Origin: Pacificimonas aurantium
Lineage (GTDB): Bacteria; Pseudomonadota; Alphaproteobacteria; Sphingomonadales; Sphingomonadaceae
Assembly (NCBI RefSeq): GCF_020092905.1
Contig: NZ_JAGSGB010000002.1
Location: 310,001 to 374,000 of the forward strand
DNA: 64,000 nucleotides
Direction: 5' to 3'
Both the position numbers and the translations under genes were made by a program. This document shows positions 1 to 64,000 of the stretch, in pieces. The notes under the pieces were generated by a model. It saw only the letters and a program-made list of their open reading frames with translations. It was not told where the DNA came from and did not search any database. Positions within the stretch are counted from its first letter, which is position 1; every line of letters starts with the position of its first letter.

Positions 1-707
1 AGGCCGGCGCGCAGCACCATGCCGCCACCGTCACCCGTACAGGTATGCGCCGAGGTGGCCGAGAAATAGGCGCGGCCATAACCGCCGGTTGCCAGCACTG
101 TGTTGTGCGAGCGGAAGCGGTGGATCTGGCCGGTCTCCATCTCCAGCGCAATGACGCCGCGGCACGTGCCGTCGTCGTCCATGATCAGGTCGAGCGCGAA
201 GAATTCGATGAAGAAGTCCGCATCGAACCGCAGCGACTGCTGATAGAGCGCGTGAAGCATGGCGTGGCCGGTCCGGTCGGCCGCCGCGCAGGTACGCTGC
301 GCCGCGGGGCCTTCGCCCATATTTTGCGTCATGCCGCCAAAGGCGCGCTGATAGATTTTGCCTTCGGGCGTCCGGCTGAACGGCACGCCGAAATGCTCGA
401 GTTCGTAGACAGCCGCCGGCGCCTCGCGGCAAAGATATTCGATGGCGTCCTGGTCGCCCAGCCAGTCCGACCCTTTTACGGTGTCGTACATATGCCAGGT
501 CCAGTGGTCGGGGCCCATATTCCCGAGGCTTGCGGCGATGCCGCCCTGCGCCGCGACGGTATGCGACCGGGTCGGAAAGACCTTCGTGATGCAGGCCGTC
601 TTCAGGCCCGTTTCGGCGATACCCATGGTCGCGCGCAGGCCCGAGCCGCCGGCGCCGACAACCACGGCGTCATAGGTGTGATCGATGATGGGATAGGCGT
701 CGCTCAT
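1..707 (-). CDS. sdhA: succinate dehydrogenase flavoprotein subunit (3'-truncated by window edge)
   Basis: About 235 N-terminal residues lie in the window; the rest of a roughly 600-residue protein is beyond the left edge. The subunit oxidises succinate to fumarate in complex II and passes electrons through the Fe-S subunit to quinone. A dinucleotide-binding glycine motif (VVGAGGSG) lies at residues 16-23. The SHTVAAQGG motif contains the histidine (about His49) that carries covalent FAD in this family. The ATG is 3 nt downstream of the sdhD stop, so the order sdhC-sdhD-sdhA is one operon. The Fe-S subunit sdhB is expected further left. The identity is firm; only the C-terminal capping region is unseen. 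Confidence 0.96.
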
Positions 708-710
708 GCG

Positions 711-1094
711 TCAGGCCCCAAAGGCAATGGTAAGTACTGAAAAGATGGAAAGCGCGGCCCCGCCAAAGGCGAATGCCGTCGTCAGGAGCAGCAGGGCGAT
801 GCGCGTGCCGCCCTGCGTATAGTCCTCGATCATGACCTGCATACCGAGGCGCAGATGATAGAAGACGCTTAGCGACAGCAGCACCATCGGCACCGCCACG
901 AAGGGGTTCCGCAGCCACTCGATCATGGTGAAATGATCAAGCGTCGGAAGCGTGAAGATAGAGGTCAGGAACCAGGCGAAGAGGAGCAGGTTGGAAACCG
1001 CCGTCAGCCGCTGCACCCACCAGTGGTGCGCGCCTTCCTTGGCGGAGCCCAGCCCGCGAACCTGTCCAAGAGCAGTGCCTCTGCGAATCGACAT
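711..1094 (-). CDS. sdhD: succinate dehydrogenase membrane anchor subunit SdhD
   Basis: This is a 127-residue membrane protein with three hydrophobic segments (about 33-50, 63-83 and 97-120), the usual size and layout of SdhD. The HLRLGMQ motif places His80 where complex II anchors have the haem b ligand, and the IEDY that follows it is typical of alphaproteobacterial SdhD. The reading frame is open further upstream, but the ATG giving MSIRRGTALG is chosen because the upstream extension overlaps sdhC and is not membrane-like. It sits between sdhC (19 nt gap) and sdhA (3 nt gap). It anchors the catalytic subunits and helps form the quinone site. Confidence 0.93.
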   Translation of the reverse strand: MSIRRGTALGQVRGLGSAKEGAHHWWVQRLTAVSNLLLFAWFLTSIFTLPTLDHFTMIEWLRNPFVAVPMVLLSLSVFYHLRLGMQVMIEDYTQGGTRIALLLLTTAFAFGGAALSIFSVLTIAFGA

Positions 1095-1113
1095 AGAACG
1101 CCGCTTTCCGTGC

Positions 1114-1503
1114 CTAGAGAAGAATGAACAGCCAGAGGGCGGCCGTCGCCAGAATGGAGAAGACCCAGGTAACGGTCGCGCTCGTCTTCGATGTGCCGAG
1201 CTCCAGCCCCGCACCGGTGTCCATGGCAAGGTGGCGCACGCCCGAGGCCGCATGCTGGAAAATCGCCCAGCTGAGGCCGACGCCGACGATCACGCCGATA
1301 GGAGACCGCGCGACGGCGATGAAATCCGCATAGGCTTCCGGTCCCAGTGCCGCCGCCACCAGCCACCAGACGAACGCAAGCCCGCCCGCAACAGCGAGTC
1401 CGTTGCCGGTGACACGGTGTGTGATGGAAGTGACCGCATGAACCCGCCAGCGCCAGATGCCGAGATGCGGGGAGAGCGGCCGGACCTGCGGACGCGTCGC
1501 CAT
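1114..1503 (-). CDS. sdhC: succinate dehydrogenase cytochrome b556 subunit SdhC
   Basis: This 129-residue protein begins with the RPLSPHLGIWRW region typical of SdhC, then SITHRVTG, where a conserved Ser/His/Arg set lines the quinone pocket. Three transmembrane helices follow. The HAASGVRHLAMD motif supplies the probable haem b ligand (His84). It is the first gene of the sdhCDA operon. About 90 nt separate it from the stop of the next gene upstream, so the operon promoter probably lies there, but I could not identify convincing -35/-10 boxes. Confidence 0.94.
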   Translation of the reverse strand: MATRPQVRPLSPHLGIWRWRVHAVTSITHRVTGNGLAVAGGLAFVWWLVAAALGPEAYADFIAVARSPIGVIVGVGLSWAIFQHAASGVRHLAMDTGAGLELGTSKTSATVTWVFSILATAALWLFILL

Positions 1504-1593
1504 ATATCTGTCCCTGTTACCTGTCTTTTGCGGCGCTTATTGAGCGCATGACGTGCATCGCGCAACCGGCAAAGCGCCACACCGCGCGAAAGC

Positions 1594-2004
1594 CTAGCCC
1601 TTGCACTGCAGAAGGACGGTGCGTTCCAGCCCCGCATAACGGTGCACAAGGTTCGCGCGATACTCCTCGTTCGCCATCATACCGAGGAAATGCTCTTTCG
1701 ACGGATAGCGAACGATCAGCATCTTGTCCCAGTCGGTGGCGGACGTCCCAGGCTCGCCGATGAAAACCTGCTGGACGGGACCGTCATAAAGAACCTCGGC
1801 CTTGCTCGTGTCGCCGACCGTCACGGTGAACGCATGCTGGTAGCGGGCATACGCCTCCGAACCGGGAATATCCGCGTCGCCGTCGAAATCCTCCGGATAG
1901 GCGGCACGGTCGCGAAACTTGAGCATGTTGACCATGACGATCGGTCCCTTCGCCGGGCCGTCGCGAAGGGCGCGAACCTGGTCGGCGGTCGGATCGATGG
2001 TCAT
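1594..2004 (-). CDS. DUF1330 family protein
   Basis: This is a 136-residue soluble protein of the dimeric ferredoxin-like alpha/beta-barrel type. The signature is GPIVMVNMLKFRDRAAYP early in the protein, then an acidic loop and a MLIVRYPSKEHFLGMM segment before a final strand. DUF1330 proteins have no agreed biochemical role; some relatives are monooxygenase-like or decarboxylase-like. It is the last gene of a three-gene minus-strand operon with an APH-type kinase and a DUF6285 protein, overlapping the latter by 4 nt. That context suggests a step in the same small-acid or acyl-CoA pathway, but this is inference. Confidence 0.85.
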   Translation of the reverse strand: MTIDPTADQVRALRDGPAKGPIVMVNMLKFRDRAAYPEDFDGDADIPGSEAYARYQHAFTVTVGDTSKAEVLYDGPVQQVFIGEPGTSATDWDKMLIVRYPSKEHFLGMMANEEYRANLVHRYAGLERTVLLQCKG

Positions 2005-2366
2005 TCGGCAAGCTCCCTCAAACGCGGCAAAGTAGAAAATTTCGGATTGTCGACCGCCAGCCGCGCGGCGACGAACCCCGCCAGCCTCTTCAGCATGTCG
2101 GGGTCGTCGGGTTCAACCTCGCCGCTACGGATGCCGGCGGCGAAGGCCACCGCAGGATCTTCATCGGCCGAGCACCCCATTCTCTCCCGGTAATAGGCAA
2201 GTTCCGCCTCCCGCGGCTTCTGGCGTGCTTCCCGCGCGATGATCGCAAGCGCGTTCTGCGCGACCTTCGCATGGAATGCCTGCCGTCCCTCCAGCTTTCC
2301 GGAGATTTCGTCGATATACCCCGCGACCGCCTCGGCGAGATCTTCGATCTGAATACCCCTGCTCAT
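2001..2366 (-). CDS. DUF6285 protein, LvaB-like partner of the adjacent kinase
   Basis: This 121-residue soluble helical protein starts at MSRGIQIEDLAEAV. The ATG overlaps the stop of the upstream kinase in a TGATG arrangement, which fixes the start and implies translational coupling. It has no catalytic motif; it looks like a small all-helical accessory protein, ending RLAVDNPKFSTLPRLRE. Proteins of this type are commonly encoded beside APH-family kinases. In levulinic-acid degradation the analogous small protein LvaB supports LvaA kinase activity. The family assignment is made from sequence features and context, not a database search. An ORF starting further upstream is rejected because it lies entirely inside the kinase. 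Confidence 0.8.
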   Translation of the reverse strand: MSRGIQIEDLAEAVAGYIDEISGKLEGRQAFHAKVAQNALAIIAREARQKPREAELAYYRERMGCSADEDPAVAFAAGIRSGEVEPDDPDMLKRLAGFVAARLAVDNPKFSTLPRLRELAE

Positions 2367-3367
2367 CAGAGCGCCCCTTTCTGAAGCATGTAGATGAGAT
2401 CGGCCTCGTTTTCGGACACCCGCCGACCGATCGCCGCCCGCTCCACCGAGACCGCCTCCCCGGCCAGGTGCTGCTCGGCCATCTGCCAGCACACGATGCC
2501 CCAGCGAAGCGATCCGTACATTTCGAAGACCAAAGCGAGATCGCGGTCGACCGCCGGCCCGCCGGCCGCCTCATAGGCGCGGTAGAACTCTTCGCGCTCG
2601 CCGAAGCCGCCCACCGGCTTCTGCCAATTACCGAAGCGCCAGGTGTTGGTGCAGAGCCACCCGATATCGTTCAACGGGTGGCCCAGGCTTGCGCCTTCCC
2701 AGTCGAGTACGGACCTCAGCCCTTCCTCACCGACGATGAAGTTTCCCGACCTGTAGTCGCCGTGAACCAGCACTTCGGGCCCATCGTCGGGCAATCGTTT
2801 CTCCAGCCTGGCGAAGGCCAGTTCGAACACGGGAACGCCGCCGCCCATGGCATCGTAGGAGTCGCGCAGCCGCAGCAGGCTCTCTCGTGCGCTCATGCTC
2901 GTCAGGCCGAGCTTGCGGAAATCCTCGACCGGCAAGGAATGTATTCGTGCGAGCGCTTCTGCCGTCTGGCCGACCATTGCCTTCCGGGCAGCGGAAAATT
3001 CCTCCTTGCGCAGATAGCGGGGCGCCAGTGTTTCCCCGGCGACGAATTCCATGACGAAGCCCTCGCCCAGGTCATCCTCCGCGGTCAGCACATAGACGAT
3101 GTGAGGTACGGGAACCCCGCCCTTCTCCGCGCGGGTCTGGACCTCGGCCTGGACAGCACGGCTCATCCGTCCCGGCATCTGCGCCTGCGACTGCTGCAGG
3201 ACCAGCTGCCAGGACTGTCCGTCCTTTTCGGCGTCGATCAGGTAGCTCATGGAATTGGCGCCGCCCGACAGGGCCTTCACCCCCTCGATGGTGACATCGG
3301 CGCCCGCGGACTGGCTCAGCCGGGCGGCAAGGCGGCCTTGGACTTGTTCGTCGGTCTGTATGCTCAT
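2366..3367 (-). CDS. APH-family phosphotransferase, LvaA/ACAD10-11 kinase-like
   Basis: This is a 333-residue kinase of the aminoglycoside-phosphotransferase fold. The catalytic loop HGDYRSGNF is at residues 202-210 with catalytic Asp204, and the metal-binding DWE is at 222-224. The N-lobe carries the SGGANSMSYLI region typical of kinases that act with acyl-CoA dehydrogenases rather than antibiotic-resistance enzymes. It leads an operon with the DUF6285 and DUF1330 genes and is divergent from the chemoreceptor gene. By analogy with LvaA and the kinase domains of human ACAD10/11, a 4-hydroxyacyl-CoA is a plausible substrate. No acyl-CoA dehydrogenase is adjacent here, so substrate and pathway are inferred. 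Confidence 0.85.
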   Translation of the reverse strand: MSIQTDEQVQGRLAARLSQSAGADVTIEGVKALSGGANSMSYLIDAEKDGQSWQLVLQQSQAQMPGRMSRAVQAEVQTRAEKGGVPVPHIVYVLTAEDDLGEGFVMEFVAGETLAPRYLRKEEFSAARKAMVGQTAEALARIHSLPVEDFRKLGLTSMSARESLLRLRDSYDAMGGGVPVFELAFARLEKRLPDDGPEVLVHGDYRSGNFIVGEEGLRSVLDWEGASLGHPLNDIGWLCTNTWRFGNWQKPVGGFGEREEFYRAYEAAGGPAVDRDLALVFEMYGSLRWGIVCWQMAEQHLAGEAVSVERAAIGRRVSENEADLIYMLQKGAL

Positions 3368-3459
3368 CGTTAGCGGGTTCTTAATCCGTGCCGCTTAAAG
3401 CCCAAGCCGACCAAAGGACTAGGACCGGGTCGAAACAAGACGGGCGAAGGGGGCTCGCA

Positions 3460-4797
3460 TTGGCAGAGAATCTTTTTGGGGAGGTTCGATCGGTTTCCGC
3501 AGACGATCGCCGCGCGGCATTCCGGATCGACGAAAAAACAGATGCAGCGCTCGATCGGATCGGAGAGATCCTGCACGGACAGGCGCAGACATTCTCCCGA
3601 TTGTTCTGGGAACGCTTCGTCAGCCTGACGGGGCTCGAAATCGACCCAGCCGCGCTCGATAGCCAGATCGAGCGGACCACGACCTACAACCAGCGAAAGC
3701 TGACCCCGCCCGTCGACGAGGCCTGGATAGAAGCGGTACTGAAAAGGGGAACCAAGCTCTATGAGATCGGCGCCCCGCAGCATGCCGTCATCGGCGCTCT
3801 GGCAGCGTCGCAAGAGGCGCATGGGGAGAAAATCCTCGACGGCTTCGCCGAAACCGGCGACGGCATGGAGATGCTGCGTGAGTATCATAAGATCGCGCTG
3901 CTTGAGATCGAACTGATGAGCTCGGCGGTTCAACAGGGCCAGCTCGCCCGCTCCCGCCGGATCCTGAACAGGCAGGCGGAAAAATTCGAGCGCGACATCG
4001 CAACCGCCGTAGAGAGCGCCTCGGCAATGAGCCGCGCCGCCAAGAGCCAGTCGGCGGGGGCCGACGAGGTCACGCGGGACCTGTTGGCGCGTGCGGCGGA
4101 AGTCGCGGCTGCGGCCGACCAGTCGGCAACAGCGATGCGCGAGGCGGCCGAGACCTCCACCGGCCTGATCAAGGCCATCGAAGAAGCGCGCCGCGAAGTC
4201 GATGGCGCGACGGAGGTCGTCGATCATGCGACGGCGCAGGCAAATGACGCAGTAGAGGTCGCGGCCATCCTCGCAAACCACACGCAGGCGGTCGAATCGA
4301 TCGTCAGCCTGATCCGGGACATCGCCGGCCAGACCAACCTGCTCGCGCTCAACGCCACTATCGAGGCGGCGCGCGCCGGCGATGCCGGGCGCGGTTTCGC
4401 GGTGGTGGCGTCGGAAGTGAAGAGCCTCGCGGGGCAGACCGCGCGGGCCACCGACGAAATCGCCAAGAAGATCGGCGATATTCAGGCATCGTCCAGCCGA
4501 ACCGTGGACGTGAACCGCGCCATCCTGGAAACGGTGGACGGCGTCCGCGGCTCGGCCCAGCGCCTGCGGGAGGCAATGGATCGCCAATCGGCGACCGTGA
4601 CGATGATTACCGGTTCGGTCGACGAAACCGCGATCAGCGCGGACAGCATGTCGGAAGCGATCGCGACTATCCGCAGCACGGCGGAGGCGATCTCGCGCGA
4701 CCTCAACAACGCAGCGTCGTCATCCAGCGAGGTCGATGAGCGCATCGCGGCGCTGCAGGAAGGCGCGCGCCGGTTCATGCAAAGCTTCGCCGCCTAG
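3460..4797 (+). CDS. soluble methyl-accepting chemotaxis protein with globin-type sensor domain
   Basis: This 445-residue cytoplasmic receptor has no transmembrane segment. Residues 1 to about 160 look like a globin-coupled-sensor (protoglobin) domain. The C-terminal half is a chemoreceptor coiled coil, with the CheA/CheW-binding hairpin tip ([18 protein letters not shown] and [10 protein letters not shown]) around residues 291-319. The TTG start is preferred because a strong GAAGGGGG ribosome site lies 6 nt upstream. A GTG at 3388 is in frame but has no such site and would leave only 20 nt to the divergent kinase start. At the position of the proximal haem histidine (expected H-x-x-I-G) the sequence reads LYEIG, with Leu100. 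Haem binding is therefore doubtful. Confidence 0.88.
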
Positions 4798-4966
4798 CGG
4801 CGCGGGAAGACGTCCGTTCGCTCAACGCATTCGAATGCAGGACCGCGTGCTATAATCACGCCCCTACCTCCCTAACCGTTCGAGGTGATCGGTTCGCCTT
4901 CCCAGTTTCGCCTTGTCGGTGCACTCGGCCGTAGCGCACGGTAGCCGGCTTGAAAGGCCGCTTCGC

Positions 4967-5824
4967 TTACAACCCGTGAGGCGGCGGACAAACTGGCAAA
5001 GGGCTTGGGGCCTGCGGAATGCCTTCGAAGGTCTTCAACCATCTCGCCTTTTGCAGCTGTGCCCTTTCATCAGGGGTAACGTCCCCAGCTCTTACTTCGG
5101 TCAACTCCCCCAGGCTCCGGGCCGTCTCGCCCACAAGCGGATAGCCCCACTCGCGCATTTGTGATGCAGAAAGGACGGTCCCGGCGAATTGGGATCTGTA
5201 GCCAAGGCTCTCGAACGCCTCGGAACCCGAGTTAATAATCTCACTACCGATGCATTCCGGAATCATCGCATCGAACGGCCGGGTCGTCACGTCTGGCGAA
5301 ATGTCATGCTCATCTAAGAATTCTCCGACAGAATGGGCTTGTCTTGCAATCCATTCGGTCCAGCTTGCTTCGTATCCTTCCGCCGCGCGACTTAGCGCTT
5401 TCGCCGAGTGATGCAGCTGAAGGACGTCTCGTTTATCTACGAACACTCGCTTCCCCGCAGCGAGAACGATCATCGCGCACGCAGACCAACAACTGTCGAC
5501 GACGACCACGTCTGCCTCGCGGTCTCTTATGATTGCTGCGACCTGTATAGACGTTTCCGTTTGTCCCCCGCCGCTTTTTATGTACAACGTATTGAAAGGT
5601 TTAGATAATTCGTCGGAACATTCTTCGATAAGACCGTACCTTATCGGACCGTCGATATATAGATTTGGAGGCTCGGAGAGGGCGTCGCCATCGTACTCGC
5701 CCGTTCCGATCGTAGTTCCGTTGTAGCGGCACGACCACTCAACATCTGGCGGCGCCCCAGCCTGTGGGGCGCCGCAACCGAACAACAGCAAGATCGCCAA
5801 TAATGCCAGGCTAAGCGATAACAA
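4967..5824 (-). CDS. lipoprotein with ClpP/crotonase-fold periplasmic domain (COG3904-like)
   Basis: This is a 285-residue predicted lipoprotein with a hydrophobic signal and lipobox LFGC (Cys17). The core resembles serine-protease-like ClpP-fold periplasmic proteins. An SGGG turn lies at 84-87, then a helix and the strand ADVVVVDSC. SCWSAC (Ser114) is a possible nucleophile elbow, and His138/139 is a possible base. The start is TTG, with GGAG a few nt upstream. The gene is visibly richer in A/T than its neighbours (for example around 5570-5700), suggesting separate ancestry. Function is unknown; proteolysis is possible but unproven. It is convergent with the chemoreceptor gene. Confidence 0.72.
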   Translation of the reverse strand: MLSLSLALLAILLLFGCGAPQAGAPPDVEWSCRYNGTTIGTGEYDGDALSEPPNLYIDGPIRYGLIEECSDELSKPFNTLYIKSGGGQTETSIQVAAIIRDREADVVVVDSCWSACAMIVLAAGKRVFVDKRDVLQLHHSAKALSRAAEGYEASWTEWIARQAHSVGEFLDEHDISPDVTTRPFDAMIPECIGSEIINSGSEAFESLGYRSQFAGTVLSASQMREWGYPLVGETARSLGELTEVRAGDVTPDERAQLQKARWLKTFEGIPQAPSPLPVCPPPHGL

Positions 5825-6167
5825 TATCCGCTCCGGTTTCCGCTACCGACACCATACCAACCCTATCGAAAGCGTTTCCAGCGCGATACCGCCATGGGCG
5901 AACGCAGGAGCAGGATCGACCCCAACGCCAGTGGCAACCGGTGATCTCCCGACCGCACCCGCGCCCTCGGTCTACTGTGCTTGAGGAGACATGAGCGGGC
6001 GCTTCGTTCGCACAAACGTCAAAGGAGGAGGACGGGTCCCTGGCTGGCGAACATGATGCGGCCGGTACCGAACGGACAGCTCATGATCGCCCGAGCGCCG
6101 CAAGCCGACATGCCGAACGCTATCCAACCGGAAAGAGAGGCTGAAAATGATCGACTTTTTAGCTGCG
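5825..6167. other. 343-bp gene-free stretch
   Basis: This lies between the TTG start of the lipoprotein gene and the 3' end of tRNA-Leu. I find no convincing ORF, RNA gene or repeat. A 22-codon frame starting at 5991 and a 30-codon minus-strand frame near 6030-6120 are not supported by coding character. The promoter of the lipoprotein gene should lie at the left end. No clear terminator follows the tRNA. Confidence 0.6.
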
Positions 6168-6252
6168 TGGTACCCCCGGCCGGAATCGAACCGGCAATCC
6201 CGTAGGAACTCGATTTTGAGTCGAGCGCGTCTACCAATTCCGCCACGGGGGC
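6168..6252 (-). tRNA. tRNA-Leu (anticodon CAA)
   Basis: An 85-nt cloverleaf on the minus strand. The acceptor stem GCCCCCG pairs with CGGGGGU, closing with a G-U pair. The anticodon stem CTCGA/TCGAG encloses the loop CTCAAAA, giving anticodon CAA. A leucine-type variable arm and T-arm GCCGG/CCGGC with a TTCGATT loop follow. The 3' CCA is encoded. It reads UUG codons. Confidence 0.96.
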
Positions 6253-6332
6253 CCGCCTTCGACGGTGCGGGGCGCTGAATAACCCGCAACAGGGCTCTTG
6301 CCAATCTTTGCGCGCCGCTCCACCTGCGCAGC

Positions 6333-7076
6333 ATGGCAGATGGCGAGCGCATTGCGAAACTGATGGCCCGGGCCGGCGCCGGCTCGCGCCGCGAAGTCGA
6401 ACGCATGATCGGCGAGGGCCGCGTCGCGCTGGATGGCAAGACATTGACCTCCCCTGCCCTAAACCTTCCCAGTCTGCGCGGCGTCACACTCGACGGAGAG
6501 CCGCTGGGAAAGGCGGAGCGGACGCGTCTCTGGCGGCTGCACAAGCCCGCTGGCACGTTGACGACCGAGCGGGACCCGAAGGGACGGCCCACTGTCTTCG
6601 ACAAGCTCCCCAAGGATATGCCGCGCGTTAGCACGGTTGGCCGCCTCGATTTCAATACCGAGGGTCTTCTTCTCCTTACCAATGACGGAGAGCTCAAACG
6701 CGCGCTGGAACTGCCGAAGAACGCAGTACAGCGTCGCTACCGGGTTCGCGTTTTTGGGGATGTGCATCAGGCGGAGCTCGAGCGGCTAGCCGAGGGTGTT
6801 ACCATCGATGGCGTGCACTACCGCTCGATCGAGGCGAATATCGATCGCAAATCGGGTCGCTATTCGTGGCTCAGCCTTGCGCTGACCGAGGGGAAGAATA
6901 GGGAGGTTCGCCGCGTTCTCGACCATCTCGGGCTGCAGGTGACCCGCCTGATCCGAACCGGCTTCGGGCCTTTCGAACTCGAAGATTTGAAGACAGGCGC
7001 GGTCGAGGCTTTGCCGCCGGCTGCGGTAGCGGAGGCACATTTGGCCATTCGCAGTTCCAAGGCCTCGAAGGCCTGA
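6333..7076 (+). CDS. rluB: 23S rRNA pseudouridine synthase RluB/RsuA family
   Basis: This 247-residue protein has an N-terminal S4 RNA-binding domain (about residues 4-55, RIAKLMARAGAGSRREVERM) and an RsuA-type catalytic domain. The active-site motif GRLDFNTEGLLLLTNDG puts the catalytic aspartate at Asp106. The later REVRRVLDHLG motif is also typical. It would isomerise a uridine in 23S rRNA helix 89; RluE- or RsuA-type specificity cannot be excluded from sequence alone. It is followed by rsmD after 19 nt, forming a two-gene rRNA-modification operon. Confidence 0.9.
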   Translation: MADGERIAKLMARAGAGSRREVERMIGEGRVALDGKTLTSPALNLPSLRGVTLDGEPLGKAERTRLWRLHKPAGTLTTERDPKGRPTVFDKLPKDMPRVSTVGRLDFNTEGLLLLTNDGELKRALELPKNAVQRRYRVRVFGDVHQAELERLAEGVTIDGVHYRSIEANIDRKSGRYSWLSLALTEGKNREVRRVLDHLGLQVTRLIRTGFGPFELEDLKTGAVEALPPAAVAEAHLAIRSSKASKA

Positions 7077-7095
7077 CGCAGGCGGCTGGGGAATA

Positions 7096-7638
7096 ATGAA
7101 GATCATTGCGGGTCAATGGCGCGGACGAACTATGACGCCGCCGCCGTCATCGACGACACGCCCCACGTCGGCGCGCGCCCGCGAAGCCCTTTTCTCCTCT
7201 TTGACCAGCAAGCTCGGAACCTTCGAAGGACTGCGCGTAGCCGACCTGTTTGCCGGTACGGGAGCGCTGGGTCTGGAGGCGCTCAGTCGCGGTGCCGCCC
7301 ATTGCCGGTTCGTGGAGAATGAGCCCCGCGCTCTTGCCGTCCTGAGAAGGAATGTAGCAAATCTCCGAGCGCAGGCGCTTTCGGAAATTCAGACGAGCGA
7401 TGTTCTGCAGGTCCGGCAGGCCACGGTCCCATTCGACCTCCTCTTTCTCGACCCGCCCTACGAAAAAGGTTTGGCAGCGCCCGCTCTGGAACGATTGGCT
7501 GAGAGAGGATGGACGTCGGCGTCGACTCTCGCGGTTGTAGAAACCGCGCGGGAGCAGACCCTGCAGCCGGTCGGTTGGAACATCGAAGGCGAGCGAATCT
7601 ACGGCGCTGCCCGCCTTAGCTTCCTTCGATGCCACTAG
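7096..7638 (+). CDS. rsmD: 16S rRNA (guanine966-N2)-methyltransferase RsmD
   Basis: This is a 180-residue class I SAM methyltransferase. It opens with MKIIAGQWRGR, characteristic of RsmD. The SAM-binding motif DLFAGTGALGLEALSRGA starts at about residue 50. The N6/N2-methyltransferase active-site motif DPPY is at residues 119-122. Length matches the family. It lies 19 nt after rluB. Its 3' end overlaps the convergent GGDEF/EAL gene by 23 nt, an unusually long tail-to-tail overlap. Confidence 0.93.
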   Translation: MKIIAGQWRGRTMTPPPSSTTRPTSARAREALFSSLTSKLGTFEGLRVADLFAGTGALGLEALSRGAAHCRFVENEPRALAVLRRNVANLRAQALSEIQTSDVLQVRQATVPFDLLFLDPPYEKGLAAPALERLAERGWTSASTLAVVETAREQTLQPVGWNIEGERIYGAARLSFLRCH

Positions 7639-9289
7639 GCTGACGGGCGCAGGGCAAGGGCTCGACGTTCAGGCTTCGCTCAACGACTTTCGGATATTCC
7701 GTTGTCCTGCGCACGATCGGTTTGGAAACAGCGAACTGCGCTGCCGCGAGCGCGTCCATTGGCTTCCCGAAGTGATAACCCTGGGCCAGGTCACAGCCTA
7801 GCAGACGCAATGCGAGTGCATTGGAGTGCGTCTCCACCCCCTCTGCGGTAATCGGAAGGTTGAGAGCTTGGCTCAGATAGGTGATCGCATCGATAAGCCG
7901 ATTGCCCTGCGCATTGCCGACACCGTTCACAAGCGAGGCATCTAGCTTCATGTAGTCGAATGCAAAGGAACGGAGGTTGGAAAGACTGGAATATCCCTTG
8001 CCGAAATCATCGAGGGCGATCCGCACCCCGGCCGCATGAAGTTGGTCGAAGGCTGCGCGTGCCGCCTCCGAATTTTCGAGAACCGCTGACTCGACGAGTT
8101 CGATGATAAGACGCTGCGGGGGAAAGTTCTGCTGCGAAAGAATATCCAGCAGCCCTGTCGAAAACCACGGATCCTGAAACTGCTGCGGCGCCACGTTCAC
8201 TGACACCGCAACATGCTCGGGCCATTCCTGTGCCGCCTCACAGCTCTTCCGGAGGATAGACTCCGTCAACAGGCCGAGAAGGCCCATTTCCTCGATATGG
8301 GGCAGGAACGATGCCGGTGCGAGCGTGCCTCGTTCCGGATGCTCCCACCTCGCCAGCGCCTCGAAGCTCGCAACTCTGTTCGACCGCAAGTCGATGACCG
8401 GCTGAAAATACGGTACGATCTGGCCTTCGGAAAGCGCGAGACGTAATGAATCCTCAAAGGCGGAACGCGCCCGCAGATTTTCATCCATGTCGGCGCAGAA
8501 GAAACGACACGCTCCCCCACCGTCAGCCTTTGCCTCGTACATGGCGATGTCCGCGGTGCGTAGGATCTCTTCAGGCTCGCAAGCGTCGACCCCGATCCTG
8601 GATACGCCGATGCTTGCACCCACTTTCACTTCATGCGCCCCGAGATGGATCGAGCGCGATAGGGCAGAAACGATCTTACGGCCCAGGCTGGAAAGCTCGT
8701 CCTCCGTCTCGCTTGAAACCACGCAAACGAATTCATCCCCACCAAGACGCGTGATGATACTCCCGGCCGGAACCGTCGCGCGCAGCCGATCGGCAATTTC
8801 GACCAGAACACGGTCACCGACACCATGTCCATGAAGGTCGTTCACAGGCTTGAACCTGTCCAGATCGATCAGGAACAGACCCATTTGCCGGGCACCCCGC
8901 GACGGCTTGCCACCGAGCGACTGGAGTGCGTCCATCAGAACCCTGCGATTGGATAGGCCGGTTAGGGTATCGTGCCTCGCCAGCTCGCGTTCGCGACGTT
9001 CCGCCGCCTCTCGCAGTTCCATTTCATGTTTGAGTTCGCGGGCGCGGCGGAACAGCAATATCAGAGAAGAAACGGCCACCAAGATGACCAGAAGGGCGAG
9101 TTCGTCGAGCTCCCAGTCTTCATGTTCGCGCGAGTAGCGGTAGAATCTGTCGAAGGCGTCGAATTCGGAGCCGACGAGGAAGATCACCACCGCTGCCAGA
9201 AAGACGACCAGCGCCTCCCACCCGTTCAGCAAACGCTGACGGAATGACCCTCTAAACCTGCGGTAAAGTGAACGACACATCTCGGCCAT
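7616..9289 (-). CDS. membrane GGDEF-EAL protein (diguanylate cyclase / c-di-GMP phosphodiesterase)
   Basis: This 557-residue protein has two transmembrane helices (about 25-41 and 64-80), a short coiled linker, a GGDEF domain with intact GGDEF at 183-187, and an EAL domain starting at 310-312. EAL catalytic features are present: N in VNVAPQQF, E in IELVES, LDDFG (426-430), K in DYMKLD, and AEGVE. Both activities may therefore be functional. The RxxD inhibitory site normally just before GGDEF is absent (sequence PAGSII). The loop between the two helices is only about 20 residues. A perfect TATAAT box ends 6 nt before the ATG, suggesting a leaderless mRNA. Confidence 0.9.
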   Translation of the reverse strand: MAEMCRSLYRRFRGSFRQRLLNGWEALVVFLAAVVIFLVGSEFDAFDRFYRYSREHEDWELDELALLVILVAVSSLILLFRRARELKHEMELREAAERRERELARHDTLTGLSNRRVLMDALQSLGGKPSRGARQMGLFLIDLDRFKPVNDLHGHGVGDRVLVEIADRLRATVPAGSIITRLGGDEFVCVVSSETEDELSSLGRKIVSALSRSIHLGAHEVKVGASIGVSRIGVDACEPEEILRTADIAMYEAKADGGGACRFFCADMDENLRARSAFEDSLRLALSEGQIVPYFQPVIDLRSNRVASFEALARWEHPERGTLAPASFLPHIEEMGLLGLLTESILRKSCEAAQEWPEHVAVSVNVAPQQFQDPWFSTGLLDILSQQNFPPQRLIIELVESAVLENSEAARAAFDQLHAAGVRIALDDFGKGYSSLSNLRSFAFDYMKLDASLVNGVGNAQGNRLIDAITYLSQALNLPITAEGVETHSNALALRLLGCDLAQGYHFGKPMDALAAAQFAVSKPIVRRTTEYPKVVERSLNVEPLPCARQPSGIEGS

Positions 9290-9295
9290 TCATTA

Positions 9296-9301
9296 ATTAT
9301 A
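9296..9301 (-). promoter_or_regulatory. candidate -10 box for the GGDEF-EAL gene
   Basis: A perfect TATAAT on the minus strand, with its last base 7 nt from the A of the ATG at 9289. Transcription would begin at or next to the start codon, so the mRNA could be leaderless; no Shine-Dalgarno sequence is visible. A good -35 box at normal spacing is not seen. Confidence 0.4.
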
Positions 9302-9381
9302 GGTGAAAGATTCCAAGACGGGGGGCTCGGCCAAATTCGTCGGTTGCGACCATTCCGGACGTTCCCTAACTGTTCCCCCGC

Positions 9382-11664
9382 ATGTCCGTCCCCGCCGAAC
9401 TCCTCGAACCGAAGGATACCGACCCGCCCTATATGACGGGGCTGAATCCACCTCAGCGCGAGGCCGTGCTCACGACCGAAGGTCCCGTGCTGATGCTGGC
9501 CGGCGCCGGTACCGGGAAAACGCGGGCGCTTACATCGCGCCTCGCACATCTGATCTACACCGAGCGAGCCTGGCCGTCGGAAATCCTCGCGGTCACCTTC
9601 ACAAACAAGGCCGCCCGCGAGATGCGTGAACGCATGCGCGCGATGATCGGCGACCGGGTGGAGGGGCTGTCGTTTCTGGGCACCTTTCACGCGATCGGTG
9701 CGCGGCTGCTGCGCCGTCATGCCGGTCTTGCAGGTCTCGAAAGCAACTTCACCATTCTCGATACGGACGACCAGTTGCGTTTGATGAAACAGATCATCAC
9801 CGGGGCCAATCTGGACGAGAAACGCTGGCCGGCCAAACAGCTCGGCGGCCTCATCGACCGTTGGAAGAACCGGGGCTGGACGCCGAAGGACGTACCTGCT
9901 GACGAAAGCTATGCCTTTGCGGACGGCAAGGGTGCCGATCTTTACCGCGCCTATCAGGCGCGGCTGAAAGAGCTGAACGCAGCTGACTTCGGTGACCTGC
10001 TTCTGGAACCGCTGAACATCTTCCGTACCAATATGGACGTTCTGAAGCAGTATCAGCAGCGGTTCCGCTACGTGCTGGTCGACGAATACCAGGACACGAA
10101 CACCGTCCAGTATCTGTGGCTGCGCCTGATCGCGCAGGGTCACGGCAACATCTGCGTTGTCGGCGACGACGACCAGTCAATCTATTCCTGGCGCGGCGCG
10201 GAGGTCGCGAACATCCTGCGCTTCGAAGAAGATTTTCCGGGGGCGGCGGTGATCCGCCTGGAACAGAATTACCGCTCCACCGGCAACATTCTCGGCGCCG
10301 CCGGCGGCCTCATCGAGAAGAATTCCGGACGCCTCGGAAAGACGCTCTGGACCGAGGGCGACGCGGGGGACCCCGTTCACGTCGTCGGCGTATGGGACGG
10401 TCCCGAAGAGGCGCGGCGCGTGGGCGACGATATCGAAAGCTTGCGGCACCGCGGCGCGAGTCTCGACGATGTCGCGATCCTCGTGCGCGCCCAGTTCCAG
10501 ACGCGCGAATTCGAGGACCGGTTCATCTATATCGGCCTTCCCTACCGGATCGTCGGCGGCTTCCGCTTCTACGAACGGGCGGAAATTCGCGACGCGCTGG
10601 CCTTCTTTCGTGTGCTGGTCCAGCCAGCCGACGACCTCGCCTTCGAGCGCATCGTCAACGTGCCGAAGCGCGGCATGGGAGAAAAGAGCGTCCAGAAGGT
10701 CCGTGCCCTCGCCCGGCAGGAGCAGGTCCCTCTGTCCGCAGCAGCCGCACAGATCGTCCAGACAGCGGACCTCCCCGGTGCCGCGCGTAAGGGTTTGGCC
10801 GACCTCGTCGAGAATTTCCGGCGGTGGCGCGAGCAGCTCGAAGATACGCCGCATCCCGAACTCGCGCGCATCATTCTGGAGGAATCCGGCTATATTCCGA
10901 TGTGGCAGCAGGACCAGTCGGCCGAAGCACAGGGCCGTATCGAGAATCTGAACGAGCTGACGAGGGCGATGGAAGAGTTCGGCTCCCTCGAAAGCTTTCT
11001 GGAACATGTCTCGCTGGTGATGGAGAACGACGCCGCGCGCGAGGAGCCGAAGGTCACGATCATGACGCTTCACGCGGCAAAGGGCCTCGAATTCGACCAT
11101 GTCTTCCTCGCTGGCTGGGAGGAAGGCGTGTTCCCCTCCCAGCGCTCCCTCGACGAAGGCGGGACGAAGAGCCTCGAGGAAGAGCGCCGCCTTGCCTATG
11201 TCGGCATCACTCGGGCCAAGAAGCGCGCGCAGATCACCCATGCCGCGAACCGGCGCATCTATGGCCAATGGACCTCGTCGATTCCGTCCCGCTTCATCGG
11301 CGAACTACCTCACGACCATGTCGAGCAGGAAACCACCATGTCCGGGGGTGCCTCCCTCTGGCGCGCGGCGCTCGACGATGCCGATCCGTTCGCGAAGGTC
11401 GGCCGCGGTTCGGGTCGCGGTCCCGGCTGGCAGCGGGCCGCCTCCTTGGGACGCGCCCCGCGTGGCACCCACCAGATCGAAGCGAAACCGGTCAGCGTTA
11501 CCGTGGGCAAGCGCGCGCGCACCGACCTCTCCGTCGGTCAGCGCGTCTTTCATCAGAAATTCGGCAACGGGACGGTCACGGCCATCGAAGGAAACAAGTT
11601 GGAAGTGGACTTCGACAAGGCCGGCTCGAAGCGAGTTCTCGATAGCTTCGTCGAACGGACCTGA
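9382..11664 (+). CDS. UvrD/PcrA-type superfamily 1 ATP-dependent DNA helicase
   Basis: This 760-residue SF1A helicase has Q-motif LNPPQREAV, Walker A GAGTGKT at 41-47, TFTNKAAREM (motif Ia), VDEYQDTN (Walker B, about 233-240), GDDDQSIYSWRGA (motif III), EQNYRS (motif IV), TLHAAKGLEFDHVF (motif V) and VGITRAKK (motif VI). The C-terminus ends in a small Tudor-like domain (GQRVFHQKFGNGTVTAIEG) typical of PcrA/UvrD. It would unwind DNA in nucleotide-excision and mismatch repair and displace protein-bound strands. It stands alone, divergent from the GGDEF/EAL gene. Confidence 0.94.
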   Translation: MSVPAELLEPKDTDPPYMTGLNPPQREAVLTTEGPVLMLAGAGTGKTRALTSRLAHLIYTERAWPSEILAVTFTNKAAREMRERMRAMIGDRVEGLSFLGTFHAIGARLLRRHAGLAGLESNFTILDTDDQLRLMKQIITGANLDEKRWPAKQLGGLIDRWKNRGWTPKDVPADESYAFADGKGADLYRAYQARLKELNAADFGDLLLEPLNIFRTNMDVLKQYQQRFRYVLVDEYQDTNTVQYLWLRLIAQGHGNICVVGDDDQSIYSWRGAEVANILRFEEDFPGAAVIRLEQNYRSTGNILGAAGGLIEKNSGRLGKTLWTEGDAGDPVHVVGVWDGPEEARRVGDDIESLRHRGASLDDVAILVRAQFQTREFEDRFIYIGLPYRIVGGFRFYERAEIRDALAFFRVLVQPADDLAFERIVNVPKRGMGEKSVQKVRALARQEQVPLSAAAAQIVQTADLPGAARKGLADLVENFRRWREQLEDTPHPELARIILEESGYIPMWQQDQSAEAQGRIENLNELTRAMEEFGSLESFLEHVSLVMENDAAREEPKVTIMTLHAAKGLEFDHVFLAGWEEGVFPSQRSLDEGGTKSLEEERRLAYVGITRAKKRAQITHAANRRIYGQWTSSIPSRFIGELPHDHVEQETTMSGGASLWRAALDDADPFAKVGRGSGRGPGWQRAASLGRAPRGTHQIEAKPVSVTVGKRARTDLSVGQRVFHQKFGNGTVTAIEGNKLEVDFDKAGSKRVLDSFVERT

Positions 11665-11676
11665 TCGGCGAAAAAA

Positions 11677-11717
11677 CTAATCTAGTTAAGCGAATTAGCT
11701 TGTAGAAACTCTCTAAT
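11677..11717. promoter_or_regulatory. three CTAAT/ATTAG half-sites upstream of the first Crp/Fnr gene
   Basis: CTAAT at 11677-11681, ATTAG at 11694-11698 and CTAAT at 11713-11717 form two overlapping inverted arrangements in the 86-nt gap before the regulator start. This is an AT-rich patch in GC-rich surroundings and may hold the promoter and an operator. There is no experimental support. Confidence 0.3.
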
Positions 11718-11750
11718 TCCCCGGGCCACCAAGAGCCGAAAAGGGGACCG

Positions 11751-12521
11751 ATGTCGAGGGCATTGGCGCGTAAGCTGTCGAACTTCCTGGAACTGACGGA
11801 CCAGGACAAAACCTATCTCGACAGGATCACATTCGCTCGTGAAACGGTCCCCGCCGACCGCGATATCGTGGGTTTCGGAGAAGTCCCGGCGACGATGTTC
11901 GTCATCGAACGGGGCATGGCAATCCGCTACCGTGTGCTGCGCGGCGGCGAACGCCAGATCCTGTCATTCATGCTTCCGGGCGACCTGTGCGATCTGAACG
12001 TGTTCCTTCTCAAGAAGATGGACCACAATGTCGCCTCTCTGGAGGAGCTGGAGATGTCCCGCATCCGGCGGGACGATGTCCTCAAAACGTATTTCAAGCG
12101 ACCGCGTATCGCCGCGGCTCTCTGGTGGAGCGCGCTCCAGGCCGAAGCAATCTCGCGCGAGCATATCGTTGCGCTAGGCAGGCGACGGGCCCGCAGCCGG
12201 CTCGCCTATCTGTTCTTCGACATCTACTGGCGCCTGAAGGCCGTGGGGCTTGCGGAGGACAATGTCCTCAATCTCCCGCTCACTCAGGCGGAGATCGGCG
12301 ATGCCCTCGGTCTTACTCCGGTTCACATCAACCGTGTTCTGAAAGAACTTGTCGAGGAAGGCCTTATCGACAAGCAGAGGGGCCAAGTGCAGCTTCTGAA
12401 TACCGAAGCGCTGCAGAAAGTCGCCGACATCGACGACCATTACCTGCATCTCGACGCCCCTCCGCGCGAGATCGCAAGCTACTTCCACGATCTGGAACGA
12501 CTGACCGACGTCTCGAATTAA
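11751..12521 (+). CDS. Crp/Fnr family transcriptional regulator (first of tandem pair)
   Basis: This 256-residue protein has an N-terminal cyclic-nucleotide-binding-fold domain (residues about 15-125, with IERGMAIRYRVL and MLPGDLCDLNVFLL). A long dimerisation helix follows, then a winged HTH (LTQAEIGDALGLTPVHINRV, from about 177). There is no N-terminal cysteine cluster, so it is not an Fe-S Fnr. The cAMP-binding arginine signature of true CRP is not obvious either; the ligand is unknown. It is closely similar to the next gene along its whole length, so the two are paralogues. The start ATG has GGGGA upstream. Confidence 0.9.
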   Translation: MSRALARKLSNFLELTDQDKTYLDRITFARETVPADRDIVGFGEVPATMFVIERGMAIRYRVLRGGERQILSFMLPGDLCDLNVFLLKKMDHNVASLEELEMSRIRRDDVLKTYFKRPRIAAALWWSALQAEAISREHIVALGRRRARSRLAYLFFDIYWRLKAVGLAEDNVLNLPLTQAEIGDALGLTPVHINRVLKELVEEGLIDKQRGQVQLLNTEALQKVADIDDHYLHLDAPPREIASYFHDLERLTDVSN

Positions 12522-12545
12522 CAAGAGCAATAACATTTATCAGGC

Positions 12546-12590
12546 CAGATCGATCTGATAGCTTCGATCGAGAAGAAACCTCGTTCTTCT
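12546..12590. promoter_or_regulatory. palindromes between the two Crp/Fnr genes
   Basis: Two dyads lie in the 136-nt gap: a perfect 12-bp palindrome CAGATCGATCTG (12546-12557), and AGAAGAA/TTCTTCT arms separated by 6 nt (12571-12590). No T-run follows, so a terminator is unlikely. They are candidate operators for one or both regulators. Confidence 0.35.
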
Positions 12591-12657
12591 GAATCCTTTG
12601 CCCGTTGTTGGTGGCCGATCTGTGGAAGCGGCGAACCATTGCTGAAAGTCCAATGCC

Positions 12658-13455
12658 ATGCCAAGTCCGCTTGTCAGGAAGCTCGCCCTATTCTCGCCTC
12701 TTCGCGCGGACGACCGGGATCGGATCATGTCCGCAACGACGCATCTGGAAACCTTCCAGGCGGAAACGGATATCGTCTCGCAGGGCCAGGTTCCGCGCTC
12801 CATGTTCGTTGTCGAAGACGGAATGGCCGCCCGCTACCGGGTCCTGAAAGACGGGCGACGCCAGATCCTGACCTTCCTCATTCCCGGCGACCTCTGCGAT
12901 CTTCACGTCTTCCTTCTGAAGGAAATGGACCATGGCATCGCCGCGGTAACCAATACCCGGGTCCGGGCGCTGACGCGGGACAGGGCGATGGCGATGAATT
13001 TCCAGCATCCCCGCATCGCGGCTGCCTTCTGGTGGAGCACGCTTCAGGAAGAAGCGATCCTGCGCGAGCGGATCGTCGCTCTCGGCCGACGTTCGGCACG
13101 AGAGCGGATCGCTTACCTGTTCTGCGAACTCTACTGGCGCTTCGAGGCCGTCGACCTCGTCACCGATCATCATTTTTCGCTGCCGCTCACTCAGTCCGAA
13201 CTTGCCGATGCGCTGGGCCTCACGCCGGTCCACGTGAATCGAACCTTACGAAAACTGGTGGCTGAAGGCCTGATCGAAAAACGGCGAAATTCGGTAACTC
13301 TTCTCGACATCTCAGCCCTCAAGGAAGTTGCCGACATCGACCGGGACTATCTTCACTTCGGTGCGCCGCCAGTCGAGGTGGAAACCTATTTCGACCGCCT
13401 CGAAGGTAACTCCGCGGGCGAGGCCGCCGCGGGAGCGGGCAGTCCGCCCGCCTAG
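12658..13455 (+). CDS. Crp/Fnr family transcriptional regulator (second of tandem pair)
   Basis: This 265-residue protein is a paralogue of the preceding gene. It shares MFVVEDGMAARYRVL, the IPGDLCDLHVFLLKEMDH segment, PRIAAAFWWS and a near-identical recognition helix (LGLTPVHVNRTL versus LGLTPVHINRVL). The two proteins should therefore recognise similar DNA. No Fe-S cysteine motif is present. It carries a short Ala/Gly-rich C-terminal tail missing from its partner. An own promoter is likely in the 136-nt gap upstream. Stress or metabolic signalling is possible but the signal is unknown. Confidence 0.9.
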   Translation: MPSPLVRKLALFSPLRADDRDRIMSATTHLETFQAETDIVSQGQVPRSMFVVEDGMAARYRVLKDGRRQILTFLIPGDLCDLHVFLLKEMDHGIAAVTNTRVRALTRDRAMAMNFQHPRIAAAFWWSTLQEEAILRERIVALGRRSARERIAYLFCELYWRFEAVDLVTDHHFSLPLTQSELADALGLTPVHVNRTLRKLVAEGLIEKRRNSVTLLDISALKEVADIDRDYLHFGAPPVEVETYFDRLEGNSAGEAAAGAGSPPA

Positions 13456-13505
13456 GCCTGCGCGGCCCGCTTGCCAGCTTCCCGAACGCGGAGTAGCGCA
13501 CGCCG

Positions 13506-14411
13506 ATGACTTGGAAACTCACCCTTCCCTGCTCGAAGGCTGACGCGGAGGCGTTGGCAGAAGACATCCCCGCCCTCGCCGAACTCGATCCGCCGCCCGC
13601 CCTCATGACGTCGGAGCCGGACCCTTCGCGCCCCGAAGAAATGGAGCTTGCAGTCTATCTCGAAGACCGACCGGACGAGGATTTCATCACGCTTCTGAAA
13701 ACCTTGCTACCGAACAGCCCGTCAGCGGAGGCGGTCGTCGAGGAACTGCCGGAAGAAGATTGGGTCACACTGAGCCAGCAGGGCCTCGACCCTATCGAGG
13801 CGGGACGGTTCTACGTTCATACGGCTCGCGATGCAGGCACCGTGCCTTCGCAGCTGGTCGGAATCCAGGTCGAAGCCAGCCGCGCCTTCGGCACCGGCCA
13901 TCATCCCACGACGGCGGGCTGTCTCAGAGCCATCGATCAGTTACCGGCGGCCCCGGAGAATGTCCTTGATCTGGGCACCGGCACGGCGCTCCTGGCGATC
14001 GGCATCGCCAAGGCGTTTCCTTCAGCCCAGATTCTGGCAAGCGATATCGACGCCCCCTCGATCCACGTGGCACGGGAAACCCTCGAAGCGAATGGCGTTA
14101 CCGAGGGCGACGCTCCGGGCGAAATCCGCCTACTCGTCGCCGATGGGTTCGAAGCACCCGAACTGGCGCTGCGCATGCCCTATGACCTGATAGTCGCCAA
14201 CATCCTGGCGCAGCCGCTCATAGAGCTTTCTTCGGATATCGCCGAGGCGCTGGCACCCGGGGGGACGTTGATCCTTGCCGGTCTCCTGACCGACCAGGCG
14301 GATGCTGTCGCGGGCGCCTTCCGCGGCGCGGGACTGGACCCGGTCGCAGCAGACCCCAATGAGGGCTGGCCGATCCTGATCTTCACCCGCGCCGGCTTAG
14401 GGGGGGCTTAG
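13506..14411 (+). CDS. prmA: ribosomal protein L11 methyltransferase PrmA
   Basis: This is a 301-residue SAM methyltransferase. The central signature EASRAFGTGHHPTT is diagnostic of PrmA. It is followed by the SAM-binding motif VLDLGTGTALLAIG (about 154-167), DIDAPSIHVARE and the catalytic-region motif DLIVANILAQPL. The N-terminal domain (residues 1 to about 95) corresponds to the L11-recognition domain but is divergent, as in other alphaproteobacteria. It would trimethylate L11. It follows the second Crp/Fnr gene by 50 nt. The stop overlaps the convergent 46-residue ORF by 4 nt. Confidence 0.93.
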   Translation: MTWKLTLPCSKADAEALAEDIPALAELDPPPALMTSEPDPSRPEEMELAVYLEDRPDEDFITLLKTLLPNSPSAEAVVEELPEEDWVTLSQQGLDPIEAGRFYVHTARDAGTVPSQLVGIQVEASRAFGTGHHPTTAGCLRAIDQLPAAPENVLDLGTGTALLAIGIAKAFPSAQILASDIDAPSIHVARETLEANGVTEGDAPGEIRLLVADGFEAPELALRMPYDLIVANILAQPLIELSSDIAEALAPGGTLILAGLLTDQADAVAGAFRGAGLDPVAADPNEGWPILIFTRAGLGGA

Positions 14412-14548
14412 GCCCGCCAGGCGTGGAAGAGCGCGCCGGTGGACTTCAGCGTGTCGCTGGGACGGCGGATGCCCTTCGGGCGCCGCTTCAGCGTCTGGGA
14501 GCCGGTGGTGGCCGCCGCCGACTGGCTCAGATCGGTCTCATTCAGCAT
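14408..14548 (-). CDS. small basic protein of 46 residues, unknown function
   Basis: A complete small gene with ATG and TAA. An AAGGAGA ribosome-binding site (14555-14561) sits 6 nt before the ATG, close to the ideal. The product begins MLNETDLSQS, has a Ser/Ala/Thr-rich part, then a basic centre (LKRRPKGIRRPSDTLKS) and ends FHAWRA. It has no membrane segment or signal. It overlaps the prmA stop by 4 nt on the opposite strand. I do not recognise the family; a nucleic-acid or protein-binding peptide is possible from the charge. Confidence 0.6.
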   Translation of the reverse strand: MLNETDLSQSAAATTGSQTLKRRPKGIRRPSDTLKSTGALFHAWRA

Positions 14549-14684
14549 GATCCATCTCCTTCACGTTCCCGCCAACATTGGCGGGCATGAACGATATGGG
14601 CCCAAGGTATATTGCGGAGTAGCGTTACAAAGTTACGCGCAGCCATGCAGAAAGAACATGACTGCGCGTTATCTCTTCGGAGGG

Positions 14685-15932
14685 TCAGTCGCGGGTCACG
14701 GTGACCATCTGCTTCCGGTACCCATTGACGAAGCAGCTATCCACGCGCTCGGGTTCGCCCTGACAAGTCACCTGCATGTTCCGCTTCATCATCTCCTCGA
14801 CAAGCACCGTGAGCTGAAGTTCGGCGAGCCGAGCCCCGACGCAGCGATGAATGCCATAGCCGAAGGCTAGCTGGCGGCGGGCGTTGTCCCGGTCGGCGAT
14901 GAACCTGTCGCCATCCTCGAACATCTCTTCGTCGCGGTTTGCCGAGGCGTACCACATGATGACCTTGTCGCCCTTGCGGATCGTCTTCCCGCGAAGTTCA
15001 TAGTCCTCCAGTGCAGTGCGGCGCATATGGGCAAGCGGCGTCTGCCAGCGGATAAGCTCCTGTACGGCGTTCTTCACTTCCTTCGAACCTTCGGCCTCGC
15101 TCGCGCCGCGGACCTTCTCCCACTCCTCGGGCCACATATGCATCGTACGAGCCACTGCAGTCATCGAATTGCGGGTCGTGTCGTTGCCGCCGACGATCAG
15201 GAGGATCAGATTGCCGATGAACATGCGCTCCGGCATGTGATTCATCGCCTCGGAGGCCTGCATCATGGAAATCAGGTCGCGGCCGGGCTCCTGCTGCTTC
15301 TTCATTTCCCACAGGCCGGCAAAATACATGCCCATCTCGTACATGACGTTCATGCGTTCCTTGGCGAATTCCTCATCGTTCGCCGCGTTGAGATCGCCGG
15401 CATAATCGGACCAACGCGTCAGTTTGCGGCGTTCGTCCCAGGGAAAATCGAACAGTAGCGCTAGCATACCAGTGGTCAGTTCGATCGAGACGAGGTCGAC
15501 CCAGTCGAACGCCTCGCCAACCGGCAGGCTGTCGAGCACCTTGCCGGTCCGCTCACGAATTTCCGGCTCCATGAAGTTGATTTCGGACGGAGTGAACTTC
15601 GGAGAGACGGTCCGGCGCTGGGGCGTATGTTCGGGCGGGTCCATGGCGATGAACATCGGCATCGGTTCCTCGTCCGAATCCTCCGGGCGGTCGGCAATCG
15701 TGATGCCGCTATATTCCCAGCTGGACGAGAAGATCTTCGGCAGGGCCTCGATCTCGACGATGTCCTTGTACTTGGTGGCGGACCAGAAGGGACCGTACCT
15801 GCTGTCGGACGTGAAGTGCAGCGGGTCCTCGCGCCGCATCTGCTCGAACAGCTCCGGCCAGCTTCGCGTTAGCCACAGGTCCGTTGCCGAAGGGTCGAAC
15901 TGTGCCGACTGGGACTTCAACTGGGTTGCCAT
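14685..15932 (-). CDS. cytochrome P450, CYP153-like alkane/fatty-acid hydroxylase
   Basis: This 415-residue soluble bacterial P450 starts at the ATG MATQLKSQ, with GGGAGG 7 nt upstream; a TTG 15 nt earlier is less likely. The I-helix motif GGNDTT is at 248-253, the ExxR region is QELIR, and the haem loop FGYGIHRCVGARLAE has cysteine ligand Cys364. The segment W-QTPLAHMRRTA after the K-helix is characteristic of CYP153 terminal alkane hydroxylases. No ferredoxin or ferredoxin reductase gene is adjacent, unlike many CYP153 loci, so redox partners must be encoded elsewhere. Subfamily assignment is from motifs only. Confidence 0.88.
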   Translation of the reverse strand: MATQLKSQSAQFDPSATDLWLTRSWPELFEQMRREDPLHFTSDSRYGPFWSATKYKDIVEIEALPKIFSSSWEYSGITIADRPEDSDEEPMPMFIAMDPPEHTPQRRTVSPKFTPSEINFMEPEIRERTGKVLDSLPVGEAFDWVDLVSIELTTGMLALLFDFPWDERRKLTRWSDYAGDLNAANDEEFAKERMNVMYEMGMYFAGLWEMKKQQEPGRDLISMMQASEAMNHMPERMFIGNLILLIVGGNDTTRNSMTAVARTMHMWPEEWEKVRGASEAEGSKEVKNAVQELIRWQTPLAHMRRTALEDYELRGKTIRKGDKVIMWYASANRDEEMFEDGDRFIADRDNARRQLAFGYGIHRCVGARLAELQLTVLVEEMMKRNMQVTCQGEPERVDSCFVNGYRKQMVTVTRD

Positions 15933-16009
15933 CGATAATCCTCCCAAATTCTACGAAATAGAGTATCACTCAAATTGCCAAGCTATGCAAACGGCTTTTA
16001 CATGGCGCA

Positions 16010-17029
16010 ATGACGCCGAATATGCCGCATACCCGCTCCCGAGCCGAAGAGATCGTCGAGGATCGCGGCCTGCTTTTCGCAGTCCAGATGGACGGCAAAG
16101 GGGGCGGTTCACTGGTGGGGTGGAACGATATCCAGTCGTGGGAGCGCACGCATGGGCCGCTATGGGCGCATGTCGACGCCGGGTCGGCGGAAGTCCGCCG
16201 GTGGCTGACCGAGGAAAGCGGTCTCACTCCCGTTACCATCGATGCCCTTCTTGACCCTTCTGCCCGGCCGCGAGTGTTCGCGGGACGCAACGGGTTCGCC
16301 ACCATCCTGCGCGGCGTGAACCTCAACCCCGGCGCGGAACGGGAAGACATGGTGGCGATGCGCATCTGGTCCGATGGCGACCGCGTGATCACCCTGCGGC
16401 ACGACTATCTGCGCACCCCCCGTATCATTCTCGACAGCATCCTCGCGGGACAGGGTCCGACAAGCGCCCCGGCCCTTTACGAGGGCCTGATCGACCGCCT
16501 GATCGACTTTTTCGGCGGGGCGATCGAGGATTATGAAGCACGTATCGACCGCATGGAAACCGACGTCGCCGACGACCCGGATGTCGACGTCATGCGCAGG
16601 GAACTGACCGATATCAGACAGGATCTCGCGCAGGTTCGGCGCTATATGTCTCCGCAGCGGCACGCGCTGCAGCGTCTGCTGGACGCGCCCCCGGTGTGGC
16701 TGGAAGAAAAACAGTTGCTGCTCCTGCGCGAGAGCGTCGACCAGTTCGAACATTACGTCGAGGAACTCGACGAATATCGCGAGCGGGCGCTCGTCGTGAA
16801 AGACGACATCCAGAACCTGATGGACGAAAAGATGAACAGGAACATGTACATCCTCTCGATCGTCGCGGCGGTATTCCTCCCGCTCGGTTTCCTCACAGGG
16901 CTTCTGGGTATCAATGTAGGGGGTATGCCCGGCGTGGAGAGCGGTGAGGCGTTCTGGATCACCTGCGGCGTGCTTGCCATTGTTCTCGTTGCGGAGGTCG
17001 CGCTCTTCCGCCGGCTGGGCTGGCTTTAG
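16010..17029 (+). CDS. CorA/ZntB-family divalent metal transporter
   Basis: This 339-residue protein has a large N-terminal cytoplasmic domain with long coiled helices (about 160-275), then two C-terminal transmembrane helices (about 282-303 and 312-335). The signature after the first helix is GINVGG (about 300), the GxN selectivity motif of the CorA superfamily. The GINVGGMPG form is usual in the ZntB branch, which moves Zn2+, but Mg2+ or other metals cannot be ruled out. A second in-frame ATG follows four codons later. It is transcribed away from the P450 gene and converges on the GltB-like gene with 3 nt between stops. Confidence 0.88.
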   Translation: MTPNMPHTRSRAEEIVEDRGLLFAVQMDGKGGGSLVGWNDIQSWERTHGPLWAHVDAGSAEVRRWLTEESGLTPVTIDALLDPSARPRVFAGRNGFATILRGVNLNPGAEREDMVAMRIWSDGDRVITLRHDYLRTPRIILDSILAGQGPTSAPALYEGLIDRLIDFFGGAIEDYEARIDRMETDVADDPDVDVMRRELTDIRQDLAQVRRYMSPQRHALQRLLDAPPVWLEEKQLLLLRESVDQFEHYVEELDEYRERALVVKDDIQNLMDEKMNRNMYILSIVAAVFLPLGFLTGLLGINVGGMPGVESGEAFWITCGVLAIVLVAEVALFRRLGWL

Positions 17030-17032
17030 CGC

Positions 17033-18685
17033 TTAGTCGCACACCGGCCGGAAACTCTTCGCCTGCGCCATCGACCACCAGCGTGCATAGCTGGTCGCCT
17101 CCGCTTCCTGCAGCAGCTGCCCCGGCTCCAGGAATTCATACACCCGCTCGATGTTGGTCATCCTCGCAACGCTGACACGCTGGCGAAGATGGAAGGGGCG
17201 GAAATCGGTGTGATGTTCGACGCCCGCAGCGGTCATCAGGTTGCGAAGGGAGCCGATGGTTCGCTGGTGAAACCGCGCCACGCGCGCCGCCTTGTCGGGA
17301 ATATCCAGCCCGCGCTGCCGCGCTTCGGAGGTCGTCGCAACGCCCGTTGGACAGGCATCGGTATGGCACTTTTGCGACTGGATGCAGCCGAGCGAGAACA
17401 TGAAGGCCCGCGCCGCGTTACACCAGTCGGCACCCAGCGCGAAGTTCATGGCCAGTGTGGCGCCCGAATGGACCTTCCCCGCCGCCGCCAGCTTCACTTC
17501 GTCCTTCAGACCGCAGCCGACCAGCATGTTCCTGGTCATGATCAGTCCCTCGCGCAGCGGCAGGCCGACATGGTCCGACATCTCCTGAGGGGCGGCGCCC
17601 GTGCCCCCTTCCCCGCCGTCCACGATTATGAAGTCCGGGCGGATTCCGGTCTCGACCATCGCCTTGCCGAGCGCGAGCAGTTCGTGCGGATAGCCGACGC
17701 ATAGCTTGAACCCGGCAGGTTTTCCGCCCGACAGATCGCGCATCCGGGCAATGAATTCCATCAGTTCAATCGGGGTGCGAAACACCTTGTGCGCGGCGGG
17801 CGAATAGACATCCTCCATTTCGGGAACGCCGCGGATTTCCGCAATCTCCTTGGTCACCTTCGGCCCGGGAAGCATGCCGCCCTTTCCGGGCTTGGCACCC
17901 TGGCTCAGCTTCAGTTCGACCATCTTGACCTGATCGTCCGCGGCTTTCTCCGCGAAAACCGCGGGATCGAAGTCTCCGTCGGGCGTCCGCGCGCCGAAAT
18001 AGCCGGTGCCCAGCTCCCACACCAGGTCGCCGCCATGCCGATGATAGGGGCTCAGTCCCCCTTCCCCGGTATCGTGGTAAAAGCCGCCCTTCTGCGCTCC
18101 CCGGTTCAGCGCTTCGATCGCACGGGCGCCGAGCGAGCCATAGCTCATAGCCGAAATGTTCAGACAGGACGCTTCATAGGGATGTTTGCACTGACTGCTC
18201 CCCACGCGGACGCGCGGATCGGCCGGCGGGCCCACCTCCGGCGCCATCGAATGGGATAGGATTTCATAGCCTTCCTCGTAGACGTCCAGTTCGGTGCCGA
18301 AGGGCTGGGCATCCTCCTGCCCCTTCGCCCGCGCGTAGACGAGCGCCATCTGGTCGTGGTTGAAGGGCCGCCCCTCCAGATCTCCCTCGACGATATAGGC
18401 ACGCAGGAACGGTCGCAGGTCTTCAAAGAACCAGCGCATGCGTGCGGCCACCGGATAGTTGCGGCGCAGCGAATGCCGTTTCTGGAAGAAGTCGAAGATC
18501 GCGAAAGCGAAACTTACCGTCAGGAAGGCAACCAGGATCCACAGCGGCCACCAGTGCAACGCGCCGTAGATCGCCGGCGCCAGGAGAACCAGCGGTACCC
18601 AGAGAAAGGCGTTCCGCTTGACCGGGTCGTCACGAAACAGGGCATCGTCCGTATCGGACAGGAAATTCTTCCGGATCATGGCCAT
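17033..18685 (-). CDS. membrane-anchored FMN-binding glutamate synthase-like protein
   Basis: This 550-residue protein corresponds to the central FMN/Fe-S domain of glutamate synthase without the glutaminase domain. Two N-terminal hydrophobic helices (about 28-46 and 48-65) anchor it. ISAMSYGSLGARAIEALNRGA, the GGEGGTGAAP phosphate-binding loop and C-x5-C-x4-C (CIQSQKC...C, about residues 434-445, [3Fe-4S]) match GltB. The physiological reaction of these stand-alone homologues is not established. It is followed 38 nt downstream of its start by the stop of ligA. It is not a true GltB because the amidotransferase domain is missing. Confidence 0.88.
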   Translation of the reverse strand: MAMIRKNFLSDTDDALFRDDPVKRNAFLWVPLVLLAPAIYGALHWWPLWILVAFLTVSFAFAIFDFFQKRHSLRRNYPVAARMRWFFEDLRPFLRAYIVEGDLEGRPFNHDQMALVYARAKGQEDAQPFGTELDVYEEGYEILSHSMAPEVGPPADPRVRVGSSQCKHPYEASCLNISAMSYGSLGARAIEALNRGAQKGGFYHDTGEGGLSPYHRHGGDLVWELGTGYFGARTPDGDFDPAVFAEKAADDQVKMVELKLSQGAKPGKGGMLPGPKVTKEIAEIRGVPEMEDVYSPAAHKVFRTPIELMEFIARMRDLSGGKPAGFKLCVGYPHELLALGKAMVETGIRPDFIIVDGGEGGTGAAPQEMSDHVGLPLREGLIMTRNMLVGCGLKDEVKLAAAGKVHSGATLAMNFALGADWCNAARAFMFSLGCIQSQKCHTDACPTGVATTSEARQRGLDIPDKAARVARFHQRTIGSLRNLMTAAGVEHHTDFRPFHLRQRVSVARMTNIERVYEFLEPGQLLQEAEATSYARWWSMAQAKSFRPVCD

Positions 18686-18723
18686 GCAACGAGCCTGGCC
18701 GCGCTTGGGTCCGCGGGCCCCAG

Positions 18724-22493
<3,770 letters not shown>

Positions 22494-22543
22494 GGGCTTG
22501 CTCTATCTGGCTCTCCCGCGAAACGGAACGGGAGAAAAGCGGG

Positions 22544-23329
22544 TCAGGCCGATGCGTGTTCCTGGATCAGCTCGTAGGTACGCTTGTACCATTTCGACCC
22601 GGGATAGTTATGACCAAGGACCGCGGCGGTACGACGGGCCTCCTCGGGAATACCGAGAAGCAAATAGGACTCCACCAAGCGGTGCAGCGCTTCAGGAGCG
22701 TGACTAGTGGTGTCGTAAGTATTCACGACATTTTCAAAGCGCTTGATGGCGGCGATATATTCGCGCCGCTGCATGTAAAAGCGCCCGATCGCCATCTCCT
22801 TGCCGGCCAGATGGTCGTGGGCGAGGTCGAGTTTCAGCCGCGCATCGGCTGCGTAGCGGCTGTCGGGATAGCGCCGGACCAGTTCGTTCAGGGCGGCGAC
22901 GGCCTGCTGTGTAATCTGCTGGTCGCGCTCGACATCCTCGATCTGCTCGTAATAGCTTACCGCGATCAGATAATAGGCATAGTCGGCATTGCGGTTGCCC
23001 GGGTGAAGCGAGAGGAACCGCTGCGCCGCACCGATCGCATCTGGATATTCGCCGGCTGCGTAATAGCTGAAGGCGCTCATCAGCTGCGCGCGGCGGGCCC
23101 AAACCGAATAGGGGTGCTGACGTTCCACTTCGTCGAAGACGCCAGCAGCCAGCCGGTAACTGCCACGATCCAGGAAATCCTTCCCGACGGTGTACAGCGT
23201 GGCGACGTCCTGCGCGACATAGGACCGGTCGATAACGTCATTGTCCGATCCCGAAGAGGCACAGGCGGGAAGAAGCATGACGGCGGCAAGGGGAATAAGA
23301 GCGCTACGGCGCATGGGGGAAACCTTCAT
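22544..23329 (-). CDS. bamD: outer membrane assembly lipoprotein BamD
   Basis: This 261-residue lipoprotein has a signal peptide and lipobox LPAC (Cys23). It contains the TPR-like repeats of BamD (LYTVGKDFLDRGSYRLAAGVF, YAYYLIAVSYYEQI, RYPDSRYAADARLKL). It belongs to the BAM complex that inserts beta-barrel proteins in the outer membrane. Length is within the family range. The frame opens MKVSPMRR; the second Met at residue 6 is an alternative start and would still leave a valid signal. It precedes recN-ligA. Confidence 0.94.
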   Translation of the reverse strand: MKVSPMRRSALIPLAAVMLLPACASSGSDNDVIDRSYVAQDVATLYTVGKDFLDRGSYRLAAGVFDEVERQHPYSVWARRAQLMSAFSYYAAGEYPDAIGAAQRFLSLHPGNRNADYAYYLIAVSYYEQIEDVERDQQITQQAVAALNELVRRYPDSRYAADARLKLDLAHDHLAGKEMAIGRFYMQRREYIAAIKRFENVVNTYDTTSHAPEALHRLVESYLLLGIPEEARRTAAVLGHNYPGSKWYKRTYELIQEHASA

Positions 23330-23408
23330 GGCGTTCGTTTAGGGGGATTCGACGGGATCGCCAACCGTTACGCTGGCAGGCCGTTGCGTCCCTTGCTAAC
23401 GCCTGCGC

Positions 23409-24560
23409 GTGCTCAGGATTTTAACCCTTACGACGTTATTTCCCAACCCTGTCCAGCCTGCGCTCGGCAACAATGTCTGGCGCCAGCTCGAACGGGTTTC
23501 CGCCCTTCCCGATATCGAGATGACGGTGATTGCGCCGGTGCCGCGTTTTCCTCTGCCGGGGCCGGGCATGCCCTATGCCGACATGCGGCGGATCCCTGAC
23601 CAGCGGGAGGCGGGCGGCATGTCGATATATCACCCCCGGTTCGTCACCGTCCCCGCCACCGGCTGGCGAACCGCAGGAGCGGCCATAGCCGCAGCGGCCG
23701 TGCCCCTGGCAAAGTCCCTGCACCGCGGGAACCCATTCGATCTGATCGCCGGGGAATTCTTCTTTCCCGATGCCGAAGCGGTTTTGCAGGCGGCAAAGTC
23801 CCTTCATGTCCCTCACATCATGAAGGCGCGCGGATCGGACATTCGATTCTGGTCGAAGAAGCGGACGCCGCGGCGCCAGATGGTGGGAGCGGGGCGACAT
23901 GCGGCCGCGATCCTCGCCGTCAGCAGGGCGCTGCGCGAAGACCTCATCTCCATGGGACTGGCGCGCGAGCGGATCGACGTCCACTATACCGGGATCGACC
24001 TGGAGGCGTTCACCGCCCGTGCTGGCGCGCGGCGCGATCCGCATCTTCTGATCAGCGTCGGCAATCTGGTGCCGCTGAAACGGCACCACCTCCAGATCGA
24101 AGCCCTCGCCCACCTGCCCGCTTACCGGCTTGAGATTGTGGGCGACGGTCCCGAACGCAGCGCTCTGGAACGGCTGGCGAAGAAAAAAGGTGTGGCCGAC
24201 CGCGTGTCATTTCTGGGCCGCATTGCGCATGCCGAACTGCCCTCCCGGCTGGCGGCCGCCGGGGCACTTTTGCACACTTCGAGCAGCGAAGGGCTCGCCA
24301 ATGTCTGGGTCGAAGCTTTGGCCTGCGGTACGCCGGTGGTTACGACCCGGGTCGGTGGCGCGGCGGAGCTTGTCGATGACCGCACGGGGCGGCTCCTGCC
24401 GGTCAGCACCAGCCCTTTCGGGGTTGCGAAGGCGGTCGAAGAGGTCGCAGCACTCGTACCCGGCGGGGCCCCCTTCCAGAAGGCGGCGGCCCCGTTCTCC
24501 TGGGAAAGGAACCTCGCCCAACTACAGGATATCTACGCGCGGATCGTCAATCCGCGCTGA
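23409..24560 (+). CDS. GT4-family glycosyltransferase
   Basis: This 383-residue GT-B glycosyltransferase has an N-terminal acceptor domain with an NNVWRQLE segment typical of hexose/hexosamine transferases. The C-terminal GT4 donor domain includes ISVGNLVPLKRH, the LEIVGDGPERSAL strand, SFLGRI and the EX7E-like motif HTSSSEGLANVWVEALACGTPVV. The donor is a nucleotide sugar; the acceptor is unknown, with cell-envelope or exopolysaccharide glycan synthesis most likely. It is divergent from bamD and overlaps the convergent Mth938-like gene by 14 nt. Confidence 0.88.
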   Translation: MLRILTLTTLFPNPVQPALGNNVWRQLERVSALPDIEMTVIAPVPRFPLPGPGMPYADMRRIPDQREAGGMSIYHPRFVTVPATGWRTAGAAIAAAAVPLAKSLHRGNPFDLIAGEFFFPDAEAVLQAAKSLHVPHIMKARGSDIRFWSKKRTPRRQMVGAGRHAAAILAVSRALREDLISMGLARERIDVHYTGIDLEAFTARAGARRDPHLLISVGNLVPLKRHHLQIEALAHLPAYRLEIVGDGPERSALERLAKKKGVADRVSFLGRIAHAELPSRLAAAGALLHTSSSEGLANVWVEALACGTPVVTTRVGGAAELVDDRTGRLLPVSTSPFGVAKAVEEVAALVPGGAPFQKAAAPFSWERNLAQLQDIYARIVNPR

Positions 24561-24933
24561 GCGGTAAGATAAGCGCGGCAACGTCGCGCGCTTCGGACAG
24601 CAGCAAATTGTACGTCCGCGCCGCCGCCCTGCTGTCCATGACTTCCGGCATCGCACCCCGGTCACGCAGCTGCCCAAGCAAGTCGCGGTCCGGCCAAGCC
24701 ATTGCTGCGCCGCTGCCGATCAGCAGGACCTCGGGCGGAGCATCGCGGGTCAGTACCGGATCGAAATCGCTCATCGCCAAGTCCGTGACTACCTCGGCGC
24801 TGCTTTCCACGAAGATATCCCGGCAAATCAGAAAGGCGGACATGCGAGGCTGGCCGCCAACCACGATCGCCTTCCCGGCAAAGCCCTCAACCCTGTAGTC
24901 CCCGGGCGGAGGCTCATCGCGTTCGAGAGCCAT
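24547..24933 (-). CDS. Mth938-like (DUF498) domain protein
   Basis: This is a 128-residue protein of the Mth938/NDUFAF3 fold. Characteristic elements are FVESSAEVVTDLAMSDFDPVL, PEVLLIGSG and the EVMDSRAAARTYNLLLSEARDVAALIL ending. The mitochondrial homologue is a complex I assembly factor; the bacterial role is not established. It follows secF by 9 nt, an arrangement seen in many alphaproteobacteria, so it is likely co-transcribed with yajC-secD-secF. There is no signal peptide or membrane segment. Confidence 0.88.
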   Translation of the reverse strand: MALERDEPPPGDYRVEGFAGKAIVVGGQPRMSAFLICRDIFVESSAEVVTDLAMSDFDPVLTRDAPPEVLLIGSGAAMAWPDRDLLGQLRDRGAMPEVMDSRAAARTYNLLLSEARDVAALILPLSAD

Positions 24934-24942
24934 CTGGGTCCG

Positions 24943-25899
24943 CTAGCTCCTTGCCTCGACCCGTTCGGCGTTGCCCGTTTCCGGCGGAAGGAAGCTGTTC
25001 GGACCGACGCCCAGCCAGAGCAGGACGGGTCCGGCGACATAGATCGAACTATATGTTCCGACGACGACGCCCAGCAGCATGGCAAGCGTAAAGCCGAAAA
25101 GCACCGGCCCCCCGAAGGCCAGCAGGGCACCGAGCGCGATCGCCATCGTAAGGCTGGTCATCACTGTGCGCGCCAGCATCTCGTTGATCGACAGGTCGAG
25201 CAGATCGATCATCTTCATTTTCCGGTACTTGCGGAGATTCTCTCGGATGCGGTCGTAGTTCACGATGGTGTCGTTCAGCGAATAGCCGATGATTGTCAGC
25301 AGCGCCGCCACGATGTTCAGGTCGAATTCGAGACCGGTCCAGGCAAAGAGACCAAGTGCGATGAGGACATCGTGCACAAGCGCAATCAGAGCCCCCACGC
25401 CGAACTGCCACTCGAAGCGCAGCCAGATATAAGCTGCAACGCCGATCATCGCGATCACTGCTGCCAGAATACCGTCCCGGATCAGCTCGTCGGACACCTT
25501 TCCCGACACCACGTCCTGCGCCAGCAGCTCCGCATTCGGATAACGCGTCTCGAGCGCGGCAAGCACGGCGCTGACCGTTCGCTGCACCGCTTCATCATCC
25601 TCCGATTCCGGGACCGGCAGGCGAATCGAAATCGCATTGCCCTCGCCGAACTCACTGATGTTCGAGGCGCCGCGGTCGAGGCCGTCGATCAGGCCGCGCA
25701 CCTCGTCGATCTCGAACTCGTTCTGAAACTCGACCTGCATTTCCAGGCCACCGGCGAAATCGACGCCGTAGCTCAGGCCTTTCGTCATCACCCCAACAAC
25801 GGACAGGATGACAAGGAGAGCGGTGACGCCAACGCCCACGAAGCGCCAGCGAACGAAGCCGATCTGGGTGTCGTCGGGTACTAGCTTCAGGAGTTTCAT
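24943..25899 (-). CDS. secF: protein translocase subunit SecF
   Basis: This 318-residue inner-membrane protein has six predicted helices and the SecF hallmark GYSLNDTIVNYDRIREN in the third to fourth helix region. The early motif SYGVDFAGGLEMQVEF begins the periplasmic domain. The ATG (MKLLKLVPDD) overlaps the secD stop as ATGA; a longer frame starting inside secD is rejected. With SecD it uses the proton gradient to assist release of Sec-exported proteins. Confidence 0.96.
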   Translation of the reverse strand: MKLLKLVPDDTQIGFVRWRFVGVGVTALLVILSVVGVMTKGLSYGVDFAGGLEMQVEFQNEFEIDEVRGLIDGLDRGASNISEFGEGNAISIRLPVPESEDDEAVQRTVSAVLAALETRYPNAELLAQDVVSGKVSDELIRDGILAAVIAMIGVAAYIWLRFEWQFGVGALIALVHDVLIALGLFAWTGLEFDLNIVAALLTIIGYSLNDTIVNYDRIRENLRKYRKMKMIDLLDLSINEMLARTVMTSLTMAIALGALLAFGGPVLFGFTLAMLLGVVVGTYSSIYVAGPVLLWLGVGPNSFLPPETGNAERVEARS

Positions 25900-27488
25900 A
25901 TCGTGATCGCCTTCGGCCGGCTGCGCCGGAACCACAGCGCGACGAGCATCCGGGTAAATGTGACGGCGGTGAAGACACTCGTCAGGATGCCGATGGACAG
26001 CACGACGGCAAATCCCTTGATGGGGCCGCTGCCGAGCCAGAACATGATGATCGCCGCAATGATATTGGTGATGTTCGCATCGAAAATCGTGCCTCTGGCG
26101 AGCCTGTAGCCGCTATCGACCGCGTCGATGACCCGGCGTCCCTTGCGCAGTTCCTCGCGGATACGCTCGTTGATAAGGACATTCGCGTCCACGGCGGCAC
26201 CGACGGTCAGCACGAAGCCTGCGATGCCCGGAAGCGTCAGGGTCGCCCCCAGAAGCGACATGATGCCGATAATGAGGATCAGGTTGAAGGCGAGCGCGAC
26301 GTTCGCATACCAGCCGAAGCGGCCATAGGTGATGAACATGAATACCATCACGGCCAGAACGGCGATGATCGAGGCTATCGTTCCCGCCTCAATCGAATCC
26401 TGCCCCAGCGACGCCTGAACGGTACGCTCTTCGATCACCTGCAGCTCGACAGGCAGCTTGCCCGACCTCAGCAGAATGGCCAGTTCATTGGCGCTTTCGA
26501 CCGTGAAATTGCCCGAAATCACGCCTGAGCCACCGAGAATGGGCTCGTTGATTCGCGGCGCCGAGATGACGGCATCGTCGAGAATGATGGCGAAGGGCCG
26601 CCCCACATTTTCCTGCGTCGCGCGGGCGAAGCGTCGGCTGGCAATGCTGTCGAAGCGGAACTGCACGACGGCCTGGCCGTCCTGAAAGGTCTGCTGCGCA
26701 TCGACAAGCTGGTCGCCGGAGATGAGCGTGCGACGCTCGACCACGATGGGTGCGCCGGTTTCCATGTCCGCAAGAATCTCGCTGCCGATCGGCGCCCGGC
26801 CGCGCGAGACATCTTCGGGATCTGCATCGACATCGACCATCTTGAATTCGAGCTGGGCGGTCTGACCGAGCAGATCCTTCAGCGCCTGAGGGTCCTCGAG
26901 GCCGGGAACCTCGACAATGATGCGATCTGCACCTTGGCGAATGATGTTCGGCTCACGCGTACCGAGTTCGTCGATGCGCCGGCGAATGACTTCGACCGCC
27001 TGCACCATGGCCGCGTCGACCGCCTGCTCGTTGCCGGCATCGGTCGGTGTGAACAGGATTCGGTTGCCGTCACGAACGGTGACATCATAGTCGCGGGCGC
27101 CGGTAACGCCGACCGCCGTCGTCAGCTGCCGGGAAATGTCGACCGCCTGATCGACTCGTTCAGCGTCCCGCACCATGTAGCTGAGCGTTCCGCCACGCAG
27201 GCTGACATCGCCGATAGATACAGCACCCCCGTCCGCGCGCCGCAGCTCAGAGCGAAGGTTGTTCTCCAGCCCTTCCAGACGCGATTCGAACAGGCTTTCT
27301 CGGTTGGCTTCCAAGAGGATGCGGCTCCCCCCCTGAAGGTCGAGCCCCAGATTGACCTGCGCAGTCGGAAGGAAACCGGGAAAGGACTGGAGGGTACGTT
27401 GCGGCAGCGCGTTGGGGAGCGCGAAGAGCACCCCGAGAAGAAGAACCGCCCAGATGCCGATGATCTGAGTGCGAGAAAGGTCGAGCAC
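25896..27488 (-). CDS. secD: protein translocase subunit SecD
   Basis: This 530-residue protein has one N-terminal helix, a large periplasmic P1 domain beginning NLGLDLQGGSRILLE, and five C-terminal helices with the RND-type motif DANVLINERIREE. It pairs with SecF. yajC ends 18 nt upstream, giving the classic yajC-secD-secF operon. Size is within the normal range of alphaproteobacterial SecD. Confidence 0.96.
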   Translation of the reverse strand: MLDLSRTQIIGIWAVLLLGVLFALPNALPQRTLQSFPGFLPTAQVNLGLDLQGGSRILLEANRESLFESRLEGLENNLRSELRRADGGAVSIGDVSLRGGTLSYMVRDAERVDQAVDISRQLTTAVGVTGARDYDVTVRDGNRILFTPTDAGNEQAVDAAMVQAVEVIRRRIDELGTREPNIIRQGADRIIVEVPGLEDPQALKDLLGQTAQLEFKMVDVDADPEDVSRGRAPIGSEILADMETGAPIVVERRTLISGDQLVDAQQTFQDGQAVVQFRFDSIASRRFARATQENVGRPFAIILDDAVISAPRINEPILGGSGVISGNFTVESANELAILLRSGKLPVELQVIEERTVQASLGQDSIEAGTIASIIAVLAVMVFMFITYGRFGWYANVALAFNLILIIGIMSLLGATLTLPGIAGFVLTVGAAVDANVLINERIREELRKGRRVIDAVDSGYRLARGTIFDANITNIIAAIIMFWLGSGPIKGFAVVLSIGILTSVFTAVTFTRMLVALWFRRSRPKAITI

Positions 27489-27506
27489 TGACTTGGGTCC
27501 GCTGCG

Positions 27507-27839
27507 TCAGTCGTTCGCCGCGGCTGCCTTGGCGCGCGGACGAACTTCTGACAGCGTTCCCTTCACGACCTGCACGGTCGTACCGGCGGCGATTTCGACC
27601 TCGACTTCGGTCTCTGTCACTTTCTTGACCTTACCGACGAGCCCTCCGGCCGTGACAACGGTATCATTCCTCTGAACCGCCTCGATCATGTCGCGATGCG
27701 CCTTCATGCGCTTTTGCTGCGGACGGATGAGAAGGAAATAGAAGATCGGAATGATGAGGAGGAGCGGCATAATGGCGCTGAGGATGCCGCCTGCTCCTCC
27801 CGGCGCGCCCGCCTGGGCGTAGGCTGGAAAGGAGAACAT
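27507..27839 (-). CDS. yajC: preprotein translocase subunit YajC
   Basis: This 110-residue protein has one transmembrane helix (about 21-38) followed by the family signature RPQQKRMKAHRDMIEAVQRNDTVVTAGGLVGKV. It associates with SecDF/YidC at the inner membrane. It is the first gene of the sec operon; the promoter probably lies in the 59 nt shared with the divergent DUF815 gene. Confidence 0.95.
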   Translation of the reverse strand: MFSFPAYAQAGAPGGAGGILSAIMPLLLIIPIFYFLLIRPQQKRMKAHRDMIEAVQRNDTVVTAGGLVGKVKKVTETEVEVEIAAGTTVQVVKGTLSEVRPRAKAAAAND

Positions 27840-27898
27840 GGATATCTCTTGGCTGAATTCGTTGCACCGCTACTTAGGCCGGTAGTAGCGGAGGCGCA

Positions 27899-28696
27899 AT
27901 GTCACAGCAGCTCGAATCCCAAATCGCCCGTATCGCCGACGCGCTGGAGCGCCGCTTCCCGCCTGAACTCCAGGCCGACCTGTACGGTTTCCCGGCGTAT
28001 CGCTGGTCGCTGCGTGGGCTGGAAGCGGTCGAGCGGCTACGCGCACTGCCGATGTCGGCGTTTGCCGCGATGGATCGGCAGAAAGAGCTCCTGCACGGCA
28101 ATTCGCAGCGCTTCGCCGAGGGAAGGCCTGCGCACGACGCCTTGCTCTGGGGAGCTCGCGGTATGGGTAAGAGCGCGCTGTGCCGGTCCGCAGCCGCCGA
28201 GGCAGGTCTTGCCGTCGTGCAAGTCGAGCCGGAACGGATCGGCGATCTGGAAGTGCTTCTTTCACAGCTCGCGAAGGCTGGCGACAGGAGATTCATCGTT
28301 CTGATCGACGATTTCGGAGTCGATGCCACCGTTAGCGTGCACCGCCTTCGCTCGCTGCTGGACGGAAGCATCGAGGCCCGCGCTGCTAATGCCCTGATCT
28401 ACGTCACGTCCAACCGCCGGCATCTTGTTCCCAGAGCTGCGGGCTCAGGCGCAGCAGACGTTCATGAACGCGATGCCCAGCATGACGAACTTGCGCTGGC
28501 AGAGCGCTTCGGCCTTTCCATCGGGTTTCACGAGGCCAGCGAAGCGGACTATCTCGCCATCTGCCATAGCCTCGCCGCGGCGCGAGGGGTGGGGCCGGTC
28601 GAGAAGGCCGACGCGCTGGCGTTCGCGCATATGCGCGGCGCGCGTTCGGGACGCATCGCCGCGCATTATGTCACTGATCTTGCCGGACGAGACTAG
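27899..28696 (+). CDS. DUF815 AAA+ ATPase
   Basis: This 265-residue P-loop protein has Walker A GARGMGKS at 85-92 and Walker B VLIDDFG (134-140), followed by the [11 protein letters not shown] sensor region of DUF815 proteins. It is shorter than many relatives. Function is unknown; the family is AAA+-like and often sits near sec or yajC genes. It is divergent from yajC, and its stop overlaps the convergent clpP stop by 4 nt. The start ATG has GGAGG a few nt upstream. Confidence 0.85.
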
Positions 28697-29334
28697 GAGG
28701 AGGACGCCTCGCTGCTCTCGTCGTCGTCTTTCGGGACGGGGCGCTTGTCGAACACCTCGTCCACAAGGCCGAACTCCTTCGCTTCGTCGGACGACATGAA
28801 CTTGTCGCGCTCGACGGCATTCTCGATCACCTCGACGTCCTGGCCGGTATATTTCGCCATCAGTTCATTCATCCGGTGACGGATCCGCAGGATTTCCTTG
28901 GCCTGGATCTCGATGTCCGTGGCCTGACCCTGTGCGCCGCCGGATGGCTGGTGGATCATGATGCGAGAATTGGTGAGGGCAACCCGCATGCCGGGCTCGC
29001 CGGCCGAGAGAAGGAAGCTGCCCATGGAGGCGGCCTGGCCGATGCAGACCGTTCCGACGCGCGGACGAATATACTGCATCGTGTCGTGGATCGCCATGCC
29101 CGCCGTGACAACTCCGCCCGGCGAGTTGATGTACATGTATATGTCTTTTTTCGGATTTTCGCTCTCGAGATAGAGCAGCTGCGCTGTCACGAGCGTCGCC
29201 ATGTGGTCCTCGATCGGACCGGTAACGAAAACGATCCGCTCCCGGAGCAGGCGGGAATAAATGTCGAAGGACCGCTCCCCGCGGTTCGACTGCTCGATAA
29301 CGATAGGAACGAGGGCGGAAAGCGGATCCTGCAT
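28693..29334 (-). CDS. clpP: ATP-dependent Clp protease proteolytic subunit ClpP
   Basis: This 213-residue serine peptidase has the catalytic triad Ser103 (GQAASMGSF), His128 (MIHQPSGG) and Asp177 (ERDKFMS). It ends in an acidic/serine-rich tail ([11 protein letters not shown]). It forms the proteolytic barrel that works with ClpX or ClpA, neither of which is in the window. It lies downstream of the trigger factor gene on the same strand, the common tig-clpP order. Confidence 0.96.
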
Positions 29335-29368
29335 GACGGGCCTTTTTCTATATTCGCTGGAACGGGAT

Positions 29369-29397
29369 TAGGTCGGGGCGGCACCGGCGCCTGTCAA
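29369..29397 (-). promoter_or_regulatory. candidate clpP promoter
   Basis: A perfect TTGACA (-35) on the minus strand at 29397-29392 in the tig-clpP gap, followed after 17 nt by GACCTA (29374-29369) as a weak -10. An inverted GGCGC/GCGCC pair overlaps it and might end tig transcription. Confidence 0.35.
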
Positions 29398-29428
29398 TAG
29401 CGCCGCGCCGACCCGCGTCCTTCTGAAA

Positions 29429-31066
29429 TCAGTCCTCGCTCTTTGCAGCGGATTTTTTGGCCAGAGCCTTCTTTGCAGCCGGTTTTTTTGCCGCAGCCTT
29501 CTTGGCCGCCGGCTTCTTGGCGGTAGACTTCTTGGCAGCTGCCGTGTCCTCGTCACCAGTCTTGGCAGCGGGCTTCTTCGCAGCCGCCTTCTTGGCTGGA
29601 GCCTTCTTGGCAGCTGCCGTGTCCTCGTCACCAGTCTTGGCAGCGGGCTTCTTCGCCGCAGGCTTTTTGGCGGTGGTTTTCTTGGCCGGGGCCTTTTTCG
29701 CGGCCGGCTTTTTGGCGGGCGCCGGTTTCGCTTCGGGGCTTTCGTCCTCGTCCTCGATGGCGGCTTCGAGGTCGGCGCGTGTCACCTTCCGCTCGGTCGT
29801 CTCGGCATCGGCGAGCAGCGCGTCGACGACCTTGTCCTCGAACAGTGGCGCACGAAGCTGAGCGGCGGCCATCGGGTTTTTCTGAAAATATTCCATGACC
29901 TGCTGCTGCTGGCCCGGATATTTCTGAGCTTCCTGCAGGACCAGCTGCTGCATTTCCTGCTGAGTGACTTCGACACCCTTTTCACGGCCGATTTCCGACA
30001 GCAACAGGCCGAGACGCACGCGGCGCTCCGCAATGCGGCGATAATCGTCGCGGTCCGCTTCGATTTCCTCTTTCGCGGCCTCTGGGTCTTCCGCGTGGCC
30101 CGCTTCATGTTCGAGCTGCTGCCAGATCGTATCGAATTCCTGATCGACCATGCTCGGCGGAACGTCGAAATCATAGCGCGCGGACAGCGTATCGAGCAGT
30201 TTCCGCTTCATATAGGTGCGCGAAAGGTTCTCCAGCTCTTGGTTCAGGTTCTGGCCGAGTATGTCCTTCAGCTGATCCAGGCCTTCGAGCCCGAGATTCT
30301 TGGCGAGATCATCATCCACCTTCGGCGTGACGGGCTTGCGAATCTCGGTCACGGTGACGTCGAACTCGGCCTCGCGGCCGCGCAGATAAGCGGTGGGATA
30401 GTCTTCGGGGAACGTAACCTTCACGGTCTTCTGATCGTTCGCCTTTGCGCCTTCCAGCTGGTCCTCGAAGCCTGGAATGAGACGGCCGGAGCCGAGCTCT
30501 ACCGGGAGACCTTCGCCGGTTCCGCCCTCGAATTCCTCGCCATCGACCTTTCCGACGAAATCCATGACGACCGTATCGCCCTCTTTCGCCTTGTAGGTCT
30601 TAGCGGCTGCCTCGGTCGACTTCTGCTGCTCGGCAAACTTCTCGAGTGCCTCGTTCAGCTCTTCATCGCCTGCTTCGACAGTCAGCTTTTCAAGCTTGAT
30701 CGGCTCCATCTCGCCGACCTCGACCTGGGGAAGAACTTCCAGCTCCATGGCAAAGACGACGTCCTTGCCCTCACCGCTTTCCTTCAGGTCGACGGAGGGC
30801 TGCCCCGCCGGGCGCAGCTGCTTTTCGGACAGAACCTGCTGAACGCCTTCCTGGACGTACGTCTGCAACGCTTCGCCGTACAAAGCCTCACCATGCATCT
30901 TGCGAACGAGGTTCTTCGGCACCTTGCCGGGGCGGAAACCCGGCATGCGAATGTTCTTCGATACATTCGTCAGCTGAGCGTCGACCTTCGCCTCGATGGC
31001 GTCGGCCGGGATCGTCACGGTATAGGCGCGGGCCAGGCCCTCGTTCTTGGTTTCGTCGATGCGCAT
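29429..31066 (-). CDS. tig: trigger factor with long Lys/Ala-rich C-terminal tail
   Basis: This is a 545-residue ribosome-associated chaperone and prolyl isomerase. The N-terminal ribosome-binding loop GFRPGKVPKNLV, the FKBP-type PPIase domain (about 155-245, GDTVVMDFVGKVDGEEFEGG) and the C-terminal chaperone domain are all present. The ordinary protein ends near residue 440. Here about 105 further residues consist of PAAKKAPAKK-type repeats broken by two acidic TGDEDT blocks, resembling histone H1-like tails. The tail is encoded in frame and contains a perfect 54-bp direct repeat. The core function is certain; the tail's role is unknown. Confidence 0.95.
   Translation of the reverse strand: MRIDETKNEGLARAYTVTIPADAIEAKVDAQLTNVSKNIRMPGFRPGKVPKNLVRKMHGEALYGEALQTYVQEGVQQVLSEKQLRPAGQPSVDLKESGEGKDVVFAMELEVLPQVEVGEMEPIKLEKLTVEAGDEELNEALEKFAEQQKSTEAAAKTYKAKEGDTVVMDFVGKVDGEEFEGGTGEGLPVELGSGRLIPGFEDQLEGAKANDQKTVKVTFPEDYPTAYLRGREAEFDVTVTEIRKPVTPKVDDDLAKNLGLEGLDQLKDILGQNLNQELENLSRTYMKRKLLDTLSARYDFDVPPSMVDQEFDTIWQQLEHEAGHAEDPEAAKEEIEADRDDYRRIAERRVRLGLLLSEIGREKGVEVTQQEMQQLVLQEAQKYPGQQQQVMEYFQKNPMAAAQLRAPLFEDKVVDALLADAETTERKVTRADLEAAIEDEDESPEAKPAPAKKPAAKKAPAKKTTAKKPAAKKPAAKTGDEDTAAAKKAPAKKAAAKKPAAKTGDEDTAAAKKSTAKKPAAKKAAAKKPAAKKALAKKSAAKSED
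29528..29581. repeat. direct repeat copy 1 in tig tail (54 bp)
   Basis: This segment is identical to 29603-29656, with a 75-bp period (25 codons). It encodes the AKKPAAKTGDEDTAAAKK block of the trigger factor tail. The identity over 54 bp shows recent tandem duplication or repeat slippage. Confidence 0.9.
29603..29656. repeat. direct repeat copy 2 in tig tail (54 bp)
   Basis: Second copy of the 54-bp identical repeat, 75 bp from the first, inside the Lys/Ala-rich tail of trigger factor. Slippage here would change tail length in 25-residue steps without breaking the frame. Confidence 0.9.
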
Positions 31067-31116
31067 GGGTCTGAAACTGCTTTCTTATTCGTTCGCGTGC
31101 GGCGGGATCAGCGGTT

Positions 31117-31203
31117 TGGTGCGGGCGAAGGGACTTGAACCCCCACGTCCTTCCGGACACCAGAACCTAAATCTGGCGCGTCTACCAGTTCCGCCACGCC
31201 CGC
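31117..31203 (-). tRNA. tRNA-Leu (anticodon UAG)
   Basis: An 87-nt minus-strand cloverleaf with acceptor GCGGGCG/CGCCCGC, anticodon stem CCAGA/TCTGG and loop TTTAGGT giving UAG, a long class II variable arm, T-arm GGGGG/TCCCT-type with loop TTCAAG, and encoded CCA. It reads CUN codons. It lies upstream of tig on the same strand. Confidence 0.95.
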
Positions 31204-31275
31204 ATGAAAGGAGTGGCGGGCGGTATAGGGACGACGCCCGCAGGGCGCAAGACAGGCTCGTCAGTCTACCGCCGG

Positions 31276-32025
31276 CTAGCCGCTCCGGGCTGCCGCCACC
31301 AGGAATTCAACATTGCCTGCCGGGCCGGTAATCGGACTTGCGGTGACTCCGTCGACGAGCCAGCCCGAGGCCGAAAGCCAAGCGCACACCTCCTCCTGGA
31401 CGCGCCGATGGATGGCCGGATCGCGCACGACACCGCCCTTTCCGACCTCATGCGGTCCAGCCTCGAATTGCGGCTTGATGAGCGCCACGAGCTTGGCTGA
31501 CGGCGCCGCGAAGGACATCGGTGTCTCGAGTACCTTGGCGAGACCGATGAAGCTCGCATCGCAGACGATCATGTCTACCTGCTCGGGAATGTGTTCGGCG
31601 GTCAGGTGCCGTGCGTTAGTCTGCTCATGGACGATGACGCGCTCGTCCTGCCTCAGCTTCCAGGCAAGTTGGTTCGTCCCACTATCCACAGCGTAGACCT
31701 TCGCGGCGCCGCCGTTCAGCAAGACGTCGGTAAAGCCGCCAGTCGAACTGCCGACATCGATGCAGACGAGTCCAGTGGGGTCGACCGCGAAATGGCGAAG
31801 GGCGTGAGCGAGCTTCAACCCTCCCCGCGAGACCCAGGGATGATCCTTGCCCCGAACTTCCAGCGGCGCATCTGCGGCGAGCAGATCGCCGGCCTTCGCA
31901 ATCTTCCGCTCACCCGAGAACACGGAGCCCGCCATGATGAGCGCCTGCGCGCGGGTCCGGCTCTCCGCCAGCCCCCGTTCCGCGAGCAACTGGTCCACCC
32001 GTTTCTTCGCCGTTGAAGTCACCAA
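31276..32025 (-). CDS. tlyA: TlyA-family rRNA 2'-O-methyltransferase / hemolysin-like
   Basis: This 249-residue protein has an N-terminal S4 RNA-binding domain (KRVDQLLAERGLAESRTRAQALI) and an FtsJ-like SAM methyltransferase domain (CIDVGSSTGGFTDVLL, then KPQFEAGPHEVGKGGVVRD). TlyA proteins methylate rRNA cytidines at the 2'-hydroxyl; the hemolysin name is historical. It starts with TTG (or the GTG one codon later) behind AAGGA. It is divergent from the toxin-antitoxin pair with 22 nt between starts. It often follows dxs in bacteria; here the toxin-antitoxin genes separate the two. Confidence 0.93.
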   Translation of the reverse strand: MVTSTAKKRVDQLLAERGLAESRTRAQALIMAGSVFSGERKIAKAGDLLAADAPLEVRGKDHPWVSRGGLKLAHALRHFAVDPTGLVCIDVGSSTGGFTDVLLNGGAAKVYAVDSGTNQLAWKLRQDERVIVHEQTNARHLTAEHIPEQVDMIVCDASFIGLAKVLETPMSFAAPSAKLVALIKPQFEAGPHEVGKGGVVRDPAIHRRVQEEVCAWLSASGWLVDGVTASPITGPAGNVEFLVAAARSG

Positions 32026-32047
32026 GGAATTTCCTTACACAGTCGAC

Positions 32048-32260
32048 ATGATCTTGGGAAAGCTCACGTCCAAGGCCCAGACGACCATCCCGGCCGCTGT
32101 CCGCCGTGCACTGGACCTGCAGCCTGGCGACCTGATCGCCTACCGCATCGAAGCCGGTCAAGTCGTGATGACCAAGGCCGAGGATACTGGCGAAGACGAC
32201 ACTCTGTCGCTCTTCGCCGAATGGAGCGACGAAGCAGACCGGGCCTATGACGCACTATAA
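32048..32260 (+). CDS. AbrB/MazE-type antitoxin
   Basis: This 70-residue protein has an N-terminal SpoVT/AbrB DNA-binding swapped-hairpin (MILGKLTSKAQTTIPAAVRRALDL, PGDLIAYRIEAGQVVMTKA) and an acidic C-terminal tail (SLFAEWSDEADRAYDAL) of the kind that wraps the toxin. No good Shine-Dalgarno site precedes the ATG. It overlaps the toxin gene by 14 nt, antitoxin first, the classic type II order. It likely autorepresses the promoter it shares with tlyA, where a perfect AAGGAATTTCCTT palindrome lies at 32024-32036. Confidence 0.88.
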   Translation: MILGKLTSKAQTTIPAAVRRALDLQPGDLIAYRIEAGQVVMTKAEDTGEDDTLSLFAEWSDEADRAYDAL

Positions 32261-32579
32261 GCCCGGCGACGTCGTCCGCGTCCCGTTCCCCTACGCGACG
32301 ACGAACAGAAGCCGCTTTCGTCCCGCGCTCGTTATTTCGAAGCCTATCGGCATGCAGGCCTCGATGATCTGGGTCCTGATGATCACCAGTGCAAAGCGCC
32401 AACGCTGGCCGGGCGATATCGAGATCGACTACCGCGCAGCCGGTCTGCCTGTCGCGTCGCTGGTCCGCACGGCACGGATCGCCACCGTAGACACGGAAGC
32501 TCTTCTCCCGCTCGGAAAAGTACCTGCCGGCGAACTGGCCGCAATCCGCGGACGGATGCGGGCGGCGTTTTCGGTCTAG
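32247..32579 (+). CDS. PemK/MazF-type endoribonuclease toxin
   Basis: This 110-residue protein begins YKPGDVVRVPFPYATTNRSRFRPALVIS, the MazF/PemK beta-barrel opening, with the catalytic arginine expected in that region. It is followed by VLMITSAKRQRWPGDIEI and ends in a helix. Members cut mRNA at short motifs. It overlaps the antitoxin gene by 14 nt, so translation is coupled. It lies between two core genes, tlyA and dxs, and converges on dxs with 4 nt between stops, suggesting insertion into a conserved neighbourhood. Confidence 0.88.
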   Translation: MTHYKPGDVVRVPFPYATTNRSRFRPALVISKPIGMQASMIWVLMITSAKRQRWPGDIEIDYRAAGLPVASLVRTARIATVDTEALLPLGKVPAGELAAIRGRMRAAFSV

Positions 32580-32583
32580 GCTC

Positions 32584-34506
32584 CTAGGCGCGGGCTTCCT
32601 CGACCGCCACGCTGTTGTGACGTAGCGCCTCCAGCACTTTCGACACGATATGAGGGGCTGTGAGGCCTGCCTCCTCATATTGTTTTTCGGGCGCGTCCTG
32701 GTCCTGAAAGACATCGGGCAGCCGCATAGTGCGAATCTTCAGTCCGGCATCGGTCCAGCCCTCGTCCGAAGCCAGGGTCAGCACATGAGCACCTAGCCCC
32801 CCGATTGCCCCCTCTTCGAGAGTCAGCACGACTTCATGCGTCGCGGCGAGCTTGCGAATCAGTTCAGAATCGAGCGGCTTCGCAAAGCGCAGATCCGCTA
32901 CGGTCGTCGGCAAGCCCTTCGCCTCAAGCTCATCGGCCGCCTTCAAGGCCTCTCCCAACCTTGTACCGAGCGAGAGGATGGCGACTTTCGAGCCGTCGCG
33001 AACGACGCGGCCCTTGCCGATTTCAAGACGCTGCGGGGATGCCGGCAGTTCGAGCCCCTCGCCGCTGCCGCGGGGATAGCGGAACGCGATCGGCCCCTCG
33101 TCATAGGCCGCCGCCGTATGCACCATGTGCACAAGTTCGGCTTCGTCGGCCGCCGCCATGACCACCATGTTCGGCAGGGTGGTCAGGTAGGTGATGTCGA
33201 AACTGCCAGCGTGAGTCTGGCCGTCCGCTCCCACCAGGCCCGCCCGGTCGATGGCGAAACGAACCGGCAGGTTCTGGATCGCCACGTCGTGGACAACCTG
33301 GTCGAATGCACGCTGGAGAAAGGTGGAATAGATCGCCGCGAAGGGCTTCATGCCCTGGGCTGCGAGGCCGGCCGCGAAGGTTACACCGTGCTGTTCGGCG
33401 ATGCCGACATCGAACGCGCGGTCGGGGAAGGTCTCGGCGAATTTGTCAACGCCGGTTCCGCCCGGCATTGCCGCCGTAATCGCGCAGATTCGCTGGTCTC
33501 GCTCCGCCTCGGCAATCAGAGCCTTTGCAAACACGCTGGTGTAGCTAGGAGGCCCCGGCTTCTTCGGCGCCATTTCGCCAGATACGACGTCGAACTTCGA
33601 AACGCCATGATACTTATCAGCGCTCGCCTCTGCGGGCGCATAGCCATGACCTTTCTTCGTCACGACATGCACGAGAATGGGACCCTGTTCGGAATCTCTC
33701 ACATTCTCGAGTACGGGGATCAGATGCTCGAGATTGTGACCATCGATCGGCCCGACATAGTAAAAGCCCAATTCCTCGAACAGCGTCCCGCCCGTCGCGA
33801 GACCCCGGGCATATTCCTCCGCCTTGGAAGCGGCAGTGTAGAGGCGCTTGTTGAAGCGCGACGCGAATTTCTTGGCGAGGCTGCGAAGCCCCAGATACTC
33901 GCTGGAGGAGACCATCCGCGCCAGATAGGCGCTCAGCCCCCCGACCGGCGGCGCTATGGACATGTCGTTGTCGTTGAGGATGACGATAAGCCGATTGCCG
34001 GCCTGCTCGGCATTGTTCATGGCCTCATAGGCCATGCCGGCGGACATGGCGCCGTCTCCGATGACCGCAATCGCCCGGTCGGGCGCGCCGTTCAGCTTGT
34101 TTGCGACGGCAAAGCCCAGGGCCGCCGAAATCGACGTCGAACTGTGCGCCGCGCCGAAGGGATCATATTCGCTTTCGCTCCGCTTGGTGAACCCGCTTAG
34201 CCCGCCGCCCTGCCGAATAGTCCGCATTCGGTCGCGCCGCCCGGTCAGGATCTTGTGAGGATAAGCCTGGTGGCCGACATCCCAGATCAAGCGGTCGTCC
34301 GGCGTATTGAACACATAGTGAAGTGCGACGGTAAGCTCGACCACACCCAGACCCGCCCCGAGATGGCCGCCGGTCTGGCTGACGGCGTCGATCATCTCTG
34401 CGCGCACTTCATCGGCAAGCTGGCGCAGCGTCTCCGGTTCGAGCTTGCGCAGGTCGTACGGGGTGTCGACGGTATCGAGAAGCGGCGTTGCCGGCATGCC
34501 GGTCAT
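32584..34506 (-). CDS. dxs: 1-deoxy-D-xylulose-5-phosphate synthase
   Basis: This is a 640-residue transketolase-like enzyme, full length. The thiamine diphosphate/metal motif [15 protein letters not shown] begins at residue 150 and ends in NDN. The catalytic-region [11 protein letters not shown] and the C-terminal pyrimidine-binding domain ([27 protein letters not shown]) are intact. It condenses pyruvate and glyceraldehyde-3-phosphate to start the MEP isoprenoid pathway. A later ATG (MPATPLL) is a possible start. The 5' side has a small inverted repeat ACCGCT/AGCGGT at 34531-34548. Confidence 0.96.
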
Positions 34507-34609
34507 TGGATCCCCAGGAAACTATATTGAACCGCTGGCTTTAGCGGTGAAGCGCAGCGGTGTCGAATGGCTCGATTGTCTCACCGGCTGTGACGGCCGT
34601 TGTCCGGTC

Positions 34610-35077
34610 TCAGGCAGCTTCCGCCGCTGAACAGGCCCTGCAGACCCCGCGAACCTCCATGACAGGTTCGAGGGGCTGGAAGCCCAGTCGTTCCGCGCGA
34701 TTCCGCATATCTTCCGCCAGGTCGTCATCGTCGAAATGCGTAATCCCGCCGCACTCCTTGCAGATCAGGAAGATGCAGTCGTGACGGCATTCGGGATGCC
34801 GGTTGGCCACATAGGCGTTTTCGGTCTCGACCCGTTTGGCGACGTTACTGTCCACGAACAGGTCGAGGATGCGGTAGATGCTGTTGGGGGCAACGCGCTT
34901 GCCGCGACGCTGCGACACCGCGTCGGCGATGTCGTAAGCGCTGGCGGGCCCGTCCATGGACGCCAGGACCGAAAAGACCGTAGCGCGCATCTCCGTCCAG
35001 CGTTCGCCGCGTTCCGAAAGCGCCCGCTCGGCGGCACCGGCGAGAGCTTCACCTTCATATTCGCGATGTTTGACCAT
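34610..35077 (-). CDS. zur: Fur-family regulator, Zur-like
   Basis: This 155-residue Fur-family protein has an N-terminal winged HTH (APNSIYRILDLFVDSNVAKRVE) and metal sites: HPECRHDC with His94, Cys97, His99 and Cys101; CKEC with Cys106/Cys109; and CRAC with Cys146/Cys149. Two CxxC pairs make the structural zinc site. The HPECRHDCIFLICKECG run is characteristic of Zur rather than Fur or PerR. Next upstream is a MerC-like gene with a palindrome at its promoter, fitting a metal-responsive unit. Zur rather than another Fur subtype is inferred from motifs. Confidence 0.82.
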   Translation of the reverse strand: MVKHREYEGEALAGAAERALSERGERWTEMRATVFSVLASMDGPASAYDIADAVSQRRGKRVAPNSIYRILDLFVDSNVAKRVETENAYVANRHPECRHDCIFLICKECGGITHFDDDDLAEDMRNRAERLGFQPLEPVMEVRGVCRACSAAEAA

Positions 35078-35147
35078 GACGGGAATATCGCCCCCGCGTC
35101 CGACGCGCGCAAGTCGGAGCGCGAATTCGGAGATCAGAAGATGCTGG

Positions 35148-35519
35148 TCAGCGCGCCTGGCGTGCCCATTTCATGTTGAGCGCATGCGCGATGGCGACAA
35201 GAACGACACCCAGGATGGTCAGGGCAATTTCCCGCCCGCCGTGAACGGACATCAGGGCGGCCGTCATTGCCCCCAATCCGAAACAGCCCAGAGCGACGGC
35301 CTGCCAGCGGCCATGGCTGAGGGCACCGCCAACCAGACCGGCGGCCGCGAGCGGCAGGGCCACCAAGAGACCTATCTGATGCACGTCGTGTCCCCAGAAA
35401 GCCGTTCCCGACACAGACAGCACGGCAATCAGCACCGCCCCTGCCAGGCAGTGGAGCAGGCAAAGGCCGCTAAGTCCGATCGCGATACGATCGATAAGGG
35501 GAGAGAGGCGACGCGGCAT
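35148..35519 (-). CDS. MerC-domain membrane protein
   Basis: This 123-residue protein has four hydrophobic helices. The first contains GLCLLHC (Cys20, His23, Cys24), the metal-ligand-like motif of MerC proteins, and a later ALSHG segment fits the family. Mercury transport is unlikely without a mer operon; a zinc-related role under the neighbouring Zur-like regulator is plausible. It lies 70 nt upstream of the regulator on the same strand, and a palindromic candidate operator lies 6 nt before its start. Confidence 0.82.
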   Translation of the reverse strand: MPRRLSPLIDRIAIGLSGLCLLHCLAGAVLIAVLSVSGTAFWGHDVHQIGLLVALPLAAAGLVGGALSHGRWQAVALGCFGLGAMTAALMSVHGGREIALTILGVVLVAIAHALNMKWARQAR

Positions 35520-35525
35520 TGATGA

Positions 35526-35543
35526 TGATATAAGGTTACATCA
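35526..35543. promoter_or_regulatory. candidate Zur operator between merC-like and ctaA
   Basis: TGATATAAGGTTACATCA is an 18-bp imperfect palindrome with 8-bp arms matching at 7 of 8 positions. It lies 7-24 nt upstream of the merC-like start, where it would block transcription, and about 80 nt from ctaA. AT-rich dyads of this kind fit Fur-family sites. Binding is inferred. Confidence 0.45.
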
Positions 35544-35624
35544 CTCGCATCGCAACCCGGCCGCGACAAATTTCGCATCTCGCCTGCATGGCCAGAAGCG
35601 CTGCTAACGAGTATTCCGCGGCCC

Positions 35625-36683
35625 ATGAGCTTTCCTGCGAAATCTGCGCCCCGCCCCGCCCCCGTGGCCGGATGGCTGTCGGCCGTGGCGGCCCTGATCG
35701 TTCTGATGGTCGTGGTTGGCGGCATCACCAGGCTGACCGAAAGCGGCCTTTCCATTGTCGAATGGAAGCCCGTGAGCGGCACTTTACCGCCCCTCAGCGA
35801 ACAGGCGTGGCACGACGAGTTCGCCGCGTATCAGACCTCGCCCGAATATCAGCAGATCAACCGCGGCATGAGCCTCTCCGAATATAAGAACATCTATTTC
35901 TGGGAGTGGCTGCACCGTCTGATCGGGCGACTGATCGGGGTTGCCTTCGCGTTGCCGTTGATCTGGTTCTGGGCGAAGGGTGCGATCCCTCGCGGATACA
36001 AGCCTCGCCTCGTTGCCCTGCTTGGCCTCGGCGCCCTGCAGGGCGTGATCGGCTGGTGGATGGTGACGTCGGGCCTCGCCCAGGAACCGGCCGTCAGCCA
36101 TGTGAGGCTGGCCGTACACCTCAACCTAGCGCTCCTGATCATCGCGCTGCTCGTCTGGACCGCGGCGGATATGCTGAGAGGACCGGCACGGATATCGGGC
36201 TTCGGCTGGGCAGCGGCGGCAGTGCTTTTCGTCCAGCTCGTCTATGGTGCCTTCGTGGCGGGCCTGGACGCTGGCTATGCCTATGCGGAATGGCCGGCCA
36301 TGGGCGGCGGATTGTTGCCTGCCTATGTTGGCTGGCTCGAACCGGTGTGGCGCAACTTCGTCGACAACCCGACTATCGTTCAGTTCTTCCACCGCTGGTG
36401 GGCCTTCGTCGCCTTCGCAATGCTGATCGCTCTGGGGGTGAAGGCGATGAAGCTGGGATCGAGGCGAACGCCGATCGCGCTTCACCTTCTTGTTACGCTG
36501 CAGGTGGTTTTAGGAATCGCGACGCTGATTTCCGGCGTGGAGATCTGGATCGCCGCAGCCCATCAGGGCGTCGCCGCTCTGATCGTCTGGTGCACCGCGG
36601 CCTGCATCCACCGGATCGGCGAACCGGCAGCGAAGAGCGAGAATGCTGAGGCGATCCGCCAGTCGCAGGGGCAGCCGGCATGA
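35625..36683 (+). CDS. ctaA: heme A synthase (COX15/CtaA family)
   Basis: This 352-residue protein has eight predicted helices. The four conserved histidine positions are visible: EWLHRLIGR, VHLNL (with HVRLAVHL), FFHRWWAF and AAHQGVAAL. The start GGITRLTESGLSIVEWKP is diagnostic. It oxidises haem O to haem A for cytochrome c oxidase. The oxidase subunits and ctaB are not in the window. It overlaps the DUF2237 gene by 4 nt and is divergent from the merC-like gene. Confidence 0.95.
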   Translation: MSFPAKSAPRPAPVAGWLSAVAALIVLMVVVGGITRLTESGLSIVEWKPVSGTLPPLSEQAWHDEFAAYQTSPEYQQINRGMSLSEYKNIYFWEWLHRLIGRLIGVAFALPLIWFWAKGAIPRGYKPRLVALLGLGALQGVIGWWMVTSGLAQEPAVSHVRLAVHLNLALLIIALLVWTAADMLRGPARISGFGWAAAAVLFVQLVYGAFVAGLDAGYAYAEWPAMGGGLLPAYVGWLEPVWRNFVDNPTIVQFFHRWWAFVAFAMLIALGVKAMKLGSRRTPIALHLLVTLQVVLGIATLISGVEIWIAAAHQGVAALIVWCTAACIHRIGEPAAKSENAEAIRQSQGQPA

Positions 36684-37057
36684 GCGACGCGCGCAATATA
36701 CTCGGCACGAAACTCGCGGACTGCAGCCATGATCCGGTCACGGGCTGGCGCCGAGACGGCTGCTGCGCGTCGACGCCCGACGATACCGGAAATCACTCGG
36801 TATGCGCGGTCATGACAGAGGACTTCCTGTTCTTCTCGAAGGCCGCGGGAAACGACCTGTCGACGCCGCGTCCGGAATTCATGTTTCCCGGATTGAAGCC
36901 CGGCGATCGCTGGTGCGTGTGCGCGGCGCGCTGGGAAGAGGCGCGGGTCGGCGGCGCCGCTCCGCTGGTCGTTCTGGAGGCCACGCACGAGCGTGCTCTG
37001 GAGGTACTCGCACTGGGGCACTTGCAGGCGCACGCCTATAACGGCGAGAGCGCATAG
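36680..37057 (+). CDS. DUF2237 family protein
   Basis: This 125-residue cysteine-rich protein carries the family core ARNILGTKLADCSHDPVTGWRRDGCC, CAVMTEDFLFFSK, LKPGDRWCVCAARWEEA and APLVVLEATHERAL. Function is not known. The conserved cysteines and histidine could bind metal. It starts inside the ctaA stop (ATGA overlap), so it is co-translated with ctaA. Confidence 0.88.
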   Translation: MSDARNILGTKLADCSHDPVTGWRRDGCCASTPDDTGNHSVCAVMTEDFLFFSKAAGNDLSTPRPEFMFPGLKPGDRWCVCAARWEEARVGGAAPLVVLEATHERALEVLALGHLQAHAYNGESA

Positions 37058-37094
37058 GGTAATATTTTACCACACGCCCAAACCCCCAAAAGCC

Positions 37095-37123
37095 TTGACG
37101 AATTTTGGCGGCAAGCGCATATG
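37095..37123 (+). promoter_or_regulatory. promoter of rplM-rpsI
   Basis: TTGACG at 37095-37100 and CATATG at 37118-37123 with a 17-nt spacer give a near-consensus sigma-70 promoter about 75 nt upstream of the rplM ATG. Confidence 0.55.
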
Positions 37124-37135
37124 CCGCGCAACAAA

Positions 37136-37178
37136 GCGGGTGGCCCAGCGTCTGGCTGGCCGGCCCGCCTTTTGTTTT
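37136..37178 (+). terminator. terminator-like hairpin in the rplM leader
   Basis: The arms GCGGGTGGCC (37136-37145) and GGCCGGCCCGC (37158-37168) pair with one bulge and one wobble around a 12-nt loop. CTTTTGTTTT follows. It lies between the promoter and the ribosome site of rplM, so it is placed to act as an attenuator or autoregulatory leader rather than an ordinary end. Confidence 0.5.
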
Positions 37179-37203
37179 CAGACACTTCCGATGGACCTGA
37201 ATT

Positions 37204-37677
37204 ATGTACACCAAGACGACCACGTCGCTGAAGGCGAGTGAGATCGAGAAGAAATGGGTGCTGATCGATGCCGAGGGGCTCGTGGTCGGTCGCCTGGCCT
37301 CGGTGATCGCCAACCGCCTGCGTGGCAAGCACAAGGCCGGCTACACGCCGCACCTCGACTGCGGTGACAATGTCATTGTCATCAATGCGGACAAGGTTCG
37401 TTTCACGGGCAAGAAGATGACCGACAAGGTCTACTACCGCCACACCGGATATCCCGGCGGGATCAAGTCCACGACGCCTGCCAAGGTGCTGGAGGGCAAG
37501 TTCCCAGAGCGCGTCCTGACCAAGGCCGTGGAGCGTATGATCCCCAAGGGTCCGCTTGGCCGTCAGCAGATGAAGAACCTGCGCGTCTTTGCCGGCGCCG
37601 AGCATCCGCATGAAGCGCAGAACCCGGAAACGCTCGATGTCGCGGGCATGAACCGCAAGAACAAGGTGGCGAGGTAA
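37204..37677 (+). CDS. rplM: 50S ribosomal protein L13
   Basis: This 157-residue protein matches L13 over its length: [18 protein letters not shown], the [17 protein letters not shown] region, [10 protein letters not shown] and [19 protein letters not shown]. It is an early assembly protein of the large subunit. It is followed 2 nt later by rpsI, the usual operon. A 5' leader hairpin may control it. Confidence 0.97.
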
Positions 37678-37679
37678 AC

Positions 37680-38249
37680 ATGGCCGAAGAGAAAAAAGGT
37701 CTCGAAGACCTGAAGGAACTGCAGCAGGAGGCCTCCAGCAAGCAGGCCGCCGCTCCGCAGGAAGCTCAGGCGGGCGCCGCTGCGACGGATACCGAGGCCG
37801 CCGAAGAGTTCGATCCCAATGCGGTGAACGCCGCGTCGCTGCGCGAGAAGGAAGTCGATCAGTACGGTCGTTCCTACGCCACCGGCCGCCGGAAGGACGC
37901 GGTTGCGCGGGTCTGGCTGAAGCCGGGGTCGGGCAAGATCACGGTGAACGGCAAGGACCAGGGCAAGTATTTCGCCCGTCCGACGCTGCGCCTGATCATC
38001 AACCAGCCGTTCGAGGTTGCCCAGCGCAAGGGTCAGTACGACATCGTCGCCACCGTTTCGGGCGGCGGCCTGTCGGGTCAGGCCGGCGCGGTCAAGCATG
38101 GCATCTCGCAGGCGCTGACGCGAATGGAACCGGAACTGCGCACGATCATCAAGCAGGCCGGCTTCCTCACTCGCGACAGCCGCGTCGTCGAGCGTAAGAA
38201 GTACGGTCGGGCCAAGGCACGCCGCAGCTTCCAGTTCTCGAAGCGCTAA
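37680..38249 (+). CDS. rpsI: 30S ribosomal protein S9 with N-terminal extension
   Basis: At 189 residues this is about 60 longer than the common 130-residue S9. The C-terminal part is canonical ([25 protein letters not shown], ending [17 protein letters not shown]). The first ~60 residues are Glu/Ala/Gln-rich and acidic ([35 protein letters not shown]), opposite to the basic core. Longer S9 forms occur in sphingomonads. It is paired with rplM. Confidence 0.96.
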
Positions 38250-38266
38250 GACCTTCGAGATTTGCC

Positions 38267-38318
38267 GATCCGATTTCGGCCGGTGGTCCCCTTCGGATCG
38301 CCGGCCGTTGTCGTTTTG
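38267..38318 (+). terminator. terminator region after rpsI with two interleaved stems
   Basis: Stem A: CGATCCGA (38267-38274) with TCGGATCG (38294-38301). Stem B: CGGCCGG (38278-38284) with CCGGCCG (38302-38308). Both are perfect. B's left arm lies in A's loop, so the two exclude each other. TTGTCGTTTT follows B, making B the likelier terminator. Confidence 0.5.
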
Positions 38319-38400
38319 CCCACCCCGGACCTGACCTAGGCGTCCTACTCCGGTGCCGCCCCCCTTTTCTAATGCGCCTGCGGGCGCGATATGGCGGGTC

Positions 38401-40449
38401 ATGAGCCGGCCCATCCTCTTTCTGGCGCTTCTTTGTTTCCTGATCCCTTCAGGGGCGCAGGCCCAGAGCCGCGTCGAAAACGAGCGCATGACCATTGCGC
38501 TCGAAGTCGGACCGCGCATTGGCGAAACGCGCACAGCCGCCATTGTCATGACGCCCCGGCCAGGGTGGCATACCTATTGGAAGAACCCGGGAGCCGCGGG
38601 AGTGGAGAGCCGGGCCTCGTGGACGCTGCCGTCAGGCGCCAGCGCCGGTGATCTGAGGTATCCGGTGCCCGACCGGTTCACCGTCTCCGGGATCATGAAC
38701 TATGTCTTCGTGGGAGAGCGTGCGCTTCTGACGGAGCTGTCCGGACTTTCCAGCGAGCGCGACGAGCTTTCGCTGCAGTTCGACTATCTGGTCTGCGATG
38801 ACCGCCTTTGCGTTCCGGAACGCGCAGAGCTGTCGGCGAGAATGGCCGACCTTCAGGTCGGCGCGCAGAGGATTGCCAGTTGGCAAGCCGACCTGCCCCT
38901 CCGCTTCGAAGCTGACGGCGCCGTCGAGCGGCCCGGCGACATCATCCGTTTCGGCTTTACCGTCCCCGACATTGCCGCCGTCAAGAGCGCCTACTTCTTT
39001 CCCGCGATAGATGGAGCGGTCGACTACAACGCGGCTCAGCGGGCCTCGCGTAGCGGAAACAAGCTCGTTCTAGAGACCTCGGCAGGCTTCGAACCCCCTA
39101 CATCGGCCGTGCCCGGAGTGTTGAAGCTCTTCCTGAAAGATGGCGGCATCATGGGACTGCAGGTCTCGGCCAGTCCAGGTTCGGTCCAGCCTGCGGGCAT
39201 CCCCCTCCCGATGGGCCAGGGGCCTGTCGAATCCGAAGCGGACCAAGGCGAGGGCAAGGCATCTTCACCGCCGCTCCTCGCCGCCTTTTTCGCTGCGGTT
39301 CTTGGCGGTCTGATCCTCAACATCATGCCTTGCGTCTTTCCTATCCTAAGCCTGAAGGCGCTCAGCCTCGCAAAAGGTGGCCGGTCAGAAGGGGCAGCGA
39401 GATCGGAAGCTCTCTTCTACACGGCAGGCATATTGTTGGCGGTTCTCAGCCTTGGCGCCGCTCTCCTTCTCCTGCGAGCCGGTGGGGCGAGCGTCGGCTG
39501 GGCATTCCAACTCCAGGATCCGCGCGTCGTTTTCATCCTGATGTTGCTCGTCACCGGAATCGCACTCAATCTGGCGGGCCTGTTCGAATTGCCGGGCGTG
39601 ACTGTCGGAGGAACTGGGCTTTTCGCCCGCGACGGCCGTACTGGCGCATTTATGACAGGGGTGCTGGCTGCAGTCATCGCGACGCCCTGTACGGGGCCCT
39701 TCATGGGCGCTGCCCTCGGCGCCGCGCTCATTCTCGACAGTTCTGCCGCCATTCTGGTCTTTTTGGGGCTCGGCGTTGGGATGGCCCTTCCCTTCCTCCT
39801 CATCGGATTCGTACCGGCACTCCGCCGCCGTCTGCCGAAACCAGGAGCGTGGATGGCGACCCTCAGACGGCTGCTCTCGGTTCCGATGTTCGCCACCGCT
39901 CTCGGGCTCGCCTGGATCCTTGGCCGACAAGCTGGAGTAGACGGACTGGTGACCGGCCTGGGTGGAACGCTGGTCCTGGGCCTTGGACTCTGGTGGCTCG
40001 GATCGGCGCGCAACCGCGCCCTTCCGCTGGCTACGGCGCTGGCCTCGCTCATCTTCGTCCTGACCATTCCCAGTGAAAATGCGCCCGCACGCGCAGGGTC
40101 CGAGGCGTCGGATATTTTGCAGGCCGCGGCATTTTCGCCGGACCGCTTGGCTGAGCTGAAAGAGCGCGGCACGCCTGTTTTTCTCTATTTCACAGCCGAT
40201 TGGTGCATCACCTGCAAGGTGAATGAGCGCGGCGCCCTGTCCAGCGAAACGGTAGCCGCGCATTTCGAGACCGCCGGAATAGAGACACTCGTCGGCGATT
40301 GGACGAGGCCCGACCCGGTGATCACCGAGTTTCTCACCGCTCGCGGCCGGGCAGGCGTACCGCTCTACCTGTTCATCGATAGCGAAGGTAACGAGCGGAT
40401 CATGCCGCAAATCCTCAGCGTCGACGCCCTCACCGAACTGACCGGCTAG
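38401..40449 (+). CDS. DsbD-like thiol:disulfide interchange protein (ScsB/DsbD family)
   Basis: This is a 682-residue protein from the ATG at 38401. That start gives a clean signal peptide (MSRPILFLALLCFL...AQA); a GTG 48 nt upstream is less likely. Domains: periplasmic DsbD-type region (about 25-270, with a CDDRLCVPE cysteine pair), a CcdA-like membrane domain of about eight helices (IMPCVFPILSLKAL, TPCTGPFMGA), and a C-terminal thioredoxin domain with FTADWCITCK (CxxC). It transfers reducing power from cytoplasmic thioredoxin to the periplasm. The partner substrate is not identified. The gene is alone, downstream of rpsI. Confidence 0.9.
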   Translation: MSRPILFLALLCFLIPSGAQAQSRVENERMTIALEVGPRIGETRTAAIVMTPRPGWHTYWKNPGAAGVESRASWTLPSGASAGDLRYPVPDRFTVSGIMNYVFVGERALLTELSGLSSERDELSLQFDYLVCDDRLCVPERAELSARMADLQVGAQRIASWQADLPLRFEADGAVERPGDIIRFGFTVPDIAAVKSAYFFPAIDGAVDYNAAQRASRSGNKLVLETSAGFEPPTSAVPGVLKLFLKDGGIMGLQVSASPGSVQPAGIPLPMGQGPVESEADQGEGKASSPPLLAAFFAAVLGGLILNIMPCVFPILSLKALSLAKGGRSEGAARSEALFYTAGILLAVLSLGAALLLLRAGGASVGWAFQLQDPRVVFILMLLVTGIALNLAGLFELPGVTVGGTGLFARDGRTGAFMTGVLAAVIATPCTGPFMGAALGAALILDSSAAILVFLGLGVGMALPFLLIGFVPALRRRLPKPGAWMATLRRLLSVPMFATALGLAWILGRQAGVDGLVTGLGGTLVLGLGLWWLGSARNRALPLATALASLIFVLTIPSENAPARAGSEASDILQAAAFSPDRLAELKERGTPVFLYFTADWCITCKVNERGALSSETVAAHFETAGIETLVGDWTRPDPVITEFLTARGRAGVPLYLFIDSEGNERIMPQILSVDALTELTG

Positions 40450-40598
40450 CCTCGCAAGCTTTGTGGTGGCGTCGCGCGATAGTGGTCGAAGCTGCGGTCG
40501 GGCTAGGCTACAGGAAGAGCCGAAATCATTCCTAGCCTTGCCGATTGCTCCATAGTCGCGGCAGGCAGGCCGAAGATCATGCCGAGCAAGAGGTAAAG

Positions 40599-41639
40599 TT
40601 GACCAATCAGATCCGTATCGCCGTCCTCGGGGCTTCCGGCTATACCGGTGCCGACGCCGTCCGCCTGGCGCTGGGCCACCCGCAGCTCGAAATCGCCGCG
40701 CTCGGGGCGAATGCAAAGGCCGGCTCGGCTATGCCCGACATCTGGCCTCATTTTACGCCTTACAAACTGCCGATGCTGCAGGCGGCGGCCGATATCGATT
40801 TCGGTGATATCGACGCGGTGATCAGCTGTCTGCCCCACGGCACCAGCGCCGACCTTCTTGCCCAGATCAAGGGTCCTCGCATCATCGATCTTTCGGCAGA
40901 TTACCGCCTGCGCGATGCGCAGACCTATGCCGACTGGTATGGGCGCGCCCACCCCGTGCCGGATGACCTGCCGGATGCCGTTTACGGCCTGACCGAATTC
41001 GCGCGACACCGCCTGCCGGATGCCGAGCTCGCCGCTTGTCCCGGCTGCTATCCGACGGCCGCACTGCTCGCCCTGTTGCCCGGGATCGGGGACGGCATCG
41101 TCAGCCCTCGAAATATCTCGATCATGGCGATGTCTGGCGTGACCGGAGCCGGTCGCGGCGCCAAGGAAGCGAACCTGTTCGCCGAGGTGAGCGAAGCTGC
41201 GCATCCCTATGGCCTTGCAGGGCATCGTCACATGCCCGAGATCGAACAGGAACTGTCGAATGCCGCGAACACTGACGTCACCGTCAGCTTCATACCCCAC
41301 CTCCTGCCGATGAACCGGGGCGAACTGGAGACCATCACGGTCGAGTTGGCGGAAGGGTCGTCGACAGCCGATCTGCGCCGCTGCATCGGCGCGCGCTACG
41401 AAGACGAACCCTTTGTGCATTTGCTGCCGGAGGGCCGCGCGCCCGCAACCCGGATGGTGCGCGGCTCAAACCACTGCGTACTGAATGTCTTTCCCGACCG
41501 CGTGCCCGGCCGAGCAATCATCGTGGCGGCGATCGACAATCTGGTGAAGGGCTCGGCGGGGCAAGCAATCCAGAATTTGAACGTCATGTTCGGCCTTTCC
41601 GAAACCGCCGGGCTTGAGCAGGCGCCGCTGTTCCCGTGA
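40599..41639 (+). CDS. argC: N-acetyl-gamma-glutamyl-phosphate reductase
   Basis: This 346-residue protein begins at a TTG (M)TNQIRIAVLGASGYTG with AGAGG upstream; an earlier in-frame TTG at 40545 has no better signal. The NADP-binding motif GASGYTG is at 11-17. The active-site cysteine is in ACPGCYPTA (about Cys150). The HRHMPEIEQEL segment provides the conserved His. It carries out the third step of arginine synthesis. The GTGA overlap with the next gene suggests cotranscription. No other arg genes are near. Confidence 0.92.
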   Translation: MTNQIRIAVLGASGYTGADAVRLALGHPQLEIAALGANAKAGSAMPDIWPHFTPYKLPMLQAAADIDFGDIDAVISCLPHGTSADLLAQIKGPRIIDLSADYRLRDAQTYADWYGRAHPVPDDLPDAVYGLTEFARHRLPDAELAACPGCYPTAALLALLPGIGDGIVSPRNISIMAMSGVTGAGRGAKEANLFAEVSEAAHPYGLAGHRHMPEIEQELSNAANTDVTVSFIPHLLPMNRGELETITVELAEGSSTADLRRCIGARYEDEPFVHLLPEGRAPATRMVRGSNHCVLNVFPDRVPGRAIIVAAIDNLVKGSAGQAIQNLNVMFGLSETAGLEQAPLFP

Positions 41640-42190
41640 CAGACGACAGGATCTTCGAGACCGAGCGGCTGATTGTCAGGCCGTGGCGGAGCAGCGACCG
41701 GGAGCCATTTGCCGCACTGAACAGCGACACCGAGGTGATGCGCCATTTCCCCGCCCCATTGCCGCCGGAGGAGAGCGACGCACTAGTCGATGATCTTATC
41801 GGCAGGCAGCAGCGCTTCGGCTTCACCTTCTCGCCAATCGAAGAAAAGACGAGCGGAGCGTTTCTGGGCTTCGTCGGCCTCAGCCGGCACGCGTTCGAGT
41901 CTCCCGTACGGGGAGAACCGGAGATCGGCTGGCGGCTGGCCCGGCGCGCCTGGGGCAAGGGCTATGCGAGCGAAGCCGCTACCGCCTGGCTTCGCTGGTT
42001 CTGGCTGCGATATGACGAGCCTCGCGTGGTATCCATCACGACAACCACCAACCTGCCATCCCAGGCGGTCATGCGCCGCATCGGCATGAGCCATCGGCAG
42101 GAGCTCGACTTCGACCATCCGAACGTACCGGACGACAGCGTTCTGAAGCGGCACGTCACATTTGCCATCGACCGGCCCGAAGGAGCCTGA
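41636..42190 (+). CDS. GNAT-family N-acetyltransferase (RimJ/RimL-like)
   Basis: This 184-residue protein has the RimJ-type opening (FETERLIVRPWRSSDREPFAALN) and acetyl-CoA motif (RRAWGKGYASEAATAWLRW), then NLPSQAVMRRIGM. The substrate is unknown; ribosomal-protein N-termini or small amines are typical. It starts with GTG overlapping the argC stop (GTGA), so translation is coupled. It has no signal or membrane segment. Confidence 0.85.
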   Translation: MTDDRIFETERLIVRPWRSSDREPFAALNSDTEVMRHFPAPLPPEESDALVDDLIGRQQRFGFTFSPIEEKTSGAFLGFVGLSRHAFESPVRGEPEIGWRLARRAWGKGYASEAATAWLRWFWLRYDEPRVVSITTTTNLPSQAVMRRIGMSHRQELDFDHPNVPDDSVLKRHVTFAIDRPEGA

Positions 42191-42194
42191 GCCC

Positions 42195-42749
42195 ATGTCC
42201 ACCGAACCCACGATCCTTCCCTTTGGCGGAAAGTCCCCGCGAATCGCGGAAGATGCTTTCATCGCGCCGGGAGCGCGGATCATCGGCGACGTCGAGATCG
42301 GGCCGGGCGCCAGTATCTGGTACAATTGCGTCCTGAGAGCGGAAGGCCCCGGCATTCGTGTGGGCGCCGGATCGAACATTCAGGACGGAACGGTGGTCCA
42401 CATCACTCGGCGGAACGAAGGAACCATCATCGGAGAAAACTGCGTCATCGGCCATATGGCGATGGTCCACGGCTGTATTCTGAAGGATCACAGCTTCGTC
42501 GGCCTAGGCTCGATCGTCATGGACGAGGCGGTCATCGAGACCGATGCCATGCTGGCCGCTGGCGGCATGCTGACGCCTGGGAAGATCATTCCGGAGGGAG
42601 AGGTCTGGGGCGGACGCCCCGCCGCCTTCATGAGCAAACTCTCGGACGAGCGAAGGGAAAAGAACCGCCGCAGCCCGCTTGAATATGCCCAGCTCGCGCA
42701 GCTGCATGCGGAGATTGTCGGAGATGCCGGGGCTGCCAGCGCGAATTAG
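42195..42749 (+). CDS. gamma-type carbonic anhydrase family protein
   Basis: This 184-residue left-handed beta-helix protein has hexapeptide repeats (IIGDVEIGPGASIWYN, NIQDGTVVHI). The three zinc-ligand histidines are at about His69, His87 and His92 (VVH, IGH, MVH). It starts at ATG behind AAGGAG; a longer frame begins upstream but overlaps the GNAT gene. Many relatives show little carbonic anhydrase activity, so catalysis is probable rather than certain. It lies 4 nt after the GNAT gene. Confidence 0.9.
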   Translation: MSTEPTILPFGGKSPRIAEDAFIAPGARIIGDVEIGPGASIWYNCVLRAEGPGIRVGAGSNIQDGTVVHITRRNEGTIIGENCVIGHMAMVHGCILKDHSFVGLGSIVMDEAVIETDAMLAAGGMLTPGKIIPEGEVWGGRPAAFMSKLSDERREKNRRSPLEYAQLAQLHAEIVGDAGAASAN

Positions 42750-42908
42750 CGCCTCCGCGCTCATGCCGAAGCGGCCCTGTGCGCTCTGCACTTGCGATAA
42801 CCCCGATGCCTTCGGCCGCTCGATCGGTGGAGGGCGCCGATACCGCAGAGGAACAAGCGACTGACTGAGACGCTGTCCCGGCACCCCTAGCGGAGATCGG
42901 ATACCCTC

Positions 42909-43094
42909 ATGTTAAAGCTCGCCCTTCTGTTTCTCGTCGCCGGCCTCGTTCTCGGCCTGCTCGGCTTCGGCGGCATTGGCGGCGCCTTTGTCGGCATCGC
43001 TAAGATCCTGTTCTTCATTGCCCTGGCGCTCTTCGTGCTGTTCCTCGTCCTGGCGCTGTTCACCGGCAAGAAGGTCAAGGACGCAATCGACTGA
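42909..43094 (+). CDS. DUF1328 family small membrane protein (YtjA-like)
   Basis: This 61-residue protein has two transmembrane helices joined by a Gly-rich turn ([18 protein letters not shown]) and ends in a short basic-acidic tail ([10 protein letters not shown]). It is typical of DUF1328 proteins, which have no known biochemical role but are frequent in proteobacteria. Alone between the carbonic anhydrase and beta-propeller genes. Confidence 0.85.
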
Positions 43095-43103
43095 CGCGCG
43101 TGT

Positions 43104-44084
43104 CTACTGAGGCTCGGGCAGCATGCGGACCGGCGAAATACCAAGTCCGTCGCTGCCCTCCCCCGCCTCGATTCGGCGAAGCACTTCGCCGCTTTCGAAA
43201 TCCACCTCGGCAATCTGCGACCGGGCGGTTTCCGCCGCGTAGAGCCGAGAGCCGTCGGGTGACCAGACGAGGGTAACCTGCTGCGCGGCCTCTTCCCCCG
43301 ATACCTCGATCGTACGCACGACCTCACGCGCTTCGACGTCGATGATTGAAATGGTTCCGTCACCCAGGTTGCTCGTGGCGGCCCAGTTCCCGTCCGGCGA
43401 TACTCTCAGGCGAATGGGGACATTACCCACGTCGATTCGGTCCAGCCGTTCACCGGTCAAGGCATCGAGAACCAAAACGTCGGCAGTTCCGCGATTGGCA
43501 ACCCATAGCTCCGCACCGCCCAGGGCAAGATCGAGCCCCTCGGGCTCCTCCGCCGCGGAATAGTCCTCGATCTTCGTACCCTTGGCGAGGTCGATGGCCG
43601 TTACCGTCCGGCTGCCGAGATTGCTGACATAGGCGCGGCCGCGCTGCTCATCGACGACGACCATGTGGCTGGTTTCCTGGCTCGTCGGAATAGCCGACGC
43701 ACGGCTGCAATCCGGTGTGACCAAGGTCAGCGTTTCCGACCCTTCCGTCGTCACGAGAATACCGCCAGACTTCGTCCAGACAATTCCATGCGGCCGTGCA
43801 TTCGGCGCCAGGTCGCACGTCCCAATCTTTTCTCCGCGCGGTACGCTGAACAAATCGATCGTGGTGCCACCATAGTTGACGACGAAGGCGCTGCGGCCGT
43901 CCGGCGAGACCGCCACCTCATGAGGCATGTCGCCTGTTTCGAGGCGGCGCATCTCTCGCCCGGTCTCAATGTCGATGAGGCTGACCGTATCTTCTGCCTT
44001 GTTACCGACGATCAGTGTCTGAGCCTGTACCGGGGAGACGATTATAGCGGCGAGAGCCGCAAGGCCTGCGAATGCGAACTTCAT
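43104..44084 (-). CDS. periplasmic YVTN/YncE-type beta-propeller protein
   Basis: This 326-residue exported protein has a signal peptide (MKFAFAGLAALAAIIVSPVQAQ) followed by repeated blades of about 40 residues, such as DTVSLIDIETGREMRRLETGDMPHEVAVSPDG. Repeats of the form VVVDEQRGRAYVSNLGSRTVTAIDL, LWVANRGTADVLVLD and SISII recur. It has no catalytic motif. Related propellers bind ligands or proteins in the periplasm. The function here is unknown. Confidence 0.85.
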   Translation of the reverse strand: MKFAFAGLAALAAIIVSPVQAQTLIVGNKAEDTVSLIDIETGREMRRLETGDMPHEVAVSPDGRSAFVVNYGGTTIDLFSVPRGEKIGTCDLAPNARPHGIVWTKSGGILVTTEGSETLTLVTPDCSRASAIPTSQETSHMVVVDEQRGRAYVSNLGSRTVTAIDLAKGTKIEDYSAAEEPEGLDLALGGAELWVANRGTADVLVLDALTGERLDRIDVGNVPIRLRVSPDGNWAATSNLGDGTISIIDVEAREVVRTIEVSGEEAAQQVTLVWSPDGSRLYAAETARSQIAEVDFESGEVLRRIEAGEGSDGLGISPVRMLPEPQ

Positions 44085-44102
44085 AAGGGTCGGGCTGTCC
44101 TT

Positions 44103-44516
44103 CTAGCGGTCGGTTCCCCTCGCTTTACCCCAGCTACGCGCTGCCGTGTACCCGAGATAGCCCGTGCCGAAGAGCACGTAGAGAGGTTCCGGAATGCCTG
44201 AGAGGTAGGCCGACATGCCGCTTGCAATCGCCGTTGCCGCCGCAGGGTTGAAGGCGCTGAGCACGCCCATAGGCAGTGACCAGAGAATAAGCGCATACAT
44301 GACATAGAGGAAACTCGGCCGGGCGCGCGACGTCCAAGGGTCGCTCGACTGCGCCTCCGTCACGATGGCAGAGAGCTGCGTCTTCAGCGTAGCGAGTTCC
44401 TGGCTGCCCTCCAGACGGAGGAGCTCGAGCTTCGCCTTCTGACGCGCTTCCGGGTCGGGAATAACCTTGTCGAGAAGATTCGAGATAGGACCGATGACTG
44501 TGGCGAGCAGGTTCAC
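44103..44516 (-). CDS. GTA/phage-type 3TM holin
   Basis: This 137-residue protein matches the pattern of the GTA_holin_3TM family. The N-terminus is amphipathic (LLATVIGPISNLLDKVIPDPEARQKAKLELLRLEG), followed by a coiled helix and two to three membrane segments (about 68-88, 90-108 and 112-128). It would form holes for lysin access. Its ATG overlaps the stop of the endolysin gene by 4 nt, so the two form a lysis cassette. The family was assigned by pattern only. Confidence 0.8.
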   Translation of the reverse strand: MNLLATVIGPISNLLDKVIPDPEARQKAKLELLRLEGSQELATLKTQLSAIVTEAQSSDPWTSRARPSFLYVMYALILWSLPMGVLSAFNPAAATAIASGMSAYLSGIPEPLYVLFGTGYLGYTAARSWGKARGTDR

Positions 44517-45091
44517 AGCACGTCCCCTTCCCCGTTACCGAGCCGCTTCGAGAGCCACCCGTAGACGAAACTCTCGTTCGCCGGTCGTGCCTCGGCAAGC
44601 TCGATGTACCGGGCCCCCTGCAGGGCATCCAACGCGCGCAGCAAAATCATCTCACCGCGAGGGACGCGTTTTTCGAGATAGGCAGTCAGCGCCGACAGGG
44701 TCGCCGGGCCAACCTGTCCGTCCATGACGAGATCGGACCAATCCTGCTCGTTGCGGTTCATGGCGTTGAGAGCGCGCTGCAACATGCGGATCGCCGTCGC
44801 GGGCCCCATGTTCACGCCGGTATCGAACAGTTCCGCGGCAACGCCGGGCGCCACGTCCGCCACCCGGTCGAGGGCGGGGCCCGTCCAATATCGTGCGCGG
44901 TAGATCTCGCGCGCCATCTCCAGCGGCAGACCCTGTACACCGCCGTCATAGCCGTAGCGGCGGGCAGTGGCCGCTGTGATACCGTAATTGGTGGGGCCGC
45001 CGCGGTCGTCGGGATGATCTACATAACCGCCTTCACGCTCGATCAGGTCATCGAGCAGACGGTCAAGGCTTCCGTTATGGGTTTCGGACAT
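44513..45091 (-). CDS. GH108 peptidoglycan hydrolase (endolysin-like)
   Basis: This 192-residue protein starts at MSETHNGSLD. The N-terminal part carries the GH108 catalytic signature IEREGGYVDHPDDRGGPTNYGIT (catalytic Glu20 in EGGY). A C-terminal domain with MDGQVGPATLSAL matches the peptidoglycan-binding type-3 fold. No signal peptide, so release would rely on the holin. The first part of an extended frame overlaps the tRNA region and is rejected. Lysis module with the holin. Confidence 0.86.
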   Translation of the reverse strand: MSETHNGSLDRLLDDLIEREGGYVDHPDDRGGPTNYGITAATARRYGYDGGVQGLPLEMAREIYRARYWTGPALDRVADVAPGVAAELFDTGVNMGPATAIRMLQRALNAMNRNEQDWSDLVMDGQVGPATLSALTAYLEKRVPRGEMILLRALDALQGARYIELAEARPANESFVYGWLSKRLGNGEGDVL

Positions 45092-45110
45092 CGGGCGCTC
45101 CCTGCTGCAC

Positions 45111-45129
45111 GTTGGGGGGGAGCCCCAAC
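45111..45129. other. hairpin in the endolysin 5' region
   Basis: GTTGGGG (45111-45117) and CCCCAAC (45123-45129) pair perfectly around a 5-nt loop, between tRNA-Pro and the endolysin ATG. No T-run follows on the minus strand, so a regulatory hairpin or processing site is as likely as a terminator. Confidence 0.35.
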
Positions 45130-45169
45130 AGGAAACACCAAAAATCCTACTTTGAAAGCGAAAGATGAC

Positions 45170-45246
45170 TGGTCGGAGCGACAGGATTCGAACCTGCGAC
45201 CCCCACACCCCCAGTGTGATGCGCTACCAGGCTGCGCTACGCTCCG
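45170..45246 (-). tRNA. tRNA-Pro (anticodon GGG)
   Basis: A 77-nt minus-strand tRNA with acceptor CGGAGCG/CGCTCCG, D-arm with GTAGCGCAGCCTGGTAGCGC, anticodon loop CTGGGGG giving GGG, T-arm GCAGG/CCTGT with loop TTCGAAT, and encoded CCA. Its 3' end faces the lysis cassette. Confidence 0.95.
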
Positions 45247-45302
45247 ACCGAGCCCGCGGCTCTATCGCCGCGGGTACGCTTTCGCAAGGCCCTGAAAACC
45301 GC

Positions 45303-48128
45303 TCAGCCGCCAAGACGCCTCATCAGGTCCTGCGCCTGGGCGCGATCGCCGAAGTCCTGACGCATGCGAAGCGCCTCGCGCACCGTCGACAGAGCACGAC
45401 TGCGCTGACCGTTGGCGAGATAAGCCTCTGCGAGATGATATTTGATCTCGGCGTTGTTGGGTAGCGTCTGGGAGGCCCTGCGAAGAAGCGCGAGTGCGCG
45501 CTCCGCATCGCCGCCGGTCTTCAGAAGCGCCCAGCCATAGGTATCGGCGATGGCGGGGTTGCGCGGCGAGATGTTGTAGGCGAGCCGGGCGATCGGCACC
45601 GCCCGCTGATCGTCCAACTTCAAGTAGGAATAAGCCAGGTTGTTGAGAATGGCCGGATCCCGGTTGCCAATGACCCGGCGCAGCGCTTCGTAATTCGCCA
45701 CGGCCTGGCGATACTGCCCTGCCTCCAGCTGCAGCTCCGCAATCGAACCCAATGCTCCCGGATCCTCGGGATTCGCCTTCTGATAGGCTTGCAGGATCTG
45801 GATAGCGTCACGGTCGCGGCCGAGTTCGACATAGGCATCGGCCATCCCGCGCGCCGTTGAGATATCGAAGCTCTTGTCCCGCGCCGCGTCGAACGCCGCA
45901 AGTGCCTCCTGCGGCTGGTCGGCCAGCAGATAAGCCCGGCCGAGCGCGTTTTCAGCGATATTCGACCCCGGGTTGCGATTGCGCAGCCTGACCGACCATT
46001 CGCGGGCCTTGTCGAGTCTGCCCTGCCTGGCCTCGAGTGCGATGAGTTCGAGATAGGCAGGAGTGGCATCCTCACCGGTGATCGTCAGCGCGCGTTCGAA
46101 CACCCGACGCGCCTCGTCGATGTCGCCGCTCGCCTGCAGCGCCCGGCCCAGCAGAACACGCGGCAGCAGTGCGTTCGGCTCCACGGAAGACATGCGATCG
46201 AAGAGGCTCACCAGCTGCGACTGGCGACCATTCGCCTCGTAGATCCGCGCAGCACCGAACAGGGCATTTCCGTTGTCCGGGAAGTCACGGATGAGCGCGT
46301 TCGCTTCGTCCTGAGCCCGGTTGTCCTGGCCGCTGGCGAGATAGGCGTCGGCAAGTGCAATTCGGGGAGCCGCAGCCTCGCGGTCGACGGCAGTCGCCTG
46401 CTGCAACCACTCGATCTGTTCGTCCCGGTCGCCCTCGAGCCCTGCCAACTCGGCGAGAGTCATGAGTGCACGCACATCGCTATTGTCGTCGGCGACGACG
46501 CGACGAAGCTGGTTCTTCGCACGGTCGATATCGCCTTCCGCAACGAAGATCTGCGCAAGGTTTCGGCGTGCCTCGGCATAGTCCTCATCCTGTTCGAGCG
46601 CCTTGCGGAACGCGGCCTTCGCCTCGTCGCGGTCGCGCTGTCCCAGCAGGGCACCACCGAGAAGATTGTAGCCGATGGGCAGCTCGGGATGGGCCTGCAC
46701 GAACCGGTTCGCGGCCTGCTCGGCCGCCTCGAAGTCGCCGTCCTGCAACCTGAGGAGCGCAAGCATCATCAGACCGGCAACCGAATCCTCGTCGTCGCTG
46801 AGAACGGACTGAACGGTTTCTTCGGCGAGTTCGGCCTCACCGGACAATAGCTGCGTCATCGCAAGCTGATTGCGCACCGCGGCGTCGCCAGAGAGGCTTT
46901 CCGCCTGTTTCAGCAGTTCCTGCGCCTCGGCGGTATTTCCCATCCGCGCCTGCGCAGAACCCGCAATGGCAAAAACGCGCGCGTCGGCAGCATTGGCGTC
47001 GATGATCGGTTTCACCGTGGCCCACGCCCCCTCCGGGTCGCCCTTTTCAAGCTGCGCGGTGGCATAGAGCTTTCGCGCGGTGACACTGTTCGGAATCCGA
47101 CCGACGAGACTGCCCAGATACTCGTTCGCGACCTCCAAATTGCCGGCGTCGAGCGCCAGCAGACCCTGCAGCATCATGGCCGGCGCAAAGCCTTGCAGGC
47201 GCCCGCCGGTCTGCTGCATCAGTTCTCGCGCCCGGTCTGTATTGCCTTCGCGGGTTTCGAGCACCGCCTCCAAATAGCGAGCCATCGGGTGATTGTCCGC
47301 GAGACGATTGACACGGTCGATGTCCGCTTTGGCGTCGTCGCGCCGATCCAGGTCACCGAGGGTCGCCGCTCGTTCGAGGAGCGCCGAAATGCTGTTCCGG
47401 TCGACCTCGAGCGCACGGTTGAAGTAGGGCAGACTCGCTTCCAGCCCTTCGATCCGCCGGACGGTATCACCCATGGCGATCAACGTCTTCACGTGGCCGG
47501 GACGCTGCTCGAGAATATCGGCCAGCAAATCTCGGGCGGTTTCGGCTTGGCCAAGTACGGTAAGGAAGCGGGCGACCGCGTTCACTGTCTCGGGATCGTC
47601 CGGCGCCAGGGCGAGAGCGCGATTGAATTCCCGTTCAGCCAATTCGAAATCGCGATCGGCAGCTGCGAGCTGGCCGCGAAGGCGGGCGGCGTAGGCCGCG
47701 AACTGGGGTTCGACATCGCCCGGGTTCAGCAGGGCCCGCGCCTGTTCACGCTCGCCCTGCATCAGAAGAGCATGCGCCATCAGGTGATTCACCTTGCGCT
47801 GGCTGACCCCGTCCGCCACCGCCCGTTCCAGCTGGGTTTGTGCCTCGATCGGATTGCCGAGCTCAAGCGAGGTCCGCGCGAGGAGTACGCGCGCGAGCTC
47901 ATTGTCCTCCTCGCGTTGCAGCACGTTCATCAGCTGGATGCGCGCGGTCCGATAATCTCCGGCGGCAAAGCTGCGAAAGGCCTCCTGATAGGCGTTTGCC
48001 TCGGCGGCTACGGGATCGTCTTCCGGCGCGGCCACGGCAGGTGTCAGGGGCGCCGCCAGGGATAGGAACGCAGCCCCGCCCAGAAGCGCTGCCCGCCCGA
48101 GGCCCGTCATTCGAAACGCATGTCTCAT
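45303..48128 (-). CDS. prsT: XrtA/PEP-CTERM system TPR protein PrsT
   Basis: This 941-residue exported protein has a signal sequence (ends LTPAVAA) and is built of about 20 tetratricopeptide-like repeats, with recurrent motifs such as AYLLADQPQEALAAFDAARD. It is the PrsT partner of the PrsK/PrsR two-component system in PEP-CTERM/exosortase organisms, where it is thought to act in the envelope during exopolysaccharide or protein sorting. It follows prsR by 39 nt. The exact role of PrsT is not established. Confidence 0.87.
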   Translation of the reverse strand: MRHAFRMTGLGRAALLGGAAFLSLAAPLTPAVAAPEDDPVAAEANAYQEAFRSFAAGDYRTARIQLMNVLQREEDNELARVLLARTSLELGNPIEAQTQLERAVADGVSQRKVNHLMAHALLMQGEREQARALLNPGDVEPQFAAYAARLRGQLAAADRDFELAEREFNRALALAPDDPETVNAVARFLTVLGQAETARDLLADILEQRPGHVKTLIAMGDTVRRIEGLEASLPYFNRALEVDRNSISALLERAATLGDLDRRDDAKADIDRVNRLADNHPMARYLEAVLETREGNTDRARELMQQTGGRLQGFAPAMMLQGLLALDAGNLEVANEYLGSLVGRIPNSVTARKLYATAQLEKGDPEGAWATVKPIIDANAADARVFAIAGSAQARMGNTAEAQELLKQAESLSGDAAVRNQLAMTQLLSGEAELAEETVQSVLSDDEDSVAGLMMLALLRLQDGDFEAAEQAANRFVQAHPELPIGYNLLGGALLGQRDRDEAKAAFRKALEQDEDYAEARRNLAQIFVAEGDIDRAKNQLRRVVADDNSDVRALMTLAELAGLEGDRDEQIEWLQQATAVDREAAAPRIALADAYLASGQDNRAQDEANALIRDFPDNGNALFGAARIYEANGRQSQLVSLFDRMSSVEPNALLPRVLLGRALQASGDIDEARRVFERALTITGEDATPAYLELIALEARQGRLDKAREWSVRLRNRNPGSNIAENALGRAYLLADQPQEALAAFDAARDKSFDISTARGMADAYVELGRDRDAIQILQAYQKANPEDPGALGSIAELQLEAGQYRQAVANYEALRRVIGNRDPAILNNLAYSYLKLDDQRAVPIARLAYNISPRNPAIADTYGWALLKTGGDAERALALLRRASQTLPNNAEIKYHLAEAYLANGQRSRALSTVREALRMRQDFGDRAQAQDLMRRLGG

Positions 48129-48167
48129 CCCGTATACTCCCCTAACTCCGACAGGCGGGTAGCCGCC

Positions 48168-49517
48168 TTATACCTCGATCTCATATTGCTTCAGCAGGTC
48201 GTACAGCGTTGGCCGGCTAATCCCCAGCAGCTTTGCAGTCGACGTGATATTCTTGTCCGTTCGCGCCAGCGCGACCTCGATGGCCTGGCGGTCTGCGGCT
48301 TCTCGCGCCTGCCTCAGATTCAAAGGCATTTCGTTGTGGTCTTCGGACAGGTCGAGGTCCTGGGCGCCGATGAAATTGCCATCGGCCATGATAACCGAGC
48401 GCTTCACCCTGTTTTCCAGTTCGCGTACATTTCCGGGCCAGGACCAGGTTTCAATCGCGCTGAGCGCGCCCGGCTCGAATCCCTTCAGCTTACGGTTCAT
48501 CTCAGATGAGAATTTGCGCATGAAGTGATGCGCCAGCAGGACGGGATCGCCGGGCCGCTCGGCGAGCGCCGGTATGCGGACGACAACCTCCGCCACGCGG
48601 TACCAGAGATCCTCACGAAAGCTGCCGTCGGCGATCATGGTCTCCAGGTCCTGGTGCGTGGCACAGACGATGCGCACGTCCACGGGGATCTGCCGCCGCC
48701 CGCCGATCCGCTCAATCACGCGTTCCTGGAGAAAGCGGAGCAGCTTTACCTGCAACGGCAACGGAATGTCGCCGACTTCGTCGAGGAACAGAGTGCCCCC
48801 CTGCGCCATCTCGATTTTGCCCTCGGTCGTCTTGGCGGCACCGGTGAAAGCGCCCTTTTCATAACCGAAGAGCTCTGATTCCAGCAGGTTTTCCGGAATG
48901 GCCGCGCAGTTGATCGCGACAAAAGGCGCATCAGCGCGGCCGCTGGATTCGTGCAGCCCCTTCGCCAGCAGTTCCTTGCCGGTTCCGCTGGCGCCGAGCA
49001 GCATCACGGAGACGTCGGTGTCCGCAACCCGTTCGATCATACGGCAGACCTTCTGCATGGTCTCGGAGGCGGTCACGATGCCGCCAAGCTCCGTATTGGC
49101 TTCACGCCGGGCGAGACGTCGATTTTCTTCCTCAAGGTCGTGGAGCTGGAAAGCGCGCGCAACAATCAGCCCCAGCTGGTCGATATCGACAGGCTTCTGG
49201 TAGAAGTCATAGGCGCCGCCGGCGATTGCACGAAGCGCGCTTTCCCGGGCGCCATGACCTGACGCGACGATCACCTTCGTGTCGGGCTTCGCAGCGAGAA
49301 TCTCCTCCAGCGCAGCAAAGCCCTCACTGGTGCCATCGGGGTCGGGGGGGAGGCCGAGGTCCAGCGTCACAACGTCCGGCTCGTGAAGCCGCACCGCATC
49401 CATCGCCTTCTTCCGGTCGCTTGCTATGACGACCTCATAGTCCTCATAGGCCCACTTCAACTGCCTTTGCAGACCCTCATCGTCTTCGACGACGAGTAGC
49501 GTACGCTGGTCACTCAT
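48168..49517 (-). CDS. prsR: PEP-CTERM-box response regulator PrsR (sigma-54 activator)
   Basis: This 449-residue NtrC-type regulator has a receiver domain with phosphoacceptor Asp53 (VTLDLGLPP), an AAA+ sigma-54 interaction domain with Walker A GASGTGKE and GAFTGA (about 220-225), and a C-terminal Fis-type HTH. PrsR controls genes of the XrtA/PEP-CTERM system. It overlaps prsK by 8 nt. I found no sigma-54 promoter (GG-N10-GC) in the nearby gaps. Its targets therefore lie elsewhere or use degenerate sites. Confidence 0.93.
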   Translation of the reverse strand: MSDQRTLLVVEDDEGLQRQLKWAYEDYEVVIASDRKKAMDAVRLHEPDVVTLDLGLPPDPDGTSEGFAALEEILAAKPDTKVIVASGHGARESALRAIAGGAYDFYQKPVDIDQLGLIVARAFQLHDLEEENRRLARREANTELGGIVTASETMQKVCRMIERVADTDVSVMLLGASGTGKELLAKGLHESSGRADAPFVAINCAAIPENLLESELFGYEKGAFTGAAKTTEGKIEMAQGGTLFLDEVGDIPLPLQVKLLRFLQERVIERIGGRRQIPVDVRIVCATHQDLETMIADGSFREDLWYRVAEVVVRIPALAERPGDPVLLAHHFMRKFSSEMNRKLKGFEPGALSAIETWSWPGNVRELENRVKRSVIMADGNFIGAQDLDLSEDHNEMPLNLRQAREAADRQAIEVALARTDKNITSTAKLLGISRPTLYDLLKQYEIEV

Positions 49518-51582
49518 CCCTCGCCGCCTTCCGTTCTCGTCCTTCGGGCGGAAGATGAATGACGAACCGCGTACCCTCGCCCGGCTCGCTCGTCACATCC
49601 AGGCGCCCGCCCTCGTTTCTTATCAGTTCTCTAGCCTCAAAAGCGCCCACACCGAAACCTGCCTCCTTCGTGGACCGGAACGGCTTGAACAGTTCCTCCG
49701 CAATGAATGCTTCAGACATCCCCCTGCCGCGGTCCTCGACGATCAGCTTCACGGCTCCGGCTTCGTTGCGCAGCCGAACATGAACCGGAGACCCCCGCTC
49801 GCTCGCATCAATCGCGTTCTGAATCAAATGGTTCACGGCCTGTTCGATCTTAGCCGCATCGCCATCGATTTGAAGAGGATACGCATCCGCATCGAGGATC
49901 ACATGCGCGCCGAGCTGCGACTTCTCCGCGCACAGGCGTTCTGCGAGCGCACGCAGATCGAAGCTTTCCGCCTTCCGCTCGCGGCCTGTCTCCGTTCCCA
50001 GCCGGACCAGCAAGTCCTTCATCTTATCGACCGACCCTTGCAGCGTCGCGGCCATATCTCTCTGAAATTCCGGGTTTCCCGCATGTTTCTCCGCATTGCG
50101 TGACAGGAGGCTGAGCTGCGAGACCAGATTCTTGATATCGTGCATAATGAAGGCGAAGCGACGATTGAACTCCTCGAACTTGCGGGATTCTTCTAGATCG
50201 GCAAGCGCACGCTCCTCCGCGATCAGGCTGCCTGCCTGGCGCCCGACGGTTCGGAGGATGTCGAAATCCTCCCAGTCCAGTTCGCGTGCCACTCTGGATT
50301 TCTGAACGACGACAACAGCGGGGACGTCATCGAGATGGACGAGCGGAACGGCGAGCCACAGCCGTCCGTCCTCACGCAATTGCGGCGGAAGTCGGTCCTG
50401 CTGCTCGCCTGTCAGGTCGAGAATACGGCTGCTGTCGCGCATCTTGCGCAGGTCTTCCTGAGAAAAGGGGATAGCGGCGGCAGGAAGCCCGCCCATGTTC
50501 CAGCGGTGGCTGAGTACGAAAGAACCGTCGTCGTCTCGCTCGAAAAGCGCACCGCCGGGACTATCGACGATCGACGCGATGGCCGCAATGACGCGCTGCG
50601 ACAGGTTGCCGAAGCCAGGCCCGGCATTCGAGACGGTCGCAATGAAGCGAAGCCACTCCTCACGATAATCATATTTATAAGCAAAGAAATGCTTGTTGAT
50701 TTTCACGCGAACCCAAGCCCGCACCCGCCCCGACAGGAGGAGAACGCCGGCAACGATGACGGCGAGGAAGATCAGGGCGATCTGGAACAGCCGTGCCCAG
50801 TCGCCGCCGAACAGGCCGATCAGATAGGCGGCCACCGACATGGCAACGAGATAAAGACCGATGGCGCCGAGTGCGAAGGTCTGTACTGCCGCCTGCCGGG
50901 ACAGAGAGAACCGCAGCGCGGGGTTGCGCAGCGCGGCAAGCCCGAAGAGCGGCACCACAAGGGCGTTGGCAAGTCCGCGCGCTTCGAAAAAGTCACGGCC
51001 TAGCAAGGGCTCAAGCAGTGTGAAGGTGTGGAGATTGACATCGTAGGCGAAGATGCCCGCAAGCGCGATGCAGAAGACGCCGAGGCTCCACCGGTCTGTC
51101 GGAGCGCTAGCGACATAGAGATTGTGCGTTAGCACAAGCCCGCCAATCGAGACGGCCACGAACAAAATATTTCTCAGAAATAATATCGTACCCGACACCT
51201 GCATCTGAAGCGCAGACAGAAGCGCGATGCCGATCAGCACTGCCAGGGTCGCTGCCAACAGCCACACGGGGGCCCGCAGGGGATTTCGGCTCGTATCGGC
51301 CCAGCGCACCATAAGCAGGTAGGAAACCAGGCCGACCCAGGCGGCGCTTCGCAGGCTCTCCCCCAGCGTCAGGGTAAGTGCGAGCCCAGCCCCACTGTCG
51401 AGGCCGCGCGCGAGAGCCGCCGCCCAAAGGGCTTCGACGGCAGCAGCGACCGTCAGAAGAGCGGGAATGCGCCCCCCGCGGGCAACGACGAGGACGAGAA
51501 CCGCGAGAACCGAATAGGCCCCGGCGGCAACCCAGTGGGTCAGGATCGCCGCATCCGCCGTCACCTGACCCCATCCTGCCAA
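49510..51582 (-). CDS. prsK: XrtA/PEP-CTERM system histidine kinase PrsK
   Basis: This 690-residue sensor kinase has about nine N-terminal transmembrane helices (residues 10-290), a GAF-like domain (about 305-455), a dimerisation domain with phosphoacceptor His (MHDIKNLVSQ, about residue 481) and a C-terminal ATPase with NLIQNAIDAS and DRGRGMSEAF. It phosphorylates PrsR. The stimulus is unknown. It overlaps the sugar transferase by 22 nt and prsR by 8 nt, so all three are cotranscribed. Confidence 0.93.
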   Translation of the reverse strand: MAGWGQVTADAAILTHWVAAGAYSVLAVLVLVVARGGRIPALLTVAAAVEALWAAALARGLDSGAGLALTLTLGESLRSAAWVGLVSYLLMVRWADTSRNPLRAPVWLLAATLAVLIGIALLSALQMQVSGTILFLRNILFVAVSIGGLVLTHNLYVASAPTDRWSLGVFCIALAGIFAYDVNLHTFTLLEPLLGRDFFEARGLANALVVPLFGLAALRNPALRFSLSRQAAVQTFALGAIGLYLVAMSVAAYLIGLFGGDWARLFQIALIFLAVIVAGVLLLSGRVRAWVRVKINKHFFAYKYDYREEWLRFIATVSNAGPGFGNLSQRVIAAIASIVDSPGGALFERDDDGSFVLSHRWNMGGLPAAAIPFSQEDLRKMRDSSRILDLTGEQQDRLPPQLREDGRLWLAVPLVHLDDVPAVVVVQKSRVARELDWEDFDILRTVGRQAGSLIAEERALADLEESRKFEEFNRRFAFIMHDIKNLVSQLSLLSRNAEKHAGNPEFQRDMAATLQGSVDKMKDLLVRLGTETGRERKAESFDLRALAERLCAEKSQLGAHVILDADAYPLQIDGDAAKIEQAVNHLIQNAIDASERGSPVHVRLRNEAGAVKLIVEDRGRGMSEAFIAEELFKPFRSTKEAGFGVGAFEARELIRNEGGRLDVTSEPGEGTRFVIHLPPEGRERKAARDE

Positions 51583-52946
51583 ATGATTACCCGGGCGGTT
51601 TGGATGAGGATCACAAGATCAAGAAAAATCGTATAATTCTTGATGTAATAGAGGTCGTATTCGAGCTTCTTCCGCGCATCCTCCATGCTCGCGCCATAGG
51701 GGTAGTTGAGCTGGGCCCAGCCAGTGATCCCCGGCTTCACGATATGGCGTTCGCTGTAGAAGGGGATTTGCTCTTTCAACTGGTCCACGAAGACGGGCCG
51801 CTCCGGTCGCGGACCGACAAAGGACATGTCGCCCGTCAGCACGTTGAAGATCTGCGGAATTTCGTCGATGCGAGTCTGCCGCAGGATACGCCCGACGGTC
51901 GTGACGCGCGCATCGTTTTTCTTTGCCCATTGCGCGCCGTCTTTTTCGGCATCCTGCACCATGGACCGAAACTTCGTGATCCAGAATGTCCGGCCGAGCT
52001 GTCCGACCCGTTCCTGCCGGTAAAAAATCGGTCCGCGGCTCGACAGCTTAACTGCCAGCGCCGCGAGGATCAGAATGGGCGAAGTGAGCAGCAGCAGGAG
52101 CAGGCTGGCAGAGACGTCAAAGACGCGCTTGGCGAAAAGGCTGAGCGAGGAGCTACCAAGAAAGCCATCGGAAAATATGAACCATGAAGGGCTAACCGTA
52201 CCGAGGTCCACCCGGCCGGACATGCGCTCGATGAAGTTGGTCTTGTCGATCACCTTCACGCCGGCGAGACGCGCGCCCAGAAGCTGCCTTGCAGGTAGTT
52301 TACCACGGCGTTCGTCGAGGGCGAGAACAACATGCTCGATGTCGTGCTCGAAGCAGAAATCCGCCAGCGAAGGCACCGAATCAAGCGGGTCCGTATCGCT
52401 CATACTCCCTGTTCCGGCCTCGAGGGCGAAATGCGCAACGATACGAAACCCGGCCGTCGGCTCTTCAGCCAGTCGGCGCATATTCTCTCCCCGGTCACCC
52501 GCGCCGATCACGACAATGGGCTCCCTGAACCTTTCCCAGCCGATGGCCGCCAGGAATACGATGCGCACGACCGCCAGAACCACCAAAGCGATGAGGATCG
52601 CGTAGAGCAGGACGCTCCGCCAGAAGGCCACGGCCGGGAAGAACAGGATAATGAGTGAGAGAAAGACGACCGAAAGCAGGAGGGAGAGGACCAGCCTGGC
52701 AATCGTCATCCGCATCGAGCGAAAGGACGACAGTTGATAAGCGCCTACCGCCAGCATTGCGATGTAGACCGTCACGGTGAAGGCGACGAGATTGGGCAGC
52801 CGCTCGAGAAACGGCTCGGTGCCGCTCGCGATCTGTGCGGTCCGCAATTCCCATGCGGCCATACCGCTCAGGAAGACCAGCGCGATCTCGATGAGGCCCA
52901 GGAACAGGAGCGGTCGCGGGAAATAGTGCCTGAACAGGCGGATCAT
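51561..52946 (-). CDS. XrtA/PEP-CTERM system sugar transferase (TIGR03013 type)
   Basis: This 461-residue polyprenyl-phosphate sugar transferase has four or five N-terminal helices and a NAD-like middle domain (IVVIGAGDRGENMRRLAEEP). The C-terminal bacterial sugar transferase domain starts about residue 272 (KRVFDVSASLLLLLLTSPIL), with FWITKFRSM and DEIPQIFNVLTGDMSFVGPRPERP. It adds the first sugar-phosphate to undecaprenyl phosphate to start exopolysaccharide synthesis. It is the first gene of the prs operon. Confidence 0.9.
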   Translation of the reverse strand: MIRLFRHYFPRPLLFLGLIEIALVFLSGMAAWELRTAQIASGTEPFLERLPNLVAFTVTVYIAMLAVGAYQLSSFRSMRMTIARLVLSLLLSVVFLSLIILFFPAVAFWRSVLLYAILIALVVLAVVRIVFLAAIGWERFREPIVVIGAGDRGENMRRLAEEPTAGFRIVAHFALEAGTGSMSDTDPLDSVPSLADFCFEHDIEHVVLALDERRGKLPARQLLGARLAGVKVIDKTNFIERMSGRVDLGTVSPSWFIFSDGFLGSSSLSLFAKRVFDVSASLLLLLLTSPILILAALAVKLSSRGPIFYRQERVGQLGRTFWITKFRSMVQDAEKDGAQWAKKNDARVTTVGRILRQTRIDEIPQIFNVLTGDMSFVGPRPERPVFVDQLKEQIPFYSERHIVKPGITGWAQLNYPYGASMEDARKKLEYDLYYIKNYTIFLDLVILIQTARVIIWQDGVR

Positions 52947-53139
52947 CCTGCAATAACCCCTCGTTCCTTGCGCCCTGGCCAGACCGTTACGCGAACATAC
53001 CGAACAGGTACAGCCGCAGAAGCTAAGACATTCTTAGCCTGATCTTGAAGCGAAGGCCCCGCCCCTTTACGCGCATTTACCAGATGCGCGTATGCGCGGC
53101 CGACAGTTTCGGTCGGTCCGATCCGCACATGGGGGCGCT

Positions 53140-54210
53140 ATGACCGGTAAAATGCCAATGATCCAGCCCGTGATTCTCTCCGGTGGGAGCGGCACCCGCC
53201 TCTGGCCCCTTTCGACCAGTTCGTGTCCGAAGCAATTTCTTTCCCTGACATCTGCCTCGTCGATGATCGCCGAAACCGTGCAGCGTGCCAAAGGCGAAGG
53301 CTATGCCGAGCCCATCGTCGTGACCGGAACGAACCAGATCGACCTCCTGCGCGGCGCCCTTGCGTCAGAGAGGTTCACGCTCCTAGCCGAGCCAGCGGCG
53401 CGAAACACGGCACCCGCCATCGCGCTGGCGGCCCAGCACGCCGTAGAAACCGATGGCGCACAGCTTCTTCTCGTCATGCCTTCGGATCATCTCATCGCCG
53501 ACCTTGCGGCTTTTCGAGAGGCCATCGACGCTGGCAAGCCCCTCGCGGAAGACGGATGGCTGGTCACCTTCGGGATCGAACCCGACAGGCCCGAGACCGG
53601 CTATGGCTATATCGAGGCTGGCGACGGCATATCCGGCCGCGGGCGCGCTGCGGCGGCCTTTCACGAGAAACCCGATCCAGCCACTGCCGAGCGGTATCTT
53701 CAGGCTGGTGGCTTCTACTGGAATGCAGGCATCTTCCTTATGCGGGCGGATCGCTATCTGGAAGAACTGAGCCAGCACGAGCCGGCGATCTTCCGGGCGG
53801 TCGCGGCCGCATACCGGAAAGGCGCACTGGGCGCGGAAGCCTATGTCCCGGAGGCCTCAGAGTTCCGGCGGTCGCCGAGCCAGTCGATCGACTATGCAGT
53901 CATGGAGCGAACCGAAAGGAAAGCGGTCATCCCCGTGAATATGGGCTGGTCCGACATCGGTTCGTTCGAAGCGCTTCACGCCGTGCTGCCCCGCGATGAG
54001 CGCGGCAATGTGGTGGTGGGCGATGTTGTTGCAGAAGACTGTTCGGACGGACTTTTCTGGTCGACCGGCCCTCTCGTCACGGCGGCAGGGCTCCAGGATC
54101 TGGTCGTTGTCGCCACGCCGGAGGCGGTGGCTGTGGTGCCGCGCTCTCGCTCGCAGGACGTGAAGCTGATTGTAGAGCGGCTGCGCGCGGATGGGCGGAG
54201 CCAGCTCTGA
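53140..54210 (+). CDS. manC: mannose-1-phosphate guanylyltransferase
   Basis: This is a 356-residue nucleotidyltransferase from the ATG at 53140. The GSGTRLWPLS signature with KQFL and the EPAARNTAPAIALAA, MPSDHLI, GYGYIEAG and FHEKPD segments define the enzyme making GDP-mannose. The C-terminal isomerase domain found in bifunctional ManC/AlgA is missing, so only the transferase is present. It is divergent from the sugar-transferase operon and probably feeds GDP-mannose to exopolysaccharide. An ATG at 53152 is also possible. Confidence 0.92.
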   Translation: MTGKMPMIQPVILSGGSGTRLWPLSTSSCPKQFLSLTSASSMIAETVQRAKGEGYAEPIVVTGTNQIDLLRGALASERFTLLAEPAARNTAPAIALAAQHAVETDGAQLLLVMPSDHLIADLAAFREAIDAGKPLAEDGWLVTFGIEPDRPETGYGYIEAGDGISGRGRAAAAFHEKPDPATAERYLQAGGFYWNAGIFLMRADRYLEELSQHEPAIFRAVAAAYRKGALGAEAYVPEASEFRRSPSQSIDYAVMERTERKAVIPVNMGWSDIGSFEALHAVLPRDERGNVVVGDVVAEDCSDGLFWSTGPLVTAAGLQDLVVVATPEAVAVVPRSRSQDVKLIVERLRADGRSQL

Positions 54211-54304
54211 TGCAACCGCGGCGTGGAATTACGAGAACTCGCATCCGTTGATCCCGGCGGAGCGAGCCTGTATAGGCCCCGCTTTCGCCGCTCTTGCGGC
54301 GTGC

Positions 54305-54396
54305 GGGCACGTGGGTGAGTGGCTGAAACCAGTCCCCTGCTAAGGGACCATACGGGGTGACTCGTATCGAGGGTTCGAATCCCTCCGTGCCCGCCA
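54305..54396 (+). tRNA. tRNA-Ser (anticodon GCU)
   Basis: A 92-nt plus-strand tRNA with acceptor GGGCACG/CGTGCCC, anticodon stem GTCCC/GGGAC with loop CTGCTAA giving GCU, a long class II variable arm (ATACGGGGTGACTCGTAT), T-arm GAGGG/CCCTC and encoded CCA. Confidence 0.96.
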
Positions 54397-54501
54397 TTTC
54401 CGGACTGTTGAACATTGCGTCCGGAGCGGGGCCATCCCGTATTCTCACTGTCACGCTGCACTGCTAGCTCCCGTCTTTCCATTGCAGCGGGGGGAACAGC
54501 G

Positions 54502-55938
54502 ATGACCGAGAGGAACGCAGACTCGGAACCTAGGAACGGTTGGCCGGAAGCTGCCGCCGCAGGCTTCGCACTGTTTCTGGCCACCTTCTACATCATCAGT
54601 TTGAACCCGGCGATCCTCAGCGAGGCCGGGGTTCCCTATGGCTTCGCCTTCTTCGGAACCCTGGTCATCATCATTCTTGCCAATCTGACCTCGGCAGTGT
54701 GGACGGGCACAGGCTTGATAATCGCGCCGGCCGTGGGACTCAGCGTCTTTTTCGCCGATTTCATTCAGAAGTCGGATGCGCTGGGCTGGCAGGGCGGCTA
54801 CCGCGCGCTCTTCGTTGCCGGCCTTATGCTCGTGGGCACGACATTCTTTCTCGACTGGCGGGAACGCATTGTCGAGCGGGCCCTCCCGACATCTATCAAA
54901 GCCGCGGCGGTGGCATCCATCGGCGCACTATTGATCCAGCAGGCCGTCGATACGCTTGGTCCGCTTGTAGACGTTAGCGTCTGGGTCCTTGCCTATGCAG
55001 CGTTCGGCGTCGCCCTGATCGGCTTATTCACTTACGGGCGTTACAGGCTGAAGCGCGGAAAAGACTTTCTCTGGATGCGTGCAGGCACGCGCCGTCGGCT
55101 GGCGGAACGTCTGTTTCTGCATAGCGAGTATCTGATTGCCGTCATCGCCGGACTGCTCCTCGCCTGGCTGACCCCGGACAGCCTCGCGGCGGCAGCGGTG
55201 CCTGCGCCTCCCCTCACTTGGCCCGCCAGTGACATACGCGAGATGTTCACCTTTGCCGACGTCAGCTCGAACGACTCGATCTTTGTCGGTGCGGTCTTCG
55301 CCGTCATCGTGTGGTTTGTCGTGATTACCGACATTCCGGGGACGCCGTCATTCGTTTTGCCTAGCCGGCTGTACGGTATCGACCGCACACGGGCCGTGAA
55401 GAACGGGTACCGGAACGACGCCCTGGCGGCCATGTTCTCGCCTGCTGTCGGAACGACGCCAACCATCTACTATGCCGAGAATCTGATCCTGCAGGACTTC
55501 GGTGAATATGGCCGGCGGCCCGCACTTGTGATGGTCGCGTTCTATACCTTGGTTCTTCTCATCCTGCTGGCCGCTCCTGCTCTGGGATGGGGCGAGATCT
55601 CGCCGGAGCGCCTGCTTCCGCCCTTCGTGGTGTCGACGATCCTCCTTTCTCTGGGAATTATGATCGTCGCCAAGGGGTTTACCTTTCCTCCCCCAACTGC
55701 CCGTGCGGCAGCCACACAGGATCGGACTGATACCGAAGAGCCGGTATCGCTCGGCATGATGCCAGCCGCGATCGCTGTGACATTCACGCCGCTCGTCGGC
55801 CTCGAATTCGCATTTCCGCTCGCGATCGTAAGCAGCTTCGCGTTTGACAATGATGTCGAAGACCGGGCTGCGCTCAACTGGATCAGGGGAGGCGCGCTGC
55901 TGTTGATCGGCCTTCTCCTTCTTTTCGCATATGGCTGA
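54502..55938 (+). CDS. NCS2-type xanthine/guanine-hypoxanthine-like permease
   Basis: This is a 478-residue membrane protein from the ATG at 54502, with about 12-13 helices. The AzgA-like elements GLIIAPAVGLSVFFADFI, ALPTSIKAAAVASIGALL, MFSPAVGTTPTIYYAENL and FVLPSRLYGIDR fit NCS2 proteins of the purine or uracil class. The exact substrate is not readable from sequence. The frame is open to 54415, but the Shine-Dalgarno (GGGGGGAA) supports 54502. Confidence 0.83.
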   Translation: MTERNADSEPRNGWPEAAAAGFALFLATFYIISLNPAILSEAGVPYGFAFFGTLVIIILANLTSAVWTGTGLIIAPAVGLSVFFADFIQKSDALGWQGGYRALFVAGLMLVGTTFFLDWRERIVERALPTSIKAAAVASIGALLIQQAVDTLGPLVDVSVWVLAYAAFGVALIGLFTYGRYRLKRGKDFLWMRAGTRRRLAERLFLHSEYLIAVIAGLLLAWLTPDSLAAAAVPAPPLTWPASDIREMFTFADVSSNDSIFVGAVFAVIVWFVVITDIPGTPSFVLPSRLYGIDRTRAVKNGYRNDALAAMFSPAVGTTPTIYYAENLILQDFGEYGRRPALVMVAFYTLVLLILLAAPALGWGEISPERLLPPFVVSTILLSLGIMIVAKGFTFPPPTARAAATQDRTDTEEPVSLGMMPAAIAVTFTPLVGLEFAFPLAIVSSFAFDNDVEDRAALNWIRGGALLLIGLLLLFAYG

Positions 55939-56061
55939 CCGCGACCCCGGATCGGTCGCCGCTCCGGCAAGGCCATGAATGTCCGCAGGACGGCATTGGC
56001 CGCCTGACAGTGCGGATTTCGCACGTTAGAGGGCCTCCCTGTTCTGAACGAGAGGAGCCCC

Positions 56062-58170
56062 ATGAGCGAACGTGCCGGTCTCACCGTCGATGACGGACTT
56101 TGCCGATTTGTCGAGGAAGATGCACTGCCCGGAACAGGGGTGAATGCGGAGCAGTTCTGGTCGGGCCTCGCGGCGATCCTGAACGATCTCGCGCCTGAAA
56201 ACGCGCGCCTCTTGGACAAGCGCGCCGACCTGCAGCGGAAAATCGACGACTGGTTCGCGGCGCGCAAGGGCGAGAAGATCGATGTCGCCGAGCAGACTGT
56301 GTTCCTGAAAGAGATCGGTTATCTGGTCGACGAACCGGATCCCTTCACTATCGAGACCGAGGGCGTGGATCCCGAGCTCTCTACCCTGCCCGGTCCGCAG
56401 CTTGTGGTGCCCATCACCAATGCCCGCTATGCGCTGAACGCGGCAAACGCGCGCTGGGGCAGTCTGTACGATGCACTTTACGGCACCGACGCGCTTGACG
56501 CCGCACCGGCTCGTCCGGGCGGTTACGACCCGAAGCGCGGCGCGGCCGTAGTGGCGCGTGCAAAGGCAATTCTCGACGACCTCCTGCCGCTGAAGGGCAT
56601 GTCCTGGAGCGACCTGAAGGCCGTCGAGGAAACGGGCATTCCGCTGGCGGATGCCGGCCAATTTGCCGGGAAGAGCGCCAAGGGCAGGCTGTTCCGCAAC
56701 AACGGCCTTCACATCGAAGTCGTGTTCGACCGCGACCATCCGGTCGGCAAGGACGATCCCGCCGGCATTGCTGATGTTATCGTCGAGAGCGCCGTCTCCA
56801 CCATCTGCGACTGCGAAGACTCCGTCGCGACCGTAGACGGCGAGGACAAGGTGCTTGCCTATGGCAACTGGCTGGGCCTGATGACGGGTACCCTTTCGGA
56901 GACATTTTCGAAGGGCGGAGAGACCGTTGAACGGGCACTCAACCCGGACCGCGAATATGAGGGCCCCGATGGCTCCTCCTTCTCCCTGCCCGGCAGATCG
57001 GCTCTTTTGGTACGCAACGTCGGCCACCATATTTACTCGGAGACCGTGAAGCAGCCGGACGGCTCCGCCGTTCCGGAAACGATGATCGACGCGGCCGTCA
57101 CGGCGCTGTGTGCGATGCACGACCTGATGGGCACGAACTCCTATCGCAACAGCCGCGCGGGCAGCGTCTATATCGTGAAGCCGAAACTGCACGGGCCCGA
57201 GGAAGTCGCCTTTGCCTGCACATTGTTCGACCGGGTCGAGGACATGCTGGGCCTTGAGCGCAACACGCTGAAAATCGGTGTGATGGACGAGGAACGGCGT
57301 ACCAGCGCGAACCTGGCCGCCTGCATCCATGCCGCGCGGCAGCGGCTGGTCTTTATCAATACGGGATTCCTCGACCGCACCGGCGACGAAATCCATACCG
57401 CGATGGCAGCCGGCGCTTTCCTGCGTAAGGGAGAGATCAAGGCGCAGCCGTGGATCGACGCCTATGAGGCGCGAAATGTCGGTATCGGCCTTGCCTGCGG
57501 GCTGAAAGGGCGCGCACAGATTGGAAAGGGCATGTGGGCAGCGCCGGACCGAATGGCGGCGATGATGGACGAGAAGATCGGTCATCCGAAGGCGGGCGCT
57601 ACCTGCGCCTGGGTGCCCTCGCCCACCGCGGCGACGCTGCATGCGCTTCACTATCATCAGGTGGACGTTCTGGCGCGCCAGGACGAGCTGGCGGCCGCAC
57701 CGATCACCGGGCGTCTCGACGAACTGCTGACCGTCCCGCTCGCCCAGGGTCGCAACTGGTCCGCCGATGAGGTCGCGCAGGAGCTCGACAACAACTGCCA
57801 GGGCATACTCGGCTATGTCGTGCGCTGGGTCGACCATGGGGTTGGCTGCTCGAAGGTGCCTGACATCCATGATGTCGGCCTGATGGAAGATCGTGCGACG
57901 CTGCGCATTTCCTCCCAGCATATCGCGAACTGGCTCAAACACGGCGTCGTCACGCCGGAGCAGGTCGACGAAACTCTGAAGCGGATGGCCGAAGTGGTCG
58001 ACCGCCAGAATGAGGGCGACCCATCCTATACTCCGATGGCCCCGTCCTTCGACGGGCCGGCGTTCAAGGCGGCGCGGGCGCTGATCTTCGACGGCGAAGA
58101 GCAACCCAACGGATACACCGAATTCCTACTCACCGAATGGCGCCAGAAGGCTAAGGAGGCCGCCCGATGA
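56062..58170 (+). CDS. glcB: malate synthase G
   Basis: This 702-residue protein is full length for the G isoform. Motifs include [19 protein letters not shown] near residue 250, the LGLMTGTL element, [31 protein letters not shown] and the [11 protein letters not shown] region. It condenses glyoxylate and acetyl-CoA to malate. It has a GAGGAG ribosome site before ATG. It overlaps frmA by 4 nt (ATGA). No isocitrate lyase gene is in the window, so glyoxylate may come from other routes such as glycolate or purine breakdown. Confidence 0.96.
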
Positions 58171-59273
58171 AAACCCGCGCAGCAGTTGCGTTCGAGGCAA
58201 AGAAGCCGCTCGAGATCGTCGAACTGGATCTTGAGGGGCCGAAGCAAGGCGAAGTCCTCGTCGAGCTGATGGCCACGGGTCTCTGCCATACCGACGCTTT
58301 CACGCTGTCTGGGGAAGATCCCGAAGGCCTCTTCCCAGCCGTTCTTGGTCATGAAGGTTGCGGCGTCGTGCGCGAAATTGGGCCCGGCGTCACCAGCGTG
58401 AAGCCGGACGACCATGTGGTCCCGCTCTATACGCCGGAATGCCGCGAGTGCGAATATTGCCTCAATCCGAAGACCAACCTCTGCCAGGCGATCCGCTCGA
58501 CGCAGGGACAGGGGCTGATGCCCGACGGCACCTCGCGCTTCAGCTACAAGGGAAAGACGATCTACCACTATATGGGGACGTCGACCTTCTCGAATTTCAC
58601 CGTGCTACCGGAGATCGCCGTCGCGAAGATTCGCGCTGACGCTCCCTTCGATACCACCTGCTACGTCGGCTGCGGCGTCACCACGGGGATCGGTGCGGTG
58701 GTCAACACCGCCAAGGTCGAGCCGGGCAGCCGCGTCGTCGTGTTCGGCTTGGGCGGCATCGGCCTGAACGTCATCCAAGGCGCAAAGCTGGCCGGGGCGA
58801 GCCAGATCGTCGGCGTCGACATCAATCCGGACCGCGCAGACTGGGGCTGCAAGTTCGGCATGACCCACTTCCTGAATCCGCAGGATGGCGGCGATGTCGT
58901 CGAGCGCATCGTGAACCTGACCGGCGGCGGTGCCGACTACAGCTTCGAATGTATCGGTAAGACCGAAGTGATGCGCCAGGCGCTCGAATGCTGTCACAAG
59001 GGCTGGGGCGAAAGCGTCGTCATCGGTGTCGCCGGTGCGGGCGAGGAAATTGCTACCCGTCCGTTCCAGCTGGTGACGGGCAGGGTCTGGCGCGGCTCGG
59101 CCTTCGGCGGGGCTCGGGGCAGGACGGACGTACCGCAGATCGTCGACTGGTACATGAACGGTCAGATCGAGATCGATCCCATGATCACGCACCGCCTCTC
59201 GCTGGACGAGATCAACAAGGGCTTCGACCTGATGCACGAGGGCGAAAGCATTCGCGGCGTCGTGGTCTACTGA
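58167..59273 (+). CDS. frmA: S-(hydroxymethyl)glutathione dehydrogenase / class III alcohol dehydrogenase
   Basis: This 368-residue zinc alcohol dehydrogenase has catalytic zinc ligands Cys40 and His62 (GHE), with the third ligand in the [10 protein letters not shown] segment, and structural zinc Cys92, 95, 98 and 106. [16 protein letters not shown] gives the NAD site. Class III identity is shown by [16 protein letters not shown] and the [17 protein letters not shown] motif. It oxidises the glutathione adduct of formaldehyde. It is coupled to glcB, VOC, purU and fghA genes. Confidence 0.96.
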
Positions 59274-59293
59274 GCAAGGGGGAGGACGAACGA

Positions 59294-59689
59294 ATGTTCA
59301 ACCACATCATGGTCGGAACGAACGACATCGAGAAAGCCAAGACATTCTACAGCGCGGTTCTGGGCACGTTGGGCCTTGCCGGCGACCCTATCGAACATAC
59401 GGCTGACAGCGGTCACAAGCGTCTGTTCTACGCACATAATGGCGGGACGCTCTGCGTCTCGGAACCTATCAACGGCAAGCCGGCGACCTTCGCGAATGGC
59501 GGTACGATCGGGTTTCGCTGCAGCTCGGCCGAGCAGGTGAAGGCATTCCACGATGCCGGGGTCGCCCATGGCGGAACCACCGACGAGGACCCGCCGGGGC
59601 TGCGCGAAAGCAGCATGGGCGCGATGTATCTTTCCTATGTCCGCGACCCTGACGGCAATAAGCTGTGCGCAATCCACCGGCCGGACTGA
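59294..59689 (+). CDS. VOC-family (glyoxalase-like) protein
   Basis: This 131-residue protein has the vicinal-oxygen-chelate fold: FNHIMVGTNDIEKAKTFYSAVLGTLG at the start and YVRDPDGNKLCAIHRPD at the end. His4 and the metal-ligand positions of the fold are plausible. The GGAGG site lies 10 nt before ATG. It is placed between the formaldehyde dehydrogenase and PurU genes, so it may work on a glutathione adduct or other carbonyl. No specific activity can be assigned. Confidence 0.85.
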   Translation: MFNHIMVGTNDIEKAKTFYSAVLGTLGLAGDPIEHTADSGHKRLFYAHNGGTLCVSEPINGKPATFANGGTIGFRCSSAEQVKAFHDAGVAHGGTTDEDPPGLRESSMGAMYLSYVRDPDGNKLCAIHRPD

Positions 59690-59699
59690 CGGATAGGAT

Positions 59700-60575
59700 A
59701 TGCCACCCAAGATCCGGCTCGAACCCGCCTATATCCTGTTATTCAGCTGCGAAGACCGAACCGGCATCGTCGCTGCGATCAGCGGCCTGATTGCCGATTT
59801 CGACGGGTTCATTCTCGACAGCCAGCAATATGCCGATCTGGAGACCGGCCAGTTCTTCATGCGCGTCGAATTTGCCGACGGGGGCGACCGCTTTCCGGAG
59901 CTGGAGACCATGCGGACCGCGCTTAGGCCCATAGCGGAGCAATTCGGTCTCGTCTGGTCGCTGACGGAAGCGGCCGACAAGCCGAAGGCCGTCGTCGCCG
60001 TGTCGAAGGGCATGCGCTGCCTTGCCGACCTGCTTCACCGGCAACGTGAAGGCGCACTCGGCATGCGCATTTCCGCGGTGGTGGGCAATCATGAAGCGGC
60101 CCGCGAACTTTGTGCCTGGCACCAAGTGCCCTTTCATTACCTCCCCGTCGATGACTCGAACCGAGCGGAGCAGGAAGCGGCAATCCGGCAGATCATGACA
60201 GAAGGCGAAGCCACCTACCTGATCCTCGCGCGCTACATGCAGGTTCTGTCTGCCGACATGACGCAGCAACTGAACGGCAGATGCATCAATATTCACCATA
60301 GCTTCCTGCCGGGGTTCAAAGGTGCCCGTCCCTACCACCGGGCCCATGAGCGCGGTGTCAAACTGATTGGCGCAACGGCCCATTTCGTGACCGAAGACCT
60401 CGATGAAGGTCCAATCATCGAGCAGGCCGTCGAACGGGTCGATCACCGCGCCTCGGCAGACGATCTGGTAAGAATAGGCCGGGACATCGAGGCGCAGGTT
60501 CTCGCGCGCGCCGTCGACTGGACCGGCCGAAGGCGCGTGTTGCTGAACGGACGCCGTACGGTAGTCTTCCGCTAG
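59700..60575 (+). CDS. purU: formyltetrahydrofolate deformylase PurU
   Basis: This 291-residue protein has an N-terminal ACT domain (CEDRTGIVAAISGLIADF) and a formyltransferase-type C-terminal domain with catalytic elements Asn197/His199 (INIHHSFLPGFKGARPY) and HFVTEDLDEGPIIEQ. It hydrolyses 10-formyl-THF to formate and THF. Its place after frmA suggests a role in C1 balance. It lies 10 nt after the VOC gene. Confidence 0.94.
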   Translation: MPPKIRLEPAYILLFSCEDRTGIVAAISGLIADFDGFILDSQQYADLETGQFFMRVEFADGGDRFPELETMRTALRPIAEQFGLVWSLTEAADKPKAVVAVSKGMRCLADLLHRQREGALGMRISAVVGNHEAARELCAWHQVPFHYLPVDDSNRAEQEAAIRQIMTEGEATYLILARYMQVLSADMTQQLNGRCINIHHSFLPGFKGARPYHRAHERGVKLIGATAHFVTEDLDEGPIIEQAVERVDHRASADDLVRIGRDIEAQVLARAVDWTGRRRVLLNGRRTVVFR

Positions 60576-60658
60576 GGAACGCGCCGTGGGCGCGCACCGT
60601 TCGCCTGAACGTATAGACGCCCGCATCGAGTGAATCGCGAACTGCTTCGAGGAACCGT

Positions 60659-61492
60659 ATGGAAACCGTATCGACCTGGAAGGCGTGTGGCGGAACGCAA
60701 GGCGTCTACCGCCACGCTTCGTCCGCGACCGGAACCGACATGACCTTCGCCGTCTATGTTCCGCCGCATGAGAAGGGCGCGAAGCTTCCGGTGCTATGGT
60801 ATCTGAGCGGTCTGACGTGCACACACGCCAACGTCATGGAAAAGGGCGAATATCGCGCCGCATGCGCCGAGAAGGGGATCATCTTCGTCGCCCCTGACAC
60901 CAGTCCGCGCGGCGAGGGCGTACCCGACAAGGACCAATATGATCTGGGAACGGGAGCGTCTTTCTATGTCGACGCGACCGAAGCCCCCTGGTCCAAACAT
61001 TATCGCATGCGAACCTATATCGAGGAGGAGCTCCCCGAACTCCTAGCCGAGATTTTCCCGGTCGATATGCGCCGCCAGTCCATTATGGGTCATTCCATGG
61101 GGGGCCATGGCGCACTGACAGTCGGACTGCGCAACACGGCGCGCTACCGCTCCATCTCTGCCTTTTCGCCGATCGTCTCTCCGCTTGCCTGCCCCTGGGG
61201 ACAGGCAGCTCTCTCGCTCTATCTCGGCGAGAATGAAGCGAACTGGCGAGACTATGACGCTTGTATGCTGATCGCCGACGGCGCCCGGCACGAGCACTTG
61301 CGCGTCGATCAGGGCAGTGCGGACGAGTTTCTGGAGGAGCAGCTGAAAACGGGCGTGCTCCGCGACGTCTGCAAGGAACTTGGCCAACCGCTCGAGTTGA
61401 ACCTGCATGCAGGCTACGATCACAGCTATTATTTCATCTCGACCTTCATGGCCGATCATGTGCACTGGCACGCGGACCGCCTCGGCGCCTGA
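60659..61492 (+). CDS. fghA: S-formylglutathione hydrolase
   Basis: This 277-residue esterase-D-fold hydrolase has the nucleophile Ser146 in GHSMGGHGAL, SGLTCTHANVM near residue 55, LAPDTSPRGEGVPD (oxyanion-type segment) and AGYDHSYYFI with the catalytic histidine. It converts S-formylglutathione to formate and glutathione, the step after FrmA. An 83-nt gap follows purU, so the gene may have its own promoter. Confidence 0.95.
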   Translation: METVSTWKACGGTQGVYRHASSATGTDMTFAVYVPPHEKGAKLPVLWYLSGLTCTHANVMEKGEYRAACAEKGIIFVAPDTSPRGEGVPDKDQYDLGTGASFYVDATEAPWSKHYRMRTYIEEELPELLAEIFPVDMRRQSIMGHSMGGHGALTVGLRNTARYRSISAFSPIVSPLACPWGQAALSLYLGENEANWRDYDACMLIADGARHEHLRVDQGSADEFLEEQLKTGVLRDVCKELGQPLELNLHAGYDHSYYFISTFMADHVHWHADRLGA

Positions 61493-61593
61493 GCCCGCAA
61501 GAATGGCCGCAGAGCGCCCTAAAATCCTAGGGGCCGACCGCTCCCTCACAGGCTAGATAGTTCCCGAACGATAAGATTTGGGAAGGATCAGCA

Positions 61594-63765
61594 ATGACGC
61601 ACGCGTCAGTTCGTGCCTCGCTATTCGCCGTCAGTATGTCTCTGATAGCCTGTACAGGCGCTAGCGAACGGCCCGCCGAGATCGAGGCGGTCAGGAGCGA
61701 GACAACGCCGTCAGCGGCCGGATCAGGCATCACCGGAGATGACATCCAGGCCGCGGCCTCCTCTGGGCGCGAATGGATGTCTTATGGCCTGGGATATGAC
61801 GAGAAGCGTCACAGTCCCCTACGGCAGGTAAATTCGGACACGGTAAGCGGCCTTGGCCTCACCTGGTTCGCCGATCTGGATACTTCTCGCGGGCAGGAAG
61901 CCACACCGCTCCACATCGACGGCACGCTCTATGTAACGACCGCCTGGTCGATGGTGAAAGCGTTCGATGCTACGACCGGCGCACTGCTTTGGGAATATGA
62001 TCCGGGGGTCGACAGGGCGCGCGGCGTCATGGCCTGCTGCGATGTGGTCAACCGGGGCGTCGCCGCATGGGGCGACAAGCTGTTTATGGGAGCGCTCGAC
62101 GGTCGTCTGATCGCGCTCGACCGCAAAACCGGCGAGGAGGTCTGGTCCACCGTCACAGTCGACCAGTCGAAACCCTACACGATCACCGGTGCTCCGCGGG
62201 TGGTGAACGGGAAAGTGCTGATCGGCAATGGCGGTGCCGAATTCGGCGTGCGCGGCTATCTGGGCGCCTATGACGCGGAGACCGGCGAGGAAGTGTGGCG
62301 CTTCTACACCGTTCCGGGCGAGCCGGGTGTCGCAGACGATCCCGCCTATCTGCAAAAGGCCGCTGAAACCTGGAGCGGAGAGTGGTGGGACCTCGGCGGC
62401 GGCGGCACCGTCTGGGACTCGATGGCCTATGACCCCGACCTCGACCTGCTTTACATCGGCGTCGGCAACGGCAGCCCGTGGAACCAGATTTATCGAAGCC
62501 CGGAGGGCGGCGACAATCTTTACCTCTCGTCGATCGTGGCGCTTCGTCCAGATACGGGAGAATATGTCTGGCATTTCCAGACAACCCCGGGCGAGACCTG
62601 GGACTATACAGCTACCCAGCACATCATCCTCGCCGATCTGACTATGACCGACGGGTCCGTCCGCAAAGCGCTCATGCAGGCGCCGAAGAACGGATTTTTT
62701 TACACCATCGACCGCGAAACCGGAGAGTTCATAAGCGGCGACAACTATGTCGCAATCAACTGGGCTAGCGGCTTGGACGAGAACGGGCGGCCTATCGAAG
62801 TGGAGGGCGCCCGCTACACTGAGGAAGGCGAAACGAAGCTGACGATGCCCGGACCTCTCGGCGGCCATAACTGGCATCCGATGGCCTATAATCCGAACCG
62901 GCAGCTCGTCTTCATTCCGGCGATGAACACCGCTTTCCCGTACATGCACGGAGAGGACTGGGAGGCGAAGCCGATCGGATTCAATGTGGGGCTGGATACT
63001 GCCGCCAACATGCTCCCCGCGGACAAGGCCGCCCGCGACGAAGCCGAGCAGATGTCGAGCGGCATGCTGCTTGCCTGGGATCCGGTCGCGCAGAAGGAAG
63101 TGTGGCGCGTCGACCATCGCGGCCCATGGAACGGAGGCATCCTTTCGACCGCAGGTGATCTGGTATTCCAGGGCAACTCGAGCGGCGTCTTCGCCGCCTA
63201 CTCTGCAGCCGACGGCCGCAAAATGTGGGATTTCCCCGCCCAAACAGGTATCGTTGCCGCACCGATGAGCTATGAACTGGACGGCGAGCAATATGTCGCC
63301 GTGCTCGCGGGTTGGGGTGGCGCCTTCCCAATTTCGGCTGGCTACGTTTCGACGGATGGCGGCGTCGTACCGAATGTCAGCCGCCTGCTCGTGTTCAAGC
63401 TGGGCGGCCAGGCTACGCTGCCCCCCGCCCCCGAGCTCAACGACCTGCCGATCGATCCGCCGCCATCAAGGGCGACGACCGACGTCATCGCCCTCGGCAA
63501 ACGCAATTTCGGTCAATATTGTAGCGTCTGCCACGGCGACGCCGCGATCGGCGGAACGGTAATTCCCGACCTTCGCCGCTCGGCGACGCTCGGCAACCGC
63601 GAAACATGGCTGGCCATCGTCCGTGACGGCCTGCTGTCGTCCAATGGCATGGTTGGCTTTTCCGAAGTCATGACCAAGGACGAGATTGACGCTGTCCGGC
63701 AATATGTGATCGCACGCGCCAACGAGGACCGGATCGTCGGCGATCGCGCGGCAGCGGAGGACTAA
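61594..63765 (+). CDS. PQQ-dependent quinohaemoprotein alcohol dehydrogenase (lipoprotein)
   Basis: This 723-residue periplasmic enzyme has a lipobox LIAC (Cys20), an eight-blade PQQ propeller and a C-terminal c-type haem domain (CSVCH, 643-647, Met686 likely axial ligand). The vicinal disulphide Cys148-Cys149 is present. The catalytic aspartate is Asp337 in WDYT. The second Asp that marks lanthanide-dependent enzymes is absent (Thr339), so Ca2+ is predicted. It oxidises primary alcohols and passes electrons to cytochrome c. It is the likely alcohol entry point to the formaldehyde module. Confidence 0.92.
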   Translation: MTHASVRASLFAVSMSLIACTGASERPAEIEAVRSETTPSAAGSGITGDDIQAAASSGREWMSYGLGYDEKRHSPLRQVNSDTVSGLGLTWFADLDTSRGQEATPLHIDGTLYVTTAWSMVKAFDATTGALLWEYDPGVDRARGVMACCDVVNRGVAAWGDKLFMGALDGRLIALDRKTGEEVWSTVTVDQSKPYTITGAPRVVNGKVLIGNGGAEFGVRGYLGAYDAETGEEVWRFYTVPGEPGVADDPAYLQKAAETWSGEWWDLGGGGTVWDSMAYDPDLDLLYIGVGNGSPWNQIYRSPEGGDNLYLSSIVALRPDTGEYVWHFQTTPGETWDYTATQHIILADLTMTDGSVRKALMQAPKNGFFYTIDRETGEFISGDNYVAINWASGLDENGRPIEVEGARYTEEGETKLTMPGPLGGHNWHPMAYNPNRQLVFIPAMNTAFPYMHGEDWEAKPIGFNVGLDTAANMLPADKAARDEAEQMSSGMLLAWDPVAQKEVWRVDHRGPWNGGILSTAGDLVFQGNSSGVFAAYSAADGRKMWDFPAQTGIVAAPMSYELDGEQYVAVLAGWGGAFPISAGYVSTDGGVVPNVSRLLVFKLGGQATLPPAPELNDLPIDPPPSRATTDVIALGKRNFGQYCSVCHGDAAIGGTVIPDLRRSATLGNRETWLAIVRDGLLSSNGMVGFSEVMTKDEIDAVRQYVIARANEDRIVGDRAAAED

Positions 63766-63780
63766 AGCCCCCGCGAAAGC

Positions 63781-64000
63781 TCAGGCGGCGGCGTTGTCCT
63801 CGTCCTCATTCTCCGAGGCGGGAAAGAGCGAGGCCAGTGTCGCCACGATTTCCTGCTCCGTCGAAGGCTTCGCCACTACCGGCGCGTCCGGAAATTCCTC
63901 CAGCGCTTTGTCGCTTTTCGCAACACCGGTATGAAACATGAACGGGACGCCGCGTCCCTTCAGCTCGCGTGCTAGGTCGCGGCCGTCCTTGCCCGCCATG
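63781..64000 (-). CDS. response regulator receiver domain, partial (C-terminal part)
   Basis: The last ~72 residues of a CheY-like receiver domain, running off the right edge. It holds MFHTGVAKSD, then the VVAKP conserved lysine loop and a final helix, with an acidic tail (ASENEDEDNAAA). The phosphoacceptor aspartate would lie upstream of the window edge. A Met at 63999 looks internal rather than the true start. No output domain is seen, so it could be a stand-alone receiver. Confidence 0.75.
   Translation of the reverse strand, partial: MAGKDGRDLARELKGRGVPFMFHTGVAKSDKALEEFPDAPVVAKPSTEQEIVATLASLFPASENEDEDNAAA

What the first reader, a model, noticed from the sequence alone, without database searches (positions are those of the whole stretch)
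1594..3367. LvaAB-like acyl-CoA kinase pair with a DUF1330 gene in place of the expected dehydrogenase
The first two genes overlap (TGATG) and encode an APH-type kinase and a small helical DUF6285 protein. In levulinic-acid degradation LvaA and LvaB form such a pair, phosphorylating 4-hydroxyacyl-CoA, which a dehydrogenase-family enzyme then dephosphorylates to an enoyl-CoA. Here the third gene is DUF1330, a family without a settled reaction. This suggests a variant pathway for a hydroxy- or oxo-acid.
Basis: partly seen in the sequence, partly recalled or inferred. Interest (0 to 1): 0.58.

Follow-up and report, generated by a model that had tools for sequence, protein, structure and literature searches.

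The report
LvaAB-like kinase pair beside SDH genes
This bacterium carries a two-part enzyme resembling a known kinase that tags hydroxy-acids so they can be broken down; the neighbouring small gene does not replace the usual partner enzyme, which lies elsewhere in the genome and seems to be of a different type from the one in the studied pathway.

Summary
The three genes are real: an APH kinase (2366-3367), DUF6285 (2001-2366) and a DUF1330-like protein (1594-2004, below Pfam's cut-off), all on the minus strand with overlapping ends, followed by sdhCDA. The kinase belongs with lva-operon kinases, not with aminoglycoside or ACAD10/11-type kinases; kinase and DUF6285 share one frame in many relatives. 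So 'LvaAB-like pair' holds by sequence; activity is untested.

'DUF1330 in place of the dehydrogenase' does not hold. Its orthologues track sdhC: opposite-strand genes split it from the pair in many relatives, one congener has pair plus sdh without it, and orthologues occur with no pair in sight. The dehydrogenase is encoded elsewhere: all 11 genomes with this SDH-linked kinase clade carry one of the subfamily that sits beside the pair in 38 of 53 sphingomonad loci. Among 40 chosen genomes it is in 19 of 20 with a pair kinase and 0 of 20 without.

That dehydrogenase is not LvaC: 60 of 60 sequences lack the ACAD11 phosphate-contact residues (R626, H634, R637) and have Glu for Asp753; 7 of 7 beside lva-type pairs keep all four. 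DUF6285 kinases thus serve two dehydrogenase classes; the chemistry of the second is unknown.

The parts
2366..3367 (-). APH-fold kinase, LvaA-like, 333 aa; HGDYRSGN and DWE motifs intact
   Evidence: Pfam PF01636; motif residues kept in 21 of 21 SDH-labelled kinases of the tree set; tree
2001..2366 (-). DUF6285 protein, LvaB-like, 121 aa; start overlaps kinase stop (TGATG)
   Evidence: Pfam PF19802, 69.8 bits; same family in an lva-type operon L242
1594..2004 (-). DUF1330-like dimeric alpha+beta barrel protein, 136 aa; start overlaps DUF6285 stop (ATGA); probably an SDH-proximal neighbour, not the missing dehydrogenase
   Evidence: PF07045 20.0 bits, below cut-off 23; AF2 pLDDT 91.9, best fold RPA0582 3hhl/3dca
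1114..1503 (-). sdhC, succinate dehydrogenase membrane subunit; 90 bases after the DUF1330 stop
   Evidence: PF01127 91.4 bits
711..1094 (-). sdhD (start inferred)
   Evidence: PF01127 60.1 bits
3..707 (-). sdhA, 5' part, cut by the window edge
   Evidence: ORF; homologues adjacent in relatives; identity as SdhA from sequence and context, not scanned by Pfam

Best explanation
The kinase and DUF6285 protein form one LvaA/LvaB-type two-part kinase that phosphorylates a hydroxyl group of a small acyl-CoA-like substrate with ATP. In this lineage (Sphingosinicellaceae and relatives) the pair has become unlinked from its companion acyl-CoA dehydrogenase and sits upstream of sdhCDA; the companion is encoded in trans (here most likely the solitary copy at G000:C1:999602-1000858, with a second copy in the other kinase-pair cluster at C1:892425-893690). 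The companion belongs to a 'type-B' dehydrogenase subfamily with a normal Glu base and none of the ACAD11/LvaC phosphate contacts, so the step after phosphorylation is probably not the LvaC reaction as described. DUF1330 is an SDH-proximal passenger, not part of the core. Shown: gene content, family membership, tree grouping, co-occurrence, residue differences. Inferred: the pair works as a complex, ATP-dependent phosphorylation, partnership in trans. Unknown: substrate and product.
For: Families and overlaps. Kinase and DUF6285 share one open frame of about 450-500 aa in many Sphingomonadales; AF2 model of a natural fusion from Sphingorhabdus gives pLDDT 85.6, pTM 0.86. Catalytic motif residues kept in 21 of 21 SDH-labelled kinases. 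SDH-linked kinases form one clade of 22 (SH-aLRT 100) inside the DUF6285-kinase family with the lva-type kinases; ACAD10/11-type kinases lie outside (100) (quick tree). 38 of 53 sphingomonad pair loci have a type-B dehydrogenase within 9 kb; 10 have sdhC and none. All 11 genomes with the SDH-clade kinase carry type-B elsewhere, 65-74% identical to the query. Pair kinase in 20 of 40 genomes; type-B in 19 of those 20 and 0 of the other 20. Type-B 60 of 60 F/Q/(S,G,A)/E against LvaC-type 7 of 7 R/H/R/D. Literature passages: LvaB is 12 kDa, pulls down with LvaA, both needed for growth on levulinate (PMC6692424); roles of R626, H634, R637, D753 in ACAD11 (PMC12440821).
Against: The 40 genomes were chosen by me and are related, so the co-occurrence counts are not independent. 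One pair genome, G029, lacks type-B. The type-B copies of SDH-linked genomes are not one clade (4 changes), so kinase and dehydrogenase trees do not match cleanly. The solitary dehydrogenases have no shared catabolic neighbours among those looked at. G000 also has two ACAD10/11-motif dehydrogenases (L191, L192), so an LvaC-like step in trans is not excluded. No activity data.
Confidence: 0.6

Rival explanations
1. The pair makes 4-phosphoacyl-CoA exactly as LvaAB does, and one of the genome's ACAD10/11-type dehydrogenases (C1:894657 or C5:619579) finishes the reaction in trans. The type-B dehydrogenase then has another job.
For: Two own-genome dehydrogenases carry the DGPDEVH motif; the one in L003 matches ACAD11 at 436 bits and keeps R/H/R/D.
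Against: That dehydrogenase sits with its own ACAD10/11-type kinase (L003:11088-12161), and the co-occurrence with the pair seen here is with type-B. I did not test ACAD10/11-type dehydrogenases for co-occurrence.
Confidence: 0.2
2. DUF1330 is a true pathway enzyme acting on the pair's product or substrate (for example a cofactor-free isomerase or lactone-handling enzyme), so the three genes are one variant pathway.
For: Overlapping start here; contiguous in 7 further loci; a more distant DUF1330 (about 40%) also lies beside pair plus type-B dehydrogenase in Sphingorhabdus and a 34% one near the pair in L181; fold neighbours after RPA0582 include 4-methylmuconolactone methylisomerase.
Against: Pair and DUF1330 are split by a P450 and a hydrolase on the opposite strand in many relatives while DUF1330 stays 87-133 bases from sdhC (match to match); G002 has pair and sdh without it; orthologues at 59-66% occur without pair or sdh in view in Burkholderiales and Sphingobium, two of those genomes having no DUF6285 match; only 11 of 53 pair loci have it within 6 kb.
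Confidence: 0.15
3. The pair is functionally tied to succinate dehydrogenase, for example co-expressed to remove an acyl-CoA that would otherwise inhibit or stall the TCA cycle.
For: sdhC within 6 kb and on the same strand in 10 of 11 fetched SDH-clade loci; sdhC 87-346 bases after DUF1330 in those that have it (match to match).
Against: All are one clade of related bacteria, so shared gene order may be inherited; in G006 the pair lies 15 kb away; no such link in type-B loci.
Confidence: 0.1
4. The kinase is a drug-resistance or housekeeping small-molecule kinase unrelated to acyl-CoA.
For: APH fold; the fold search also lists hygromycin, macrolide and aminoglycoside kinases; the best fold hit is 25-hydroxysteroid kinase, whose substrate is not a CoA ester.
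Against: Profile search ranks ACAD-type kinases (3dxp, 3ats, 8v3v) above all antibiotic kinases whose names show a drug; NCBIfam cut-offs not reached; constant DUF6285 partner and dehydrogenase neighbours.
Confidence: 0.08

Closest known systems
LvaA/LvaB of the Pseudomonas putida lva operon
   Same: APH kinase plus small DUF6285 protein as adjacent genes; an lva-type operon (L242) carries the same two families in the same order
   Different: No adjacent LvaC, LvaD or LvaE; window kinase is nearer to kinases of type-B loci than to lva-type kinases; sits by sdhCDA
ACAD10/ACAD11 (kinase fused to dehydrogenase)
   Same: Same kinase superfamily; sequence and profile match to the ACAD11 kinase domain
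   Different: Separate kinase clade; not fused; has DUF6285 partner; the type-B dehydrogenase lacks the ACAD11 active-site residues
25-hydroxysteroid kinase of Sterolibacterium denitrificans (9ft5, 9fsg)
   Same: Best fold match of a relative's kinase-DUF6285 fusion, E 5.8e-13, 22% identity; phosphorylates a hydroxyl before phosphate elimination (PMC8449060, abstract start and passages; PMC11061730, passages)
   Different: Substrate is a steroid tertiary alcohol; no DUF6285 partner was mentioned in the passages I read
RPA0582 (PDB 3hhl, 3dca), structural-genomics protein of unknown function
   Same: Closest solved relative of the DUF1330-like protein by sequence and fold
   Different: Only 31-32% identical; no function assigned

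Membership tests
LvaA/LvaB 4-hydroxyacyl-CoA kinase | APH-fold kinase with intact catalytic motifs | tested here: met
   PF01636 111.7 bits; HGDYRSGN and DWE present; H, D, R, N and DWE kept in 21 of 21 SDH-labelled kinases
LvaA/LvaB 4-hydroxyacyl-CoA kinase | Directly adjacent DUF6285 (LvaB-type) partner | tested here: met
   PF19802 69.8 bits, TGATG overlap; same in lva-type operon L242. That P. putida LvaB itself is DUF6285 is recalled, not looked up
LvaA/LvaB 4-hydroxyacyl-CoA kinase | Kinase groups with lva-operon kinases apart from ACAD10/11-type kinases | tested here: met
   91 DUF6285-type kinases against 5 ACAD10/11-type, support 100 (quick tree; the careful search did not finish)
LvaA/LvaB 4-hydroxyacyl-CoA kinase | Linked LvaC-type dehydrogenase (R/H/R plus Asp base) | tested here: not met
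   None next door; associated dehydrogenase class is F/Q/(S,G,A)/E in 60 of 60; LvaC-like ones exist elsewhere in the genome
LvaA/LvaB 4-hydroxyacyl-CoA kinase | Linked SDR (LvaD) and AMP ligase (LvaE) | tested here: not met
   Neighbours are sdhCDA, an MCP and a 285-aa protein without a Pfam match
LvaA/LvaB 4-hydroxyacyl-CoA kinase | ATP-dependent phosphorylation of 4-hydroxyacyl-CoA | not testable with these tools
   Needs an enzyme assay
DUF1330 (PF07045) | Score above the curated cut-off | tested here: not met
   20.0 against 23 bits
DUF1330 (PF07045) | Dimeric alpha+beta barrel fold of RPA0582 and relatives | tested here: met
   AF2 pLDDT 91.9; 3hhl TM 0.85, 3dca TM 0.84; only the monomer was modelled
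Aminoglycoside phosphotransferase (resistance) | NCBIfam model cut-off reached | tested here: not met
   Best 35 bits against 205

The most novel reading that the evidence does not exclude
DUF6285-coupled kinases serve two different chemistries. In one (lva) the phosphorylated product goes to an LvaC/ACAD10/11-type enzyme; in the other, common in Alphaproteobacteria, it goes to a dehydrogenase subfamily with a Glu base and no phosphate-binding residues, so the phosphate marks the substrate for a different reaction (for example ordinary alpha,beta-desaturation of a phosphorylated acyl-CoA, or elimination from another position). The Sphingosinicellaceae have split this module into a pair beside sdh and a solitary dehydrogenase.
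Probability: 0.4. Interest if true: 0.62.

Novelty: new variant of a known kind. Interest (0 to 1): 0.4.

Why it matters
Annotation would carry the levulinate/4-hydroxyacid pathway over to any APH-DUF6285 pair. The clean residue split (7 of 7 against 60 of 60) says that this transfer is unsafe for most sphingomonad pairs examined here, and it names a specific enzyme pair to assay. It would also show that a phosphorylation-dependent acyl-CoA step can be kept as a dispersed, two-locus module.

Tried and rejected
DUF1330 as replacement dehydrogenase: rejected. Cytochrome P450 as module member, since it lies between pair and DUF1330 in Sandarakinorhabdus: rejected, it matches in 28 of 40 genomes including many without the pair. 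First idea that the dehydrogenase beside most pairs was LvaC: rejected when ACAD11 was missing from its PDB hits at E 1e-30 or better and the residues differed. Congruent kinase and dehydrogenase trees: not found. Shared neighbours of the solitary dehydrogenase: no catabolic set among the 10 genes scanned from 5 loci. Plasmid search for DUF6285: no match. Promoter scan 1400-3480: none found, 0.2 expected, which says little for this kind of genome. NCBIfam scan of type-B and LvaC-type dehydrogenases: no model over its cut-off. Literature: 'DUF6285' in 0 papers, 'DUF1330' in 7, one mention each by the listing; two searches gave nothing on APH-DUF6285 pairs with this dehydrogenase class, judged from the listings. 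These cover only open-licence PMC papers; Rand et al. 2017 is not held, so I know it only through citing papers.

PF19802 misses divergent fused DUF6285: G005 and G092, counted as lacking it, have a fused kinase beside type-B; I therefore relabelled all 40 genomes by an independent kinase search.

Full report
What is there. The window (G000:C5:310001-374000) has, on the minus strand, an APH kinase 3367-2366, a DUF6285 protein 2366-2001 and a DUF1330-like protein 2004-1594 with overlapping ends, then after 90 bases sdhC, sdhD and sdhA. The DUF1330 match is below Pfam's cut-off (20.0 against 23 bits), but sequence (RPA0582, E 2.6e-14) and predicted fold (pLDDT 91.9; 3hhl and 3dca first) place it with the dimeric alpha+beta barrels. 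The genome is a sphingomonad: the nearest named DUF1330 orthologue, 81% identical, is in Pacificimonas pallii.

The kinase pair. Among solved structures the kinase matches ACAD-associated kinases best (3dxp, ACAD11, Rv3168), with 25-hydroxysteroid kinase as best fold match of a relative's fusion. In a tree of 96 kinases (quick method; the careful search did not finish) all 91 DUF6285-type kinases separate from 5 ACAD10/11-type kinases with support 100, and the SDH-linked kinases form one clade of 22, support 100. In many Sphingomonadales kinase and DUF6285 lie in one open frame of roughly 450-500 aa, and the AF2 model of such a fusion is confident (pLDDT 85.6, pTM 0.86). LvaB is reported to pull down with LvaA (PMC6692424, passages). 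The pair is therefore best read as one enzyme.

DUF1330 follows sdh, not the pair. Of 39 loci with a DUF1330 orthologue at 55% or more (L030-L068), 22 have sdhC nearby and 18 have the pair; all 18 with the pair also have sdhC, and of the 4 with sdhC but no pair 3 lie within about 3 kb of a contig end and one (L050, the G006 genome) has its pair 15 kb away. In 7 of the 18 the three genes are contiguous; in the other 11 the pair lies about 2.3-3.8 kb upstream, and where I looked a P450 and a hydrolase on the opposite strand lie between, yet DUF1330 stays 87-133 bases from sdhC (match to match). G002, a congener, has pair and sdh but no DUF1330. Orthologues of 59-66% occur in Burkholderiales and Sphingobium without pair or sdh in view, and two of those genomes (Hydrogenophaga, Rivibacter) have no DUF6285 match at all. 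In a census of 246 Sphingomonadales genomes, 73 have DUF6285 and 71 a DUF1330 relative at E 1e-12; by position they lie within 5 kb of each other in 9 genomes, read by eye from the two tables. Against this: a 40%-identical DUF1330 also sits beside the pair in Sphingorhabdus, in a cluster with AMP ligase, TetR regulator, nitronate-monooxygenase-like protein, fused kinase-DUF6285, dehydrogenase, MDMPI_N protein and amidohydrolase, and a 34% one near the pair in L181. A looser functional link of DUF1330s with such pathways is not excluded.

The dehydrogenase is in trans. Of 53 sphingomonad pair loci fetched (2 own, 11 from relatives, 40 from the order census; the census held more places than I fetched), 38 have a dehydrogenase at least 55% identical to the Sphingorhabdus one within 9 kb, 10 have sdhC within 6 kb and no such dehydrogenase, 5 have neither. 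I then searched 40 genomes: 11 with the SDH-clade pair, 7 others with DUF6285, 20 without a PF19802 match, and two odd ones (G036, G147). The dehydrogenase is in 19. An independent kinase search finds the pair kinase in 20 of the 40; the dehydrogenase is in 19 of these 20 (not G029) and in 0 of the other 20. All 11 SDH-clade genomes have it, always away from the pair; 10 have one copy, G000 two (C1:892425 in a second kinase-pair cluster; C1:999602 solitary). G001, a congener without the pair, lacks it. Fisher's exact p is 3e-10 for 19/20 against 0/20, but the genomes are related and were chosen by me, so this is only a guide.

It is not LvaC. At the ACAD11 positions R626, H634, R637 and D753 (numbers and roles from PMC12440821 passages; positions located on the alignment), 60 of 60 type-B sequences have F, Q, S/G/A and E; 7 of 7 dehydrogenases beside lva-type pairs (L240, L241, L242, L248, L249, L257, L258) have R, H, R, D. 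The window's genome has two dehydrogenases with the ACAD10/11 motif as well, one in a cluster with its own ACAD10/11-type kinase (L003). So the genome probably holds a classical 4-hydroxyacyl-CoA module in addition to the pair under study. Of 20 phylum-wide pair loci (L240-L259), 4 have type-B at 63-70% (L243, L246, L250, L251), 7 the LvaC type, 9 neither.

Results against my reading. The type-B copies of SDH-linked genomes do not form one clade. Their neighbours are unrelated housekeeping or other genes. G029 has a pair and no type-B. In G004 and G229 the pair is also unlinked from type-B, so unlinking happened more than once. I did not test co-occurrence of the ACAD10/11-type dehydrogenase with the pair, so the rival that it finishes the reaction stays open.

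Verdict. What is worth following is the two-class split of dehydrogenases that go with DUF6285 kinases.

Noticed in passing
window 3388-4797 +: Divergent methyl-accepting chemotaxis protein with a sub-threshold protoglobin match (21.3 against 25 bits), also divergent from the kinase in L026 and L019: possible globin-type sensor.
   Followed up: no
L003 (G000:C1:892000-910000), 423-12970: Second cluster in the same genome: type-B dehydrogenase, ACAD11-type dehydrogenase, AMP ligases, cyclase-family protein, APH-DUF6285 pair, ACAD11-type kinase, enoyl-CoA hydratase.
   Followed up: partly
L078 5252-17535: Sphingorhabdus cluster: metallo-beta-lactamase-fold protein, AMP ligase, TetR, DUF1330, nitronate-monooxygenase-like protein, fused APH-DUF6285, type-B dehydrogenase, MDMPI_N, amidohydrolase, DUF2855, conserved in several relatives.
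   Followed up: partly
L176 11151-12179, L174 4443-5471: A DUF2855 gene recurs near type-B dehydrogenases both in Sphingorhabdus (L078) and near the solitary copies in L174, L176, L179.
   Followed up: no
L165 (G005:C2:8023-9291): Type-B dehydrogenase match reported with one internal TAA by the genome search, though the local ORF call shows an open 428-aa frame beside a fused kinase; the difference was not resolved.
   Followed up: no
window 4967-5824 -: 285-aa predicted protein with a lipoprotein-like start and no Pfam family at E 0.001.
   Followed up: no
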